Shown here piece by piece: positions 1 through 64,000 of a stretch of DNA of 64,000 nt. Numbering within the stretch: the stretch's first letter is position 1; every line of letters begins with the position of its first letter. Source of the stretch: Pseudonocardia sp. (GTDB lineage: Bacteria; Actinomycetota; Actinomycetes; Mycobacteriales; Pseudonocardiaceae); the NCBI RefSeq assembly GCF_025465255.1, contig NZ_JAODNI010000004.1, positions 1 to 64,000 on the forward strand. Reading direction: 5' to 3'. The notes below the pieces were generated by a model. That model worked only from the letters and a program-made list of their open reading frames with translations. It did no database searches and was not told the DNA's origin. The position numbers and the translations under genes are program-made.

Positions 1-880
1 CAGGCTCGCCCGCGGGGTCGTCCGGGACGGCCGGCCGCGCGGCCCGCGGCGTCCAGGCCGGGCCCACGGCGGTGCCGGGCACCGCGGGCATCGGGCCCGG
101 CCCATCCGGGACCTGCAACTGCGGCGCGTCGTCGACCTCCTCGTCGAACCCGCGCGCGGCCAGGGCGAGCAGCGCGTCGAGGGCCGCCCGCGCGCCCGGC
201 CCGTCGGCCGCCGCCTCGACCCGGTCGCCCTGCCGCACACCGAGCGCGGCGACCCGGGAGAGGCTGGTCGCGGGCGCCCAGTTCGAGCTGGTCGTGGCGT
301 TGCGCAGCCGCACATGCGTGTCGTCGCCGGCGGACCGCGCCGTGCCGACGAGCCGCGCGGCCGGTCGGGCGTGCAGCCCGTGCGGGTTGACGACGGTGAA
401 CGCCTCCACGGTGACCGGCTCGTCCTGCGTGACGGTCGGTGGGGCGGCAGGTTCGGGAGCGGCCCCGCCCAGCTGCGACTCCTTGGCCGCCAGCGCGGCC
501 CCCGCCTCGGCCGCGACAGTGGCGGCGTCGGCCCCGCCCGCGGCCGTCACCGCGGCCACGACCAGACCCTCCACCAGCGGCGCCGGGCACAGCAGGACCC
601 GGTCACGCAGGTCGGCGTCGTCGAGCAGGTCGAGGGCGAGCTCGGCGGAGAGCACCGCGCTGCCGAGGTCCATGAGCACCACGACCCCCGCGCCGCGATC
701 GGCCTCGGCCAGGGCCGACGCGATCGCCAGGGCGTCGGTGCCGAAGGTCGTCTCGTCGAGGCCGGCGGCGATCTCGATCGCGACGTCCGGCCCGGCCATC
801 TCGCGGGCGAGCCCGACCGCCGCCTGCGCCAGCGGCCGGCTGTGTGCGACGACCACCAGCCCGACGGGCCCGGGGGTCAC
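1..880 (-). CDS. dhaM: PTS-dependent dihydroxyacetone kinase, phosphotransferase subunit DhaM (3' end outside window)
   Basis: DhaM passes phosphate from the PEP:sugar phosphotransferase system to ADP bound on DhaL. The GTG start at 880 overlaps the dhaL stop in a GTGA. Residues 1-130 are an EIIA-mannose type domain with the phospho-accepting His at residue 13 (VVVAHSRPL). Residues about 150-240 are an HPr domain with the signature NPHGLHARP and its active His at 170. The last visible residues (GTAVGPAW) look like the start of an enzyme I N-terminal domain, as in the three-domain DhaM of E. coli. The gene runs off the window, so I cannot say whether the enzyme I part is complete. Confidence 0.93.
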   Translation of the reverse strand, partial: MTPGPVGLVVVAHSRPLAQAAVGLAREMAGPDVAIEIAAGLDETTFGTDALAIASALAEADRGAGVVVLMDLGSAVLSAELALDLLDDADLRDRVLLCPAPLVEGLVVAAVTAAGGADAATVAAEAGAALAAKESQLGGAAPEPAAPPTVTQDEPVTVEAFTVVNPHGLHARPAARLVGTARSAGDDTHVRLRNATTSSNWAPATSLSRVAALGVRQGDRVEAAADGPGARAALDALLALAARGFDEEVDDAPQLQVPDGPGPMPAVPGTAVGPAWTPRAARPAVPDDPAGEP

Positions 881-1518
881 GCCAGGACGTCGGCCGCGGC
901 GGCGACGAGCAACGCGGCCGACGTCGCACCCGGGTCCTGGTGCCCGACGCTGCGTTCGCCGAGGTAGCTGGCCCGGCCCTTGCGCGCGAGCAGCGGCGTG
1001 GTGGCGTCCCGGCCGGCGTCGGCGGCGCGCGACGCCGCCTGCAGCGCCGCACCCAGCTCGTCGCCGGCGGCGAGCGCCGCATCCAGCGCGTCGGCGGCCG
1101 GGGCGAGCGCATCGAACATCGTCTTGTCCCCGGCCTCGGCCTTGCCGCGGGCGACGATCCCGCCGAGCCCGGCGCGGAACGCCTCGGCGAACCCGTCGAC
1201 GCCGAGCTCGGTGCGATCCCCCGCGGCCGTCGCCATCCGCAGGAAGAACGTGCCGTAGAGCGGTCCGCTCGCCCCGCCGACGGTGCTGACCAGGGTCATG
1301 CCGACCTGCTTGAGCAGGACCCCGGGCGCCGTGCCGTCCTGCGGGCCCTCGTCGAGCTTGGCCACCACGGCCGTCATCCCACGCGCCATGTTCGCCCCGT
1401 GGTCGGCGTCGCCGATCGCCGAGTCGAGCCGCGTCAGCTCCTCGGCGTGCGCCGAGATCGCCGCGGCGAACGCCCGGATCCAGCTCTCGAGCCCGGCGGT
1501 CCCGGCCGTCGCGCTCAT
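877..1518 (-). CDS. dhaL: Dihydroxyacetone kinase ADP-binding subunit DhaL
   Basis: This 213-residue protein has the usual length of DhaL, the subunit that holds ADP-Mg as a cofactor, is rephosphorylated by DhaM, and hands phosphate to dihydroxyacetone on DhaK. The Mg/ADP-binding signature LDSAIGDADHG lies at residues 31-41, with acidic residues D32, D37, D39 and H40. The ATG at 1518 directly follows the dhaK stop with no gap, and the end overlaps dhaM by 4 bp, so the three genes form one tight operon. No odd features were seen. Confidence 0.95.
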   Translation of the reverse strand: MSATAGTAGLESWIRAFAAAISAHAEELTRLDSAIGDADHGANMARGMTAVVAKLDEGPQDGTAPGVLLKQVGMTLVSTVGGASGPLYGTFFLRMATAAGDRTELGVDGFAEAFRAGLGGIVARGKAEAGDKTMFDALAPAADALDAALAAGDELGAALQAASRAADAGRDATTPLLARKGRASYLGERSVGHQDPGATSAALLVAAAADVLA

Positions 1519-2517
1519 TCACACACCCCAGCGGAGGCCGGGGGTGCGCACCGGCGCGTCCCAGAGCCGCAGCAGCTCGTCGTCGAGCCTGAGCAGCGTG
1601 ACGGAGCAGCCCGCCATCTCGAGGCTGGTGATGTAGGGCCCGACCAGCGACCGCGCGACGCGCACGCCGGACTTCTCGAGGATGGACGCGACCTCGCCGT
1701 ACATCAGGTACAGCTCGAGCAACGGGGTGCCGCCCATGCCGTTGACGAAGGCGAGCACGCCGTCGGAGCCGGTGAAGTCGAGGTCGGCCAGGATCGGCTC
1801 GACGAGCATCTCCGCCACCTCGCGCGCGGGCGCCGCGGGGACCCGGCGCCGGCCGGGCTCGCCGTGGATGCCGACGCCGATCTCGATCTCGTCCTCGGGG
1901 AGGTCGAACGTCGGCTGCCCCGCCGACGGCACCGTGCACGAGGTGAGCGCCATGCCCATGCTGCGGCCGGTCTCGTTCACCCGGCGCGCCACCTCGGCGA
2001 CGGCGGCGAGGTGGCGGCCCTCCTCGGCCGCCGCGCCCGCGAGCTTCTCGAGCAGCACGGTGACGCCGACCCCGCGGCGCCCGGCGGTGTAGAGGCTGTC
2101 CTGGACCGCCACGTCGTCGTTCGTCACCACCGGCACGACCTCGACGCCCTCGGCCGCGGCCAGCTCGGCGGCCATCTCGAAGTTCATGACGTCGCCGGTG
2201 TAGTTCTTCACGATGTGCAGCACGCCCGCGCCGCCGTCGACCCCGACCGTCGCGGCGAGCATCTGGTCGGGCACCGGAGAGGTGAACACCTCACCCGCAC
2301 ACGCGGCGTCGAGCATGCCCGGGCCGACGAACCCGCCGTGCATGGGCTCGTGCCCGGAGCCGCCGCCGGAGACGAGCCCGACCTTGCCCCGCACCGGGGC
2401 GTCGCCGCGGAAGACGATGCGTTCCGGGAGGTCGACGCGCAGCTCGGGGTGGGCGGCCGCCATGCCCCGGAGAGCCTCGGAGACGACGTCGACCGGGTCG
2501 TTGATCAGCTTCTTCAT
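1519..2517 (-). CDS. dhaK: Dihydroxyacetone kinase substrate-binding subunit DhaK
   Basis: DhaK (332 residues) binds dihydroxyacetone covalently through a hemiaminal with a histidine. That His falls at residue 218 in the motif GVGIHGEPG, the same number as in the E. coli enzyme. The N-terminal glycine-rich stretch SGGGSGHEP (50-58) is also typical. The ATG at 2517 is preferred over upstream codons because it starts the conserved MKKLIND sequence and follows a GGGGGA ribosome site. It is the first gene of the operon and is transcribed away from an IclR-type regulator, with palindromic half-sites between them. Confidence 0.95.
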
Positions 2518-2550
2518 CGAGGATCCCCCGTCGATGGCCCGCACGGTGTC

Positions 2551-2574
2551 CGAACGGCATTCGATGATGTCGAA
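2551..2574. promoter_or_regulatory. Candidate IclR-type operator between dhaK and the regulator
   Basis: The 107-bp divergent intergenic region holds three CGAA/TTCG half-sites: CGAA at 2551-2554, TTCG at 2560-2563 and CGAA at 2571-2574. The core TTCGA-N5-TCGAA (2560-2574) is a perfect inverted repeat. It lies between the two start codons, where the regulator encoded at 2625 could control both itself and the dha operon. Binding is inferred from position and symmetry only. Confidence 0.5.
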
Positions 2575-2624
2575 CGCGTTGTAAGCTACGCCGGTGTGAC
2601 CGTGCTCACAAGAAGGGCAGGACC

Positions 2625-3386
2625 GTGATCCAGGCCGTGGACCGCGCGCTGCGGATCCTGGCGGTCCTGCAGGGCGGCCGGATGAGCCTCGGGGACATCG
2701 CCGCACGGGCCGGCCTGCCCCCGTCGACCGTGCACGGGATCGTGCGCACGCTGCTCGCGCACGGGATGGTCGTGCAGGAGCGGGACTCCGGCCGCTACCG
2801 GCTCGGCCCCGCCACCCTCCGGCTGGGCAACGTCTACCTCGACACCCTCGAGCTGCGGGCCCGGGTCGCGCCGTGGGCGGCCGAGCTGGCGCGGCGCACC
2901 GGCTGCGCCGTCCGGACCGGCGTCCTGCTGCTCGGGGAGGTCGTCGTGGTCGTGCACGAGCCGCGGCCCGACGGGACCCGGCAGATGCCCGAGGTCGGCA
3001 TCGTCATCCCGGCCCACGCCTGCGCGCTCGGCAAGGCGCTCCTCGCCCACGACCCCGCGGCGGCGGCCGCGGTCACGTTGCGCAGCATGACCGGTGGAAC
3101 CGTCACCGACCGGACCGCGCTCGACGCCGAGCTCGCCGAGGTGCGGCGCACCGGGCTGGCGGTCGAGGTCGAGGAGGCGGTGCTCGGCGAGTACGGGCTG
3201 GCCGCGCCGCTCGCCGACGCCGTGGGCGACGTGGTCGGCGCGCTCGGTCTGGTGGTGCCGGCCAGCGGCTGGCCGCTGGCCCCCGCAGCCCTCGACGCCC
3301 TGCGCGCCGCGGCCCGCGCCGTGTCCCGCGAGCTGGGGGCGCCGACGTGGCCGCCCGTCTCCTGGCCGCCGTCGGCGACGGCCTGA
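2625..3386 (+). CDS. IclR family transcriptional regulator, probable dha operon regulator
   Basis: This 253-residue protein has an IclR-type winged helix at residues 1-65 ([12 protein letters not shown], then the recognition region [13 protein letters not shown]) and a C-terminal IclR effector-binding domain of about 180 residues containing [17 protein letters not shown]. The GTG start at 2625 begins directly at the conserved N-terminal helix. It is divergent from dhaK, so it most likely senses dihydroxyacetone, glycerol or a related metabolite and controls the kinase operon. The ligand is unknown. Confidence 0.88.
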
Positions 3387-3436
3387 GCGCCGGCCCGGTC
3401 TTCCGGCCGGCGGGACAGATCCTAGGCTCCGGCTCC

Positions 3437-3653
3437 GTGCCCGCCGTGACCTTCAAGGGCCTCTGCGTCGACGCCGCCGAGGCGGCCCGGGTGGCCCGCT
3501 TCTGGGCTGCGGTGCTCACCCTCGACGTGGAGATCATCGACGGCGGCGACGCGGTCTCTGCGGCACGACGGCAGAGCCACGATCTGGGTGAACGGCGTTC
3601 CCGAGGGCAACGAGTTCTGCGCCTTCACGCCCCCGGCGGAAGACGCCGCGTGA
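3437..3653 (+). pseudogene. VOC (glyoxalase-like) family gene remnant
   Basis: The reading frame from GTG 3437 starts like an actinobacterial VOC protein (VTFKGLCVDAAEAARVARFWAA). Near 3556 the sequence changes frame: the matching continuation LRHDGRATIWVNGVPE lies in another frame. After VPE it jumps straight to the family's C-terminal EGNEFCAFTP and stops at 3653. Full family members have roughly 60-90 further residues between those points. The gene therefore has one frameshift and an internal deletion, possibly between the two PE-containing motifs. It is not expected to give a working protein. Confidence 0.7.
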
Positions 3654-3677
3654 CCAGGCCGACGCTCCTCCGGGAGA

Positions 3678-4259
3678 TCAGCGGCCGAGCGGGTCGACCA
3701 GGCCGTCGATCATCGTCCGCAGCGGCCCGGTGTCGCCCTGGTGCGCCGCGCGCGACGCCGCCGCGTTCCCGGCGCGGTCCATCGCGGCCCAACGGACGCG
3801 ATGACCCGCGTCGGCGGCGAGCTGCGTGACGAACGCCCGCTGGGTGCGGCCGTTGCCCTCCCGGAACGGGTGCAGGGAGTTGATCGCGCCGAGCAGGTCC
3901 GCGAGCGCGCCGACGAAGTCCGCGCGCGGGAGGCCGCGGAGACGGTCCGTCCGGGCGAGCCCGCCGAAGATCTCCTCGGCGGTGGCCTCGATCCGCTCCG
4001 GCAGGCAGAACAGGTGGCCCTTGCCGAGGGAGACCGTGCGGATCTCGCCGGCCCAGGCGTAGACGTCGCCGAAGACGTGCCCGTGGAAGGCCCGCAGATG
4101 GCCCAGGTCGTAGCGACCCGGAAGCGGCCGCCTCATCAGCTGGGCGATGCGCACCGCGGAGAGGTCCGCCTCGGCCGCGGCGAGCGCGGCCCGGTCCGTG
4201 ATCCCGAGCCGGTTGTGCAGGACACCGGACCGCAGGTCCAGGTAGGGGTCCCAGCTCAC
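3678..4259 (-). CDS. Fic/DOC family protein, probable AMPylating toxin
   Basis: This 193-residue Fic-domain protein carries the complete catalytic motif HPFREGNGRTQR at residues 130-141. Its histidine acts as base and the Glu/GNGR part binds ATP-Mg, so the active site looks intact. The upstream fold elements (FHGHVFGDVYAWAG, 58-71) are also present. Length and layout match stand-alone VbhT-like class I Fic toxins. The GTG at 4259 overlaps the stop codon of the small antitoxin gene in a GTGA, which indicates coupled translation. It probably modifies a host protein with AMP when not held by its antitoxin. The target is unknown. Confidence 0.88.
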   Translation of the reverse strand: MSWDPYLDLRSGVLHNRLGITDRAALAAAEADLSAVRIAQLMRRPLPGRYDLGHLRAFHGHVFGDVYAWAGEIRTVSLGKGHLFCLPERIEATAEEIFGGLARTDRLRGLPRADFVGALADLLGAINSLHPFREGNGRTQRAFVTQLAADAGHRVRWAAMDRAGNAAASRAAHQGDTGPLRTMIDGLVDPLGR

Positions 4260-4447
4260 CGACCGTGAGCGGCGACCAGCTTCGCGACGGCGAGGTCCTC
4301 GTCCAGCCCGCCGTCCGCGATCGCGTCCAGCAGGCCGAGACCGAACGTCGTCGGCTCGAGGCCCTCGGCGCGCACCGATCCGAGCGCGTCGGCGACCGCG
4401 TCCCGGCGTGCGCCGTTCCGCGTGGGAAGCACCTCGGCTGGTCTCAC
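4256..4447 (-). CDS. VbhA-like antitoxin of the Fic protein
   Basis: This 63-residue protein is about the size of VbhA. It contains SVRAEG at residues 24-29, which fits the Fic inhibition motif (S/T)xxxE(G/N). In known class I pairs the Glu of this motif (here E28) enters the Fic ATP site and blocks AMPylation. The remaining helix GGLDEDLAVAKLVAAHG resembles the VbhA C-terminal region. The start is taken as GTG 4447 because a -10-like TACACT lies 8 nt upstream (4456-4461), suggesting a leaderless transcript. The longer frame from 4546 has no support. It is the first gene of a two-gene toxin-antitoxin operon. Confidence 0.75.
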   Translation of the reverse strand: MRPAEVLPTRNGARRDAVADALGSVRAEGLEPTTFGLGLLDAIADGGLDEDLAVAKLVAAHGR

Positions 4448-4455
4448 GAGGCGGG

Positions 4456-4461
4456 AGTGTA
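4456..4461 (-). promoter_or_regulatory. -10 box of the antitoxin/fic operon
   Basis: TACACT on the minus strand ends 8 nt before the GTG at 4447, the spacing expected if the transcript starts at the start codon. No convincing -35 hexamer or Shine-Dalgarno sequence is visible. Confidence 0.45.
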
Positions 4462-4581
4462 CAGAGGATCTCCCAGGTGGGGCACCGCAGCGGGCCGTGG
4501 CGCGGACCGAAGTGGTTGAGCGTTGAACCGTAGTGACCGGTGACACGGAATGTCGAGGACCACCACGTCATTCGAAGAAGT

Positions 4582-5208
4582 ATGACGATCACGTCCGACA
4601 CCACCGCCCTGCGTCTCCCCCTGCTCGATGACGCCGGCCGCGAAGTGCTGTTCACCGAGGCCCGCACGGCGAACACCTACACCGACGAGCCCGTGACCGA
4701 CGAGACCCTCGCCTCGATCTGGGAGCTCGCCAAGTGGCCGCCGACGGCCGCCAACACCCAGCCGCTGCGCGTGACGTTCGTCCGCACCCCGCAGGGCAGG
4801 GCCCGCCTGCTCCCCCTGATGTCCGAGGGCAACCGGGCCAAGGTCGAGAACGCCCCGGCCACCGCGCTGTTCGCCGTCGACCTGGACTTCCACGAGTTCA
4901 CCGAGCAGACCTTCCCGATCCGCCCTGAGATGAAGGACTCGTTCGAGGCGTCCGGCCGGGAGGGCCGCTCGACCATGGCGACCTTCAACGCCACGCTCCA
5001 GATCGGCTACTTCCTGCTCGCCGCCCGTGCGCACGGCCTGGCGACCGGCCCCATGGCGGGCTTCGACGCCGACGCCGTCACCCAGGCGTTCTTCCCGGGC
5101 GGGCGCCACCGCGCCCTGCTCGTCGTCAACGTCGGGCACCCGGGGCCGGACGCGTGGTTCCCGCGTCTGCCGCGGCTCGCCCAGCGGGACGTCGTCAGCT
5201 GGGCCTGA
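4582..5208 (+). CDS. Nitroreductase family protein, malonic semialdehyde reductase (RutE)-like
   Basis: This 208-residue FMN-dependent nitroreductase-fold protein resembles the RutE/HadB group (YTDEPVTDETLASIWELAKWPPTAANTQPLR in the first 60 residues, with the FMN-contacting region around ANTQP). RutE reduces malonic semialdehyde to 3-hydroxypropionate in pyrimidine breakdown. No other rut genes are nearby, so that role is uncertain and another small carbonyl or nitro substrate is possible. The ATG at 4582 follows a purine-rich GAAGAAG. It is divergent from the toxin-antitoxin operon. Confidence 0.75.
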   Translation: MTITSDTTALRLPLLDDAGREVLFTEARTANTYTDEPVTDETLASIWELAKWPPTAANTQPLRVTFVRTPQGRARLLPLMSEGNRAKVENAPATALFAVDLDFHEFTEQTFPIRPEMKDSFEASGREGRSTMATFNATLQIGYFLLAARAHGLATGPMAGFDADAVTQAFFPGGRHRALLVVNVGHPGPDAWFPRLPRLAQRDVVSWA

Positions 5209-5411
5209 GCCCACAGGCCCGGTGACGCCCTCGTGGTCAGCGGCCACGAGGGCGGACCAGTGTCCCGGTCGAACCCCCTCGCCGGCCGGGACGCGGGCCA
5301 CGGCGCTGTCCCGTACGGGCAACAGCGTTCGGGCGGGGCCTGGTGTTACAGAACCCCGGATAGCGGGTCTCGTTTACAAGTGACGGCTGCTACGTTTCGG
5401 ACCTGTCGGAC

Positions 5412-6011
5412 GTGACGACCCCCACCGGCGCCCTGGCGACCCTCGACGGGCGGCGCCTCGTGTTCCGCCGCGTCCTCGCCGACCCCGTCGACGCCGCCTG
5501 GTCGGCCATGACGGAGTCCGACCGCCTCGGTCGGTGGTTCGGCACCTACACCGGCACCGGACGCGTCGGCGGGACCGTCGAGCTCCTGATGACGGCGGCC
5601 GAGGACGCGGGCCGGCCGCCGTCGGGCGTGGCGACCCTGGAGTGCGCGCCGCGGGAGCGGCTCGTCGTCGAGGTCACCGACGCCGGCGCGAGCGAGTCCT
5701 GGCGAATCGCGGCCACCCTCTCCCCCGAGGGCGACGCCACGGTTCTGGTCTTCGACCAGCTCGTCCCGGTTGGGATGCGCCCCGCGGACGTCGGGCCGGG
5801 GTGGCACCGGTATCTGGACCGGCTCGTGGCGTCATTCCGCGGCGCACCCATGCCCGGCTGGGACGACTACGCGGGCCTCGGAGGCTCTACCCCGACGCCT
5901 GACCGCGCCCCGCATCGACCCCGCACCCCGCCACGGCGCCCGGAGCTGTCCGCTCCCGGCGGACTCCGCAGAGAGCGAAATCCGGTTGGTCGTACTCCCC
6001 CGCCCCGGTAG
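5412..6011 (+). CDS. SRPBCC/AHSA1-like protein with an apparently frameshifted C terminus
   Basis: Residues 1-155 form a START-like SRPBCC domain of the AHSA1 group (VFRRVLADPVDAAWSAMTESDRLGRWFG; later GPGWHRYLDRLVASFRG). Such proteins bind hydrophobic ligands or partner proteins; the ligand here is unknown. After DDYAGLGG the frame runs on for about 40 low-complexity Pro/Arg-rich residues to the TAG at 6009-6011. One extra base near 5881 would instead give a short ending LYPDA and a stop at 5902, which looks more natural. The native protein was therefore probably about 160 residues, with a 1-nt loss at its end. The GTG start has no clear ribosome site. Confidence 0.65.
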   Translation: MTTPTGALATLDGRRLVFRRVLADPVDAAWSAMTESDRLGRWFGTYTGTGRVGGTVELLMTAAEDAGRPPSGVATLECAPRERLVVEVTDAGASESWRIAATLSPEGDATVLVFDQLVPVGMRPADVGPGWHRYLDRLVASFRGAPMPGWDDYAGLGGSTPTPDRAPHRPRTPPRRPELSAPGGLRRERNPVGRTPPPR

Positions 6012-6021
6012 GACTTGGCAC

Positions 6022-6267
6022 ATGGGGGGACTGACCGCACAGCATCCGATGGTCGCCGAGCTCCTGGTGCGGGAGCGCCAGGCCGAGCTCCACCGCGCCG
6101 CGCGACAGGCGGGCCTCCGACGCGCAGCGCGGGACGCGAGTCGGCAGGACGCCGCGAGCCGGGCCGGGGCCCGGCGCGTCCCCGGGTGGCGCCGACGGGC
6201 CGGCTGGACACTGATCGAACTCGGGCTCCGGCTCGTGGTGGAACGGCCGCCAGCCGCCCGGACCTAG
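6022..6267 (+). CDS. Small basic hypothetical protein
   Basis: This 81-residue protein is rich in Arg and Ala. A charged amphipathic helix (residues 10-55) is followed by a hydrophobic C-terminal stretch GWTLIELGLRLVV. Small actinobacterial proteins of this build are common, but I know no function. The ATG at 6022 begins just after the readthrough stop of the preceding gene. If the preceding gene truly ended at 5902, there would be about 120 bp between them. Confidence 0.5.
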   Translation: MGGLTAQHPMVAELLVRERQAELHRAARQAGLRRAARDASRQDAASRAGARRVPGWRRRAGWTLIELGLRLVVERPPAART

Positions 6268-6379
6268 ATCGCCTCCACCGTCTGGGCCGGCGGCCGCGCC
6301 GGAGGGCGTGTGCCCGCGCAGCCGGTGGTCTCCAGCGGGACGAAGGCCGAGACCGTCTCCCCCGCGCAGCCCTGTCATT

Positions 6380-6475
6380 TCCGCGCGTCACCGTGAGGTA
6401 TCGGACGGTCTCCTCGTCGATCGGGAAGATCGTCGCGGTGCAGCCGAACTCCCGGCTGGTGTCGCCGATGGTGCG
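6380..6475 (-). pseudogene. Aconitase (AcnA-type) gene fragment
   Basis: A 32-codon stretch on the minus strand reads RTIGDTSREFGCTATIFPID followed by EETVRYLTVTRG. This closely matches the highly conserved aconitase segment (R)[25 protein letters not shown]..TGR. Neither side continues as aconitase, and there is no start or stop context. It is a relic or transferred scrap, not a gene. The rest of the 395-bp gap 6268-6662 shows no other convincing coding sequence, apart from an open minus-strand frame at about 6268-6380 that I cannot identify. Confidence 0.65.
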
Positions 6476-6650
6476 GCGCCGTCGCCCTCGTTGCGGTCCC
6501 GGCTGCGGTGCCTGCTCTTGGTCGTGTCCGGCTTTTCGACGTCATCGATAGATCGACGATCCGAAGGCGTCAATGTATCAATGACATTTGAGGGAGGGGG
6601 GTGGCGATCCGGCCGAGGAGTCGGGACCTCAGCCTCGACGGCCGCCTCGC

Positions 6651-6656
6651 TACTGT
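6651..6656 (+). promoter_or_regulatory. -10 box for the PadR gene, leaderless spacing
   Basis: TACTGT lies 6 nt upstream of the GTG at 6663 and there is no Shine-Dalgarno sequence, as expected for a leaderless mRNA. No clear -35 element was seen. Confidence 0.4.
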
Positions 6657-6662
6657 CTTCGC

Positions 6663-7241
6663 GTGTCTGCGACGCGCCTCCTCGTGCTCGGGATCGTGCG
6701 CGGCTACGGCCGGGCGCACGGCTACCGGGTGGGCAACGACCTGCTCTCCTGGGGCGCCGACGAGTGGGCCAACGTCAAGTGGGGCTCGATCTACCACGCC
6801 CTGCGGGCCGGGGTGAAGGCCGGACAGCTGCTCGACCACGACGACGTCCCCGGCCGGACGGACTACGAGCTCACCGAGCGTGGCGAAACCGAGTTCCGGC
6901 AGCTGCTGCGGGACGCGCTGCGCCGCCCGGAGCACCGCCCGGACATGCTCGGCGCCGCACTGGCGCTCCTCCCGGCACTGGAGCGCGAGGAGGCCCTGGA
7001 GCTGCTGCGGGAGCGCCTGGCGACGTGCGAGGCGTTGCGGGACAAGGCGACCGCCCAGCTCGGGGGGTGGGCGGACCCGCCGCACGTCCGCGAACTGTTC
7101 GGGCTCTGGGAGAGCAGCGCGGCCGGCGGCGCGGAGTGGACGCGCGGGCTGATCGCGCGGCTCGGGTCCGGGCACTACGCGATGGCGGGCGAACCCGGTT
7201 CCTTCGGCGTGCCCGGCAGCTGGGCCCGGGTCGACCCCTGA
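6663..7241 (+). CDS. PadR family transcriptional regulator
   Basis: This 192-residue protein has the PadR winged helix at residues 1-85 (LLVLGIVRGYGRAHGYRVGNDL; WGSIYHALRAGVKAGQL; a wing ending TDYELTERGETEF). A C-terminal helical region of about 100 residues is typical of the longer PadR subgroup and would mediate dimerisation. The GTG at 6663 is chosen because it begins the conserved helix and follows a -10 box at leaderless distance. It probably controls itself and the F420-type reductase gene 74 bp downstream. The inducer is unknown. Confidence 0.83.
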   Translation: MSATRLLVLGIVRGYGRAHGYRVGNDLLSWGADEWANVKWGSIYHALRAGVKAGQLLDHDDVPGRTDYELTERGETEFRQLLRDALRRPEHRPDMLGAALALLPALEREEALELLRERLATCEALRDKATAQLGGWADPPHVRELFGLWESSAAGGAEWTRGLIARLGSGHYAMAGEPGSFGVPGSWARVDP

Positions 7242-7283
7242 CTTGCCGGTTCCGGCCTTCCGGCGCACACTCTCCAGGCCCTG

Positions 7284-7295
7284 CTCAAGTTTGAG
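7284..7295. promoter_or_regulatory. Small inverted repeat upstream of the F420-type reductase gene
   Basis: CTCAA-GT-TTGAG lies 20 bp upstream of the ATG at 7316, between the padR stop and the Shine-Dalgarno GGAGG (7303-7307). It may be the PadR operator. This rests only on symmetry and position. Confidence 0.35.
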
Positions 7296-7315
7296 TATCG
7301 ATCCGGAGGCCGCCC

Positions 7316-7759
7316 ATGCCGTCCACGCCCGCTCCCCCGCGCTGGCTCAAGCCGGTCAACCGCGTGCTCGTCGCACTCTCCCGGACCGGTCTCGGCATGC
7401 GCTCCCTGCCGGTACTCACCGTGCCCGGCCGGAAGTCCGGCAGGCCGCGGAACACGCCGCTGAGCGTCATGGAGCTCGACGGCGAGCGGTACCTGATGGG
7501 CGGGTTCCCCGGCGCCGACTGGGTGCGCAACGCCCGCGCCGCGGACAACGCGACGCTGCGGACGGGCCGGCGTTCCGAGACCGTGCGACTGGTCGAGCTC
7601 GACGCCGAGGAGGCCGTCCCGGTGCTGCGAGAGTGGCCGATCCGCATCCCGAACGGCGTGCCGATCATGAAGGACGCCGGGATGGTCACCGACGGCACGC
7701 CCGACGAGTTCGCGCAGCTCGCCGGCACGTGCGCGGTGTTCCGGGTGGAGCCTGCCTGA
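7316..7759 (+). CDS. Deazaflavin (F420)-dependent nitroreductase family protein
   Basis: This 147-residue protein belongs to the Ddn/FDOR-A-like split-barrel family. It has the characteristic LTVPGRKSGRPRNTPLSVMEL (39-59) that forms the F420 phosphate pocket, followed by MGGFPGADWVRNARA. Such enzymes use reduced F420 to reduce quinones, nitro compounds or other electrophiles. The Fgd-type gene at 40059-41066 could supply reduced F420. The start is clear, with GGAGG spaced 8 bp before the ATG. It is downstream of, and probably controlled by, the PadR regulator. Confidence 0.85.
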   Translation: MPSTPAPPRWLKPVNRVLVALSRTGLGMRSLPVLTVPGRKSGRPRNTPLSVMELDGERYLMGGFPGADWVRNARAADNATLRTGRRSETVRLVELDAEEAVPVLREWPIRIPNGVPIMKDAGMVTDGTPDEFAQLAGTCAVFRVEPA

Positions 7760-7871
7760 GGGCGCCGTCCGCCGTCCGGTCCCTGAGAGCCCACCACGGT
7801 CGCGATGTCCGGGCTGCGACGAGCCTTAGGATCGGTCAACCAGTTCCGCGACCGCTCCGGAGGCCCGCCGC

Positions 7872-8621
7872 ATGACCACCGGCACGTTCCTGCTGCTCGT
7901 GGTCGCCGGCCTCGCCGCCGGCCTCTCCGGGTCCGTCGCCGGGCTCGCGTCGTTGTTCTCCTACCCGGCGCTGCTCGCGATCGGCCTGCCCGCGACGACG
8001 GCGAACGTCACGAACACCGTCGCCCTCCTGGCGAACAGCGTCGGATCGGTCGCGGGGTCCCGCCCGGAGCTCGCCGGGCTGGGACACCACGTGAAGCGGC
8101 TGCTGCCGTTGAGCCTGCTCGGCGGAGCCGCCGGGGCCGGGCTGCTGCTGATCACCCCCGCAGGCGGGTTCGAGCGGATCGTGCCGTTCCTCGTCGCCGG
8201 GGCGTCGGTCCTGCTGCTCCTGCAACCGCGGATCCGGACGGCCGCCGCGGAGACGGCCGGTCGGACGTCGCCGCTGGTCCTGGCCGGGATGGTCGGTGTC
8301 GCCGTCTACGGCGGCTACTTCGGCGCGGCGGCCGGGGTCCTGCAGCTCGCGCTGCTGCTCGTCGCGCTGCCGGTGTCGTTGTTGCAGGCCAACGGGCTGA
8401 AGAACGTGCTGTCCGGGGCGGCGAACGCCGTCGCGGCGGTCGGGTTCGCGCTCTTCGGGCCGGTCGCCTGGTCCGCGGCGCTTCCCCTGGCGCTCGGCCT
8501 GCTGGTCGGGGGCCGGCTCGGACCGGTGCTCGCCCGGCGGCTGCCGACCGGGGTGCTGCGGGTCGGCATCGCGCTCGCGGGGATCGGGCTCGCGGTCAAG
8601 CTCGGCCTCGACGCGTTCTGA
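7872..8621 (+). CDS. Sulfite exporter TauE/SafE family membrane protein
   Basis: This 249-residue very hydrophobic protein has about seven to eight membrane helices and the two-fold internal repeat of the TauE/SafE family (repeated GxxxGxxxG-like starts at GLAAGLSGSVAGLASL and GVAVYGGYFGAAAGVLQL). The family exports small sulfur-containing or organic anions; the substrate is not predictable here. The ATG at 7872 follows GGAGG. It is convergent with the kinase gene, whose stop lies 25 bp away. Confidence 0.85.
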   Translation: MTTGTFLLLVVAGLAAGLSGSVAGLASLFSYPALLAIGLPATTANVTNTVALLANSVGSVAGSRPELAGLGHHVKRLLPLSLLGGAAGAGLLLITPAGGFERIVPFLVAGASVLLLLQPRIRTAAAETAGRTSPLVLAGMVGVAVYGGYFGAAAGVLQLALLLVALPVSLLQANGLKNVLSGAANAVAAVGFALFGPVAWSAALPLALGLLVGGRLGPVLARRLPTGVLRVGIALAGIGLAVKLGLDAF

Positions 8622-8645
8622 CCGCGGTCCGGAGCAGGCCGCGGC

Positions 8646-10562
<1,917 letters not shown>

Positions 10563-10618
10563 CTGTTCCCCCCTCGGTCCGGATGCTCCCACTATGTCAG
10601 AGGAGGACCCTCGGACTC

Positions 10619-11788
10619 TCAGGCCGAACGGACGATGTCCTTCGCCCCCCGCAGCGACGCCAGGTCGCCGAAACCGCTCAGGGCGAGGGTGAGGTCCAGT
10701 TCCGCCAGCACGCTCCGCACGACGTGCCGGACGCCGTCCTCGCCGCCGAGCGCCAGCCCGTAGGCGTACGGGCGGCCCAGGAGCACGGCGTCCGCCCCGA
10801 GGGCGAGCGCGACGGCGACGTCCGCGCCCGTGCGGATCCCGGAGTCGAAGAGCACCGCGGCGCGGCCGTCGAGCGCCTGCACGATCGGCGGCAGCATCTC
10901 CAGCGACCCGACGGCCCGGTCCACCTGCCGGCCGCCGTGGTTGGACACCACGACGCCGTCCATCCCCGCGTCGACGGCCCGCAGCGCGTCGTCGACGTGC
11001 TGGATGCCCTTGAGCACGATCGGCCCGTCCCAGTGCTCGCGGAGCAGGTCGAGCCGGTCCCAGCGCAGCGCCGTGCCCGTGAACATCGGGACCCAGCGGC
11101 CGACCGCGGCCATAAGGTCGTCCTCGGGCGCCTTCGCCAGACCCGCGCGGAACGCCGGGTCGGAGAACGGGATCGCGGTGCCGATCCCGCGGACGAAGGG
11201 CAGGTAGGCCTGGTCCAGGTCGGCCGGACGCCAGCCCAGGGTCCAGGTGTCCAGAGTGACGACGAGCGTCGAGTACCCGGTGGCCCGGGCCCGCGCCAGG
11301 ATGCTGACCGTCACGTCGTCCTCGGTGGGCCAGTAGAGCTGGAACCAGCGCGGCCCCTCCCCCGCGGCGGCCGCGACGTCCTCGATCGTGTGCGACGAAG
11401 CCGTCGACAGGATCGACGGGACGCCCAGCGAGGCGGCGGCGCGCGCGACGGCGGGCTCGGCGCCCTCGTGCAGGATCGACATCACGCCGACGGGGGCGAG
11501 CAGGAGCGGCGCGGGCATCGCGGTGCCGAGCACGGTCGTCGACCAGTCCCGGGCGGTCACGTCCCGCAGCATCCGCGGCACCAGCCCGACCCGGTCGAAC
11601 GCCGCGCGGTTGGCCCGCATCGTGGCCCCGCTGCCCGCGCCGCCGGCGAGGTAGCCGAACGCGCCGTCGTCGAGGACCTTCCGGGCCGCCTCCTCGAGCG
11701 CCGCGGGGTCCGTGGGCAGGGCGGGTGTCTCGCCGCCCAGGCCGCGCAGGTAGATCTCCGCGGCGAACGAGGACAGCGGTGTCGTCAT
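10619..11788 (-). CDS. FMN-dependent alpha-hydroxy-acid oxidase, lactate 2-monooxygenase-like
   Basis: This 389-residue FMN enzyme of the L-lactate oxidase/glycolate oxidase family has the catalytic base His at 284 in SNHGGRQVD and substrate-binding Arg 287. The TLGWRPADLDQAYLPFVRG loop (183-201) and the length resemble mycobacterial lactate 2-monooxygenase, which turns L-lactate into acetate, CO2 and water. Plain L-lactate oxidase or dehydrogenase activity cannot be excluded from sequence alone. It starts 9 bp after the MarR gene, so the two form an operon. Confidence 0.85.
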   Translation of the reverse strand: MTTPLSSFAAEIYLRGLGGETPALPTDPAALEEAARKVLDDGAFGYLAGGAGSGATMRANRAAFDRVGLVPRMLRDVTARDWSTTVLGTAMPAPLLLAPVGVMSILHEGAEPAVARAAASLGVPSILSTASSHTIEDVAAAAGEGPRWFQLYWPTEDDVTVSILARARATGYSTLVVTLDTWTLGWRPADLDQAYLPFVRGIGTAIPFSDPAFRAGLAKAPEDDLMAAVGRWVPMFTGTALRWDRLDLLREHWDGPIVLKGIQHVDDALRAVDAGMDGVVVSNHGGRQVDRAVGSLEMLPPIVQALDGRAAVLFDSGIRTGADVAVALALGADAVLLGRPYAYGLALGGEDGVRHVVRSVLAELDLTLALSGFGDLASLRGAKDIVRSA

Positions 11789-11797
11789 GGGTCGAAC

Positions 11798-12316
11798 CTA
11801 GCGCCCGCGGTAGGCGTCCAGATCGTGGTTGAACCGGCCCAGCAGGGTGCTCAGCGCCTCGCGCTCGGACTCCGGCCACGAGGACAGGACGTTCTGCAGC
11901 GGCCGCAGCCGGGCGGTCCGCACGAGCTCCCGCTCCGCCTCACCCCGGGCGGTCAGCGCGATGATCACCGACCGGGAGTCCCGGGCGTCCGGGCGCACCT
12001 TGACCAGGCCCGCGGTGGACAGCCGGGAGACCTGGCGGCTGGCGGTCGGCTTGCTGACGCCGAGCCGGCCGGTGAGCACGGTCAAGGACTGCTCGCCGTG
12101 CTCGTCCAGCACCGCGAGCACCGGGTAGGTGTAGCGGTCGACCGCCTCGTGCGCCCCGTAGCCCCCGGACCACACGGGTTCCATCGTGCGCCGGATGAGG
12201 ACGGTGATCTCGTTCTCGAGCCGGGTGAGGGACTCGCTGGGGCGGGCCTGCGCGCCGGCCTCGGGGGTGAGTGACGTCACGGCGCCGGAGGGCGCGTGAT
12301 CAGGACGTTCGGGCAT
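11798..12316 (-). CDS. MarR family transcriptional regulator of the lactate monooxygenase operon
   Basis: This 172-residue protein has a MarR winged helix at about 60-135 (LTVLTGRLGVSKPTASRQVSRLSTAGLV, then the wing with DARDSRSVIIALTARG). It is the first gene of an operon with the lactate 2-monooxygenase-like gene and likely senses a related acid. A -10 box 6 nt before the ATG and a palindrome overlapping the promoter suggest that it represses its own leaderless transcript. Confidence 0.85.
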   Translation of the reverse strand: MPERPDHAPSGAVTSLTPEAGAQARPSESLTRLENEITVLIRRTMEPVWSGGYGAHEAVDRYTYPVLAVLDEHGEQSLTVLTGRLGVSKPTASRQVSRLSTAGLVKVRPDARDSRSVIIALTARGEAERELVRTARLRPLQNVLSSWPESEREALSTLLGRFNHDLDAYRGR

Positions 12317-12322
12317 GAATCG

Positions 12323-12348
12323 ATCCTAGCGCGGTTGCGCAATGCAAC
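12323..12348 (-). promoter_or_regulatory. Promoter and operator of the MarR/lactate monooxygenase operon
   Basis: Reading the minus strand, TAGGAT (12328-12323) sits 6 nt before the ATG at 12316. Just upstream lies the inverted repeat GTTGC-N5-GCAAC (12334-12348), which contains the perfect 8-bp palindrome TTGCGCAA (12335-12342). The operator would fall between the -10 and -35 positions, which suits repression by the MarR protein encoded downstream. Confidence 0.55.
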
Positions 12349-12372
12349 GTTTCGTCGTGCACTCATGTTACG

Positions 12373-12390
12373 TCGGCGTTACAACGCCGA
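12373..12390. promoter_or_regulatory. Inverted repeat in the asnB upstream region
   Basis: TCGGCGTT-AC-AACGCCGA is a perfect 8-bp inverted repeat with a 2-nt centre, 26 bp before the asnB start. It could be an operator or a leader hairpin. Confidence 0.4.
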
Positions 12391-12415
12391 TACCGACGGT
12401 AGCGAGGAGGTCTGT

Positions 12416-14287
12416 ATGTGTGGCATCTGCGGATGGGTCGGCTTCGACCGGGACCTGGGTGACGACGCGTCGCGACGCACGCTCGCCGGGATGACCCGGA
12501 CCATGGAATGCCGAGGCCCGGACGCCGAGGGGACCTGGGTCGACACGCACGCGGCGCTCGGCCACCGCCGGCTGGCCGTGATCGACCTGCCGGGCGGGAG
12601 CCAGCCGATGGAGCTGCCGGACGAGGCCGGGCAGCGCGCCCCGGTGCTCGTCTACAGCGGCGAGACCTACAACTTCCGCGAGCTCCGCCGGCAGCTCGCC
12701 GCCCGCGGCCACCGCTTCCGCACGGACAGCGACACCGAGGTGGTCCTGCACGCGCACCGGGAATGGGGCCGGGACGACCCGCGCAAGGCCGTGCAGCGGC
12801 TGAACGGGATGTTCGCCTACGCGATCTGGGACCCCGGCACCGAGGAGCTCGTCCTGGTCCGGGACCGCCTCGGCGTCAAACCGCTCTACTACTACCCCAC
12901 CCCGGACGGCGTGCTGTTCGGCTCCGAGCCCAAGGCGATCCTGGCGAACCCGCTGACGGAGCGCCGCGTCGACCTCGACGGGCTGCGCCGCGCCCTGAGC
13001 TGGGTGCACGACCCGTCGAACGCCGTGTTCGCCGGCCTCCGCGAGGTGCCGCCCGGTGCGATCGTCCGCGTCTCCCGCCGCGGCGTGCAGGAGGAGCGGT
13101 ACTGGCGGCTGGAGGACACCGGGCACACCGACGACGTCCCGACGACCGTCCGCAACGTCCGGGAGATCCTGGAGGACACCGCCAAGCGCCAGCTGATCGC
13201 GGACGTCCCGCTCTGCACGCTGCTCTCCGGCGGCCTCGACTCGTCGGCGCTGACCGCGCTGGCGCAGAAGCACGTGGACGGCACGGTCCGCACGTTCTCC
13301 GTCGACTTCACCGGCTACGAGGACAACTTCACCGCCGACGACGTCCGCGGCACCCCCGACTCCCCGTACGTCCGGGAGGTCGCCCAGTTCGTGGGGACGG
13401 ACCACACCGACATCACCCTCTCCACGGAGCAGCTGATGGACCCCGAGGTCCGGGCCGCCGCGCTGCACGCCCGGGACATCCCCGCCGGGATCGGGGACAT
13501 GGACACGTCGCTGTACCTGTTGTTCAAGGCGGTCCGGGAGCGGTCGACGGTGGCGCTCTCGGGTGAGTCCGCGGACGAGGTCTTCGGCGGCTACCGGGAC
13601 TTCCACGACGCGGACACGGTCGCCGCGGACACCTTCCCCTGGCTCGCGGGCCGGATGATGGCGCACGACCCGGCGAACCCCGGGCTGTTCGACGGCGGGC
13701 TGTACCGGAGCCTCGACCTGCCCGGCTACCTCGACGCGCAGTACCGGACGGCGCTCGCCGAGGTGCCGGAGCTGACCGGGCCGGCCGCCGCCGATCCGCA
13801 CGAGCGCCGGATGCGTGAGATCTGCTACCTCTACCTCACCCGGTTCCTGCCGAACCTGCTCGACCGCAAGGACCGGATGAGCATGGCCGTCGGGCTCGAG
13901 GTGCGTGTGCCGTTCTGTGACCACCGGCTCGTCGAGTACGTGTTCGGGACGCCGTGGGCGCACAAGACGTTCGACGGCCGGGAGAAGAGCCTGCTCCGCG
14001 CCGCGACGGCGGACCTGCTGCCGGAGTCCGTGGTGAAGCGGGTGAAGAGCCCGTACCCGTCGACGCAGGACGAGACCTACGAGAAGGAGCTGCGTGAGCG
14101 GGCCGCCCAGCTGCTGCGGCGCGACGACTCGCCGGTCTCGCCGCTGATCGACCGGGACGCCGTCCGGCAGCGGATCGACGCCCCGCTCGACGGGAGCTCG
14201 TCGATGGGCACCCGGATCCAGCTGGAGCGGGTCCTGGACCTCGACACCTGGCTCCGGGACTACTCCGTGTCCCTCGACCTGCGCTGA
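12416..14287 (+). CDS. asnB: Asparagine synthetase B, glutamine-hydrolysing
   Basis: This 623-residue two-domain enzyme makes asparagine from aspartate, glutamine and ATP. The ATG at 12416 follows a perfect AGGAGG and is fixed by the need for Cys at position 2 (MCGICGWVG), the N-terminal nucleophile of the class II glutaminase domain (about 1-210). The synthetase domain follows, with the pyrophosphate loop LLSGGLDSSAL near residue 265 and ALSGESADEVFGGY near 380. Length and motifs are complete. It may act as a housekeeping enzyme or in amide formation on a modified substrate; nothing nearby points to a specialised pathway. Confidence 0.95.
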   Translation: MCGICGWVGFDRDLGDDASRRTLAGMTRTMECRGPDAEGTWVDTHAALGHRRLAVIDLPGGSQPMELPDEAGQRAPVLVYSGETYNFRELRRQLAARGHRFRTDSDTEVVLHAHREWGRDDPRKAVQRLNGMFAYAIWDPGTEELVLVRDRLGVKPLYYYPTPDGVLFGSEPKAILANPLTERRVDLDGLRRALSWVHDPSNAVFAGLREVPPGAIVRVSRRGVQEERYWRLEDTGHTDDVPTTVRNVREILEDTAKRQLIADVPLCTLLSGGLDSSALTALAQKHVDGTVRTFSVDFTGYEDNFTADDVRGTPDSPYVREVAQFVGTDHTDITLSTEQLMDPEVRAAALHARDIPAGIGDMDTSLYLLFKAVRERSTVALSGESADEVFGGYRDFHDADTVAADTFPWLAGRMMAHDPANPGLFDGGLYRSLDLPGYLDAQYRTALAEVPELTGPAAADPHERRMREICYLYLTRFLPNLLDRKDRMSMAVGLEVRVPFCDHRLVEYVFGTPWAHKTFDGREKSLLRAATADLLPESVVKRVKSPYPSTQDETYEKELRERAAQLLRRDDSPVSPLIDRDAVRQRIDAPLDGSSSMGTRIQLERVLDLDTWLRDYSVSLDLR

Positions 14288-14293
14288 CGCGCC

Positions 14294-14353
14294 CGTGCGC
14301 GGAAATCGTCGCCTGGGCGACGATTTCCGCGCACGAGCGGCGAAGCCGCACCT
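14294..14353. repeat. Palindromic intergenic repeat, copy A (also a likely terminator for asnB)
   Basis: A perfect 20-bp inverted repeat (14294-14313 and 14316-14335, 2-nt centre) is followed by CGAGCGGCGAAGCCGC. The whole element of about 60 bp resembles the sequence at 46133-46193. The shared 3' block 14328-14349 matches 46167-46188 at 21 of 22 bases. Placed 7 bp after the asnB stop, it could also end transcription, though no T-run follows. Confidence 0.7.
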
Positions 14354-14391
14354 CCGGGAACAGCGGACCGGCGGCATGGGTTGGGCGTGAC

Positions 14392-15189
14392 ATGGGACTC
14401 ACCATCAGCGACGGCCCGCTGTCCCCGCGGCCGCCCGCCACGGTCAACTACGAGATCTCCGGCCCCGCGCACAAGCTGCTGATGCAGCCGTTCCCGCGCC
14501 GGATCCGCGCCGAGTTCGCCGGGCGCACCATCCTCGACACCCGGGACGCCGTGCTGGTGCACGAGAGCGCCCTGGCCCCGGTCCTCTACGTCCCCTTCGA
14601 CGACCTCGACGACAGCGTCCTGGTCCCGACCGACCACAGCACGCACTGCCCGTTCAAGGGCGACGCCGCGTACCACTCGCTGACCGTCGGCGACCGGACC
14701 GCGGAGAACGCCGTGTGGTCCTACCCGGAGCCGAAGCCGGAGGCCCCCTGGCTGAAGGGCTACGCCGCGCTCTACTGGGACGCCGTCGACGCCTGGTACG
14801 ACGAGGACGAGCAGGTCTTCGGGCACGTGACGGACCCGTACCATCGGGTCGACGTGCGGCCGTCGAGCCGCGCCGTCCAGGTCCGCCTCGGGGACACGGT
14901 GATCGCCGAGTCCGCCTCCCCGATGCTGCTCTCCGAGACGGGCCTGCAGAACCGCTGGTACCTCTCCCCCGACGACGTCCGGGTGCCACTGACCCCCACG
15001 GAGACCCGCTCGGTCTGCCCGTACAAGGGCGAGGCGCACTACTGGGCCGCGACGCTGCCGGACGGCACCGAGGCCCCGGACGTCGCCTGGAGCTACCCCG
15101 AGGCGCTGCCCGAGTCGATGCGGGTGCAGGGCCTGCTCAGCTTCTGGGGCGACGACGTCACGGTTCTGGTCGACGGGGAACCCGCCTGA
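14392..15189 (+). CDS. Tandem DUF427 domain protein
   Basis: This 265-residue protein consists of two copies of the DUF427 beta-barrel fold. Each copy shows the family pattern of a CP(F/Y)KG motif (STHCPFKGDAAYHSL at about 83-97; TRSVCPYKGEAHYW at about 203-216) and a later VAWSYPE or AVWSYPE. The function of DUF427 is not established. The paired cysteines and lysines are conserved in both halves, so neither looks decayed. The gene stands alone after asnB; the palindromic repeat between them argues against a shared transcript. Confidence 0.85.
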   Translation: MGLTISDGPLSPRPPATVNYEISGPAHKLLMQPFPRRIRAEFAGRTILDTRDAVLVHESALAPVLYVPFDDLDDSVLVPTDHSTHCPFKGDAAYHSLTVGDRTAENAVWSYPEPKPEAPWLKGYAALYWDAVDAWYDEDEQVFGHVTDPYHRVDVRPSSRAVQVRLGDTVIAESASPMLLSETGLQNRWYLSPDDVRVPLTPTETRSVCPYKGEAHYWAATLPDGTEAPDVAWSYPEALPESMRVQGLLSFWGDDVTVLVDGEPA

Positions 15190-15245
15190 TCCGGCGCCTC
15201 CGCGAACATGGGATGTTAGGTTGTCTCCTGTTTCGAGGAGGTTAC

Positions 15246-15938
15246 GTGACGTCTGGACTGTCCGCGGTGCGCCCGGGACGGGTGTGCGACGCGGTGATCG
15301 CGCAGCTCGAGGAGCGCATCGCGACGGGTGGTTGGCCCGTCGGGACGCGGATCCCGCCGGAGCCGGAGCTCGTCGCCGCGCTCGGGGTGGGCCGCAACAC
15401 GGTCCGCGAGGCCGTGCGTGCCCTCGAGCACGCCGGCCTCCTGGAGCCCCGCCGCGGCGACGGCACCTACGTCCGTGCCACGAGCGACCTCGGCGCCGCC
15501 CTGCTGCGCCGGGCCCGCCGCTCCACGGCGCTGGATGTGCTGGCCGTGCGCGCGAGCCTGGAGCGGGACGCCGGCGCCACCGCCGCGGCGGTCCGGTCGG
15601 AGGCCGACGTCGTCGCGATCACCGCGGCCGTCGCGGCCCGCCGGACGGCGATCGAACGCGGGGACCGGGAGGCGTTCGTCGCCGCGGACCTGGCGTTCCA
15701 CCAGGCCGTCGTCGCCGCCACGGGCAACGCCGTGCTCGTGGACCTCTACGCGGGGCTCACCGAGGCCCTCCACCGAACGGTCAGCACGGTCGACGAGCTG
15801 GACGACGATCCCACGTCCTTCCCCGGCCACGAGTCCCTCGCCGCCGCGATCGAGGCCGGGGACCCCGCGGCCGCCCGCGCCGCCGTCGACACCTACCTCG
15901 CCGCGGCCCGCACGCTGGTCGAGCGGGACCCCCGATGA
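15246..15938 (+). CDS. FadR-subgroup GntR family regulator
   Basis: This 230-residue protein has a GntR winged helix at about 15-80 (IAQLEERIATGGWPVGTRIPPEPELVAALGVGRNTVREAVRALEHAGLL) and an all-helical FCD effector domain (FHQAVVAATGNAVLVDLYAGL). The GTG at 15246 is set by GAGGAGG five bases upstream. The stop overlaps the next start as ATGA, so it is co-transcribed with an MFS transporter that it probably regulates. A TAGGTT at 15217-15222 may be its -10 box. FCD regulators usually bind organic acids; the ligand is unknown. Confidence 0.88.
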   Translation: MTSGLSAVRPGRVCDAVIAQLEERIATGGWPVGTRIPPEPELVAALGVGRNTVREAVRALEHAGLLEPRRGDGTYVRATSDLGAALLRRARRSTALDVLAVRASLERDAGATAAAVRSEADVVAITAAVAARRTAIERGDREAFVAADLAFHQAVVAATGNAVLVDLYAGLTEALHRTVSTVDELDDDPTSFPGHESLAAAIEAGDPAAARAAVDTYLAAARTLVERDPR

Positions 15939-17155
15939 CCGCCACGGTCGTCCCGGAGACCACCACCCGGCGCGCGTCCCCGGCGTGGTGGATCGGCGTC
16001 TCGATCGTCCTGGTCGCGGCGAACCTGCGGCCGGCCGTCGTCGCGGTGTCCCCGCTGCTGGAGGAGATCCAGGCCGTCGAGCGCCTCTCCGGGACCGCCG
16101 CGGGCGTTCTCACCGCGCTCCCGGTCCTCTGCTTCGGGCTGCTGGCTCCCGTGGCGCCCCGGCTCGCCGCCCGCTTCGGGATCGAGCGGACCCTGTTCGG
16201 CGCCCTGGTGGTGCTGTGCCTGGGCATCGCGCTGCGGATCGTCGACGCCACGGCGGCCCTCTTCGCCGGGACGGTCCTGGTCGGCGGCGCGATCGCGGTC
16301 GGGAACGTGCTGCTGCCCGGGCTGATCAAGCGGGACTTCGCGCACCGGACGGGGTTGATGACCGGCCTCTACACGATGGCGATCACCGCGGGCGGGGGGC
16401 TCGCGGCCGGGCTGACCGTGCCGGTCGCGCGGGCGGCCGGGCTCGGCTGGCACGGCGCGCTGGGCGCCTGGGGGCTGTTCGCGCTGGTCGCGCTGCTGGT
16501 GTGGTCCCCGCAGGCGCACGGCGCACAGCACCGGCCGCGCCAGGAGAGCGGCTCGCCCGGCGGCCTCTGGCGCAACGCCCTGGCGTGGCAGGTCACGGCG
16601 TTCATGGGCCTGCAGTCGCTCTGCTTCTACGCCGCGGCAGCCTGGCTGCCGGCCGTGTTCGTCTCCCGGGGCGCGGATGCGGCGGCGGCGGGCTGGCTGT
16701 TGTCGCTGGCCAACGGGGTCGGGATCGCCGGCTCGCTGGTGGCACCGGTCGTCGCGGCCAGGCTGCGGGCACAGACCGCCGTGGCCGTCGCCGCGACGGG
16801 CGTCACCGCGCTCGGGCTGCTGGGCACCCTGCTGCTGCCGGGCGCGGAGATCGTCTCGATGGCGGTCTTCGGGATCGGGCAGGGTGCCGCCCTCGGCATC
16901 GCGCTCACCCTGATCGTCCTGCGTGCCCCGGACGGCGCCCACGCCTCGCAGCTCTCGGGCATGGCCCAGAGCATGGGCTACCTGCTGGCCGCCTCCGGGC
17001 CGTTCATGCTGGGCGCGCTGCACGACCTGACCGACAGCTGGACGGTCCCGCTGGTGGTGCTCCTCGCCCTTCTCGCACCGCAGGCGCTCTCCGGCGGGCT
17101 GGCGGGGCGGGAGCGGTTCGTGGCGCGCCGCAGGGCCCCGTCGTCAGGTCTCTAG
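15935..17155 (+). CDS. MFS transporter, CynX/NimT-like
   Basis: This 406-residue membrane protein has 12 predicted helices. It resembles the CynX (cyanate)/NimT (2-nitroimidazole) branch of the major facilitator superfamily (N-terminal VAANLRPAVVAVSPLLEEIQ; GNVLLPGLIKRDF near 125; GLYTMAITAGGGLAAGL). The substrate is not known; small anions or drugs are typical. The start is coupled to the FadR-type regulator by an ATGA overlap. The 3' end overlaps the convergent MarR gene by 4 bp. Confidence 0.85.
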   Translation: MTATVVPETTTRRASPAWWIGVSIVLVAANLRPAVVAVSPLLEEIQAVERLSGTAAGVLTALPVLCFGLLAPVAPRLAARFGIERTLFGALVVLCLGIALRIVDATAALFAGTVLVGGAIAVGNVLLPGLIKRDFAHRTGLMTGLYTMAITAGGGLAAGLTVPVARAAGLGWHGALGAWGLFALVALLVWSPQAHGAQHRPRQESGSPGGLWRNALAWQVTAFMGLQSLCFYAAAAWLPAVFVSRGADAAAAGWLLSLANGVGIAGSLVAPVVAARLRAQTAVAVAATGVTALGLLGTLLLPGAEIVSMAVFGIGQGAALGIALTLIVLRAPDGAHASQLSGMAQSMGYLLAASGPFMLGALHDLTDSWTVPLVVLLALLAPQALSGGLAGRERFVARRRAPSSGL

Positions 17156-17667
17156 AGCTCGTCCACGAGCAGGGCCTCGATCGCCGGGAGGGCCGCCCGC
17201 AACGCCTCCCGCTGCGCGTCGTCGAGGCGGGCGAGCCTTCGCGCGACGAGCGCGGTGCGGTGGTTGCGGATCTCCTCCAGCACGGTACGGCCCTTGTCGG
17301 ACAACGTGATCAGCACCCCGCGGGCGTCCTGCGGGTCCGCCGCCCGCACCACCAGGCCGTTGTCGTCCAGCGCCGCCAGGACCCGGGACATGGTGGGCGC
17401 GGTGACGGCCTCGCGTCTGGCCAGGTCCGAGAGCCGCAGCGGGCCGTGCAGATCGATCGTCGCGAGGGCGGAGAGCTGGAGCGGGGGCACCGACTCGCGA
17501 CCGTCGATACGGATCCGCCGGTGCAGCCGGCCGACGGCGAGCCGCAGCCGGGTGGCCTCGTCGGTCAGCCGCTCGTCGGCCGGCACGTCCAGTACGCCTG
17601 CTCCGCCCGGATCCGCGCCGGGCCCGCGGGACGGCGTGTCCCGCGGCGTGTCGGTCTCCGCTGTCAT
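17152..17667 (-). CDS. MarR family transcriptional regulator
   Basis: This 171-residue protein has a MarR domain at about 35-165 with the recognition region LSDLARREAVTAPTMSRVLAALDDNGLV and the wing DPQDARGVLITLSDKGRTVL. The first 30 residues are Pro/Gly-rich and probably flexible. It is convergent with the MFS gene and lies downstream of coaA on the same strand with a 50-bp gap, so it may be read from its own promoter. There is no visible operator near it to suggest a target. Confidence 0.82.
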   Translation of the reverse strand: MTAETDTPRDTPSRGPGADPGGAGVLDVPADERLTDEATRLRLAVGRLHRRIRIDGRESVPPLQLSALATIDLHGPLRLSDLARREAVTAPTMSRVLAALDDNGLVVRAADPQDARGVLITLSDKGRTVLEEIRNHRTALVARRLARLDDAQREALRAALPAIEALLVDEL

Positions 17668-17717
17668 CCGCCCATCGTGCCAGCCCGCCGCGACCGGCAC
17701 TCCGACGCCTGCCCGAC

Positions 17718-18704
17718 TCAGACCTTCCGCAGCCGGATCCGGCTCACCCCGTGGTCCGCGCCCTTGGTCAGAACCAGGCTCGCCCGACTGCGCGTCGGGA
17801 GGATGTTCTCCTCCAGGTTGGGGCCGTTGATCGTGGCCCAGATCCCCTCCGCGTGCCGGATCGCGGCCTCGGTGTCCAGCGCGGCGTAGCGGCGGAAGTA
17901 CGACGCCGGGTCCCGGAACGCGGTCTCGCGGAGCTTGAGGAACCGGTTGACGTACCAGCTGCGGATGTCCGACGTGGCGGCGTCCACGTACACCGAGAAG
18001 TCGATGAAGTCGCTGATCGTCAGCGCGCTCCCGCTCGCCGCCGGCTGCAGCACGTTGAGGCCCTCGACGATCAGGATGTCCGGCCGGTGCACCACGAGCC
18101 GCTGGTCCGGGACGATGTCGTAGACCAGGTGGGAGTACATCGGCGCGGTGACCTCGGCCTTGCCGGCCTTGATCTCGGTGATGAACCGGAGCAGGGCGCG
18201 GCGGTCGTACGACTCCGGGAAGCCCTTGCGCGCCATGATGCCCCGGGCCTCGAGCACCCGGTTCGGGTGCAGGAAGCCGTCGGTGGTGATCAGCTCGACC
18301 CGGGGGTGCTGGGGCCACCGCGCGAGCAGCAGGCGCAGCAGGCGGGCCGTCGTCGACTTCCCGACGGACACCGAACCCGCGATCCCGATGACGAACGGCG
18401 TCCGCGCGGCCTTCCCGCCGAGGAACGTGCGGTAGGCGCGGTAGAGCCGGCCGCCCTCCTGGACGTGCAGGTTCAGCAGCCGGGACAGCGGGAGGTAGAC
18501 CTCGCGCACCTCGTCGAGGTCGATGTCGTCCCCGAGGCTGCGGATCCGTTCCAGCTCCTCCGCGGTGAGCGGCAGCGGGGTCGCGGAGCCGAGCCTGGCC
18601 CACGCCTCGCGGTCGAAGTCCACGAACGGCGAGGAGCTGCCCTGCTTGGGCGTGCCCTTCGCGAGCGCGCTCGCGAAGGGCACGGCCTGCGTCGTTGCGG
18701 ACAT
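17718..18704 (-). CDS. coaA: Type I pantothenate kinase
   Basis: This 328-residue P-loop kinase catalyses the first step of coenzyme A synthesis. It has the Walker [10 protein letters not shown] near residue 104, the TTDGFLHPN motif, [16 protein letters not shown]-like [11 protein letters not shown], and the C-terminal [17 protein letters not shown] typical of CoaA. The ATG at 18704 gives an N terminus about 20 residues longer than mycobacterial CoaA; an ATG at 18778 would add more. The enzyme in other bacteria is feedback-inhibited by CoA. It is divergent from the winged-helix pseudogene. Confidence 0.93.
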
Positions 18705-18946
18705 GTGGGCACCTGGTCCGGGATCGAGGGCATCGGGAAGAGGAGGGGTGTTCGGAGGGTCGTCGGCGGCGCTCATGACGGGACCACGGAAGCCGGACGC
18801 CCGCGGAGGGCGCCGGTCCCGAGCGGCCGTCGCTCGTCGTGAACCACCGACATGGTGGTCCAACCTAGACGTGGCGGGGGCGATCGGCCGCGCGGACGTG
18901 GGCGGCGCCACTCGTTCTCGTCGTGGGCGCCGGGCACGATGTCCGC

Positions 18947-19796
18947 GTGACCGGCAGCCCACTCGTCCTGGACCGCAGGCGGTCCTCGCGCACCGCCTCG
19001 GCGCGCAGGGCCTGTGGTGGACCGGCGGCCCGGGCTGCGGGACCTCCCGGCGCTGGGTCCCGGTGGGCAGGAGCTCGGTGGGGCGGCGGCCTCGCACTCC
19101 CGAAGGCCGAGCTCAGCAGCGCGGTGACCGCCCGGGTACCGGGAGCCCTCGCCCCGTGGTGCGCACCCTGCGACGTTCACCACGTGGGTGAGCAGCTGCT
19201 GCGGCCGCGGCCCTGGCCGGCGGCTCCGGGCCGGAGCCCGGCCGATGGTCGCCGAGCATCCCGGCCGTCCCGGCGCGCCCGCGGACGACGCCGCGGACCC
19301 CTCGTCGGTGATCGCCGGATACCTCCGGTTCTTCGCCCCGGCCACCCCCGCGGACGTCGCGGGCTTCCTCGGGACCACGGCGACGGCAGTGCGGCCCCAC
19401 CTGCCCGCGGACCTCGTCCCCGTCGAGGTCGAAGGCCGCGCCGCGCTGTGCCCGCCGGACCAGGTCGAGGCGCTGACCAGCGCGGGCCCGCCCCCCGGCG
19501 GCGTCCGGCTCCTGAGGCCGTCGGACCCGTACCTGCAGGGCCGGGACCGGGAGGTCCTGGTGCCGGACCGGGCGCGGCGGTGCGCGGTGTGGCGGTCGCT
19601 CGGCCCGCCGGGCGTCGTGGTCGCCGGCGGCGAGGTGGCCGGCACCTGGCCGACCCGGCAGAAGGGATCCGCGCTGGAGATCACGGTCGAGCCGTTCCGG
19701 CCGCTGGCCGCCGCGGACCGCCCGGCGCTCGACGAGGAAGCCGGGCGTATCGGCCGGACGCGCGGGGCGGTGCGTGTGCGGATGCAGGTCCGGTGA
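18947..19796 (+). pseudogene. Winged-helix DNA-binding domain protein (AlkZ/DUF1006-like), multiply frameshifted
   Basis: Pieces of one protein appear in three frames in order. A start VTGSPLVLD (from GTG 18947) is followed by [13 protein letters not shown] in a second frame. VPGALAPWCAPCDVHHVGEQLLR lies back in the first frame (about 19133-19200). A long C-terminal half in a third frame (about 19244-19796) includes RPSDPYLQGRDREVLVPD and GEVAGTW. The family is usually around 370 residues; here only about 280 codons span it, so part of the middle is missing too. Only the last 180 residues remain openly readable. Related AlkZ proteins excise crosslinked or alkylated bases. Confidence 0.72.
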
Positions 19797-19805
19797 GGCG
19801 AGCCC

Positions 19806-20005
19806 TACACTCGGCGGACGTACCTTCCTCCGGGTTCTGCTCCCGGGGGGACCGAGATCCATGGAGTTCCCGTGCCCTCCGCACGTCCCGCCGAGCCGGG
19901 CTGCAGTAGGCGGCCGGGTCGCATGACCCGGCTCCCCGTCCACCCCCGCCCCACCGTCCGGCGGCGCACTCCCCCGGGGTCGCCGCTCGACAGCGAGCTG
20001 ACCCG
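19806..20005 (+). promoter_or_regulatory. Promoter and structured leader of the CNNM gene pair
   Basis: TACACT (19806-19811) could be a -10 box, giving a 5' leader of about 190 nt before the ATG at 20006. The leader shows nested pairing: CTCGG (19810-19814) with CCGAG (19852-19856) enclosing CCGGG-N7-CCCGG (19830-19846). Further on is a perfect hairpin GCCGGGTC-GCAT-GACCCGGC (19913-19932). I do not recognise a known riboswitch class. Confidence 0.4.
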
Positions 20006-21332
<1,327 letters not shown>

Positions 21333-21340
<8 letters not shown>

Positions 21341-22379
21341 CGACCTGCTCTCCCTACTCGCGGCGATCCTGCTGCTCGGCGCGAACGCGTTCTTCGTCGC
21401 GGCGGAGTTCGCGCTGATCTCCGCGCGCAAGGACCGCCTGCAGACGATGGCGGACGACGGCGTCGCGGGGGCGAGCACCGTGCTCCGGGCCAGCGGGGAC
21501 ATCTCCCGCATGCTCGCGGCGTCCCAGCTGGGCATCACGATCGCATCCCTGCTGCTCGGCCGGCTCGGCGAGCCCGCCGTGGCGCACTTCGTCGAGGTCC
21601 CGCTCGAGTGGCTCCACATCCCCGAGACGTTCCTGCACCCGATCGCTTTCGCGCTCTCGCTGGCCCTGGTCAGCGTCGCGCACATCCTGCTCGGCGAGAT
21701 GGTCCCGAAGAACGTGGCGATCGCCGGCCCCGAACGCGCCGCGATCCTGCTGGTCCCGCCGTTCCTGATGTTCACGACGGCGATGCGGCCGTTCATCGAG
21801 CTGTTCAACCGGATGGCGAACAGCGTGGTCAAGCTGCTCGGGATCGAGCCGAAGGACGAGCTGGAGAGCGCGTTCACCTCGGGGGAGCTGTCCGAGATGA
21901 TCGCGGACTCGCAGCGCGAGGGCCTGCTCGACGACGAGGAGTCCACCCGGATCGCGCGCACCCTGCGGTCCGCGGAGACCACCGTCGCGAACGTCCTCGT
22001 CCCGCCCGGGGACGTGGTGAGCCTGCCCCCGCAGCCCCGCGTGGGCGACGTCGCGCAGGCGGTCGGCGAGACCGGGTTCTCCCGCTTCCCGCTCCGCGCG
22101 CACGACGGCCGCTTCACCGGATACCTGCACGTCAAGGACATCCTGGACGTCGTCGACGACCCGTCCGCCGTCATCCCGCACGGCCGCATCCGCGGCCTGC
22201 CCGAGGTGCCCGCGGACGCCCGGCTCGACGAGGCCGTCGCCGCGCTGCGCTTCTCCCGGGCCCACCTGGCCCGGGCGGTCGACGAGGCCGGCGCCACGGT
22301 CGGCCTGGTGGCGATGGAGGACCTGATCGAGCACTACGTCGGGACGGTCCGGGACGCGACTCACACGTCCGACGGCTGA
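21333..22379 (+). CDS. CNNM family membrane protein with CBS domains, short paralogue
   Basis: This 348-residue protein has the CNNM membrane region (about 1-185, including SQLGITIASLLLGRLGEPA and LGEMVPKNVAIAGPERA) and a CBS pair. It ends right after the second CBS (GLVAMEDLIEHYVGTV), so it lacks the C-terminal CorC/HlyC domain of its neighbour. The GTG at 21333 follows GAGGAGG and sits inside the preceding gene. Paired long and short genes are common in actinobacteria and probably form a heteromer. The shortness looks like the normal form of this partner, not a truncation. Confidence 0.88.
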
Positions 22380-22386
22380 GGTCGCC

Positions 22387-22514
22387 GCGAGTCGCGCTCC
22401 GGAACCCCGCGAGTCGCGCTCTCGGACCGTGCGAGTCGGGACCTGGAGCCGCGTGAGTCGGGGTCGCGACTCCGCGAGTCGCAGTCCGGAACCGGGCGGG
22501 TCGCGAGCCGAGAC
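22387..22514. repeat. Degenerate 22-bp tandem repeat array
   Basis: Five units of 22, 22, 22, 21 and 22 bp, plus a partial sixth, start with GCGAGTCG or a one-base variant (units at 22387, 22409, 22431, 22453, 22474, 22496). The remainder of each unit follows a looser CGCTCCGGAACC pattern. The array begins 7 bp after the stop of the short CNNM gene. The 22-bp period keeps copies on one face of the helix, as a protein-binding array would. The rest of the gap 22515-22919 holds the inverted copies at 22757-22792, a possible long-loop hairpin (about 22650-22690), and the glycosylase promoter. Confidence 0.75.
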
Positions 22515-22756
22515 GGGTCGAGTCGTGGTGTAGCGCCAGGCGACTCGAGCCGGGGACCGGCGGGCCAGGGACCTGGATTCGGAGCAACCCTGCCTCCGGA
22601 TCGCGCTCCGGGCATCGGTCCGCCCCTAGGTAGGGGGATGACCACGAACCGGGCGGCGATTCGTACTCACCGGGTACGTTTTGCCGCCCGATTCGCGATC
22701 ATGCAGCGACGGCCGCGCCTCCGGGTGCCGCTCGGATCGCCTGCCCCGCCCCCGGG

Positions 22757-22792
22757 GACTCGCGACTCGCGGATCGCAGAGCCCGACTCGCG
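22757..22792. repeat. Inverted copies of the GAGTCG repeat
   Basis: GACTCGCG occurs at 22757-22764, 22764-22771 and 22785-22792. This is the reverse complement of the CGCGAGTC core of the array at 22387-22514. The last two copies are 21 bp apart, close to the array period. Confidence 0.55.
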
Positions 22793-22906
22793 GGGCCTCG
22801 CAGCGCACCCTGCGGGGGGAGGGCTGGAGCCGCGCGTCCTGGGGATCTGCGGCGAGGCCGAGTCGGGGGTGGACCTGTGTGCCGGCGGCCGCGCATCCGG
22901 CATCCG

Positions 22907-22912
22907 TACCAT
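22907..22912 (+). promoter_or_regulatory. -10 box of the putative DNA glycosylase gene
   Basis: TACCAT ends 7 nt before the GTG at 22920. No Shine-Dalgarno sequence is present. Spacing fits a leaderless transcript. Confidence 0.45.
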
Positions 22913-22919
22913 CGATGCC

Positions 22920-23828
22920 GTGCCCCGGGACGTCGTGACGCTCGCGGAGCCCGAGTGGCGGGCCGCCGCCGCGGAGCACCGTGCCCGGATGGAGCGCTGG
23001 ACCGTCCCGCACCGGGAGCGCCGCCGGCGACGCGAGTCGCACCCCGTGCAGGACTTCCTGTTCACCTACTACTCGCTGCGCCCGTCGCGGCTCGAGCAGT
23101 GGCATCCCGGCCCGGGCGTCCGGCTCCTCGGGGACACCGCCGAGTTCGCGGAGCAGCCCGGCTACCGCCCGGACGGCGACGGGATCGTGCTCGATCCCGC
23201 GCTGCTCCCCCGCCGGCTGCGGGACACCGCCGGCTTCGTGCACGGCCTGGTGCGCGCCACCGCGTCCCGCCCGGCCCGGCTCGGCTGCTTCGGGCTGCAC
23301 GAGTGGGCGATGGTCTACCGCATCGAGCAGCCGCGGCACGACGCCGTGCCGCTACGCCTCGGCCCGGCCGGGACGGACGAGGTCGTCGAGTCGATGTCCG
23401 TGCACTGCACGCACCACGACGCGTTCCGCTTCTTCACCGCCGCGGCCCGGGCCCGCAACGCGGTCGCGCCGACCCGCGAGGACCAGGTCGCGATGGAGCA
23501 GCCGGGCTGCCTGCACGCGACGATGGACCTCTACAAGTGGGCCTACAAGCTGCTGCCCGCCACCCCGTCGTCGCTGCTCGGGGACTGTTTCGCCCTCGCC
23601 GCGGAGGTCCGTGAGCTGGACATGCGCGCCAGCCCCTACGACCTCGCGGACCACGGCTACCCACCGGTCGCGATCGAGACGCCGGCGGGTCGGGCGGAGT
23701 ACGCCAGGGCCCAGGCCGGATTCGCGGAACGCGCCGCCCCGCTCCGGGAGCGCCTGCTCGGCCTCTGCGAGCGCCTCATCGCGCCGGCCCCGGAACGCAC
23801 GAACGGCACTCTCGCTCACCAGGTCTGA
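22920..23828 (+). CDS. Putative 3-methyladenine DNA glycosylase (actinobacterial family)
   Basis: This 302-residue protein belongs to an actinobacterial family usually labelled 3-methyladenine DNA glycosylase. It has strongly conserved blocks HPVQDFLFTYYSLRP, FGLHEWAMVYR, THHDAFRFFT, EQPGCLHATMDLYKWAYKL and ELDMRASPYDL. I know of no direct experimental support for the activity, so the name is tentative. The GTG at 22920 is preferred because a -10 box sits 7 nt upstream. A longer frame from 22638 would add about 94 low-complexity residues. The stop codon lies inside a terminator shared with gcvP. Confidence 0.7.
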   Translation: MPRDVVTLAEPEWRAAAAEHRARMERWTVPHRERRRRRESHPVQDFLFTYYSLRPSRLEQWHPGPGVRLLGDTAEFAEQPGYRPDGDGIVLDPALLPRRLRDTAGFVHGLVRATASRPARLGCFGLHEWAMVYRIEQPRHDAVPLRLGPAGTDEVVESMSVHCTHHDAFRFFTAAARARNAVAPTREDQVAMEQPGCLHATMDLYKWAYKLLPATPSSLLGDCFALAAEVRELDMRASPYDLADHGYPPVAIETPAGRAEYARAQAGFAERAAPLRERLLGLCERLIAPAPERTNGTLAHQV

Positions 23829-23846
23829 GCGAGAGTGCCGTTCGTG
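23798..23846. terminator. Bidirectional terminator between the glycosylase gene and gcvP
   Basis: A perfect 21-bp inverted repeat (23798-23818 and 23826-23846) has a 7-nt loop and no T-run. It overlaps the last codons and stop of the glycosylase gene and lies 20 bp from the gcvP stop, so it can serve both convergent genes. Confidence 0.8.
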
Positions 23847-23865
23847 AAGATCAGGACGGGGACGA

Positions 23866-26742
<2,877 letters not shown>

Positions 26743-26812
26743 AGGACGGCCTCCGGGGGCGGGACGGTGGGGCAGGACGACTACGGGCGTGCTGCCCTCC
26801 CCCTCTGTCGAT

Positions 26813-27012
26813 CCCCGGATACCCGGGGGCCTGAGAGATTCACCCCGTCTGAGCAGGGCTTTCCCCGTCGGCGGAGGCCGGTCGCGGACGACCGGCATCG
26901 CTTTCCAGAGGCGTCTCGCCCACGCGGTCCGGGTGCCTGAGAGGTTCCGGGGAGGATTTGCTCCTTCGGCGCCCTGCTCCGGAGTGCTCCGGGCCGGGTC
27001 TCTCCCGCGCGG
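26813..27012 (-). promoter_or_regulatory. Tandem glycine riboswitch in the gcvP leader
   Basis: On the minus strand, GGGAGAGACC (from about 27007), GCGCCGAAGGAGCAA and CCTCTCAGG (26943-26936) form aptamer 1. GCGAGACGCC, GACGGGGAAAGC and TCTCTCAGG (to about 26830) form aptamer 2. These are the conserved blocks of glycine aptamers and they occur twice in order. A hairpin CCCCGG-N4-CCGGGG (26828-26813) follows and may be part of the expression platform. A TAAGCT at 27037-27032 is a possible -10 box. In known cases glycine binding activates gcv genes. Confidence 0.92.
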
Positions 27013-27060
27013 GATCGGCGACTACGGGATCAGCTTAACGTCATCTCCCGTAGTTCCACG

Positions 27061-27082
27061 GAGGATCACCGGGCGGATCCTC
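27061..27082. promoter_or_regulatory. Inverted repeat upstream of the YiaA/YiaB-like gene
   Basis: GAGGATC-N8-GATCCTC is a perfect 7-bp inverted repeat 16 bp before the ATG at 27098. A weak -10-like CACACT (27085-27090) follows it, 7 nt from the start codon. It may be an operator; it also lies just upstream of the gcvP promoter on the other strand. Confidence 0.4.
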
Positions 27083-27097
27083 GACACACTTCCGGGC

Positions 27098-27397
27098 ATG
27101 ACGAGCACAGGGCAGAGTTCTCCGGTCCCGGCCACCACGGCCGCCTTCCACCTGCAGGCGGCGGTCTCCTTCGCCGTGGCGCTGGCCGCCGTCGCGGTCG
27201 GCATCGTGTACCTGCCCGCGGACCCGTGGGTGCGCGGGTTCCTGGGCATCGCGGTGCTGTACGTGACGACGTCCGCGTTCACGCTGGCGAAGTGCGTCCG
27301 CGACAAGCAGGAGAGCCTGACGGTGGTGAACCGCGTCGACCAGGCCAGGCTGGAGAAGCTGCTGGCCGAACACGACCCGTTCCGCAACGCCGCCTGA
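27098..27397 (+). CDS. YiaA/YiaB-like two-helix membrane protein
   Basis: This 99-residue protein has two hydrophobic segments (about 17-40 and 46-66) separated by a short turn, followed by a charged tail. The pattern FHLQAAVSFAVALAAVAVGIVYLP and FLGIAVLYVTTSAFTLAKCVRDKQE fits the YiaAB two-helix domain family, inner-membrane proteins of unknown role. The ATG at 27098 begins a soluble N-terminal stretch typical of the family. It is transcribed away from gcvP. Confidence 0.8.
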   Translation: MTSTGQSSPVPATTAAFHLQAAVSFAVALAAVAVGIVYLPADPWVRGFLGIAVLYVTTSAFTLAKCVRDKQESLTVVNRVDQARLEKLLAEHDPFRNAA

Positions 27398-27483
27398 CCG
27401 AGCTTCTGCACCACGGAGCCAGAACGCGATCACAGGGCCCGAAGCGTCAAGGCTCCACAACGCGACAGAGGGACCGGCGTTCG

Positions 27484-28062
27484 TTACGAGATGGCGCGGC
27501 GGGACCGGCGGCGGGAGAGCTCGTCCTCGGGCGTCTCGTCGACCGTGCCACCGTCCGCACGTTCGACCGGGAAGTCCTTGATCGAGCCGCTGATCTCGCG
27601 CATCGCGCCGGAGACCGCGATCCCGAAGACGCCCTGGCCGCCCTGCAGGAGATCCACGACCTCCTCGGGCGAGGCGCACTCGTACACCGTGGTGCCGTCA
27701 CTGAAGAGCGTGATGCCGGCGAGATCCCTTATCCCGCGGCGCCGCAGGTGTTCCACGGCGACCCGGATGTTCTGCAGGGACACACCGGCGTCGAGCAGGC
27801 GCTTGACGACCTTGAGGACGAGGACGTCCTTGAAGGAGTAGAGCCGCTGGCTACCGGAACCGGCCGCACCCCGGATGGAGGGGACGACGAGCCCGGTGCG
27901 GGCCCAGTAGTCCAGTTGGCGGTAGGTGATGCCGACGACCTGACAGGCCGTGGGACCGCGGAACCCGACCAGCTGGTCCGGCATCCCGTCGAGCCCCTCA
28001 CCGACCAGCGGGTCCGGGAAGAGCTCGCCCTGTCCGGGGGCGTCTGAGGACGACCCGTCCAC
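27484..28062 (-). CDS. MerR-like regulator, orthologue of mycobacterial Rv1830
   Basis: This 192-residue protein closely resembles Rv1830. It has GFRGPTACQVVGITYRQLDYWARTGLVVPS, the MerR-type helix-turn-helix, then GSGSQRLYSFKDVLVLKVVKRLLDAG and the C-terminal TLFSDGTTVYECASPEEVVDLLQGGQGVFGIAVSGAMRE. Rv1830 has been linked to control of cell division and growth in mycobacteria. The GTG at 28062 follows GGAAGGAG. Its neighbours (bifunctional nuclease, garA, gcvH) match the mycobacterial gene order, which supports orthology. Confidence 0.9.
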   Translation of the reverse strand: MDGSSSDAPGQGELFPDPLVGEGLDGMPDQLVGFRGPTACQVVGITYRQLDYWARTGLVVPSIRGAAGSGSQRLYSFKDVLVLKVVKRLLDAGVSLQNIRVAVEHLRRRGIRDLAGITLFSDGTTVYECASPEEVVDLLQGGQGVFGIAVSGAMREISGSIKDFPVERADGGTVDETPEDELSRRRSRRAIS

Positions 28063-28272
28063 GGCACTCCTTCCCCGATCGCGGCGACCGGGAAGGATCC
28101 CCGCGCCGACGACCACCGCCTCGATGATGTCACCGCCGACGGTAAGCGGCCGCGCGCCCAGGGTCAACGTGCCACGCCGCCACCGGTCCTGCTCCCCCGG
28201 GCGTGTCGTCGATCAACACCGTGATCGCCGCACCCCGGGGGTCCCGCGCTCGTTCGACGAGGGTCCGGAGAC

Positions 28273-28749
28273 TCAGCCCGGCTGGGCTCCCCGGAAGTCC
28301 TCCGGGGACACGGAGTCGAGGAACTCGCGGAACTTCTCGACCTCGTCCTCCTGCTCGTCCGGGATCACCAGACCGGCCTCGGCCAGCACGCTCTCGTCCG
28401 CGTGGATCGGCACGCCGACCCGCAGGGCGAGCGCGACCGAGTCGCTCGGCCGGGCGGAGACGGTGATGCCCCCGTCGAAGATCAGCTCGGCGTAGAAGGT
28501 GCCTTCCTGAAGGTCCGTGATCCGCACCTGTTCCAGCCGCCGGCCCAGCGCGCCGATCACGTCCTTGAGCAGGTCGTGCGTGAGCGGTCGGGCGGGCTTG
28601 ACCCCCTGCTGCTCGAGGGCGATCGCAGTGGCCTCGACCGAACCGATCCAGATCGGCAGGTAGCGGTCACCGGACGTCTCCCGCAACAGGAGGATGGGCT
28701 GGTTGGCGGGCAGTTCGACCCTGACTCCCACGACGCGCATCTCACTCAT
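28273..28749 (-). CDS. Bifunctional nuclease (DUF151) family protein
   Basis: This 158-residue protein of the BFN/DUF151 family contains PILLLRETSGDRYLPIWIGSVEATAIALEQQG at about 19-50 and SARPSDSVALALRVGVPIH near 105. The plant and mycobacterial relatives have been reported to cut DNA and RNA. It is the Rv1829 equivalent in this conserved block. A longer start is not needed because the ATG at 28749 begins the conserved MSEMRVVGVRVE. It lies 210 bp upstream of the Rv1830-like gene. Confidence 0.88.
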   Translation of the reverse strand: MSEMRVVGVRVELPANQPILLLRETSGDRYLPIWIGSVEATAIALEQQGVKPARPLTHDLLKDVIGALGRRLEQVRITDLQEGTFYAELIFDGGITVSARPSDSVALALRVGVPIHADESVLAEAGLVIPDEQEDEVEKFREFLDSVSPEDFRGAQPG

Positions 28750-28893
28750 GCGCCCGCCTCCTCACCCCTGGTCGCAACATGGTCGACGCTACACGCGAGT
28801 CCTCGGGAACGCGCGCCTCCGGACGGGGCGTCGGTGGCGTTCGTCCCCCGGTGCGCGACCGCCCTCGCCGGGCGTCCGCACCGTCGGAGGAGG

Positions 28894-29346
28894 TCAGCCC
28901 CCCGCGCCGCGTTCGCGCGGACCGGTGAGGAAGACCAGCCGGAACTTGCCGATCTGGACCTCGTCACCGTTCGCGAGGACGGCCGTGTCCACCGGCTCGC
29001 GGTTCACGTAGGTGCCGTTGAGGCTGCCGACGTCCACGACGACGAACTCGCCGGAGTCCCGGCGGAACTCCGCGTGCCGCCGGGAGACGGTCACGTCGTC
29101 GAGGAAGATGTCGCTGTCCGGGTGGCGGCCGGCGCTCGTCGTCGGGCGGTCCAGCAGGAACCGGGATCCGGCGTTCGGCCCGCGCTTGACCACGAGCAGC
29201 GCGGACCCCGGGGGCAGCGCGTCGACACCGGAGACCGGCGCATCCTGTGCCGGTGGCTCGACGTCGGCCAGGAAGTCCGCCCGGAAGACCGACGTGGTCT
29301 CGGGGGAACGCTCCGGCGGGACGCCGGGCCCGTCGTTCGTGGTCAC
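28894..29346 (-). CDS. garA: FHA-domain metabolic regulator GarA
   Basis: This 150-residue protein is very close to mycobacterial GarA (162 residues). The N-terminal ETTSVFRADFL (about 16-26) holds the two Thr residues phosphorylated by PknG or PknB. The C-terminal FHA domain (about 50-140) has GRHPDSDIFLDDVTVSRRHAEF and VGSLNGTYVNREPV. Unphosphorylated GarA inhibits 2-oxoglutarate decarboxylase and NAD-glutamate dehydrogenase and activates glutamate synthase; phosphorylation makes it bind itself and switch off. The GTG at 29346 is taken as start. It lies downstream of gcvH on the same strand, with a 124-bp gap that could hold a promoter. Confidence 0.93.
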   Translation of the reverse strand: MTTNDGPGVPPERSPETTSVFRADFLADVEPPAQDAPVSGVDALPPGSALLVVKRGPNAGSRFLLDRPTTSAGRHPDSDIFLDDVTVSRRHAEFRRDSGEFVVVDVGSLNGTYVNREPVDTAVLANGDEVQIGKFRLVFLTGPRERGAGG

Positions 29347-29470
29347 CTCGGGGTCTCCTCCTGCGATGGTCTGTCCCGGTCGGTTCGCCGGGATCGTGTC
29401 CGGCCGGCCACGTGGCGGCACCGCCGGACGATGTCGGACGAACCTATCGTGTCGCTCCGGACCCGGTGGG

Positions 29471-29872
29471 TCAGGACCCGTCGGTCAGCTGCCGGTAGGC
29501 GGCCGCGTCGAGCAGATCGGCGAGCGCGTCCGCCCCGTCGTCGAGCCTCAGCTCGACGATCCAGCCCGTGTCGTAGGCGCCCGTGTTGACGAGCTCGGGG
29601 TTCGCCTCGAGCGCGTCGTTCACGGCGACGACCTCTCCGGCCACCGGCGCGTAGATGTCCGAGACCGACTTCGTCGACTCGACCTCGCCGATGGCCGCAC
29701 CCGCCGCGATCGTGTCCCCCACGGTGGGGAGCTGCACGAACACGACGTCGCCGAGCTGGTCCTGGGCGTGATCGGTGATCCCGACCCGGACCACGCCGCC
29801 GCCCAGGTCCTGCACCCATTCGTGGGCGTCGGTGTACCTGAGGTCCTCGGGGACGGAAGTCTCGGCACTCAC
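29471..29872 (-). CDS. gcvH: Glycine cleavage system H protein
   Basis: This 133-residue lipoyl carrier shuttles the aminomethyl group between the P and T proteins. The lipoylated lysine lies in GEVESTKSVSDIYAP (Lys near residue 68). The N-terminal YTDAHEWVQ and GITDHAQDQLGDVVFVQLP are typical. The GTG at 29872 lies 9 bp after the phosphatidyltransferase gene, so the two are probably co-transcribed, with garA next in line. Confidence 0.95.
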   Translation of the reverse strand: MSAETSVPEDLRYTDAHEWVQDLGGGVVRVGITDHAQDQLGDVVFVQLPTVGDTIAAGAAIGEVESTKSVSDIYAPVAGEVVAVNDALEANPELVNTGAYDTGWIVELRLDDGADALADLLDAAAYRQLTDGS

Positions 29873-29881
29873 GCGGGCAGC

Positions 29882-30511
29882 CTAACGCGGCGTCCCCCGC
29901 GCGGCCCCGGCACCCGCGACGACCGGCCCTGCCCGCATCGCGAGCACGAACCGGCCCAGGTAGAGCAGTCCGGACCAGAGGTAGAGCGCCACGCCCCAGA
30001 CCGCGAAGGCCGTGCCGAGAGGCAGCGCGACGTGACCCCAGGCGTTGTCCGCCTGGCCGAGCAACAGCAGCGGGAACGCGTAGAGCAGCAGGAACGTCGC
30101 GGCCTTGCCCAGGTAGGTCACCGGGAAGGGGCCGTAGCCGTACCGGCGCAGCACCACGACGCACACCCCGAGCACCAGGTCCCTGCCGATCAGCACCGCC
30201 ACCGCCCACCACGGCACGACGCCGCGGGCGCCGAGGGCGAGCAGCGCGGCGAGGATGTAGAGCCGGTCGACGGCGGGGTCCAACAGCTCCCCCACCCGGC
30301 TGTACTGGTTCAGCAGCCGGGCGAGCTTGCCGTCCGCCCAGTCCGTCGCCCCGCCCACGGCGAGCACGACGATCGCCCACCCGTCCGCCTGCGGGCCGAG
30401 CAGCAGCCACAGGAAAAGCGGCACGCCGGCGAGGCGCAGCACGCTGAGCAGGTTCGGGACGGTCAGGACGCGATCGGTCCGGTCTTGCTCGCCGGTCCCC
30501 GGGATTGCCAC
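29882..30511 (-). CDS. CDP-alcohol phosphatidyltransferase family protein
   Basis: This 209-residue membrane enzyme has about five to six helices and the complete CDP-alcohol phosphatidyltransferase motif D-x2-DG-x2-AR-x8-G-x3-D-x3-D, read here as DWADGKLARLLNQYSRVGEL and then DPAVD. It is positioned like Rv1822 (PgsA2) upstream of gcvH in mycobacteria and could make phosphatidylglycerol phosphate or cardiolipin. The alcohol substrate cannot be read from sequence. It is divergent from the OsmC gene. Confidence 0.88.
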   Translation of the reverse strand: MAIPGTGEQDRTDRVLTVPNLLSVLRLAGVPLFLWLLLGPQADGWAIVVLAVGGATDWADGKLARLLNQYSRVGELLDPAVDRLYILAALLALGARGVVPWWAVAVLIGRDLVLGVCVVVLRRYGYGPFPVTYLGKAATFLLLYAFPLLLLGQADNAWGHVALPLGTAFAVWGVALYLWSGLLYLGRFVLAMRAGPVVAGAGAARGTPR

Positions 30512-30605
30512 GCGCCGAGCCTACCGAGGGGCACCCCGGCCGTCGGGGCGGGCGATCGTCGGGCCCGGCTGGAGTTCCGCCCCCTCCCGGGGTCACGATG
30601 GGGCC

Positions 30606-31115
30606 ATGGACGCCACGAAGCTCAAGAACGTGCAGGGCCCGTTGAAGCAGCGGTACCGCGAGGACCCGCAGTCCGCGGTCGTGACCCTGAAGGCCGACGG
30701 CGAGCTCGACGGCACCGGCGTCGCCTGCCGCGTGCGGACCGCGACGGTGCTGGCCGAGGCCGGCCTGCATCCCGCCACGGGCGGCGACGGCACGCAGCTC
30801 TGCTCGGGCGACATGCTCCTGGAGGCGCTCGTCGCCTGCGCCGGGGTGACCCTGCGCGCGGTCGCGACGTCGATGGGCCTCGAGGTCTCCGGGTCGGTGC
30901 ACGCCGAGGGCGACCTGGACTTCCGCGGCACGCTCGGCGTGGACAAGGAGGCCCCGGTTGGCTTCCGGGACATCCGGCTGTCCTTCGCGTTGGACACCTC
31001 CGCGGACCAGGACCAGGTGGCGTCGCTGATCAAGCTCACCGAGCGCTACTGCGTCGTCCTGCAGACGATCAAGGGCAACCCGGCCACCGAGGTCAGCGTC
31101 TCCACCGGGGCCTGA
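30606..31115 (+). CDS. OsmC family protein
   Basis: This 169-residue protein of the OsmC/Ohr superfamily includes CSGDMLLEALVACAGVTLRAVATSMG (about 62-87) and ends with LTERYCVVLQTIKGNPATEVSV. OsmC relatives reduce organic or fatty acid peroxides through paired cysteines, here the Cys in LVACAG and the Cys in RYCVV. The ATG at 30606 begins the conserved region. It is 3 bp upstream of the FAD-linked oxidase gene and therefore in an operon with it. Confidence 0.82.
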   Translation: MDATKLKNVQGPLKQRYREDPQSAVVTLKADGELDGTGVACRVRTATVLAEAGLHPATGGDGTQLCSGDMLLEALVACAGVTLRAVATSMGLEVSGSVHAEGDLDFRGTLGVDKEAPVGFRDIRLSFALDTSADQDQVASLIKLTERYCVVLQTIKGNPATEVSVSTGA

Positions 31116-31118
31116 GGG

Positions 31119-32183
31119 ATGCTCGCGGACGCCCTGGCCGCCGTCGTCGGGGAGGCGCACGTCCTCACCGGGGACGACGCGCTGGCGGACCACTCGCACG
31201 ACGAGGCGTTGTCGATCACCTGGCGGCGGCCGTGCGCGGTCGTCCGCCCGGGGTCGACGGCGGAGGTCTCGGCGATCCTGCGGCTCGCGGCCGAGGGCGC
31301 CCCGGTGGTCTCCTTCGCCCGGATGAACCGGGTGTTGGAGATCGACACGGAGAACCACGACCTCACCCAGCTGATCGTCGGGTCCGAGGGCACCCTCGCC
31401 CTCGTCACCGAGGTCACGCTGCGCCTCTACCCCCGGCTCCCCCACCAGGCCACCGTCCTGGCGCCGTTCCCCACGGTCGACGAGGTGGCGGCGGCGGTCC
31501 CGAAGGTCGTCGCGTCCGGCGTCGGGCCGCTGATCCTGGAGTACCTGGACACGGCCACGATGGACGCGATCACCCGGGCCGAGGACCTCGAGCTCGGGCT
31601 CCCCGACGCGGTCCGCGCGGGCTCGGACGCCTACCTCCTGGTGAGGCTGGAGAGCGGCGCGAAGGACCGGCTCGACACCGACGTCGAGCGGCTGGGCACG
31701 CTGCTCGCCGGCCTCGGCGCCACCGACGCCCACGTGCTGCCCGGGCCGTCCGCGCGCCGGCTCGTCGAGGCGCGGGAGCGCGCGTTCTGGACGGTCCGCG
31801 CGGTGGGCGCCGCGGACATCGTCGACGTCGTGGTGTCCCGCGCCGCGATGCCCGAATTCCTGCGGCGGGTCGGGGAGGTCGCCGAGCGGTACGGCTCCCG
31901 GCCGGCGGGCTGCGGCCATGCCGGGGACGGCAACGTCCACCTGCCCGTCTTCGAGCCCGACGACGACACCCGCCACCGCCTGCTGGGCGAGGTCTTCCGG
32001 GCCGGCCGCGAGCTGGACGGCCCGATCTCGGGTGAGCACGGCGTCGGGCGGAGCGAGCGCCGCCACCACCGGGAGCTCACCGGCCCGGCGACGCTCGCCC
32101 TGCTCGCGCGGGCGAAGGCGGCGTTCGACCCGCACGGCATCCTCAACCCCGACATCTCCCCGTCCTCGGAGGACACGACATGA
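31119..32183 (+). CDS. FAD-linked oxidase (GlcD/D-lactate dehydrogenase type) with internal losses, probably inactive
   Basis: This 354-residue protein belongs to a family usually near 450 residues. The N terminus (HDEALSITWRRPCAVVRPGST) and the C-terminal FAD-oxidase domain (from LYPRLPHQATV through CGHAGDGNVHLPVF and SGEHGVGRSE to DPHGILNPD) are normal. Between them, EGAPV is joined to VSFARMNRVLEIDTENH, and that directly to DLTQLIVGSEGTLALVTE. The ARGSGTGLSGG and ENSASLGGNVATNAGG segments that bind the FAD pyrophosphate are missing. Both losses keep the frame. Operon: OsmC gene upstream, TPP enzyme downstream with an ATGA overlap. Confidence 0.75.
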   Translation: MLADALAAVVGEAHVLTGDDALADHSHDEALSITWRRPCAVVRPGSTAEVSAILRLAAEGAPVVSFARMNRVLEIDTENHDLTQLIVGSEGTLALVTEVTLRLYPRLPHQATVLAPFPTVDEVAAAVPKVVASGVGPLILEYLDTATMDAITRAEDLELGLPDAVRAGSDAYLLVRLESGAKDRLDTDVERLGTLLAGLGATDAHVLPGPSARRLVEARERAFWTVRAVGAADIVDVVVSRAAMPEFLRRVGEVAERYGSRPAGCGHAGDGNVHLPVFEPDDDTRHRLLGEVFRAGRELDGPISGEHGVGRSERRHHRELTGPATLALLARAKAAFDPHGILNPDISPSSEDTT

Positions 32184-33775
32184 ACGGCGCGGAAGCGCTC
32201 CTGCGCACCCTGCTCGGCGGCGGTGTGGACGTCTGCTTCGCCAACCCCGGCACGTCCGAGATGCACTTCGTCGCGGCCCTGGACACGGTCCCGGAGATGC
32301 GCGGGGTGCTGACCCTGTTCGAGGGCGTCGCGACGGGCGCGGCGGACGGCTACGCCCGGATGGCCGGGAAGCCGGCGGCCACGCTGCTGCACCTCGGCCC
32401 CGGCCTCGGCAACGGGGTCGCGAACCTGCACAACGCCCGCCGCGCCGGCTCGCCCGTGGTGAACGTGGTCGGGGACCACGCGACGTTCCACAAGCCGCTC
32501 GACGCGCCGCTGGAGTCGGACATCGACGCGGTCGCCGGCACCGTCTCCGGCTGGGTGCGGCGCAGCGCGAGCCCGGCGGAGGTCGGACCGGACGCGGCGG
32601 ACGCCGTCGCCGCGGCCGTCGGCGGCGGGATACAGGCGGCCGGGCAGGTCGCCACGCTGATCCTGCCGGCGGACGTCTCCTGGACCGAGGACGAGGGCGG
32701 CGCGGCCGCCGGGGTCACCCCGGGCACCCCGCTCGGCCGCGGCGCGGTGGACGCCGACGCGCTGGAGGCCGCGGCGAAGGCGCTGGGTTCGATGACGGAG
32801 GGCGAGCGCTGCACGATCCTGATCGGCGGCGACGCCACCCGCGAGGAGGGCCTGCTGGCGGCGAGCCGGATCGCGGCCGCCACCGGCGCCCAGGTCCTGG
32901 TCGAGACCTTCCCCGCCCGGCACGAGCGCGGTGCGGGCCTGCCGGCCTTCGAGCGGCTCGCCTACGCCGTGCAGGGCGCGCTGCGCCAGCTCGCCGGCAC
33001 CCGGCACCTGATCCTCGCCGGGGCGGCCGCGCCCGTCAGCTTCTTCGGCTACCCGGACACGCCGAGCGTGCTGTTCCCCGAGGGCTGCGAGGTGCACGAG
33101 GTGGCCACGCACGGCGGCCCGGGCGCGGCCGGGCTGCGGGCGCTCGCGGACCTCGTCGCCGGGGACGCCGAACCGGTCCTCGCCGGGCCCGCCCGGCCCG
33201 GGCTGCCGAGCGGCGAGCTGACCGCGCAGTCCGTGGCGCAGGTGGTCGGGGCGCTGCTGCCGGAGCGGGCGATCGTCGTCGACGAGTCGGTGACGTCCGG
33301 TTTCGCGCTCCCCGCCATGACGGCCGGCGCACCGCGGCACGACGTGCTGACCCTCACCGGCGGGGCCATCGGCTACGGCCTGCCCGCCGCGACGGGCGCC
33401 GCCGTCGCCTGCCCGGACCGGCCCGTCTGGTGTCTGGAGGCGGACGGGAGCGCGATGTACACGATCTCCGCACTGTGGACGCACGCGCGCGAGCAGCTGG
33501 ACGTGACCACGATCGTCTTCAACAACGCCGCCTACGCGATCCTGCGCCTGGAGCTCGCGAACGTGGGCGCGACCGCCCCGGCGGCGGGCTCCCCGGCCCG
33601 GCGGCTGCTGGACCTCGGGGACCCGCGGCTGGACTTCGTCTCGATCGCGACCGGCATGGGGGTTCCGGCGGTGCGGGTGACGACGGCCGAGGAGCTCGCG
33701 GACGCGCTGCGCCGGGCAGCCGCCGAGCCCGGCCCGCACCTGGTGGAGGCCCTCGTCCCGCCGCTGGCCCCCTGA
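32180..33775 (+). CDS. Thiamine pyrophosphate enzyme, acetolactate synthase large-subunit-like
   Basis: This 531-residue protein has the three-domain fold of TPP decarboxylases. The N-terminal Pyr domain carries the activating Glu in LFEGVATGAADGYARMAG (about 47-64). A central domain follows. The PP domain has the TPP-Mg motif EADGSAMYTISALWTHAREQ ending FNNAAYAIL. It resembles the acetolactate synthase/benzoylformate decarboxylase group annotated in many actinobacteria; the 2-oxo acid substrate is unknown. It is the last gene of the operon with the OsmC and FAD-oxidase genes. Confidence 0.8.
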   Translation: MNGAEALLRTLLGGGVDVCFANPGTSEMHFVAALDTVPEMRGVLTLFEGVATGAADGYARMAGKPAATLLHLGPGLGNGVANLHNARRAGSPVVNVVGDHATFHKPLDAPLESDIDAVAGTVSGWVRRSASPAEVGPDAADAVAAAVGGGIQAAGQVATLILPADVSWTEDEGGAAAGVTPGTPLGRGAVDADALEAAAKALGSMTEGERCTILIGGDATREEGLLAASRIAAATGAQVLVETFPARHERGAGLPAFERLAYAVQGALRQLAGTRHLILAGAAAPVSFFGYPDTPSVLFPEGCEVHEVATHGGPGAAGLRALADLVAGDAEPVLAGPARPGLPSGELTAQSVAQVVGALLPERAIVVDESVTSGFALPAMTAGAPRHDVLTLTGGAIGYGLPAATGAAVACPDRPVWCLEADGSAMYTISALWTHAREQLDVTTIVFNNAAYAILRLELANVGATAPAAGSPARRLLDLGDPRLDFVSIATGMGVPAVRVTTAEELADALRRAAAEPGPHLVEALVPPLAP

Positions 33776-33882
33776 GGCCCGGCCCGCCCGACCGCTGATC
33801 TCACCACTCGTCGCGGCTGGTCGACGGTTCGGCGCGGCCCACCCCCACAACGGGCGGCAGGCCCCGTGGGGTCCGCTTTACA

Positions 33883-33898
33883 GTGCTCACACGAGCAC
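33883..33898. promoter_or_regulatory. Palindrome upstream of the MEDS gene pair
   Basis: GTGCTC-ACAC-GAGCAC is a perfect 6-bp inverted repeat 33 bp before the GTG at 33932. TTTACA (33878-33883) directly precedes it and could be a -35 or -10-like element. Confidence 0.4.
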
Positions 33899-33931
33899 TT
33901 GTCACGCAGCGCGAACGGCGGGGACGCACTG

Positions 33932-34834
33932 GTGGGAGCGACGGATGAACTGACATCCGCCGATCACGCGTGCGCGGTGCCGGTCAGTGACGAGCAGCTC
34001 TGGGAGCTGACGGCGGCCTTCCTCGCCGCCGGCCTCGCGCGGGGCGAGAAGGTCTACTACTTCGACGACGGGACCTCGGACGCGGTCCTCGGACGCCTCG
34101 TGGACGACCGCGTCCCGGTCGCGGGTCCCCTGCGCCGCGGCCAGCTCGAGATCGTCACCTCGGACGTCACCCGCGGCGCCTTCCACGCCCCGCTGCCGGC
34201 TGTCCAGGAGCTGCTGAACAGCTACATCGACCTCTCCGAGCGGGACGGCTGGGCGGGGTTCCGGATGACCGGCCAGATGAGCTACGGCGCGGCCCGCCCC
34301 GCCGGGATCCCGTTGAGCAGCTACGACGCGGTGCTGGACGAGGTGGTGCGCAAGCGGGACTCGGCCCGCGCCCTGTGCCTCTACGACCGCACCCGGTACA
34401 CCGACGAGCAGATCGAGGAGATGCGCGCCGTGCACCGTGCGGAGGTCACCGCGCCGGCCGCCTACGACGACGGCCTGCTTCGGATCACCCGAACCGGGCT
34501 GGGCCGGGCCCGGCTGGCCGGCGAGATCGACCACAGCAACCGGCCCATGATCACGACGCTGCTGCTCGGGGACCTGGACAAGGTCCTGCGCGCGCCGAAC
34601 GCCCCGAACGACATCGTGCTCAACCTCGCGTCCCTGCGGTTCCTGGACGTGACGACGGCGGTGAGCATGGTGCAGGTGGCGGAGGGCTTCCCGGACACCC
34701 ACCGGCTCGTCCTGACCGGGGTGCGGCCCCGGGTCCAGCGCGTGTTCGACCGCTGCGGCGCGGCGTTCGCCCGGCAGCTGGCCATCGAGGAGCTCCCCGA
34801 GCCCGGGGTGGCCGAGGAGGAGGACCCCGAGTGA
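33932..34834 (+). CDS. MEDS domain - STAS domain signalling protein
   Basis: This 300-residue protein has a MEDS sensory domain at about 5-165 (DHACAVPVSDEQLWELTAAFLAAGLARGEKVYYF; later ALCLYDRTRY) and a C-terminal STAS (anti-sigma factor antagonist-like) domain at about 185-290 (LAGEIDHSN; LNLASLRFLDVTTAVSMVQ). The position of the phosphorylated Ser in SpoIIAA-type antagonists is Thr here, within LDVTT, so phospho-switching is possible. The GTG at 33932 follows a GGGGA. It overlaps the MEDS-ATPase gene by 4 bp and probably forms a sensor/antagonist pair with it. Confidence 0.8.
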   Translation: MGATDELTSADHACAVPVSDEQLWELTAAFLAAGLARGEKVYYFDDGTSDAVLGRLVDDRVPVAGPLRRGQLEIVTSDVTRGAFHAPLPAVQELLNSYIDLSERDGWAGFRMTGQMSYGAARPAGIPLSSYDAVLDEVVRKRDSARALCLYDRTRYTDEQIEEMRAVHRAEVTAPAAYDDGLLRITRTGLGRARLAGEIDHSNRPMITTLLLGDLDKVLRAPNAPNDIVLNLASLRFLDVTTAVSMVQVAEGFPDTHRLVLTGVRPRVQRVFDRCGAAFARQLAIEELPEPGVAEEEDPE

Positions 34835-35799
34835 AGGTCACCCCCCGCACCCCCGCGGGCCTCGCCCTTCGGCACGCCGTCGCGTTCCACGACACGACGG
34901 ACGACCTCCTCGCCCAGGCCGTGCCGCTGGTCCGCGAGGCGCTCGACCGCGGGGAGCGGGTGGCGCTGACCGTGCCGGGTGTCGTCGAGCAGGCGATCCG
35001 GGGCGCCGTCGGGAGCGCCGAGCTCGTCTCGCTCGCGCCCGCGGTCCCCCCGGTGAGCTCGGTGTCCGGTGCCGCGGAGGGGTCCGGCCAGACCACCGCC
35101 GCCCTGCGCGGCCGCGAGCTGCGGATGCTGTGCCGGGACGAGCCGGCGGTCACCGTCGTCGCCGTGCACGACGAGCGACTCGACGGCGCCGACGGCAGCT
35201 ACTGGACCGAGCTGGACGCGGCACTGAACGTGGCGGTCGCGGACCTGGACGTCACCATGGTCTGCTTCTACCCGTCGTACCCGCTGCACCTGGAGGTGCT
35301 GGAGGGCGCGCGGGCGAACCACGCGCTGCTCCTCGCCGGGGGTGAGCTCCGCGAGAACCCCGCGCACCGGTGTCCGGTGGAGGTCCTGCGGAGCCGTCCG
35401 GCGCAGTCGCCGGTCGTGCTGGGACCGCCCGACCTGCGGTTGACGTACAACTCCTGGCAGCTGCACGACGTCCGGGGGGCCGTCGAGACGGCGGTCGGGC
35501 TGGTCGGGTTCGAGCGGGCCCGGGGCGAGGACCTGGTGCTCGCGGTCAACGAGGTGGCCACCAACGCGGTCGAGCACGGGACGGCGGACGCGGAGCTGTG
35601 CCTGTGGGCCTCGCCGACGGAGCTGGTCTGCGAGGTGCACGACGGCGGCACGCTGGGTGAGCGGCTGCCCGGCCTGAAGGCACCGCACCCGAAGGACCCG
35701 CGGGGCCGCGGGGTGTGGATCGCACGGCAGCTGTGCGACCTGCTGCACGTCTGGCGGGACGCCTCGGGCACCCACGTGCGGATGCACGCGCGACCCTGA
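34831..35799 (+). CDS. MEDS domain - RsbW-like ATPase (anti-sigma factor type)
   Basis: This 322-residue protein has a MEDS domain in residues 1-175 (LRHAVAFHDTTDDLLAQAVPLVREALDRGERVALTVPG; VCFYPSYPLHLEVLEGARANH) and a C-terminal HATPase of the SpoIIAB/RsbW type at about 200-320, with the N-box NEVATNAVEHG and GRGVWIARQLCD. The domain should bind ATP and could phosphorylate an antagonist or hold a sigma factor. The GTG at 34831 overlaps the previous stop. The same MEDS-ATPase design is found in other actinobacteria, where its ligand is unknown. Confidence 0.82.
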   Translation: MKVTPRTPAGLALRHAVAFHDTTDDLLAQAVPLVREALDRGERVALTVPGVVEQAIRGAVGSAELVSLAPAVPPVSSVSGAAEGSGQTTAALRGRELRMLCRDEPAVTVVAVHDERLDGADGSYWTELDAALNVAVADLDVTMVCFYPSYPLHLEVLEGARANHALLLAGGELRENPAHRCPVEVLRSRPAQSPVVLGPPDLRLTYNSWQLHDVRGAVETAVGLVGFERARGEDLVLAVNEVATNAVEHGTADAELCLWASPTELVCEVHDGGTLGERLPGLKAPHPKDPRGRGVWIARQLCDLLHVWRDASGTHVRMHARP

Positions 35800-35801
35800 G
35801 A

Positions 35802-35921
35802 TATGATCGCTACGCACCATCACTCGGATGGCCGTACCTGCGGCGTAGTGGTCGTGATCGCGGCGTGTAACTGTGACGAAACAGCCTCTTGGCAATTCCG
35901 GCGGGTCGGAGAACACTGTTC
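35802..35921 (+). promoter_or_regulatory. Promoter and leader of the BTAD regulator gene
   Basis: TATGAT (35802-35807), a near-consensus -10 box, begins 3 bp after the stop of the MEDS-ATPase gene and predicts a leader of about 180 nt. Inside it lies the inverted repeat GAACA-C-TGTTC (35911-35921). The -35 region is not recognisable. Confidence 0.5.
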
Positions 35922-35996
35922 GACGGCCCAGGCGTCAGGGGCGTGCCGAGCGGCCACCACATGAACCACCACGTGCCATCATTTACGGGGATACCC

Positions 35997-36860
35997 ATGT
36001 TGTCTGACGGTCACCGTCGATCCTTCGCGACCCGATCCTGTCACCGCATCACGGTGCTCGGTTCGTTCACCCTCCACTCGGACGGCGCCACCGTGCCGCT
36101 GGGTGTGGATGCGCGTCGCGTCGTCGCCTACCTCGCCGTGCACCCGCGGCCCCAGTCGCGCGCGGGTCTCGCCGCGGACCTGTGGCCCGGGGGGCCCGCC
36201 GCCTCCGCGGCCCGGCTGCTCACCGAGGCCCTCGCCGCCGTGGACGTACCCGGCCTGCTCGAGGGCGCCGAGGACGAGTCCGCCGCGCTCTCGCTGAGCG
36301 AGGACGTCGAGGTCGACCTCTCCGACGCCATGCTGCTCATCCGGGCCTTCGCCGGCGGCGGCCGCCTGGACGAGCGCCCCCACGTGGACCTGCTCAGCGA
36401 GGACATCCTGCCCTCGTGGACCTCCCCCTGGATCGCCGTCGAGCGTGAGCGTTTCCGCCAGCTCCGGCTCTCCGCCCTCGAGCAGCTCGTCGGCAAGCTC
36501 AGCGAGGCCGGCCTGCACGCCGACGCCGTCGAGATCGCCGAGATCGCCGTCGCGCAGGCCCCCAGCCGCGACAGCGCCCGGCGCGCCCTGATCGAGGCCC
36601 ACCTGGCCCAGGGCGACGTCGTCGCCGCGGTCGCCCAGTACGACGCCTACCAGGAGCTGCTGCGCTCCAGCATCGGCGGCCCGGTGCCGGCCGGCATGGA
36701 CAACCTGTTCCCGCCGTCGGCCGCGTGGCCCGTGATGCGCGGCTTCCGTCGCCCGACCCAGCGTTCCGCCGTGATGCTGCCGCAGCTGCGCGCGGCCCGG
36801 CCCGCCGGCCAGGGCGGCGTCCGCCGCCTCGTCACCGGCGGTTCGGTCCCCGGTCGCTGA
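35997..36860 (+). CDS. BTAD-domain (SARP-like) transcriptional regulator
   Basis: This 287-residue protein has an OmpR-type winged helix at about 15-95 (ITVLGSFTLHSDGATVPLGVDARRVVAYLAVHP, SRAGLAADLWPG) followed by a helical bacterial transcriptional activator domain at about 120-235 (LSEDILPSWTSPWIAVERERFRQLRLSALEQL). This is the layout of small SARP-type activators. The C-terminal 50 residues are basic and Pro-rich. The ATG at 35997 follows GGGGA. It sits between two sets of anti-sigma-type ATPases, not next to an antibiotic cluster, so a stress or developmental role is more likely. The gene ends in a strong hairpin terminator. Confidence 0.85.
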   Translation: MLSDGHRRSFATRSCHRITVLGSFTLHSDGATVPLGVDARRVVAYLAVHPRPQSRAGLAADLWPGGPAASAARLLTEALAAVDVPGLLEGAEDESAALSLSEDVEVDLSDAMLLIRAFAGGGRLDERPHVDLLSEDILPSWTSPWIAVERERFRQLRLSALEQLVGKLSEAGLHADAVEIAEIAVAQAPSRDSARRALIEAHLAQGDVVAAVAQYDAYQELLRSSIGGPVPAGMDNLFPPSAAWPVMRGFRRPTQRSAVMLPQLRAARPAGQGGVRRLVTGGSVPGR

Positions 36861-36878
36861 CCACCCTCCTCCCGCACG

Positions 36879-36914
36879 ACGGCCCCGGGAACCTGCACAG
36901 GTTCCCGGGGCCGT
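36879..36914. terminator. Terminator after the BTAD regulator gene
   Basis: A perfect 17-bp inverted repeat (36879-36895 and 36898-36914) with a 2-nt centre begins 18 bp after the stop. No T-run follows. It could also stop the convergent small membrane protein gene. Confidence 0.8.
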
Positions 36915-36968
36915 TCCGCATGTCGGGGCCCGGTCGGTCCGGGCTCGGCCCGGCCCGGCTCGGTCGGC

Positions 36969-37178
36969 TCAGCTCTCCGGCGAACGACTCCGGCGGCGGG
37001 CCATGTACAGCGAGTCCGCGACGCCGAAGACGGCCAGGACCGCCAGCACGACGCTGAACGCCGGGTAGCCGGCCAGGAACACCAGGACGGCCGCGGCCAG
37101 CAGGACGGGAACGGTGCCGGCGGAGACCCACGCCCGGACGCGGTGCGGACGACGATCGTCGTGGGTGGACCCGGCCAT
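36969..37178 (-). CDS. Small two-helix membrane protein
   Basis: This 69-residue protein begins with a charged segment (MAGSTHDDRRPHRVRAW) and has two hydrophobic helices (VSAGTVPVLLAAAVLVFLAG and FSVVLAVLAVFGVADSLYMA), ending in a basic tail. I recognise no family. The ATG at 37178 is the only internal start giving this layout. It lies 58 bp downstream of the RsbW-like gene on the same strand and may be co-transcribed with it. Confidence 0.6.
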   Translation of the reverse strand: MAGSTHDDRRPHRVRAWVSAGTVPVLLAAAVLVFLAGYPAFSVVLAVLAVFGVADSLYMARRRSRSPES

Positions 37179-37236
37179 GTCCGCCGGATACCCGATCGGA
37201 CGGTTCGCGAACCGGCGCTCCTGTCCCGGTGCAGGC

Positions 37237-37722
37237 CTAGGCCGCACGGTCGACCGGGATCTCGAACGACACCTCGGTGCCGCCGCCCGTGGGGGACACG
37301 TCCAGCCCGGCCGACAGCGTCCGGATCAACGAGAGCCCGCGGCCGCGCGGGCCCGCCTCCACCGGCGCCGGACGCCAGAAGCCGTGGTCCAGCACCCGCA
37401 CGACGACGGCGCCGCCGGAGCTCCCCCGGTCCCGCAGCTCCAGGTCGATCTCGACGGGCCCGGGCGGGCGGCCGCGGTAGGCGTGCTCGACGCCGTTGGC
37501 CGCCGCCTCCCCCACCGCGAGCTGCAGGTCCACCAGCTCGTCCGCGGTGAGGCCGACCTCGCCCGCCCACCCCTCGATGAGGGCGCGCATCCGGGCGAGC
37601 TCCCGCGGGTTCGCCATGTGCCGGAGCTCGAGGCGCGGGGTGCGCCGGAGGCCGGCACCACGGGACGCTCCGGTGGTGCCGATGCGGGAGCTCCCGGTGG
37701 GGGCCGGACGGTGCGACGTCAC
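37237..37722 (-). CDS. RsbW/SpoIIAB-like anti-sigma factor ATPase
   Basis: This 161-residue protein has a Pro/Ser/Arg-rich start of about 30 residues followed by a HATPase domain with ELVDLQLAVGEAAANGVEHAY (N-box), RVLDHGFW and GPRGRGLSLIRTLSAGLDVSPTGGGTEVSF. In partner-switching systems such proteins bind a sigma factor and are released by an unphosphorylated STAS antagonist. The GTG at 37722 follows GGAGGAGGGAG. The nearby STAS protein (33932) and the sigma factor at 51360 are possible partners. Confidence 0.85.
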   Translation of the reverse strand: MTSHRPAPTGSSRIGTTGASRGAGLRRTPRLELRHMANPRELARMRALIEGWAGEVGLTADELVDLQLAVGEAAANGVEHAYRGRPPGPVEIDLELRDRGSSGGAVVVRVLDHGFWRPAPVEAGPRGRGLSLIRTLSAGLDVSPTGGGTEVSFEIPVDRAA

Positions 37723-37815
37723 GGGATCTCCCTCCTCCGTCCGGCAGCCGGGCGCCTGCCGACGTGCTGCCCCGGAATTCCCGCCGCCGCCCAGGTCAAA
37801 CCCCGTCGACCGGGC

Positions 37816-37841
37816 GTGTGACCCGGCCGACCAGCGGGTAA
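37816..37841 (+). promoter_or_regulatory. SigB/SigF-type promoter of the DUF4235 gene
   Basis: GTGT (37816-37819), a 16-nt spacer and GGGTAA (37836-37841) fit the GNNT-N14-16-GGGTA consensus known for actinobacterial SigB/SigF-family promoters. The ATG of the next gene is 8 nt downstream, so the mRNA would be nearly leaderless. Confidence 0.55.
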
Positions 37842-37849
37842 GCGCGGGC

Positions 37850-38269
37850 ATGACGATTGCGGACAAGGCCGGCGACATCGCGAACGCGCTCAACCAGAAG
37901 GCCGCGGAGCTGAAGGACCGGGCCGGCTCGAAGGTGGAGCCCGAGCACCGCGAGGAGACGGTGGAGGCGACCGGCGAGGACCTGCCGGGCGCGCTCAGAC
38001 TCGCCTACAAGCCGGTCGGCGTGGTGTCCGGGCTGGTGGGCGGCTTGATCGCGGGGCAGGTCTTCGACCTGATCTGGAAGCGTCTGTCCAACGAGGACGA
38101 GACCCCGGAGCCGCTGTCCCCGAAGTACAGCACCCGCGAGGTGCTCCTCGCGGCGACGCTGCAGGGCGCGATCTTCGGGCTCATCCGGACCGCGGTGAAC
38201 CGGTACGGGATGAAGATCTACCGGAAGGCGGTCCTCACCCCGATCCCCGCGTCGTCGAAGAAGGGCTAG
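37850..38269 (+). CDS. DUF4235 domain protein
   Basis: This 139-residue protein has a charged helical N terminus (ADKAGDIANALNQKAAELKDRAG) and the DUF4235 core (LAYKPVGVVSGLVGGLIAGQVFDLIWKRLS, then ATLQGAIFGLIRTAVNRYGMKIYRKAV). The core contains two hydrophobic segments with small-residue packing motifs, so it is probably membrane-associated. The function is unknown. A SigB/SigF-like promoter lies directly upstream, which suggests stress induction. It is divergent from the RsbW-like gene. Confidence 0.85.
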   Translation: MTIADKAGDIANALNQKAAELKDRAGSKVEPEHREETVEATGEDLPGALRLAYKPVGVVSGLVGGLIAGQVFDLIWKRLSNEDETPEPLSPKYSTREVLLAATLQGAIFGLIRTAVNRYGMKIYRKAVLTPIPASSKKG

Positions 38270-38328
38270 GAGGGCGCTGCCTGGGCGCCGCGCAGTAGGC
38301 CGAGTCGTTCAGCGTCCTCCTAAGCCCT
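38262..38328. terminator. Bidirectional terminator between the DUF4235 and enoyl-CoA hydratase genes
   Basis: Arms 38262-38279 and 38310-38328 pair over about 18 bp with one bulge and one mismatch (AGGGCT-AGGAGG against CCTCCTAAGCCCT). The arms overlap the stop codons of both convergent genes. Confidence 0.7.
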
Positions 38329-39115
38329 ACTGGTGGAACCGGGGGACGCGCTTGCCCACGAACGAGGCGAGCCCCTCGGCGCCCTCCGCGCCGGAGGCGC
38401 TCGCCGAGATCGCGGCGGCCTCGGCGTCCAGCTGGGTCCGCAGGTCCGCGGCCCAGCTGTCCGCGAGGAGCCGCTTGATCCGGCCGAGGGCGGCGGTCGG
38501 GCCCTGGGCGAGGCGGTGCGCGGTCCGCTCGGCCTCCGCCGCCAGCTCCGCGTCCTCGACCACCGACGCGGCGATGCCGGTGTCCAGCAGCGCGTCGGCC
38601 TCGAGCACCTGGTCCGTCAGCAGGATCTGCCGCGCCCGCCCGTGCCCGACGATGCGGGGCAGCGTCCAGCTCATCCCGCCGTCGGGCGAGAACCCGATGC
38701 CCGGGTACGCCGGACGCAGCTTGGTCGAGCGGCCCGCGACGACGATGTCCGTGGCCAGCACGACGCTCATCCCGGCGCCCGCGGCCCAGCCCTGGACCCC
38801 GGCGACGCTGGGCACCGCGCAGTGCACGTAGGCCTCGAGGAACTCGTGGAAGGTGTCCGCGAGCTGCTTCACGTACGCACCGCGGTCCTCCGCGCCCTCG
38901 AAGGCCCGCACGTCCCCGCCGGTGCAGAAGCTTCCGCCGTCGTGGGCCAGCAGGATCGCGCCGACGCCCTGCTCCGCGGCCTGCTCGGCCGTCACCAGCC
39001 CGCGGAGCGTCTCGGCGACGGCGGTCATCGCCTCGCCGTCGAGGGTGCCGGCCTTGCCGGCGGCGATGCGGCAGCGAAGCACGCGGCCGTCCAGTGCGGT
39101 GATCGGGGCGGTCAT
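38327..39115 (-). CDS. Enoyl-CoA hydratase/isomerase family protein
   Basis: This 262-residue crotonase-fold protein has the oxyanion-hole segments HDGGSFCTGGDVRAFEG and AGVQGWAAGAGMSVVLATDIVVAG, followed by FSPDGGMSWTLPRIVG. It may hydrate or isomerise an acyl-CoA in beta-oxidation. The catalytic Glu positions of classical hydratases are not clearly present, so isomerase or another crotonase activity is possible. Its ATG overlaps the SDR stop in an ATGA, so both are in one operon. Confidence 0.82.
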   Translation of the reverse strand: MTAPITALDGRVLRCRIAAGKAGTLDGEAMTAVAETLRGLVTAEQAAEQGVGAILLAHDGGSFCTGGDVRAFEGAEDRGAYVKQLADTFHEFLEAYVHCAVPSVAGVQGWAAGAGMSVVLATDIVVAGRSTKLRPAYPGIGFSPDGGMSWTLPRIVGHGRARQILLTDQVLEADALLDTGIAASVVEDAELAAEAERTAHRLAQGPTAALGRIKRLLADSWAADLRTQLDAEAAAISASASGAEGAEGLASFVGKRVPRFHQ

Positions 39116-39939
39116 CGGTCCCTCTCCACGAAGAAGTCCATCTCGGGTTCGTCCCCGCCGCCGTAGCGGGACAGGTCGGTCACGCCCTCCTCGGCCAGCA
39201 CGTCGACGTCCAGGAAGGTCCGGCCGGTGACCTCGGGGCCGCGCTTGAGCACTGCCACCGCGGCGTCCGCCATGATCTCCGGCGTCCGCGAGCGGGAGGC
39301 GGCCTCGTCGCCGCCGAGCAGGTTGATCACCGCGGCGGTGGCGATCGTCGTCTCCGGCCACAGGCAGTTCGCGGCGATCCCGTCCGCCCGGAACTCCTCC
39401 GCGAATCCGAGCGTGAGCAGCGACATCCCGTACTTGGAGAGCATGTAGGCCGGGAACCTCCCCAGCCACTTCGGGTCCAGGCTCAGCGGGGGCGAGAGCG
39501 TGAGGATGCGCGCCGCATCGGACTTCCGCAGGTGCGGCAGCGCGGTCTGGGTGAGCAGGAAGGTGCCGCGGGAGTTGATCTGCTGCATCAGGTCGTAGCG
39601 CTTGATCGGCAGCTCGGCGGTGCCGGAGGTGTTCAGGGCGCTGGCGTTGTTGACAACGATGTCGATGCCGCCGAACGTCTCCGCCGCGGTGGTGGCGGCG
39701 CGCTCGACGTCCGCGGGCTCCCGCACGTCCCCGACGATCGCGACGGCCTTCCCGCCGGCCTCCTCGATCTCCGCGACGGCCGTGTGCACGGTGCCGGGGA
39801 GGCGGGGGTCGGGCTGGTCCGTCTTGGCCAGCAGGGCGACGTTCGCGCCCTCCCGGCCCGCGGCGACCGCGATGGCCAGCCCGATACCCCGGCTGCCGCC
39901 GGACATGAGGATCGTCCGTCCTCGAAGTGACGCCGTCAT
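39112..39939 (-). CDS. SDR family oxidoreductase, HSDL2-like
   Basis: This 275-residue short-chain dehydrogenase has the NAD(P) motif SGGSRGIGLA near the start, the NNAS motif (VVNNASAL) and the active-site YMLSK (YxxxK). The residues after TLSPPLSLDPKWLGRFPAY match the HSDL2-like group that acts on fatty-acyl or sterol-type substrates. It is the first gene of the pair with the enoyl-CoA hydratase. A short palindrome lies upstream at 40000-40011. Confidence 0.85.
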   Translation of the reverse strand: MTASLRGRTILMSGGSRGIGLAIAVAAGREGANVALLAKTDQPDPRLPGTVHTAVAEIEEAGGKAVAIVGDVREPADVERAATTAAETFGGIDIVVNNASALNTSGTAELPIKRYDLMQQINSRGTFLLTQTALPHLRKSDAARILTLSPPLSLDPKWLGRFPAYMLSKYGMSLLTLGFAEEFRADGIAANCLWPETTIATAAVINLLGGDEAASRSRTPEIMADAAVAVLKRGPEVTGRTFLDVDVLAEEGVTDLSRYGGGDEPEMDFFVERDR

Positions 39940-39999
39940 CGCACTGCTCCTCACCGACGGGGCACCGGCGCCCCGTTCCTCGGTGACCGGACGGTAACA

Positions 40000-40011
40000 G
40001 TCAGGTCTGAC
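40000..40011. promoter_or_regulatory. Inverted repeat upstream of the SDR/hydratase operon
   Basis: GTCAG-GT-CTGAC lies 60 bp before the SDR start. It is embedded in a region with ACGGT (39991-39995) and ACCGT (40010-40014) as further dyad arms. No TetR-type gene is adjacent, so any regulator is elsewhere. Confidence 0.35.
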
Positions 40012-40058
40012 CGTTCGGAACGAGGCACCGGAGTGACCGTCGTCTCCCGAAACCCGGC

Positions 40059-41066
40059 TCAGCCCCCGAGCGCGCGGAGCCTCGGCATGACGTCCTCGGA
40101 GAACTGGGTGAGGAACCGTTCCTGGTCGTGGCCGGGGCCGTGGAAGACCAGGTGGTTGAGCCCCGCGTCGAGGTAGGGCTTGACCTGCGCGACCGCCTCG
40201 TCCGGATCCGAGGCCACGATCCACCGCTTCGCGACCTGCTCGATCGGCAGCTCGTCGGCCAGGCGCTCCATCTCCTCCGCCGAGTCCACCGTGTGCTTCT
40301 GCTCCGCGGTCAGCGACAGCGGCGCCCAGAACCGGGTGTTCTCCAGCGCGGCGTCGGGGTCCCGGTCGTAGGAGAACTTGACCTCGATCATCTTGTCGAT
40401 CTCGGCCGGGTCCCGCTCCGCCTTCGCCGCGCCCTCCGCCACCGCCGGGAGCAGCTTGTCGGTGTAGAGCTCCATGCCCTTGCCCGACGTGCAGATGAAC
40501 CCGTCCGCGGACCTGCCGGCGTACCGCGCCACCACCGGGCCGCCCGCGGCGATGTAGACCGGGACCGGGGTGTCAGGGCGGTCGTAGATGCTCGCGTTGA
40601 CCAGCTTGTAGTACTCGCCGTCGAAGTCGACGTTGGTCTCGGTCCACAGCGTCCGCATCAGCGTCACGGCCTCGCGGAGCCGGGCGAAGCGCTCCTTGAA
40701 GTCCGGCCATTCCATCCCGGACACCGCGATCTCGTTGAGCGCCTCGCCGGTACCCGCCCCCAGGATGATCCGATTGTCGTAGAGGCACGCCATCGTGGCG
40801 AACGTCTGCGCCATCACCGCCGGGTTGTACCGGAACGTCGGCGTGGTCACGCTCGTCCCGATCTGCACCCGGCTGGTGCGCTCCCCCACCGCGGCCATCC
40901 AGGTCAGCGCCGACGGGGCGTGCCCGCCGTTGTGCCGCCACGGCAGGAAGTGGTCCGACACCCACACGCTGTCCAGGCCCACCTCCTCCGCCCGCACCGC
41001 GTACTCCACCAGGTCCCGGGGCCCGAACTGCTCCGCCGAGGCCTTGTAGCCGATCTTCAGGGTCAC
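40059..41066 (-). CDS. fgd: F420-dependent glucose-6-phosphate dehydrogenase (Fgd-like)
   Basis: This 335-residue luciferase-like F420 enzyme resembles mycobacterial Fgd1 throughout: [22 protein letters not shown] at the start, [16 protein letters not shown] (His/Trp of the active site), [31 protein letters not shown] and [13 protein letters not shown]. Fgd oxidises glucose-6-phosphate and generates the reduced F420 used by Ddn-type reductases such as the protein at 7316. The GTG at 41066 follows GAGAGGA. A closely related hydroxy-mycolic acid-type or alcohol dehydrogenase cannot be fully excluded, but similarity to Fgd is strong. Confidence 0.88.
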
Positions 41067-41242
41067 CTGAGGGTCCTCTCCCGGTCGTGCGCCGCGGTCG
41101 GGCGCGCGTCTGCTGCTCACAGTGCTACACCCCCGCCGCGGCTGCCGCGAGGACACGTTGATCACTCGTCGCCCCCGGGCCCGCTCCGCCTGCGGCAAAC
41201 CGGGTGCGGTCGGTCGATCCCGTTCGTACTCTGGAAGGAACC

Positions 41243-43054
41243 ATGACGTGCTCCCTTCCGGGGCCGGCGGCGCGGTCGACCTCCCTGGCCGAACTCCGTC
41301 GCCTGGCCTCCCCTGTCCGCCCGCACCGCCGGGCCCTGCTCGGGTCCGGGGTGGCCGCGCTCGCGAGCAGCCTGGCCGCCCTCGCCATCCCGCTGCTCAC
41401 CCGCCGGATCGTCGACGGCCCGATCGCCCGCGGCGACCTCGGCTCGCTGCCCTCGCTCGTGCTCGGCGTGCTCGCGTTCGGCCTCCTCGAGGCGCTGCTG
41501 CTGCTGTGGCGGCGCCGGCTGGTCGCCCGCCCGACCACCCTGATCGAGGCGACGATGCGCGCCGACCTCTACGCCCACCTGCAGGACCTGCCGGTGGCGT
41601 TCCACGACCGCTGGCCGTCCGGGCAGCTGCTGTCCCGGGCGGTCCAGGACCTGTCGACGCTGCGCCGCTTCCTCGCGTTCTCCGGGATCTTCCTGGTGGT
41701 CAACGCGGTGACGGCGGTGGTCGGCGTCGGGGTGCTGACGGTCCTGTCCCCACTGCTGGGCGCCGCGATCGCGGTCGTCGCGATCCCGCTCGTGCTGCTC
41801 ACGCGGTACTTCGAGCGTCGCTACTCCCTGGCCGCGCGCTCGGCGCAGGACCAGGCCGGGGACCTCGCGACGGTCGTCGAGGAGTCCGCGCTCGGGATCC
41901 GGGTGCTGAAGTCGCTCGGCCGCGGCCGGGAGATGGCGAACCGGTTCACGGCGGACGCCCGCGGGCTCCGCGGCACCGAGCTGCGGAAGGTCCGGCTGCA
42001 GGCCGCGCTGTGGTGCGTGCTGATCCTGGTGCCCGAGGCGGCGATCGCGCTGATCCTCGGCCTCGGCGCGCTCGGGGTGGCGCAGGGCTCGCTGACGCTC
42101 GGCACGCTCGTCGCGGCCGTCACCGTGATGATGTACCTGTACTGGCCGATCGCCTCGCTCGGCTGGCTGCTCACCGAGGCGGGCAACGCGGCCGCCGCGA
42201 CCCGCCGGTACTACGAGGTCATGGACGTCGAGCCGGCGATCACCGATCCCGCCGACCCGGTGCCGCCGGCCCACCCGGTGCGCGGTGAGATCGAGTTCCG
42301 CGACGTGCGGTTCCGCCACTCCGTCGACGGGCAGGGGGCCGACGAGCATTCGGGCGAGGCCCGCGAGGTGCTGCGCGGGCTCTCGCTGACGGTCCGGCCG
42401 GGCGAGACGATGGCGCTGGTCGGGGCGACGGGTTCGGGCAAGACCGTGCTGACGTCGCTGGTCGGGCGGCTCGAGGACGTGACCGGCGGCGCGGTGCTGC
42501 TCGACGGTGTCGACGTCCGGCGGCTGCGGCTCGCGGACCTGCGGTGCCTCGTCGCGACGGCGTTCGAGGACCCGGTGCTGATCTCGGCGAGCGTCAGGGA
42601 GAACGTGGCGCTCGGGACGCCGGGCGCGTCGTCGGAGGACGTCTGGGAGGCGCTGCGCGTCGCGGGCGCGGACGGGTTCGTGGCGGCCCTTCCCTGGGGC
42701 CTGGACACCCGCATCGGCGAGCAGGGCCTCTCCCTCTCCGGCGGGCAACGGCAGCGGCTCGCGCTCGCCCGCGCGGTGATCGGGCGGCCGCCCGTCCTGG
42801 TGCTCGACGACCCGCTGTCCGCCCTGGACGTCCACACCGAGGCCCAGGTGGAGGCGGCGCTGCGCCGGCTGCTGGGCGGGGTGACCGCGCTGGTCGTGGC
42901 GCACCGGCCGTCGACGGTGCAGCTGGCGGACCGGGTGGCGCTGCTGTCCGACGGCCGGATCGCCGCGGTCGGGACGCACCGCGAGCTGCTGGCGGGGAAC
43001 GCGGAGTACCGGGACCTGCTGAGCAACCCCGAGGAGGAGGTGGCCCGGCGATGA
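41243..43054 (+). CDS. ABC exporter half-transporter (permease-ATPase), first of a pair
   Basis: This 603-residue protein has six membrane helices (about 25-320) and an ATPase domain with Walker A GATGSGKT, signature [14 protein letters not shown] and Walker [13 protein letters not shown]. The residue after Walker B Asp is Asp in place of the usual catalytic Glu, so this subunit carries the degenerate site of a heterodimeric exporter. The ATG at 41243 follows GGAAGGAA. It overlaps the second subunit by 4 bp (ATGA). The transported substrate is unknown; lipids or drugs are typical for this family. Confidence 0.9.
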
Positions 43055-44874
43055 GCGTCGATCTCTCCTGGCGCGGCGTGGGCGACGAGCCGGACGAGGT
43101 CACGCACGCCGCGGGCCTCACGCTGGCCCGCGGCGCCCGCACCCTGTTCTGGTCCCTGCTGCGCCCGCACCGGGCGGCCGCCGCGCTCGCGATGGCGCTG
43201 CTGGTCGTCGAGAACGCGGTGCTGCTCACCGGGCCGCTGCTCGTCGCGCTGGCGATCGACACCGGGGTGCCCGCCGCGCTCGACGGCCGCGCCGGCCCGC
43301 TGGCCTGGGCGATCGCCGGGTACGCCGGATGCGGGATCGCCGGGGCGGGGCTGCGTGCGGCGTTCCTGCGGCTGTCCGGCCGGGTGGGCCAGGACCTGCT
43401 GCTGGACCTGCGGAACCGGGTCTTCCGGCACGCGCAGCGGCTCCCCCTGGACTTCCACGAGTCCTACACGTCCGGCCGGCTGATCTCCCGGTTGACCAGC
43501 GACGTCGACTCGATCGACGACCTCCTCGCCCAGGGTCTGGACAAGCTGCTCGGCGCGCTGCTCTCGCTGGTCGGGATCACCGTGCTGCTGCTGGTGATCG
43601 ACCCGGTGCTCGCCTGTGTCGTGCTGGCCGGGTTCGTGCCGATGGTGCTGCTCACGCGCTGGTTCCAGCGCAGCTCGCGGGCCGGCTACCGGCGCACCCG
43701 CACCTGGGTGGCGCGGGTGATCGTGCACTTCGTCGAGTCCATGAACGGCATCCGCGCCGTCCAGGCGTACCGCCGCGAGGCCCGCAACTCGTCGATCATG
43801 GACGGGCTGAACGCGCAGTACCGGGACGCGAACGCGCAGGCGCTGCTCACGGTCGCGTGGTTCGTGGCGGCGGTGCGGGCGGTCGGCAACCTGACGCTCG
43901 CGCTTGTCCTGCTGATCGGGGCGTTCCGGGTGTCCGGCGGGGCGCTGGAGCTGGGCGCGCTGACGGCGTTCCTGCTGTACCTGCGCCGCTTCTACGATCC
44001 CCTCGACGACCTGGCCCAGTTCCTCAACGCCTACCAGTCCGCGGCCGCGGCGCTGGAGAAGCTGTCGTCGCTGCTGGAGACGCCGGTCGGGCTGCCGGAG
44101 CCCGCGGACCCGAAGGCCCTGCCGTCGCCGGTCCGCGGCGAGCTCGTCTTCGACGGGGTCGGCTTCGCCTACGCCCGCGCGGCGGACCGGACGGTGCTGC
44201 CGGAGTTCACCCTTCGGGTCCCGCCCGGGCAGACCGTCGCGCTCGTCGGGGCGACGGGCGCGGGCAAGTCCACGCTGGCCAAGCTCGCGGCCCGGTTCTA
44301 CGACCCGACGCTCGGCGCGGTCCGGCTCGACGGCGTGGACCTGCGGGACCTCGCGGACGCGGACCTCCGCAGGGCGCTGGTGATGATCACGCAGGAGTCG
44401 TTCCTGTTCTCCGGCTCGGTGGCGGACAACGTCGCGATGGGCCGGCCTGACGCGACCCGCGCGGAGATCGAGGCCGCCCTCGACGCCGTCGGGGCGCGGC
44501 CGTTCGTCGAGCAGCTGCCCCAGGGGCTGGAAACGGACGTCCGCAAGCGCGGCGGGCGGCTCTCCGCGGGCCAGCGCCAGCTGGTGTCGCTGGCCCGGAT
44601 CGTGTTGGCGGACCCGGCCGTCGTCCTGCTGGACGAGGCGACGTCGTCGCTGGACGTCCCGTCGGAGCGGGCCGTTCAGGACGCGCTGGAGACGGTCCTC
44701 GCGGGGCGCACCGCGGTGATCATCGCCCACCGGCTCTCGACCGTGCGGATCGCGGACCGGGTGCTGGTGATGGCGGACGGACGGGTGGTCCAGGACGGCT
44801 CCCCGGCCGAGCTGCTGGCGAGGGCTGGTGAGTACGCGGACCTGCACGAGGCCTGGCGCGAGTCTTTGCGCTGA
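43051..44874 (+). CDS. ABC exporter half-transporter (permease-ATPase), second of a pair
   Basis: This 607-residue partner subunit has six membrane helices (about 35-330) and an ATPase domain with Walker A GATGAGKST, signature LSAGQRQLVSLARI (a G-to-A change in LSGGQ) and Walker B VVLLDEATSSLD with the catalytic Glu intact. Together with the preceding protein it should form an asymmetric heterodimer of the TM287/288 type. The start overlaps the first gene. It is convergent with the acyl-CoA dehydrogenase gene, 6 bp away. Confidence 0.9.
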   Translation: MSVDLSWRGVGDEPDEVTHAAGLTLARGARTLFWSLLRPHRAAAALAMALLVVENAVLLTGPLLVALAIDTGVPAALDGRAGPLAWAIAGYAGCGIAGAGLRAAFLRLSGRVGQDLLLDLRNRVFRHAQRLPLDFHESYTSGRLISRLTSDVDSIDDLLAQGLDKLLGALLSLVGITVLLLVIDPVLACVVLAGFVPMVLLTRWFQRSSRAGYRRTRTWVARVIVHFVESMNGIRAVQAYRREARNSSIMDGLNAQYRDANAQALLTVAWFVAAVRAVGNLTLALVLLIGAFRVSGGALELGALTAFLLYLRRFYDPLDDLAQFLNAYQSAAAALEKLSSLLETPVGLPEPADPKALPSPVRGELVFDGVGFAYARAADRTVLPEFTLRVPPGQTVALVGATGAGKSTLAKLAARFYDPTLGAVRLDGVDLRDLADADLRRALVMITQESFLFSGSVADNVAMGRPDATRAEIEAALDAVGARPFVEQLPQGLETDVRKRGGRLSAGQRQLVSLARIVLADPAVVLLDEATSSLDVPSERAVQDALETVLAGRTAVIIAHRLSTVRIADRVLVMADGRVVQDGSPAELLARAGEYADLHEAWRESLR

Positions 44875-44880
44875 CGCGCA

Positions 44881-46071
44881 TCACACGAACGCCGAGTGGC
44901 CCGTGATCGAGCGGCCGACGACCAGGGTGTTGATCTGCCTGGTGCCCTCGAAGGAGTAGAGCGCCTCGGCGTCGGCGAAGTACTTGGCGACGCCGTAGTC
45001 CAGCACCACCCCGTTGCCGCCCACGACCTCCCGGGCCAGGGACACCGTCTCGCGCATCCTGGTCGTGGTGAACTCCTTGGCCAGCGCGGCGTGCTCGTCC
45101 TTCGCGGTGCCGGCGTCCTGCATCTCGGCGAGGCGCACGGCCATGCCCAGCGAGGCCGTCACGTTGCCCAGCATGCGCACGAGCAGGTCCTGGACCAGCT
45201 GGAACCCGGCGATCGGGCGGCCGAACTGCTCGCGTTCCCCGGCGTAGTCCAGCGCGATCTCGTACGCCGCCATCATCGTGCCGGTGGCGCCCCAGGCCAC
45301 GCCGCCGCGGGTGCGCCGCAGGACCTTGTTCGTGTCCTTGAACGAGTTCGCCTCCTGCAGCCGGTCGGACTCCGGGACCCGGCAGTCCGTCAGCACGATG
45401 TCCGCGTTCTGCACCGTCCGCAGCGCGATCTTGTTCTCGATCTTCGTGGTGGTCATGCCGGGGTTGTCCTGCTCCACGACGAACCCCCGGACCGGCCCCT
45501 TCTCCGGCTCGTCGGTGACGTCCCGGGCCCAGACGACGACGAGGTCGGCGAACGTCCCGTTGCCGATCCAGCGCTTCTCCCCGTTCAGGACCCACTCGTC
45601 GCCCTCGCGGCGGGCGGTGGTCTCCAGGCCCTGCGCGACGTCGGACCCGCCGTGCGGCTCGGTCAGCCCGAACGCGCCGATCTTCTCCATCCGGCCCATC
45701 GGCGGGAGCCACCGCTCGCGCTGCTCGGCGGAGCCGCAGAGGTCGATGCTGCCCATCGCGAGGCCGTTGTGGATGCCGAAGAAGCTGTTCAGCGACGGGT
45801 CCGCATGCGCCAGCTCCAACGACAGGAACCCGATCAGTGTGCGCCGCGCGGCCGGCCCCTCGAGGCCCTCGTAGGGCAGCGCGGCGATGTCCAGGGCGGC
45901 GAAGCGCGGAACGATGTCGTGCGGGAACTCGGCCTTCGTCCAGGCGTCGAGCGCGATCGGGGCGATCTCGCTGCGGCAGAACTCGCGGACGCGGGCGAGC
46001 ACCTTCTGCTCGTCGTCGGTGAGCGCGTCGGCGTAGTGGAAGAAGTCCCCGGGCAACGAGTCGATGGCCAT
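44881..46071 (-). CDS. Acyl-CoA dehydrogenase, glutaryl-CoA dehydrogenase-like
   Basis: This 396-residue FAD enzyme has the family motifs AFGLTEPHGGSDV, NGEKRWIGNGTFAD and a C-terminal YSFEGTRQINTLVVGRSITGHSAF. The Glu in FEGT is the catalytic base of glutaryl-CoA dehydrogenases. The overall pattern, including RTRGGVAWGATG, fits the glutaryl-CoA group, although other short acyl-CoAs are possible. The ATG at 46071 begins MAIDSLPGDFFHY. It is divergent from recQ, with a repeat element between them. Confidence 0.85.
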   Translation of the reverse strand: MAIDSLPGDFFHYADALTDDEQKVLARVREFCRSEIAPIALDAWTKAEFPHDIVPRFAALDIAALPYEGLEGPAARRTLIGFLSLELAHADPSLNSFFGIHNGLAMGSIDLCGSAEQRERWLPPMGRMEKIGAFGLTEPHGGSDVAQGLETTARREGDEWVLNGEKRWIGNGTFADLVVVWARDVTDEPEKGPVRGFVVEQDNPGMTTTKIENKIALRTVQNADIVLTDCRVPESDRLQEANSFKDTNKVLRRTRGGVAWGATGTMMAAYEIALDYAGEREQFGRPIAGFQLVQDLLVRMLGNVTASLGMAVRLAEMQDAGTAKDEHAALAKEFTTTRMRETVSLAREVVGGNGVVLDYGVAKYFADAEALYSFEGTRQINTLVVGRSITGHSAFV

Positions 46072-46132
46072 CGGCCGACGATCGCACCGGCGGGGGAACC
46101 GGGCAAGGCGGGACACGGGCGGCTGAGGTGCT

Positions 46133-46193
46133 CGTACGCGGTAACCGTCGTGGGAACAACGTTGTTCGCGCACGGGCGGCGAAGCCGCGTCTC
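46133..46193. repeat. Palindromic intergenic repeat, copy B
   Basis: This element of about 61 bp aligns with the one at 14294-14353: CGTACGCGGTAACCGTCG against CGTGCGCGGAAATCGTCG at the left, and 21 of 22 identical bases at the right (46167-46188). The central palindrome differs: here it is GAACAAC-GTTGTTC. Confidence 0.65.
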
Positions 46194-46200
46194 GTACGAT
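46154..46200 (+). promoter_or_regulatory. recQ promoter with upstream palindrome
   Basis: TACGAT (46195-46200) ends 7 nt before the GTG at 46208, giving leaderless spacing. The perfect 14-bp palindrome GAACAACGTTGTTC (46154-46167) lies about 40-55 bp upstream of the start. It has the GAAC...GTTC ends of an SOS box, but a 6-nt centre in place of 4. Confidence 0.45.
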
Positions 46201-46207
46201 CGGGGAC

Positions 46208-48046
46208 GTGAGCACCCCCGGAGCCCCCACCGCCGCTCGCACCCCGCTGGAGGTCCTGAACCGGGTCTTCGGCTACGACGCGTTCCGCGGCCCGCAGCAG
46301 GAGGTCGTCGAGCACGTGTGCGCGGGCGGCGACGCGCTCGTCCTCATGCCCACCGGCGGTGGCAAGTCCCTCTGCTACCAGGTCCCTGCGCTGGTCAGGC
46401 CTGGAACCGGGGTCGTGGTCTCGCCGCTGATCGCGCTCATGCAGGACCAGGTGGACGCGCTGCGCAATCTGGGCGTCCGGGCCGGCTTCCTGAACTCCAC
46501 CCAGAACCCGGACGAGCGCCGGGACACCGAACGCGCCTTCCTCGGCGGCGAGCTGGACCTGCTCTACCTCGCCCCGGAACGGCTGCGCGTCCCGTCCACG
46601 CTGAGCCTGCTGGACCGCGGCACGGTCGCGCTGTTCGCCATCGACGAGGCGCACTGCGTCTCGCAGTGGGGGCACGACTTCCGGCCGGACTACCTGATGC
46701 TCTCGGACCTGCACCAGCGCTGGCCGGACGTCCCGCGGATCGCGCTCACCGCGACGGCCACCGAGCACACCCGCACCGAGATCGCGCAACGGCTGGACCT
46801 GACGAGCGCCAAGCACGTCGTCGCGAGCTTCGACCGGCCGAACATCCAGTACCGGATCGCGCCGAAGAACGAGCCCCGCAAGCAGCTCCTGGAGCTCATC
46901 CGCACCGAGCACCCCGGGGACGCGGGCATCGTCTACTGCCTCTCCCGCAAGTCCGTCGAGCAGACCGCGGAGTTCCTCGCCGCGCAGGGCATCCCGGCGC
47001 TGCCCTACCATGCGGGGCTCGACGCCGGTGTCCGCGCGCGCAACCAGTCCCGGTTCCTCCGCGAGGAGGGCGTGGTCATGTGCGCCACCATCGCGTTCGG
47101 GATGGGGATCGACAAGCCGGACGTCCGGTTCGTCGCCCACCTGGACCTGCCGAAGTCCGTCGAGGGCTACTACCAGGAGACCGGCCGCGCGGGCCGGGAC
47201 GGGCTGCCGTCCACGGCGTGGCTGGCGTACGGGCTCGCGGACGTCGTGCAGCAGCGCAAGATGATCGACGAGTCCGAGGGGGACCTGGCGCACCGCCGCC
47301 GGCTGGCCCAGCACCTCGACGCGATGCTGGCGCTCTGCGAGACCGTCGAGTGCCGGCGGACACAGCTGCTGAACTACTTCGGCCAGCAGTCCGAGCCCTG
47401 CGGGAACTGCGACACGTGCCTGACACCCGCGGAGTCCTGGGACGGCACCGTCCCCGCCCAGAAGGTCCTCTCCACGGTCTGGCGGCTCAAGCACGAGCGC
47501 AACCAGAGCTTCGGCGCCGGGCAGGTCGTGGACATCCTGGTGGGCAAGCGGACCCCGAAGGTCGAGCAGTCCGGGCACGACGCGCTCTCCACCTTCGGCA
47601 TCGGCACCGAGCTGGGGGACGTCGAGTGGCGCGGGGTGATCCGCCAGCTCCTGGCCCGGGGCCTGCTCGCCGTCGGCGGGGCCTACCAGACCCTGGCGAT
47701 GACGGCGGAGAGCTCGGCGGTGCTCAAGGGCGACCGGCAGGTCATGCTCCGCAAGGACCCGGAGCGCACCCGCACCAGGCGGTCCTCGCGGTCGAGCGCC
47801 CCGGTCGCGGACCTCGCGCCCACGGCCCAGCCGGTGTTCGAGCGGCTGCGGGCCTGGCGCGGCGCCACCGCGAAGGAGCAGGGCGTGCCCGCCTACGTGA
47901 TCTTCCACGACGCCACGCTCCGGGCCGTCGCGGCGCTGGCGCCGACGTCCCTGGACCAGCTGGGCACGGTCAGCGGCGTCGGGGAGAACAAGTTGGCCAA
48001 GTACGGCGACGAGGTACTCGCCGCGGTGGCGGGAGACGCGGGGTGA
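46208..48046 (+). CDS. recQ: ATP-dependent DNA helicase RecQ
   Basis: This 612-residue helicase unwinds DNA 3' to 5' in recombination and fork repair. It has Walker [14 protein letters not shown] (about 50-62), motif 0 (YDAFRGPQQ), [30 protein letters not shown] and [10 protein letters not shown]. The zinc-binding cysteines lie in [10 protein letters not shown] and [11 protein letters not shown]-terminal HRDC domain is near 555-610 ([26 protein letters not shown]). The GTG at 46208 has a -10 box 7 nt upstream. Its stop overlaps the amidotransferase start as GTGA. Confidence 0.95.
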
Positions 48047-48783
48047 GTGAGCGGATGCAGCGACGCAGTGCAGGCGGCGGGCCGGTCGTCGGGATCACGG
48101 GCTACGGCGAGATCGCCCGGTACGTCCCGTTCGAGCACGACACCGTGCTGCTCCCCCGCACCTACGTCGACGTGGTGACGGCGGCCGGGGGCGTCCCGGT
48201 CGTCCTGCCGCCGATCCCGCTGTCCGCGGGCGCCGTGGACCGGCTGGACGCGCTCATCATCTCCGGCGGCCCGGACGTCGACCCCGGCCGCTACGGCGCC
48301 GAGACCGGCCCGCAGACCGTCCCGGCGCGCACCGAGCGGGACGAGGCCGAGCTGGCCGTCCTGAGCCGGGCCCTGGAGCGGGACGTCCCGGTGCTGGCCG
48401 TGTGCCGCGGCCACCAACTGCTCAACGTCGCCCTCGGCGGGACGCTGCACCAGCACATCCCGGACGTCGTCGGACATGTGCGGCACGGCCCGGAACCCAC
48501 GGCGTACGGCGAGATCGAGGTCCGCACCGAGCGGGACACCCTGGTCCGCACGCTGGTGGGCGAGGAGGCCCGGGTCCGCTGCCACCACCACCAGGCCGTC
48601 GACCGGCTCGGGGAGGGGCTGCGGGTCTCCGCCCGGGCCGACGACGACGTCGTCGAGGCGATCGAGCTCGGCGGGCAGCGGTTCGTCGTCGGCGTGCAGT
48701 GGCATCCCGAGCAGGACGCCACGGACCTGCGACTCGTCTCGGGCCTGTTGCGGGCCGCGACGGAGGCGGGGGCCGCGGCCTGA
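48043..48783 (+). CDS. Class I glutamine amidotransferase-like protein (peptidase C26)
   Basis: This 246-residue protein of the gamma-glutamyl-GABA hydrolase (PuuD-like) family has the nucleophilic Cys in [12 protein letters not shown] (near 127) and catalytic His/Glu in GVQWHPEQD. The triad is complete. It probably hydrolyses a gamma-glutamyl amide; the substrate is not known. Its GTG start lies within the recQ stop, an unusual pairing of a repair helicase with a metabolic hydrolase. A hairpin terminator follows at 48808. Confidence 0.85.
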
Positions 48784-48807
48784 GCCGGCACAGGCTCGGC
48801 GGGACCG

Positions 48808-48827
48808 GCACAGGTTCGGACCTGTGC
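48808..48827. terminator. Hairpin terminator between the amidotransferase and HelD-like genes
   Basis: GCACAGGT-TCGG-ACCTGTGC is a perfect 8-bp stem with a TCGG tetraloop, 25 bp after the amidotransferase stop and 36 bp from the convergent helicase stop. There is no T-run. Confidence 0.75.
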
Positions 48828-48862
48828 GTGGCGGCCGGCAGCTCTGCTCGATCGGCGTGGGG

Positions 48863-51217
48863 CTATCCGCGGCGCAGCCGCTTGAGCGCCTCGGGCAGCT
48901 CGTCGTGGTGCACCACGGTGAGCCGCTGGGTGGCGCGGGTGATCGCGACGTAGAGGTCGTTGAGCCCACGCGGCGACTCGGCCAGCACCTCGGCCGGTTC
49001 CACCAGCACCACGGAGTCGAACTCCAGGCCCTTGGCGGCCGTCACCGGCAGCACGACGACCGGGGCCTCCAGGTCCTCGGGGTCCGCGAAGTCGTCGATC
49101 TCGCCGTCGGCCGCCTCGGCCGCCGCGCGGGCGCCGGGCTCGCCGAGCAGCGCGATCCGCAGCTCCTGCACCCGGGCGTTCGGGACCAGGACCGCGACCC
49201 GCCCCTCGCCCACGGCCGCGCGCTCCTCGGCCACCAGCTCGCCCAGGACGCCGTCCGACCCCACGAGCGTCCCGGCGGCGACGGCCACGGCCCGCGGCGG
49301 GACGCCGGTGCTGCGCACGGAGCTCGGCGGGTCCAGGCTCGCGTCGATCATCGCCAGGACGTCGTCGGCGACGTCCGCGATCTCGGCGGGCGTGCGGTAG
49401 TTCACGGTCAGCTGCTCGAGCCGCCAGCGGTTCGCGACGAACGGCGAGAGCATCTGGCCCCAGCTGCCCGCGCCGGCGAGGTCCCCGGTCTGCGCGACGT
49501 CTCCGACCACGGTCATCGACCGGCTCGGCACCCGGCGCATGATGAGCCGCCAGCCCATCGCGGACAGCTCCTGCGCCTCGTCGACGATCACGTGGCCGTA
49601 GGTCCACTCGCGGTCCGAGGCCGCCCGGTCCGCCGTCGACTCGTAGGACCGGACCTGCATGCGCTCGGCGAGCCGATCCGCGTCCACGATGTCCGTGGCG
49701 CGCACCAGCTCCGGGTCCAGCTCCTCCTCCAGGTCCAGCACGTCGAGCACGCCCTGGGCGTACTCGACCTCCTCGCGCAGCGCCGCCTGGGCGGCGGCGC
49801 GGGCGGCCGCGCCGTCGTCCCCGAGCAGCTCGGCGGCCTCGTCGAGCAGCGGGACGTCCGCGGGCGTCCAGCGCAGGTCGTACGGGACGTCGTCGCCGGG
49901 GGCGGGCCGCTCCAGCAGCGCGCGCTCCTCGGCCGGGATGCGCCGGGCGATCGAGTTGAGCCGGCGCCGGTCGGCGAACAGCTCGGTCAGCAGGCGCTCC
50001 GGGGAGAGCGTGGGCCACAGCGCGTCCAGCTCGCGGTTGAGCTCGGTGCTCTCGCCGAGCTCCTCACGGATGTCCTCGACGTCCGCCGAACCGACCAGGC
50101 CACGGCCACCGAGGTTCGCCGCCACCTGGTTCGCCAGCAGCCGGATTGCCTCGGTGCGGAAGAGCCGCTTGGCCTCGTTGTGCGGCTTGCGCGAGCGCCG
50201 GGCCCGCGAGCGGGCCTGGTTGGCGACGTCCCGGTCCAGCCGCACCTGCTGCTGCTCGACGACGAGCCGGATCGGCTGCCGCGGGAGCTGCTGCCGGTCC
50301 CGCACCGCCGCGGCGACGACCGCCGCCATGTCCGCGCGGCCCTTGACCTCGGCGGTCCGGGCGCTCTCGGTGCGGCGGGCGTGCAGGCCGGGGAAGAGCT
50401 GCGCGACGGTGCCGAGCACGACGCTCGTCTCGCCGAGGGAGGGCAGGACCTGGCCGATGTAGCGCAGGAACGTGGCGTTCGGCCCGACCACGAGGACGCC
50501 GCGGCGGGCCAGCCGGTCCCGGTGCGTGTAGAGCAGGTACGCCGCGCGGTGCAGGGCGACGGCCGTCTTGCCGGTGCCCGGGCCGCCCTGCACGACCAGC
50601 ACCCCGGAGGGCTTGGAGCGGATGATCCGGTCCTGCTCGCCCTGGATGGTGGCGACGATGTCCGTCATCCGGCCGGTGCGGGCCTCCGTGACCGCGGCCA
50701 TCAGCGCGGCCTCGCTGGTCAGGCCCGAGCTGGTCGTGGACGCGGCCTCGGCCAGGTCCAGGACCTCGTCGTCGACCGCGGTGACGGTGCGGCCCCGGGT
50801 GCGCAGGTGCCGGCGGCGGCGGACGCCCTCGGGCGACGCGGCCGTGGCGGTGTAGAAGGGCTGCGCCGCGGGGGCGCGCCAGTCCATCAGCAGCGGCTCG
50901 TACTCGTTGTCCTCGTCGAGCAGGCCGAGGCGGCCGATGTAGCGGGTCTCCTCCGCGTCGGTGTCCAGGCGGCCGAACGCCAGGCCGTGCTCGGCGGCGC
51001 GCAGGGCGGCCAGCCGGTCCGTGTACATCGCCGCGGCGGCGTCCCGCTCGGTCAGCGCCTGGGGCGTGCCGACGGTCTCGCCGTGCAGGACGTCCGCGAG
51101 CCGGCGCGCGGTGTCCCGCCGTCGCTCGTCGAGGCGCTCGTAGAGCATCGCGACGTAGCCGCGCTCGTGCTCGAGCGCCGACTGCTCGGGCGCACCGGCC
51201 TGCTCCGGTTCAGACAC
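48863..51217 (-). CDS. HelD-like UvrD/Rep family helicase
   Basis: This 784-residue superfamily 1 protein has a long N-terminal coiled region (about 1-115), Walker A QGGPGTGKTAVALHRAAYLLYTH near 210, a Walker B-type VDEAQELSAMGW and a C-terminal KGLEFDSVVLVEP with YVAITRATQRL. This is the layout of actinobacterial HelD, which removes stalled RNA polymerase from DNA; some relatives (HelR) give rifamycin tolerance. The GTG at 51217 is chosen because GAGGAAGA lies upstream; starts further upstream are possible. It is divergent from the sigma factor gene. Confidence 0.85.
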   Translation of the reverse strand: MSEPEQAGAPEQSALEHERGYVAMLYERLDERRRDTARRLADVLHGETVGTPQALTERDAAAAMYTDRLAALRAAEHGLAFGRLDTDAEETRYIGRLGLLDEDNEYEPLLMDWRAPAAQPFYTATAASPEGVRRRRHLRTRGRTVTAVDDEVLDLAEAASTTSSGLTSEAALMAAVTEARTGRMTDIVATIQGEQDRIIRSKPSGVLVVQGGPGTGKTAVALHRAAYLLYTHRDRLARRGVLVVGPNATFLRYIGQVLPSLGETSVVLGTVAQLFPGLHARRTESARTAEVKGRADMAAVVAAAVRDRQQLPRQPIRLVVEQQQVRLDRDVANQARSRARRSRKPHNEAKRLFRTEAIRLLANQVAANLGGRGLVGSADVEDIREELGESTELNRELDALWPTLSPERLLTELFADRRRLNSIARRIPAEERALLERPAPGDDVPYDLRWTPADVPLLDEAAELLGDDGAAARAAAQAALREEVEYAQGVLDVLDLEEELDPELVRATDIVDADRLAERMQVRSYESTADRAASDREWTYGHVIVDEAQELSAMGWRLIMRRVPSRSMTVVGDVAQTGDLAGAGSWGQMLSPFVANRWRLEQLTVNYRTPAEIADVADDVLAMIDASLDPPSSVRSTGVPPRAVAVAAGTLVGSDGVLGELVAEERAAVGEGRVAVLVPNARVQELRIALLGEPGARAAAEAADGEIDDFADPEDLEAPVVVLPVTAAKGLEFDSVVLVEPAEVLAESPRGLNDLYVAITRATQRLTVVHHDELPEALKRLRRG

Positions 51218-51305
51218 CAGCGGATCTTCCTCACCTGACGCACGAGACGCGCGGCGGACATGTGTTCCACCCCGTGACGGGACTGACCAACCTACCAGCG
51301 CCCGC

Positions 51306-51331
51306 GTTTCCTCCTCCGCCCCGACGGGTAG
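51306..51331 (+). promoter_or_regulatory. SigB/SigF-type promoter of the sigma factor gene
   Basis: GTTT (51306-51309), a 16-nt spacer and GGGTAG (51326-51331) match the actinobacterial SigF/SigB consensus. It lies 28 bp upstream of the sigma factor's ATG, so the gene probably activates itself. Confidence 0.6.
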
Positions 51332-51359
51332 CTCCTCCCGTGGCCAGCCGCCCCCGCGC

Positions 51360-52178
51360 ATGCTCCGCGGGACCGTCGTGACCGAATCGTCCGTAGAGGG
51401 CGCCGCGCCCGATCGGCAGTACGGCGACTCGGAGTACGCCCACCTCATGCCGCTCTTCGACGAGTTCGTCGCGCTGCCCGAGGATCATCCGGCCCGGCCC
51501 GCGATCCGGAGCAAGCTCGTCACGGGCTACCTGCCGATCGTCCAGCACATCGCCCGCCGGTTCTCCGGCCGCGGCGAGCCGGTCGACGACCTCGAGCAGG
51601 CCGGGACCGTCGGGCTGATCAACGCGGTGGACCGGTTCGACCCCGAGCGCGGCATCGACTTCCTCTCCTACGCGGTGCCGACGATCACCGGTGAGGTGCG
51701 CCGGCACTTCCGGGACCGCACCTGGGCCATGCGGGTCCCCCGGCGGCTCAAGGAGCTGCAGAGCGCGATCAACGGCGCCGTCGGGCCGCTGTCGCAGGAG
51801 CTGAACCGGGCGCCCCGGCCGTCGGAGATCGCGAGCCGGCTGGGCATCCCGACCGAGGAGGTCCTGGAGGGCCTCGACGCCCAGCAGGCCTACCGCAGCA
51901 CCTCCCTCGACGAGCTGGTCGCGGGGGCGGACTCGACGCTGCAGGACACCCTCGGCGTGGCGGACGCCGAGCTGGACAAGGTCGAGTACCGGCAGGCCCT
52001 CGCCCCGCTGCTGGACGAGCTCGACGAACGCGAGCGGGTGATCCTGGTGCTGCGGTTCTTCGGCAACAAGACCCAGACCCAGATCGCGGACCAGGTCGGG
52101 ATCTCCCAGATGCACGTCTCCCGGCTGCTCGCCCGGACGCTCGCGCGGCTCCGGGACCGGATGGGCGGGGACCGGTGA
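51360..52178 (+). CDS. SigB/SigF-family RNA polymerase sigma factor
   Basis: This 272-residue sigma-70 family protein of the SigB/F/G stress and development group has region 2 (HIARRFSGRGEPVDDLEQAGTVGLINAVDRFDPERGIDFLSYAVPTITGEVRRHFRDRTW), region 3 with PRRLKELQ, and region 4 with QTQIADQVGISQMHVSRLLARTL. It is about the normal length. The start may be ATG 51360 or GTG 51378. Sigma factors of this class are usually held by RsbW-type proteins; two such ATPases lie at 34831 and 37237. The promoter upstream fits its own class. Confidence 0.92.
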   Translation: MLRGTVVTESSVEGAAPDRQYGDSEYAHLMPLFDEFVALPEDHPARPAIRSKLVTGYLPIVQHIARRFSGRGEPVDDLEQAGTVGLINAVDRFDPERGIDFLSYAVPTITGEVRRHFRDRTWAMRVPRRLKELQSAINGAVGPLSQELNRAPRPSEIASRLGIPTEEVLEGLDAQQAYRSTSLDELVAGADSTLQDTLGVADAELDKVEYRQALAPLLDELDERERVILVLRFFGNKTQTQIADQVGISQMHVSRLLARTLARLRDRMGGDR

Positions 52179-52191
52179 CCGGCGGGCCGGG

Positions 52192-53295
52192 TCAGGACCT
52201 GATCAGCCGGACCACCGCGCGCTCGACCGCGGCCCGGCTCCGGTCGTCGGACATGTCGGTGCCGCCGCCGAGGCGGCGCAGGGCGACGAGCACCGTCCTG
52301 CCCTCCTCGAACTTCTCGATCACCCGCGGATCGACGTAGGACGCCCTCGCCACCGTCGGGGTGTTGCCCAGGTGGTCCGAGACCGTGTCCACGGCCGTCC
52401 GGACGACCCTGGTCCGCGCCCGCTTGGACCCCGGGACCCGGCCCTCCTCCGCGACCGCCCCTGCGAGCGTGACGGCGGCGAGCACGGTCGCGTTCCAGGT
52501 ACGGAGGTCCTTGCAGGTGAACGCGTTACCGGCGAGTTCCTTCACCGCGGCGTTCAGGTCCGAGGAGGTGACGTCGTGCCAGTCCGGCCCGGTGCGGAAG
52601 GCCAGCAGGTCCTCCCCGCCGCCCCGACGCCGCAGCAGCGAGTTGACCAGCCGGTGCAGCGCCGGGTCCCGGAGCTCGAGCGAGCGGGGGATGCCACCCT
52701 TGGCCGGGTAGTCGAAGCGCACCGCGCCCCGGTGGAGCCGGACGTGCTCGCGGCGCAGGGTGGCGAGCCCGAACGTGCCGGCCTCGTCGTCGGAGTCGCA
52801 GTCGGTGTTGGGGTCGTCGCTGCAGTCCGGGGCGTACTGCTCGCCGCCGGCCCGGAACACCCCGATGTCCAGCATCCGCACGGCGCCGGCCAGCACCCGC
52901 TCGCGGCCCAGGCCCTTCTCCCCCAGCCGGACCGCGACCTCCTCACGGACCCGTGCGAGCCGCCGCCCAAGGCGCAGGGCCCGGTCGTACTTCTCGGCGT
53001 CCCGGGCCCGTCGCCACTCGTCGTGGTAGCGGTACTGGCGGCGGCCGGCGTCGTCCGTGCCGACGGCCTGGATGTGGCCGTCCGGATCCGGGCAGATCCA
53101 CACGTCCTTCCAGGCGGGCGGGATGACCAGGGACCTGATCCGGGCGAGCTCGGCGGGGTCGTCGAGCCGGGAGCCGTCGGGCCGGGTGTAGCCGAACCCG
53201 CGCCCGTACCGCCTGCGCCCGTAGCCGGGTGCGGCGGGATCCACCCGGACCAGCCCCGCGGAGTCGTGCCCGGGGGTGCTGAGGGACGCGCTCAT
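52192..53295 (-). CDS. DNA topoisomerase IB
   Basis: This 367-residue eukaryote/poxvirus-type topoisomerase nicks one strand through a 3'-phosphotyrosine link and relaxes supercoils. The catalytic Tyr lies in ARASYVDPRVI near residue 327. The Arg and Lys residues are in FTCKDLRTWNATV and in the GLATLRREHV block. An Asp/Cys-rich insert (about 15 residues, PDCSDDPNTDCDSDDEA) interrupts the usual YAEENGTYGLATL region. The ATG at 53295 begins MSASLSTPG. It is convergent with the sigma factor gene. Confidence 0.9.
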   Translation of the reverse strand: MSASLSTPGHDSAGLVRVDPAAPGYGRRRYGRGFGYTRPDGSRLDDPAELARIRSLVIPPAWKDVWICPDPDGHIQAVGTDDAGRRQYRYHDEWRRARDAEKYDRALRLGRRLARVREEVAVRLGEKGLGRERVLAGAVRMLDIGVFRAGGEQYAPDCSDDPNTDCDSDDEAGTFGLATLRREHVRLHRGAVRFDYPAKGGIPRSLELRDPALHRLVNSLLRRRGGGEDLLAFRTGPDWHDVTSSDLNAAVKELAGNAFTCKDLRTWNATVLAAVTLAGAVAEEGRVPGSKRARTRVVRTAVDTVSDHLGNTPTVARASYVDPRVIEKFEEGRTVLVALRRLGGGTDMSDDRSRAAVERAVVRLIRS

Positions 53296-53340
53296 GGCGC
53301 CCAGATACCCGCGCCCGGGCCGGGTCAACCCGCCGACGGG

Positions 53341-55698
53341 TCAGCCGTGGTGGCGCTGGCGCGGGGCCCGGCCGTAGGGCTGTTCCACCGGGTCGACGAA
53401 CGGCGGTGCCGGGAGCTTGCGGACCTGCGGCTCCTCGGCCAGGGCGATCGGCTCGTCGTAATGGCGCAGCCGCATCGGCGGGCCGCTGACCAGCCGGTAC
53501 TCGGCGTCCTCCTGCGTGATCGTCACGCGGATGTGCCGGCCCTGGTAGCGCAGCCCGAACGACACCCGCGAGAGCGCGGACGGGAGCACCGGGGCGAACG
53601 CCAGCCCGGTCGCGTCGCAGGTCATGCCACCCAGCCCGGTGGTGATCGCCGCCCACGAGCCCGCCATCGACGCGATGTGCATGCCGTGGTCGGTGTTCCC
53701 GGCCAGGTTGTTCAGGTCGACGAGCGCGGCCTCGGCCAGGTAGTCGTAGGCCAGGTCCAGGTGCCCGACCCGGGCCGCGACCATGGACTGCGTGCAGGCC
53801 GAGAGCGACGAGTCCCGCACCGTGATCGCCTCGTAGTAGGCGAAGTTGCGGCGCATCTGCTCAGGGGTGAACGCGTCCGGCCGCAGCTGCATGGCCAGCA
53901 CCAGGTCCGACTGCTTGATGACCTGCTTCCGGTAGAGGTCGAAGTAGGGGTAGTGCAGCAGCAGCGGGTAGGTGTCCGCCGGGGTGTTCTCGAAGTCCCA
54001 GACCTTGTGCTTCGTGAAGCCCTCGGACTGCGGATGGACCTTCAGCTCGTCGTCGAACGGGATCCGCATGGCCGACGCCGCGTCCCGCCAGCTCGCCATC
54101 TCCTCGGAATTGACGCCCAGCTTCGCCGCGGAGCGGGGGTGCTTGGCGGCCACCTCGGCGGCGTAGCGCAGGTTCTGCTGGGCCATCAGGTTCGTGTAGA
54201 CGTTGTTGTCCACGATCGCCGAGTACTCGTCCGGGCCGGTCACGCCGTCGATGCGGAACTCGCCCGCCGAGTCGTGGTGGCCCAGCGAGCGCCACAGCCG
54301 CGCGGTGGCGACCAGCAGCTCGAGGCCGACCTCCAGCTCGAACTGAGTGTCCCCCGTCGCCGCGACGTGCCGCCGGACGGCGTCCGCGATGTCCGCGTTG
54401 AGGTGGAACGCGGCGGTGCCGGCCGGCCAGTAGCCGGAGCACTCCTGGCCGCGGATCGTGCGCCACGGGAACGCCGCGCCCTCGAGGCCGAGCTGCTGGG
54501 CCCGCTCGAACGCGGACGGCAGGATGGACTGCCGCCAGCGCAGCGCGTCCGCCGCGGCGTCCGGGGCGAGGAACGAGAGCACCTGCAGGCAGAAGGTCTC
54601 GGTGTCCCAGAAGGTGTGGCCGTCGTAGCCGTCCGCGGTGAGGCCCTTGGCGCTGATGCAGCGGCGTTCGGCGCGGGCACCGGCCTGCAGCACGTGGAAC
54701 GTCGCGAGCCGGATCGCCTGCTGCAGCTCCGCGTCGCCGTCGATCTCGACGTCCGCGGTCTCCCAGAAGTCGTCCAGGTAGCACTCCTGCTCGCGCAGGA
54801 GGCCCTCCCAGCCGGTGTAGCGAGCGGCGGCGAGCGCCGCCCGGACCTGGTCGTGGATCGCGGGCAGGCTGCGCCGCGAGGACCAGCCGTAGGCGAGGTA
54901 CTTGACGACCTTGAGGGTCTCGCCCGGCTTGACCCGGCCGATGATCGTGGTGCGGCCGGTGTCCTCGGTCGCCTCCGAGGTGATCTTGATGCCCTCGGGC
55001 CCGTGCACCTCGTGGTCCATGGCCGCGCCGACGCGCAGCTGGGACTTCCGGGTCTGGTGCACCAGCGTCGCGCCGGCCTCGTCGCTGCGGTGCAGCTCGG
55101 GCTCCAGCGCGTTGGTCAGCGCGGCCTCGAGCCGGGGGTCGTCGTTGCCGCGGGTGGGCAGCTGCTCGTTCGCGACGAGCTCGGACTGCACGACGAGCAG
55201 CGCCTCCTCGTCCAGCACCTCGACCTCGTAGCTGATCGCGGCGACGGCGCGCTGGGTCAGCGAGACGAGCCGCTTGCTGCGCACCCGGACCACGCGCCCG
55301 GCCGGGGACTCCCACTCGACCTCGCGGGTCAGGGTGCCGGTGCGCAGGTCCAGCACGCGCTCGTGGCGGCGCAGCTTGCCGTAGCGCAGGTCGAACGGCT
55401 CGTCGTCCACCAGCAGCCGGATGAGCTTGCCGTTGGTGACGTTGATGATCGTCTGGCCGGACTCCGGGTAGCCGTAGCCGCCCTCGGCGTACGGGAGCGG
55501 CCGGACCTCGAAGAACGAGTTCAGGTAGGTGCCGGGCAGGTGGTGGGGGTCGCCCTCGTCGAGATTCCCGCGCAGCCCGATGTGCCCGTTGGAGAGGGCG
55601 AAGACCGTCTCGGTCTGGCCCAGCGCGGCCAGGTCGAGCGTGGGCTCGCGCACGACCCACGGTTCGACAGTGAACGTGCGGCCTGCATCCGGCTTCAC
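53341..55698 (-). CDS. Glycoside hydrolase family 65 protein, probable disaccharide phosphorylase
   Basis: This 785-residue GH65 enzyme has the catalytic acid Glu at 491 in DGVTGPDEYSAIVDNN and the FWDTE substrate-site motif at 364-368. GH65 members phosphorolyse maltose, trehalose, kojibiose or related alpha-glucosides to beta-glucose-1-phosphate and a sugar. Specificity cannot be read from this sequence. No beta-phosphoglucomutase gene, a usual partner, is nearby. The GTG at 55698 begins VKPDAGRTFTVEPW and follows GGGAG. Confidence 0.9.
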   Translation of the reverse strand: MKPDAGRTFTVEPWVVREPTLDLAALGQTETVFALSNGHIGLRGNLDEGDPHHLPGTYLNSFFEVRPLPYAEGGYGYPESGQTIINVTNGKLIRLLVDDEPFDLRYGKLRRHERVLDLRTGTLTREVEWESPAGRVVRVRSKRLVSLTQRAVAAISYEVEVLDEEALLVVQSELVANEQLPTRGNDDPRLEAALTNALEPELHRSDEAGATLVHQTRKSQLRVGAAMDHEVHGPEGIKITSEATEDTGRTTIIGRVKPGETLKVVKYLAYGWSSRRSLPAIHDQVRAALAAARYTGWEGLLREQECYLDDFWETADVEIDGDAELQQAIRLATFHVLQAGARAERRCISAKGLTADGYDGHTFWDTETFCLQVLSFLAPDAAADALRWRQSILPSAFERAQQLGLEGAAFPWRTIRGQECSGYWPAGTAAFHLNADIADAVRRHVAATGDTQFELEVGLELLVATARLWRSLGHHDSAGEFRIDGVTGPDEYSAIVDNNVYTNLMAQQNLRYAAEVAAKHPRSAAKLGVNSEEMASWRDAASAMRIPFDDELKVHPQSEGFTKHKVWDFENTPADTYPLLLHYPYFDLYRKQVIKQSDLVLAMQLRPDAFTPEQMRRNFAYYEAITVRDSSLSACTQSMVAARVGHLDLAYDYLAEAALVDLNNLAGNTDHGMHIASMAGSWAAITTGLGGMTCDATGLAFAPVLPSALSRVSFGLRYQGRHIRVTITQEDAEYRLVSGPPMRLRHYDEPIALAEEPQVRKLPAPPFVDPVEQPYGRAPRQRHHG

Positions 55699-55847
55699 TG
55701 GTGCTCCCGGATTTCGGGGACGGAGACGACGGGCATGCGCGAACGGTAGCGTCCCGCTGATCCCGTCGAGGACACCGCCGCCCACTCGTCACATCCTTGG
55801 CGCGATGGTGGCAACGCACCGTTCACACGACGGGGTGGAAACCTCGG

Positions 55848-57455
55848 TCAGGGTGCGGCCAGCGGGGTGGGAGCCGCCTCGGCCTCGGGCAGCGGGAGCC
55901 GGATGACGACCGGGTCCGGATGCCCCTCGTCCGTCACCGTGACCACGCACTGGAGCCCGGCGACGGCGGCCCGGACGGCCAGCCGGCCGCCCTCCGGACG
56001 CGGCTCGATCCGCTGCTGCACCGTGGCCTTGACGGCGTCGAGCAGCTGCAGCGGCACGATCCGGACCTCCTCGAGCCCCGGCTCCATGCCCACGCTGAAC
56101 TCCAGCCGGCGGCCGAAGCGGGCGCCCTCGATGCTGAGGTAGGCGCGGACGGCGTCCAGCTCGTCCGCCAGCGGGATGTCCCCGGTGTCCGCGCGGTCCG
56201 CCGCCCGGCTCAGCTCCGCGAACCCGAGCAGCAGCTCGCGGGCACGCGCGGGGTCCGTGCGGGTGATCGCGGCGATCGTGTTCAGCGAGTTGTAGACGAA
56301 GTGCTGTTCCAGCCGCCGGTTCAGCACCGACGACACCGGGGCCGACGACACAGCGGCCGACGACACCGCGGCCGCCGGCACCGGGGCCGTCGCCGGCGGG
56401 GGTTCGGGACCGGGTTCCGGTTCGGCCTCGGCGGCCGCCGGCGCCATCGCGATCACGTCGTCCGCGACGTCCCACAGGCCCGGGTCCACCTCGTCCGGCT
56501 CGCACAGGCCGCGCCACGCCGGCAGCCGCAGCTGGCCGGTGCGGGTGAGCGCCTGGTACTCGACCTCGGCGACGAGCCGGGGCGCCACCCAACGGGCGTC
56601 CTGGGCGACCCGGTCCGGCAGCCCCTGGCCGAACGGCGTGTCGTCCTGCTGCAGCTCCAGCATCAGCTCCCGGACCGCCCGGCGCTCGCGGCCGGAGCCG
56701 ATCCCGACCCGCCCGACGTAGCGCAGCCCGTCGGCGGCGGGCAGGCCGAGGAGCACCGCGCCGACCTTGTCCGGCTTGTGCGGATCCGCGGGCGTCCACC
56801 CGCCCACCACGACCTGGCGGCTGCGCCGCAACGGCACCCGCAGCCACTGCCGGGTGCGGCGTCCGGGCTGGTACGGGGCGTCGAGCCGCTTGAGGTGCAG
56901 CCCGTCCAGGCCGTACTGCTCGGCCGTCTGCATCACGAACTCGGCCTCGTCGGTGTGGAAGGAGGGCGGCACCATGATCGGCGCGGCGCCCAGCTCCAGG
57001 CTCTCCAGCCGCTCCCGCCGGGTGGCGTAGGGCGTCCGGATCAGTGAGCGGCCGTCGTGCCAAAGCAGGTCCGTGACGACGTAGCCCACCGGCACCCGGC
57101 GCATCAGCCCCTCCGACGGGCGGACCGTGGCGGTGCGGCGCATCAGCGGGCGGCGGCTGGGGCGGCCGGCCTCGTCCAGGGCGACCACCAGCCCGTCGAG
57201 GACCATGCCGGTCGACGGCCCGGCGATCCGCTCCCCCAGGACCCGCAGCTCGGGGAAGGAGGCGGTGACGCTGCGCGCGCCGGAGGACAGCAGCCGGACC
57301 CGGCCGGGCCGCACGTAGGCCAGGCAGCGGAAGCCCTCCCACGCGAACTCGACGGCCCAGTCCCCGCCGTCGCCCGAGTCCGGGAGCTCACCGGCCGCGG
57401 GCAGCATCGGGGGGACGACCTCCGGCATCCCGGTGCCCGCCGCGCGCCCCCTCAT
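55848..57455 (-). CDS. Fusion of ATP-dependent DNA ligase-like (catalytically altered) and LytS-type histidine kinase regions
   Basis: This 535-residue protein has an N-terminal half (about 15-325) that aligns with LigD-type ATP-dependent DNA ligase adenylation and OB domains (WAVEFAWEGFRCLAYV; RLDAPYQPGRRTRQWLRV; GGWTPADP; RYVGRVG; EVEYQALTRTGQLRLPAWRGL). The motif I lysine is Ala 38 (EFAWEG for E-KWDG), motif III Glu is Leu 89, and motif IV/V are altered (DGLHLK; WLRVP). A Pro/Ala/Glu linker (330-377) has a 15-bp repeat encoding VSSA. A LytS-type kinase region follows, with phosphoacceptor-like LEQHFVYNSLNTIAAI (His 385), but the ATP-binding N-box Asn is absent. No membrane segment is seen. 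Confidence 0.8.
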   Translation of the reverse strand: MRGRAAGTGMPEVVPPMLPAAGELPDSGDGGDWAVEFAWEGFRCLAYVRPGRVRLLSSGARSVTASFPELRVLGERIAGPSTGMVLDGLVVALDEAGRPSRRPLMRRTATVRPSEGLMRRVPVGYVVTDLLWHDGRSLIRTPYATRRERLESLELGAAPIMVPPSFHTDEAEFVMQTAEQYGLDGLHLKRLDAPYQPGRRTRQWLRVPLRRSRQVVVGGWTPADPHKPDKVGAVLLGLPAADGLRYVGRVGIGSGRERRAVRELMLELQQDDTPFGQGLPDRVAQDARWVAPRLVAEVEYQALTRTGQLRLPAWRGLCEPDEVDPGLWDVADDVIAMAPAAAEAEPEPGPEPPPATAPVPAAAVSSAAVSSAPVSSVLNRRLEQHFVYNSLNTIAAITRTDPARARELLLGFAELSRAADRADTGDIPLADELDAVRAYLSIEGARFGRRLEFSVGMEPGLEEVRIVPLQLLDAVKATVQQRIEPRPEGGRLAVRAAVAGLQCVVTVTDEGHPDPVVIRLPLPEAEAAPTPLAAP

Positions 57456-57462
57456 CCGACAC

Positions 57463-57468
57463 ACGGTA
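57463..57468 (-). promoter_or_regulatory. -10 box of the ligase-like/kinase fusion gene
   Basis: TACCGT on the minus strand ends 7 nt before the ATG at 57455, with no ribosome site. This supports a leaderless transcript and that start codon. Confidence 0.45.
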
Positions 57469-57595
57469 GTTCGCCGATGGGCGCCGTCGTCACCTGATCG
57501 GCCGTACGGTGCGGCGAACGCGCCCAGCCGCCGGTGCGGTGCGTTGTACGGCGCCTCGCAACCCGTCCGGGGAATCGTGGACAATCGGTGGGACC

Positions 57596-60142
57596 ATGAC
57601 CTCTGCGACCGCCCCGCTGCTCAGCGACCGTCTCCCTCCCGCCGCCGATCCCGACACCCTCGTCGAGACGTTCGCGGACTGGGCCTTCTCCGAACGCGGC
57701 CTGTCGCTCTATCCGGCGCAGGAGGAGGCCCTCCTGGAGATCGCGACCGGGGGGAACGTCATCCTCTCGACGCCCACCGGCTCCGGGAAGTCACTGGTCG
57801 CGATCGCGGCGCACGCGGCGGCGCTCAGCCGCGGGGTCCGCACGTTCTACACCGCCCCCATCAAGGCGCTCGTCAGCGAGAAGTTCTTCGCCCTGATCGA
57901 CGTGTTCGGCGCGGACAAGGTCGGCATGCTGACCGGGGACGCGGCGGTCAACGAGGGCGCGCCGATCATCTGCTGCACGGCGGAGATCCTCGCGAACCTC
58001 GCGCTGCGCCAGGGCCGGGGCGCGGACGTCGGCTCGGTCGTCATGGACGAGTTCCACTTCTACGCGGACCCGGACCGTGGCTGGGCCTGGCAGGTGCCGC
58101 TGATCGAGCTGCCGCAGGCACAGTTCCTGCTGATGAGCGCCACGCTCGGGGACACGACGTTCTTCCGGGACGACCTGACCCGCCGCACCGGGCGTCCGAC
58201 CGCGGAGATCACCTCGGTGGAACGGCCGGTGCCGCTGCTCTACCAGTACGTGCTGACCCCGCTGCACGAGACGATCACCGAGCTGCTGCAGACGCAGCAG
58301 GCCCCGGTCTACGTCGTGCACTTCACCCAGCAGTCCGCGGTGGAACGGGCGCAGACGCTGATGAGCGTCAACGTCACCTCGAAGGAGGAGAAGGCGGCGA
58401 TCGCCGAGCTGATCGGCAAATTCCGCTTCACCGCGGGCTTCGGGAAGACGCTGTCCCGGCTGGTCCGGCACGGGATCGGCGTGCACCACGCCGGGATGCT
58501 GCCCCGCTACCGGCGCCTCGTCGAGACCCTCGCCCAGGCCGGCCTGCTGAAGGTCATCTGCGGGACGGACACCCTCGGCGTCGGCATCAACGTCCCGATC
58601 CGCACCGTGCTGTTCACCGCGCTCGCCAAGTACGACGGCGTGCGCACGCGCTCGTTGAAGGCCCGTGAGTTCCACCAGATCGCCGGCCGGGCCGGGCGCG
58701 CGGGGTACGACACGGTCGGCACCGTCGTCGCCGAGGCGCCGGACCACGAGGTGGAGAACGCCCGGCTGCTCGCGAAGGCGGGCGACGACCCCAAGAAGCG
58801 CCGGCGCGTGGTGCGCAAGCAGCCGCCGGAGGGTTTCGTCGGCTGGTCCGGCACGTCGTTCGAGAAGCTGCAGAGCGCGCAGCCCGAGCCGCTGACCAGC
58901 CACTTCCAGGTCACCCACGCGATGCTGCTGAACGTCATCTCCCGCCCGGGGGACGCGTTCACCGCGATGCGCCACCTGCTCGAGGACAACCACGAGTCCC
59001 GGCCGCGCCAGCGCAAGCACATCCTGCGGGCCATCGCGATCTACCGGGCGCTGCTCGCCGCCGGGATCGTCGAGAAGCTCGACGAACCCGACGCCGAGGG
59101 CCGCACCGTGCGCGTCGTCGGCGACCTGCAGCTGGACTTCGCGCTCAACCAGCCGCTCTCGCCGTTCGCGCTGGCCGCGATCGAGCTGCTGGACATGGAG
59201 TCCCCCGGCTACGCCCTGGACGTGCTCTCGATCATCGAGGCGACGCTGGACGACCCGCGCCAGATCCTGCACGCGCAGCAGAACAAGGCGCGCGGGGAGG
59301 CCGTCGCCGCGATGAAGGCGGACGGCATCGAGTACGAGGAGCGCATGGCGCTCCTCGAGGACGTCAGCTACCCCAAGCCGCTCGACGAGCTGCTCACCGC
59401 CGCGCTGGAGACCTACCGGCGGGGCGCGCCGTGGGTGGAGGACGCCCGGCTCTCGCCGAAGTCCGTGGTCCGGGACATGAGCGAGAAGGCGATGACCTTC
59501 CACGAGTACGTCTCGTACTACCAGCTGGCCCGCTCCGAGGGCCTGGTCCTGCGCTACCTCGCGGACGCCTACCGGGCGCTGCGGCAGACCGTGCCGGAGC
59601 ACGCGCGCACCGAGGAGCTCACGGACATCATCGAGTGGCTGGGCGAGCTGGTCCGCCAGGTGGACTCCAGCCTGCTCGACGAGTGGGAGAAGCTCGCCGC
59701 CGGCGGCGGGACGGACACCGACGAGATCGCGCCGCCGTCGCTGGACCAGGGGCCGGCCGGTGTCACCGGCAACGTCCGGGCCTTCCGGGTGCTGGTGCGC
59801 AACGCGCTGTTCCGCCGCGTCGAGCTCGCGTCGCTGAACCGCTGGGACCTGCTCGGCGAGCTGGACAAGGACTCCGGCTGGAACGCCGACGCCTGGCGCG
59901 AGGCGTTCGAGCCCTTCTTCGAGCTGCACGGCTGGGGCGGCATCCAGATCGGCCCGGACGCGCGTGGCCCCAAGCTCATCACGATCACCGAGGAGAAGGA
60001 GCGCTGGATCGTCCGACAGGTCATCGACGACCCGGCGGGCGACCACGACTGGGCCGTCACCGCGGAGGTCGACCTGGCCGCGTCGGACGAGGCCGGCGAG
60101 GCAGTGGTCTGGGTCACGGGCGTCTCGGACACCATCGGGTGA
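57596..60142 (+). CDS. DEAD/DEAH-box helicase with DUF3516 domain (Ski2-like)
   Basis: This 848-residue superfamily 2 helicase has Walker A STPTGSGKSLVAIAAH (about 58-73), MDEFHFYADPDRGW (DEFH as motif II), LLMSATLGD, GIGVHHAGMLPRYRRLVE, TDTLGVGINVPIRTVLF and HQIAGRAGRAGYD. The C-terminal DUF3516 region follows (FHEYVSYYQLARSEGLVLRYLADAYRAL). This is the actinobacterial relative of Ski2/Mtr4-type RNA helicases; the substrate is not established. It is transcribed away from the ligase-like fusion gene, 140 bp apart. Confidence 0.9.
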   Translation: MTSATAPLLSDRLPPAADPDTLVETFADWAFSERGLSLYPAQEEALLEIATGGNVILSTPTGSGKSLVAIAAHAAALSRGVRTFYTAPIKALVSEKFFALIDVFGADKVGMLTGDAAVNEGAPIICCTAEILANLALRQGRGADVGSVVMDEFHFYADPDRGWAWQVPLIELPQAQFLLMSATLGDTTFFRDDLTRRTGRPTAEITSVERPVPLLYQYVLTPLHETITELLQTQQAPVYVVHFTQQSAVERAQTLMSVNVTSKEEKAAIAELIGKFRFTAGFGKTLSRLVRHGIGVHHAGMLPRYRRLVETLAQAGLLKVICGTDTLGVGINVPIRTVLFTALAKYDGVRTRSLKAREFHQIAGRAGRAGYDTVGTVVAEAPDHEVENARLLAKAGDDPKKRRRVVRKQPPEGFVGWSGTSFEKLQSAQPEPLTSHFQVTHAMLLNVISRPGDAFTAMRHLLEDNHESRPRQRKHILRAIAIYRALLAAGIVEKLDEPDAEGRTVRVVGDLQLDFALNQPLSPFALAAIELLDMESPGYALDVLSIIEATLDDPRQILHAQQNKARGEAVAAMKADGIEYEERMALLEDVSYPKPLDELLTAALETYRRGAPWVEDARLSPKSVVRDMSEKAMTFHEYVSYYQLARSEGLVLRYLADAYRALRQTVPEHARTEELTDIIEWLGELVRQVDSSLLDEWEKLAAGGGTDTDEIAPPSLDQGPAGVTGNVRAFRVLVRNALFRRVELASLNRWDLLGELDKDSGWNADAWREAFEPFFELHGWGGIQIGPDARGPKLITITEEKERWIVRQVIDDPAGDHDWAVTAEVDLAASDEAGEAVVWVTGVSDTIG

Positions 60143-60296
60143 TCCGCACCCGGTAACGTGGCGCGCCGATCACCGTTCGTGCACGGTCGAGCCGTGCCGA
60201 CGGGCGCCGGAGAGACGTCGACCCGCGAGGGAGCAGTTCGGGGTGCAGGGCTCGGTGGAGAACGAAGGCCGGACCGGGAACGACGGGAGGGCGGAC

Positions 60297-61088
60297 GTGC
60301 CCGCGGGGGTCGACCCCACGCAGCCGAGCGTCGCCCGCGTCTACGACTACTACCTGGGTGGATCGCACAACTTCGAGTCGGACCGGGTCTTCGCCCAGCG
60401 GGTCCTCGCGCAGATGCCCGACCTGGTGTCCGTGGCGCAGGAGAACCGGGCGTTCCTGCGCCGGGCGGTCTCCTACCTCTGCGCCCAGGGCGTCGACCAG
60501 TTCCTGGACCTCGGGTCCGGCATCCCGACCGTCGGCAACGTGCACGAGGTGGTGCACGCGGTGAACCCCGCGGCCACGGTCGTCTACGTGGACCACGACC
60601 CGGTGGCCGTCACCCACAGCACGGAGCTGCTGCGGGACGTCCCCCACGCCGACGTGATCGGCGGGGACCTGCGGGACGTCCGCGCGATCACCGGTCACCC
60701 GCTCGTCCGGGACCGGTTCGACCGCCGGCGCCCGGTGGCGGTCCTGCTGGTGTCGGTGCTGCACTTCGTCGGTGACGACGACGGCCCGGCCGACTTCGTG
60801 GGCGAGTATCTCGCCGACGCGGCGCGCGGGAGCCATCTCGTGATCAGCCACGCCAGCGACGAGGGACGGCCGGACGCGTCGAGCGCCCAGGCCGTCTACA
60901 ACCAGAACCGCTCCCCCAACCGGATGCGGATGCGCACCGGGGCCGAGGTCGAGAAGCTGTTCGGGGACCTGACGCTGCTCGATCCGGGCGTCGTGCGGAT
61001 CCCGCTGTGGCGCCCGGACTCGCCGGACGACGTCCGGCCGGGCGCGGAGCTCTACCCCGGCGTAGCCGGCATGGCGCGGAAGGACTGA
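60297..61088 (+). CDS. SAM-dependent methyltransferase, DUF574 family
   Basis: This 263-residue protein of an actinobacterial methyltransferase family begins PSVARVYDYYLGGSHNFESDR. It has the SAM site QFLDLGSGIPTVGNVHEVVHAVNPAATVVYVDHDPVAV. The acceptor is unknown. The GTG at 60297 follows GGGAGGG five bases away. An upstream GTG at 60243 would add 18 Gly/Glu/Asn-rich residues with a weaker site. It is 12 bp upstream of the GGDEF-EAL gene and likely in the same transcript. Confidence 0.82.
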   Translation: MPAGVDPTQPSVARVYDYYLGGSHNFESDRVFAQRVLAQMPDLVSVAQENRAFLRRAVSYLCAQGVDQFLDLGSGIPTVGNVHEVVHAVNPAATVVYVDHDPVAVTHSTELLRDVPHADVIGGDLRDVRAITGHPLVRDRFDRRRPVAVLLVSVLHFVGDDDGPADFVGEYLADAARGSHLVISHASDEGRPDASSAQAVYNQNRSPNRMRMRTGAEVEKLFGDLTLLDPGVVRIPLWRPDSPDDVRPGAELYPGVAGMARKD

Positions 61089-61100
61089 CGGGGCGGCGCC

Positions 61101-63266
61101 ATGGGCGGGGACCGGGTGGATCCGGCGGCGCTGGCCGCGGACTGGACCACGGCCGTCCTCGGCACGAGCTACGTCTCGATGAACCGCCGGGACCTGCGTC
61201 GGTACCTGACCGGACTGGCCACCCGGCTCGTCGCGTCGTTCGACGCGCCGGAGTGGGACCGCACGGTCGCCGCGGGCGTCGGACGGCTCATGGTCGCGGC
61301 GCACTTCACGGACGCGCGGTCCCTGGAGCGGACCCTCGCCGTCGTCGCGGAGCACCTGGCGCCCGCCGGCGCGGACCGCACGTCCCGCCTCGCCGCCCTG
61401 CAGGGCGCGCTCGCCGCCGGGTACGCCGAGGCGCTGCGCGAGCGCACCCTCGCCGAGCAGGAGCGGATCAGCATGGCGGCGTTCGCCGCCCGGGTCGCCG
61501 CCGAGGAGGCCCGCTGGGCGAGCGAGGCGCGCTACCAGGCCGTGTTCGCCGGGGCCGTGATCGGGATCAGCGTCGCCGAGCTCGACGGGCGCATAGTCCA
61601 GGTCAACGAGGCGCTCTGCGCGATGCTCGGGTACGACGCCGGGGAGATCGCGGCCCGGCCGATCTACGAGTTCATGCACCCCTACGACACCTCTGACAAC
61701 TGGCGGCAGGTGCGGGAGATGATCGCCGGCACGGTGGACCACCTGCGGATGGAGAAGGCCTACTACCGCAAGGACGGCACCGAGCTCTGGACGGACCTGG
61801 TGGTCTCGCTGATCCGGGACCAGGCCGGGGAACCGCGCTACCTCGTCGCGATGGTCGAGGACATCACCGAGCGGCACCTGCTCCAGACCCGGCTGCAGCA
61901 CCAGGCCCTGCACGACCCGCTCACCGGGCTGCCCAACCGCGCGCTGTTCTTCGACCGGCTCGAGGCGGCGCTGGAGGACGAGTACGGCGTCCCCGGCGTC
62001 TGCTACCTCGACCTCGACGGGTTCAAGGCCGTCAACGACACCCTCGGCCACGACGTCGGGGACCAGCTGCTGCGGACGATCGCGGAACGGCTGCGGGCCG
62101 AGCTCGCCCCCGAGGGGCATCTGGTGGCCCGGATGGGCGGGGACGAGTTCGTCGTGCTCGTCGAGGACGCCTCGGACCCGGCCCACATGCGCCGGGTCGC
62201 CGAGCGCGCGCTGGAGACGGTCCGCCGGCCGGTGCGGGTCGAGGGCAACGAGATCCGGGTGTCCGCCAGCATCGGGATCGTCGGCCGGGACCAGGGCGGG
62301 TCCGGCGCCGCGGAGCTGATGAAGGCCGCGGACACCACCCTGTACTGGGCCAAGAACGACGGCCGCTCACGGGTCGCGGAGTTCGACCGGGACCGCCACC
62401 GCACCGACGTCGCCCGCTTCGAGCTGTCGGCCCAGTTGCCGGAGGCGTTGCGGCGCCAGGAGTTCTTCCTGGAGTACCAGCCGCTGGTACGGCTCTGCGA
62501 CGGCGTGGCCACCGGGGTAGAGGCGCTGGTGCGCTGGCGCCGGGAGACCGGGGAGCGGCTCGGCCCGGACCGCTTCATCCCGCTGGCCGAGGAGACCGGG
62601 CTGATCGTCGCCCTGGGCCGCTGGGTGCTCACCGAGGCGTGCGGGCAGGCCCGGCGCTGGCACGACGCGCACGGCGGCGAGCGGCCGTTGATGAGCGTGA
62701 ACGTCGCGGCACGGCAGGTGCGGGAGCCGGACTTCGTCGACGACGTCCGCGCCGCCCTGGACCGGACCGGCTGGCCCGCGGGGGCGCTGCAGCTGGAGCT
62801 GACCGAGAGCGACGTCATGACCGCCGGGGGCGGGCCGCTGGAGACCCTCGGGGCGCTGGCGGACCTCGGCGTCCGGATCGCGATCGACGACTTCGGCACC
62901 GGCTACTCGAACCTGGCCTACCTGCGCACGCTGCCGGTCCACGAGCTCAAGCTGGCCGGGCCGTTCGTCACCGGCATCGGGCCGGGCGGCCGGAACGGCC
63001 GTGGCGGCACGGCGGGCACCGAGGCCGTCCTGTCGTCCGTGATCGGGCTCGCCCATACGCTCGGGCTGTCGGTCACCGCGGAGAACGTGGAGACGGCGGA
63101 GCAGCACGGCCGGCTGCGGTCGCTGGGCTGCGACACCGGACAGGGCTGGTTCCTCGCCCCGCCGGCGGGGCCGGCGCGGGTCGAGCCCCTGCTGGGCCGC
63201 CCGCTGCCGAGGCTGCGGCGCAGCCCGGTCCCGGGCGGGGAGCGCCGGCGGCCGGCTACGGGCTGA
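61101..63266 (+). CDS. PAS-GGDEF-EAL cyclic di-GMP signalling protein
   Basis: This 721-residue cytosolic protein has an N-terminal helical region (about 1-135), a PAS domain (140-265, GAVIGISVAELDGRIVQVNEALCAMLGYDA), a GGDEF domain (about 275-435) with intact GGDEF in RMGGDEFVVLV, and an EAL domain (about 445-700). The EAL motif VEALVRW and DDFGTGYSNLAYL are intact. The KID motif reads KLA and AEGVE reads AENVE, so phosphodiesterase activity is uncertain. No RxxD inhibitory site precedes GGDEF. It ends overlapping the convergent glycosyltransferase gene by 11 bp. Confidence 0.9.
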   Translation: MGGDRVDPAALAADWTTAVLGTSYVSMNRRDLRRYLTGLATRLVASFDAPEWDRTVAAGVGRLMVAAHFTDARSLERTLAVVAEHLAPAGADRTSRLAALQGALAAGYAEALRERTLAEQERISMAAFAARVAAEEARWASEARYQAVFAGAVIGISVAELDGRIVQVNEALCAMLGYDAGEIAARPIYEFMHPYDTSDNWRQVREMIAGTVDHLRMEKAYYRKDGTELWTDLVVSLIRDQAGEPRYLVAMVEDITERHLLQTRLQHQALHDPLTGLPNRALFFDRLEAALEDEYGVPGVCYLDLDGFKAVNDTLGHDVGDQLLRTIAERLRAELAPEGHLVARMGGDEFVVLVEDASDPAHMRRVAERALETVRRPVRVEGNEIRVSASIGIVGRDQGGSGAAELMKAADTTLYWAKNDGRSRVAEFDRDRHRTDVARFELSAQLPEALRRQEFFLEYQPLVRLCDGVATGVEALVRWRRETGERLGPDRFIPLAEETGLIVALGRWVLTEACGQARRWHDAHGGERPLMSVNVAARQVREPDFVDDVRAALDRTGWPAGALQLELTESDVMTAGGGPLETLGALADLGVRIAIDDFGTGYSNLAYLRTLPVHELKLAGPFVTGIGPGGRNGRGGTAGTEAVLSSVIGLAHTLGLSVTAENVETAEQHGRLRSLGCDTGQGWFLAPPAGPARVEPLLGRPLPRLRRSPVPGGERRRPATG

Positions 63267-64000
63267 CGACCTCGGTCGCGGCCGTGCCCGCGTCATGGAT
63301 CTCCGCCGCCGGGAACCACGGGAACCGCGCCGCGCCCGCGCGGACCTGCACCCCGTAGCTGCGGGCGCCGGTGTGCGGGTCCGTCACCAGCATCTCGAAG
63401 ACCGGCCCGGGGACCCCGGCGCGCAACGCGTAGCGGCGCAGTGCCTCGCGGCGCTGCGCGTGCACCACCCGCCGGTCCGACGAGTGCGAGCCGAGCCGCT
63501 TGTGGTGCAGGTAGGTCGCCTCGTTCAGGACGACGAACTGCCGGTCGTCCTCGACGACGCGCAGCAGCATCCGCAGGAACCAGTCGACCAGCGGGGTGTG
63601 GGTGAACTCCGGGTCGAACCGGCCCGACGCCTCGAACAGCCGCCGCGAGACGAGCCCGCCGTGCATCGGGAACACCGTCCGCGCGAGCGGGTCCTCGCTG
63701 GTCCCGTAGGCGGTCCGCCAGGTCTCCAGGTACGGCAGGTTCCAGTGCCGGCGCGGCATCCCGTAGCCCTGGCCGGCCCCGCCGCGCGGGTGCGCGATGT
63801 CGCACTGCCCGATCACGAACTCGACGTCGTCGTGGCCGGTGGTGGCGCCCACCAGGCGCTCGACGGCTTCGGCCGGGAGCTCGTCGTCGCCGTCGAGCCA
63901 CAGGAGCCAGCGCGCGGACGTCGCGTCCGCCCCGGCGTTGCGCGCGGCGGCGATCCCGCGGGAGAACTCCCAGCGGTGCGGGTGCACCGTGCGCTCCCCC
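63256..64000 (-). CDS. Glycosyltransferase family 2 protein (5' end outside window)
   Basis: This partial protein, with at least 248 residues visible, has the GT-A fold signatures FSRGIAAARNAG and RWLLWLDGDDELP, with the acidic DGDD that binds nucleotide-sugar and metal. It continues GGLVSRRLFEASGRFDPEF and DWFLRML. It probably transfers a sugar to a cell-surface glycan or lipid. The start is beyond position 64000, and the stop lies inside the end of the GGDEF-EAL gene on the opposite strand. Confidence 0.85.
   Translation of the reverse strand, partial: GERTVHPHRWEFSRGIAAARNAGADATSARWLLWLDGDDELPAEAVERLVGATTGHDDVEFVIGQCDIAHPRGGAGQGYGMPRRHWNLPYLETWRTAYGTSEDPLARTVFPMHGGLVSRRLFEASGRFDPEFTHTPLVDWFLRMLLRVVEDDRQFVVLNEATYLHHKRLGSHSSDRRVVHAQRREALRRYALRAGVPGPVFEMLVTDPHTGARSYGVQVRAGAARFPWFPAAEIHDAGTAATEVVSP

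What the first reader, a model, noticed from the sequence alone, without database searches (positions are those of the whole stretch)
55848..57455. Soluble protein joining a dead DNA ligase-like module to a LytS-type histidine kinase module
Seen directly: one uninterrupted 535-codon gene whose first 325 residues align in order with LigD-type ligase motifs, but Ala replaces the nucleophilic Lys (A38), Leu replaces the motif III Glu (L89) and motif V is changed. It is followed by a kinase segment with LEQHFVYNSLN (His 385) whose ATP-binding N-box (normally ENAxxHG) reads DAVKATVQQ. Known: ligases need the motif I Lys; LytS kinases need the N-box Asn. Inference: both enzymes have been turned into binding modules, perhaps a cytosolic sensor that recognises DNA ends or nucleotides and signals through a partner kinase or dimer. 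I know of no described system with this architecture.
Basis: partly seen in the sequence, partly recalled or inferred. Interest (0 to 1): 0.85.

Follow-up and report, generated by a model that had tools for sequence, protein, structure and literature searches.

The report
Dead DNA ligase fused to kinase
Pseudonocardia bacteria and their relatives share a protein in which a DNA-repair ligase that has lost its catalytic residues is joined to a histidine-kinase module, and it is likely a sensor that would link broken DNA to gene control.

Summary
The gene (minus strand, 535 aa) belongs to a conserved family in four Pseudonocardiaceae genera (Pseudonocardia, Actinomycetospora, two unnamed). In 241 family proteins (the window's and 240 retrieved) motif I Lys and motif III Glu never occur, while the phospho-acceptor His is always present. 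Of 73 positions near-invariant in 17 intact ligases, seven are lost in every family branch, among them motif I Lys, III Glu, IV Glu and V Lys. Family ligase domains form one clade (99/96), so catalytic loss is best placed in one ancestor.

The kinase half differs. Most relatives outside Pseudonocardia keep an ATP-binding N-box; Pseudonocardia (this window) lost it and the end of the ATPase domain. The N-box Asn changed at least eight times by parsimony, the His never. This fits a phosphotransferase or dimer partner (ChpT/Spo0B/PhyT-like).

Context: in 10 of 10 g15 genomes the gene directly follows Ku; Ku is adjacent in two g45 genomes and about 9-10 kb away in three Actinomycetospora-type genomes, but unlinked in Pseudonocardia. 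Best reading: a pseudo-ligase that senses DNA ends, probably with Ku, and signals by phosphotransfer. DNA binding, Ku contact and partner regulator are untested.

The parts
55848..57455 (-). Gene for the pseudo-ligase/histidine-kinase fusion protein, 535 aa plus stop
56826..57428 (-). Residues 10-210: nucleotidyltransferase domain of a LigD-type ATP-dependent DNA ligase, catalytic residues replaced
57342..57344 (-). Residue 38 Ala in place of the motif I nucleophilic Lys
   Evidence: A 101, G 19, gap 1 of 121 Pseudonocardia-type; no Lys among 238 letters of 241 proteins
57189..57191 (-). Residue 89 Leu in place of the motif III Glu
   Evidence: Glu in 0 of 241
56904..56906 (-). Residue 184 Asp in place of the motif IV Glu
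56832..56840 (-). Residues 206-208 RVP at motif V
   Evidence: first motif V Lys kept in 1 of 241
56490..56825 (-). Residues 211-322: OB domain of the ligase
56328..56489 (-). Residues 323-376: Pro/Ala-rich linker, low-confidence in the model (pLDDT < 50 at 336-353, 355-375, 377-379)
56103..56327 (-). Residues 377-451: PF06580 module of LytS-type kinases (dimerisation and phospho-acceptor region)
56301..56303 (-). Residue 385, phospho-acceptor His position
   Evidence: 267 of 267 rows
56289..56291 (-). Residue 389, His+4 Asn
   Evidence: 266 of 267 rows
56001..56039 (-). Residues 473-485: degenerate N-box (DAVKATVQQRIEP)
55893..56102 (-). Residues 452-521: truncated ATPase (CA) domain without G2 box
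53341..55653 (-). Downstream neighbour, GH65 family enzyme; part of the conserved genus-specific locus, functional link unknown
57596..60142 (+). Divergent neighbour, DEAD-box helicase with DUF3516; part of the conserved genus-specific locus, functional link unknown

Best explanation
The gene encodes a fusion of a LigD-type DNA ligase domain that lacks its catalytic residues and a LytS-type histidine-kinase module, and it is predicted to bind DNA ends, likely together with Ku, and to pass that signal by phosphotransfer through its invariant histidine to a response regulator. Shown: the fusion, its conservation, the family-wide loss of the ligase catalytic residues, the unchanged phospho-acceptor His, the repeated loss of the ATP-binding Asn, and the linkage to Ku in three related genera. 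Inferred: the ligase fold serves as the DNA or DNA-end receptor, and binding changes the state of the helical dimer. In relatives with an intact ATPase domain the protein would autophosphorylate. In most Pseudonocardia, including this window, it would be loaded by, or act back on, a partner kinase or regulator, in the manner of ChpT, Spo0B or PhyT. The most economical partner is the conserved LytS kinase encoded beside a Fpg-type DNA glycosylase and its nearby LytTR regulator; this partner assignment is an inference.
Against: No direct evidence of DNA binding, Ku binding or phosphotransfer. In Pseudonocardia itself Ku is not linked to the gene (own genome and G025: other contigs; G001, G010, G029: over 1 Mb apart), and the gene sits beside GH65, HAD-like and helicase genes instead. 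No LytTR gene lies near it in the 20 genomes searched (other contigs, or at least 170 kb away). Two Arg and one His invariant in intact ligases are lost in every branch too (R58, H109, R281), and 29 further positions are lost in some branches, so DNA affinity may be reduced. The gene evolves faster than its neighbour: dN/dS 0.28 against 0.08 for GH65 in the same pair, and 0.57-0.71 in four other pairs (simple counting method, not corrected for codon bias). The kinase-module tree groups family members only weakly (67/89). The family gene of three deep-branching genomes of the genus sits at a different locus.
Confidence: 0.45

Rival explanations
1. It is mainly a brake on, or scaffold for, end joining: the pseudo-ligase occupies Ku or DNA ends and the kinase-like part merely dimerises it; no phosphate signal is sent.
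For: Ku-operon position in g15, loss of catalytic residues with a kept fold, loss of ATP-binding residues in Pseudonocardia. A structural role for inactive Lig4 in end joining is stated in the abstract start of PMC11754673 (search listing only).
Against: A pure dimeriser would not need the phospho-acceptor His and His+4 Asn to stay unchanged in 267 and 266 of 267 rows; most relatives outside Pseudonocardia keep the N-box Asn (111 of 120); in Pseudonocardia Ku is unlinked.
Confidence: 0.22
2. The ligase-derived domain senses a nucleotide or another small molecule rather than DNA, and sets the state of the phospho-His module.
For: The nucleotidyltransferase fold is kept; the motif IIIa Phe is kept in the 18 g5/g15/g45 and environmental relatives compared.
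Against: Motif I Lys, III Glu, IV Glu and V Lys are lost in every branch and the motif IIIa aromatic is lost in the Pseudonocardia members; the kept OB domain and the Ku linkage are better explained by DNA.
Confidence: 0.13
3. An evolutionary remnant under weak selection in Pseudonocardia: the working form is the Ku-linked kinase of related genera, and the Pseudonocardia version is decaying.
For: Kinase domain truncated, Ku linkage lost, faster evolution than the GH65 neighbour.
Against: A match in 58 of 62 genomes of the genus, the same neighbours in most of 36 loci, 57 residues invariant over 73 chosen members, and dN/dS about 0.2 in each functional part in one pair (higher in the other pairs).
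Confidence: 0.12
4. An active ligase that uses another nucleophile.
For: Databases name some members DNA ligase (ATP) or LigD.
Against: Four catalytic motifs are lost together and position 38 is free to be A, G, S, T, N, L, V, I and others; each of five g15 genomes examined has a separate ligase with KWDG.
Confidence: 0.03

Closest known systems
Ligase domain of bacterial LigD/LigC (end-joining ATP-dependent ligases; M. tuberculosis LigD 1vs0/6nhz)
   Same: Fold, domain order NTase-OB, 37% identity over the aligned residues, 37 of 73 near-invariant positions kept in over 70% of every branch, and Ku neighbourhood in related genera
   Different: Motif I Lys, III Glu, IV Glu and V Lys all replaced; no polymerase or phosphoesterase domain; fused to a kinase module
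LytS-type histidine kinases (PF06580), such as GanS (6swk) and the conserved LytS kinase of the same genomes
   Different: A pseudo-ligase in place of the kinase's own input (GAF in the one copy scanned); in Pseudonocardia the N-box, G1 and G2 are lost and the ATPase domain is truncated
Histidine phosphotransferases derived from kinases: ChpT, Spo0B, PhyT
   Different: None has a DNA-ligase-derived input (recalled); phosphotransfer not tested here; Spo0B appears only as named in a passage of PMC5898713
Bacterial Ku-LigD end joining
   Same: Ku-ligase gene pairs; Ku binds the ligase domain in M. tuberculosis
   Different: Here the Ku-paired ligase domain lacks its catalytic residues and carries a signalling module

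Membership tests
ATP-dependent DNA ligase (LigD/LigC type) | NTase plus OB fold and sequence homology | tested here: met
ATP-dependent DNA ligase (LigD/LigC type) | Motif I KxDG with nucleophilic Lys | tested here: not met
   Ala or Gly in the 120 Pseudonocardia-type proteins with a letter; no Lys among 238 letters in the family
ATP-dependent DNA ligase (LigD/LigC type) | Motif III Glu, IV Glu, V Lys | tested here: not met
   Lost in the window protein and kept in under 30% of every branch
ATP-dependent DNA ligase (LigD/LigC type) | Ligation activity | not testable with these tools
   Needs an assay
LytS-type histidine kinase (PF06580) | His_kinase domain with phospho-acceptor His | tested here: met
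LytS-type histidine kinase (PF06580) | ATP-binding N-box Asn and G1/G2 boxes (window protein) | tested here: not met
LytS-type histidine kinase (PF06580) | The same boxes in relatives of other genera | tested here: met
   N-box Asn in 111 of 120 proteins of the second search; G1 DDGxG in the 12 aligned members; a G2-like HGGIAEV only in Actinomycetospora-type members, shortened lid in g15/g45
Histidine phosphotransferase of the ChpT/Spo0B/PhyT kind | Kept His region plus degenerate ATPase domain | tested here: met
Histidine phosphotransferase of the ChpT/Spo0B/PhyT kind | Phosphotransfer between a donor and a regulator | not testable with these tools
   Needs a radiolabel or Phos-tag assay
Ku-dependent end-joining apparatus | Genetic linkage to Ku | tested here: inconclusive
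   Adjacent in g15 (10 of 10) and g45 (2 of 2), 9-10 kb away in g5 (3 of 3 tested); not linked in the 5 Pseudonocardia genomes tested
LytS-LytTR two-component system | Adjacent LytTR regulator gene | tested here: not met
   In 20 genomes every LytTR match is on another contig or at least 170 kb from the fusion gene

The most novel reading that the evidence does not exclude
A bacterial DNA-break checkpoint: a retired end-joining ligase, delivered to breaks by Ku, acts as the sensor of a two-component phosphorelay, so that unrepaired or persistent DNA ends switch a LytTR-controlled gene programme; Pseudonocardia has turned the kinase into a dedicated relay protein.
Probability: 0.3. Interest if true: 0.92.

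Novelty: new variant of a known kind. Interest (0 to 1): 0.77.

Why it matters
Bacteria are known to sense DNA damage mainly through RecA and LexA (general knowledge). A phosphorelay whose receptor is an end-joining ligase with its catalysis removed would be a different way to read DNA breaks, and would show a repair enzyme converted into a signalling receptor. It also corrects a database error: members are labelled 'DNA ligase (ATP)', 'non-homologous end-joining DNA ligase' or 'LigD' although none of those examined keeps the catalytic lysine. The family, at least 240 sequences, holds members with seemingly complete and with degenerate kinase halves, so the steps from kinase to relay protein can be followed on one tree.

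Tried and rejected
Chance or assembly artefact: rejected. Active ligase: rejected on residues. Defence-system membership: no PADLOC match for three members. Membrane sensor: highest 19-residue hydropathy 1.26, no membrane helix expected. LexA, RecA-NDp or GTTT-GGGTA-like boxes upstream (patterns recalled): none in the window or 20 genus loci. Fusion outside the four genera: the family search and the order search (231 of 397 genomes matched, list cut) showed matches that stop at the ligase part elsewhere, but true fusions sometimes show the same cut (for example G087, G044), so absence outside the four genera is not proven. Literature: searches for Pseudonocardia/DNA ligase/histidine kinase/LigD (0 papers), end joining/bacterial Ku/histidine kinase/ligase domain, histidine kinase/senses DNA/double-strand break (12 of 73 listed), Actinomycetospora/Pseudonocardia/DNA ligase/Ku, pseudoenzyme or inactive ligase and LytTR/Actinobacteria/LytS listed no description of this protein; only open-licence papers are covered. 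Rows dropped: L102 is missing from the HK tree because my motif filter missed its HFMFN; three truncated proteins have gaps at motif I. The 267 rows overlap in part (database proteins and genome loci of the same strains). One Pseudonocardia protein (P0027) has an Asn in the N-box column without the rest of the box, which may add a change to the count of eight.

Full report
OBSERVATION. The frame lies on the minus strand, 57455 to 55848, 535 aa. Pfam finds the two ligase domains and PF06580 above cut-off. NCBIfam's best match is the LigD ligase region (247.5 bits, below the equivalog cut-off of 989).

CONSERVATION. The protein search reported 387 matches and listed 120; all 120 carry the ligase NTase and kinase Pfam domains and all but two (P0047, P0048) the OB domain. 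In the genus 58 of 62 genomes match at E <= 1e-60; both halves are seen in 55, and in three the contig ends inside the gene. The four without a match are drafts of 72-94% completeness. In the family (390 genomes, 46 genera) 114 match at E <= 1e-66. By my count 86 of these lie in four genera (g1 58, g5 16, g15 10, g45 2), whose matches run into the kinase part or were checked on loci; the other 28 stop at the ligase part in the listing, which alone does not exclude a fusion. g5 is Actinomycetospora: members of that genus sit on contigs of the same lengths as g5 loci (321665 and 306019 bases). A profile of 12 g5/g15/g45 proteins listed 120 more members (2889 matches in all, plain ligases included).

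CONTEXT. In Pseudonocardia the order is DUF3516 helicase (divergent, 32 of 36 loci), this gene, a HAD-like gene (33 of 36; named by its DxD start, no Pfam call; absent in the window and L038), GH65 (35 of 36), then often topoisomerase IB, a sigma factor and a UvrD-type helicase (Pfam names from the window genes). Three deep-branching genomes have a family gene at another locus. In g15 the gene directly follows Ku on the same strand in 10 of 10 genomes (8, two), gaps 7-127 bp as called. In g45 a family gene is convergent with Ku in both genomes (G387; G388 through a second copy on contig C543). In three g5 genomes Ku lies 9.2-9.6 kb away, while genes just upstream in L076 are a sigma factor (Pfam) and a protein that looks like an anti-sigma factor (no Pfam match). 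In the five Pseudonocardia genomes tested Ku is unlinked. Since these genomes are related, the linkages count as a few events, not fifteen.

POSSIBLE PARTNER. The nearest kinase relatives, found in 15 of 15 genomes searched, sit beside a Fpg-type glycosylase gene (called in 14 of 15) and an S49 peptidase gene (15 of 15), and a LytTR match lies 1.6-4.6 kb downstream in 15 of 15. LytTR occurs in 20 of 20 genomes, exactly one match in 10. The His region of the window protein is 22 of 41 identical to this kinase and 19 of 41 to the second LytS kinase of the genome, a small difference. In the kinase-module tree the family rows are one side of a branch with weak support (67/89). The partner is therefore an inference.

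SELECTION. dN/dS is 0.28 for the whole gene (0.20 ligase, 0.19 kinase part) against L038, where GH65 gives 0.08; four other pairs give 0.57-0.71. The gene is under weaker constraint than its neighbour; the method ignores codon bias at this G+C content.

MECHANISM AND RANK. I prefer a DNA-end sensing relay (0.45) over an end-joining brake (0.22), a nucleotide sensor (0.13), decay (0.12) and an unusual active ligase (0.03). Papers: passages of PMC9638933 (Ku binds the LigD ligase domain), PMC5898713 (PhyT) and PMC8656161 (role of the LigD lysine) were seen through find; PMC11754673 only as a search listing. No described system of this architecture appeared in the searches listed under Tried and rejected.

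Noticed in passing
L122-L136 (own genome contig C111 and 14 others): Conserved neighbourhood of a Fpg-type DNA glycosylase (called in 14 of 15), a LytS kinase, an S49 peptidase (15 of 15) and a LytTR match 1.6-4.6 kb downstream (15 of 15); a possible DNA-repair-linked two-component system.
   Followed up: partly
G083, G086, G087 and G388, ligase next to Ku (L159, L164, L177): The Ku-adjacent LigC-type ligase matches only over about its first 185-195 residues, so it may lack the OB domain.
   Followed up: no
L102-L104: Three genomes placed in the genus carry a divergent family member at a different locus with a longer ATPase domain.
   Followed up: partly
window 55653-55848: The HAD-like gene found between this gene and GH65 in 33 of 36 related loci is missing in the window and in L038.
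   Followed up: no
G388 contigs C188 and C543: Two copies of the fusion gene in one genome, one of them next to Ku.
   Followed up: no
L074-L083, upstream of the fusion gene: In Actinomycetospora-type genomes a likely anti-sigma gene, and in most of the loci a sigma-factor-like gene before it, precede the fusion gene on the same strand (Pfam run for L076 only).
   Followed up: partly
window 61101-63266: Large PAS-GGDEF-EAL protein (cyclic di-GMP turnover) near the gene.
   Followed up: no
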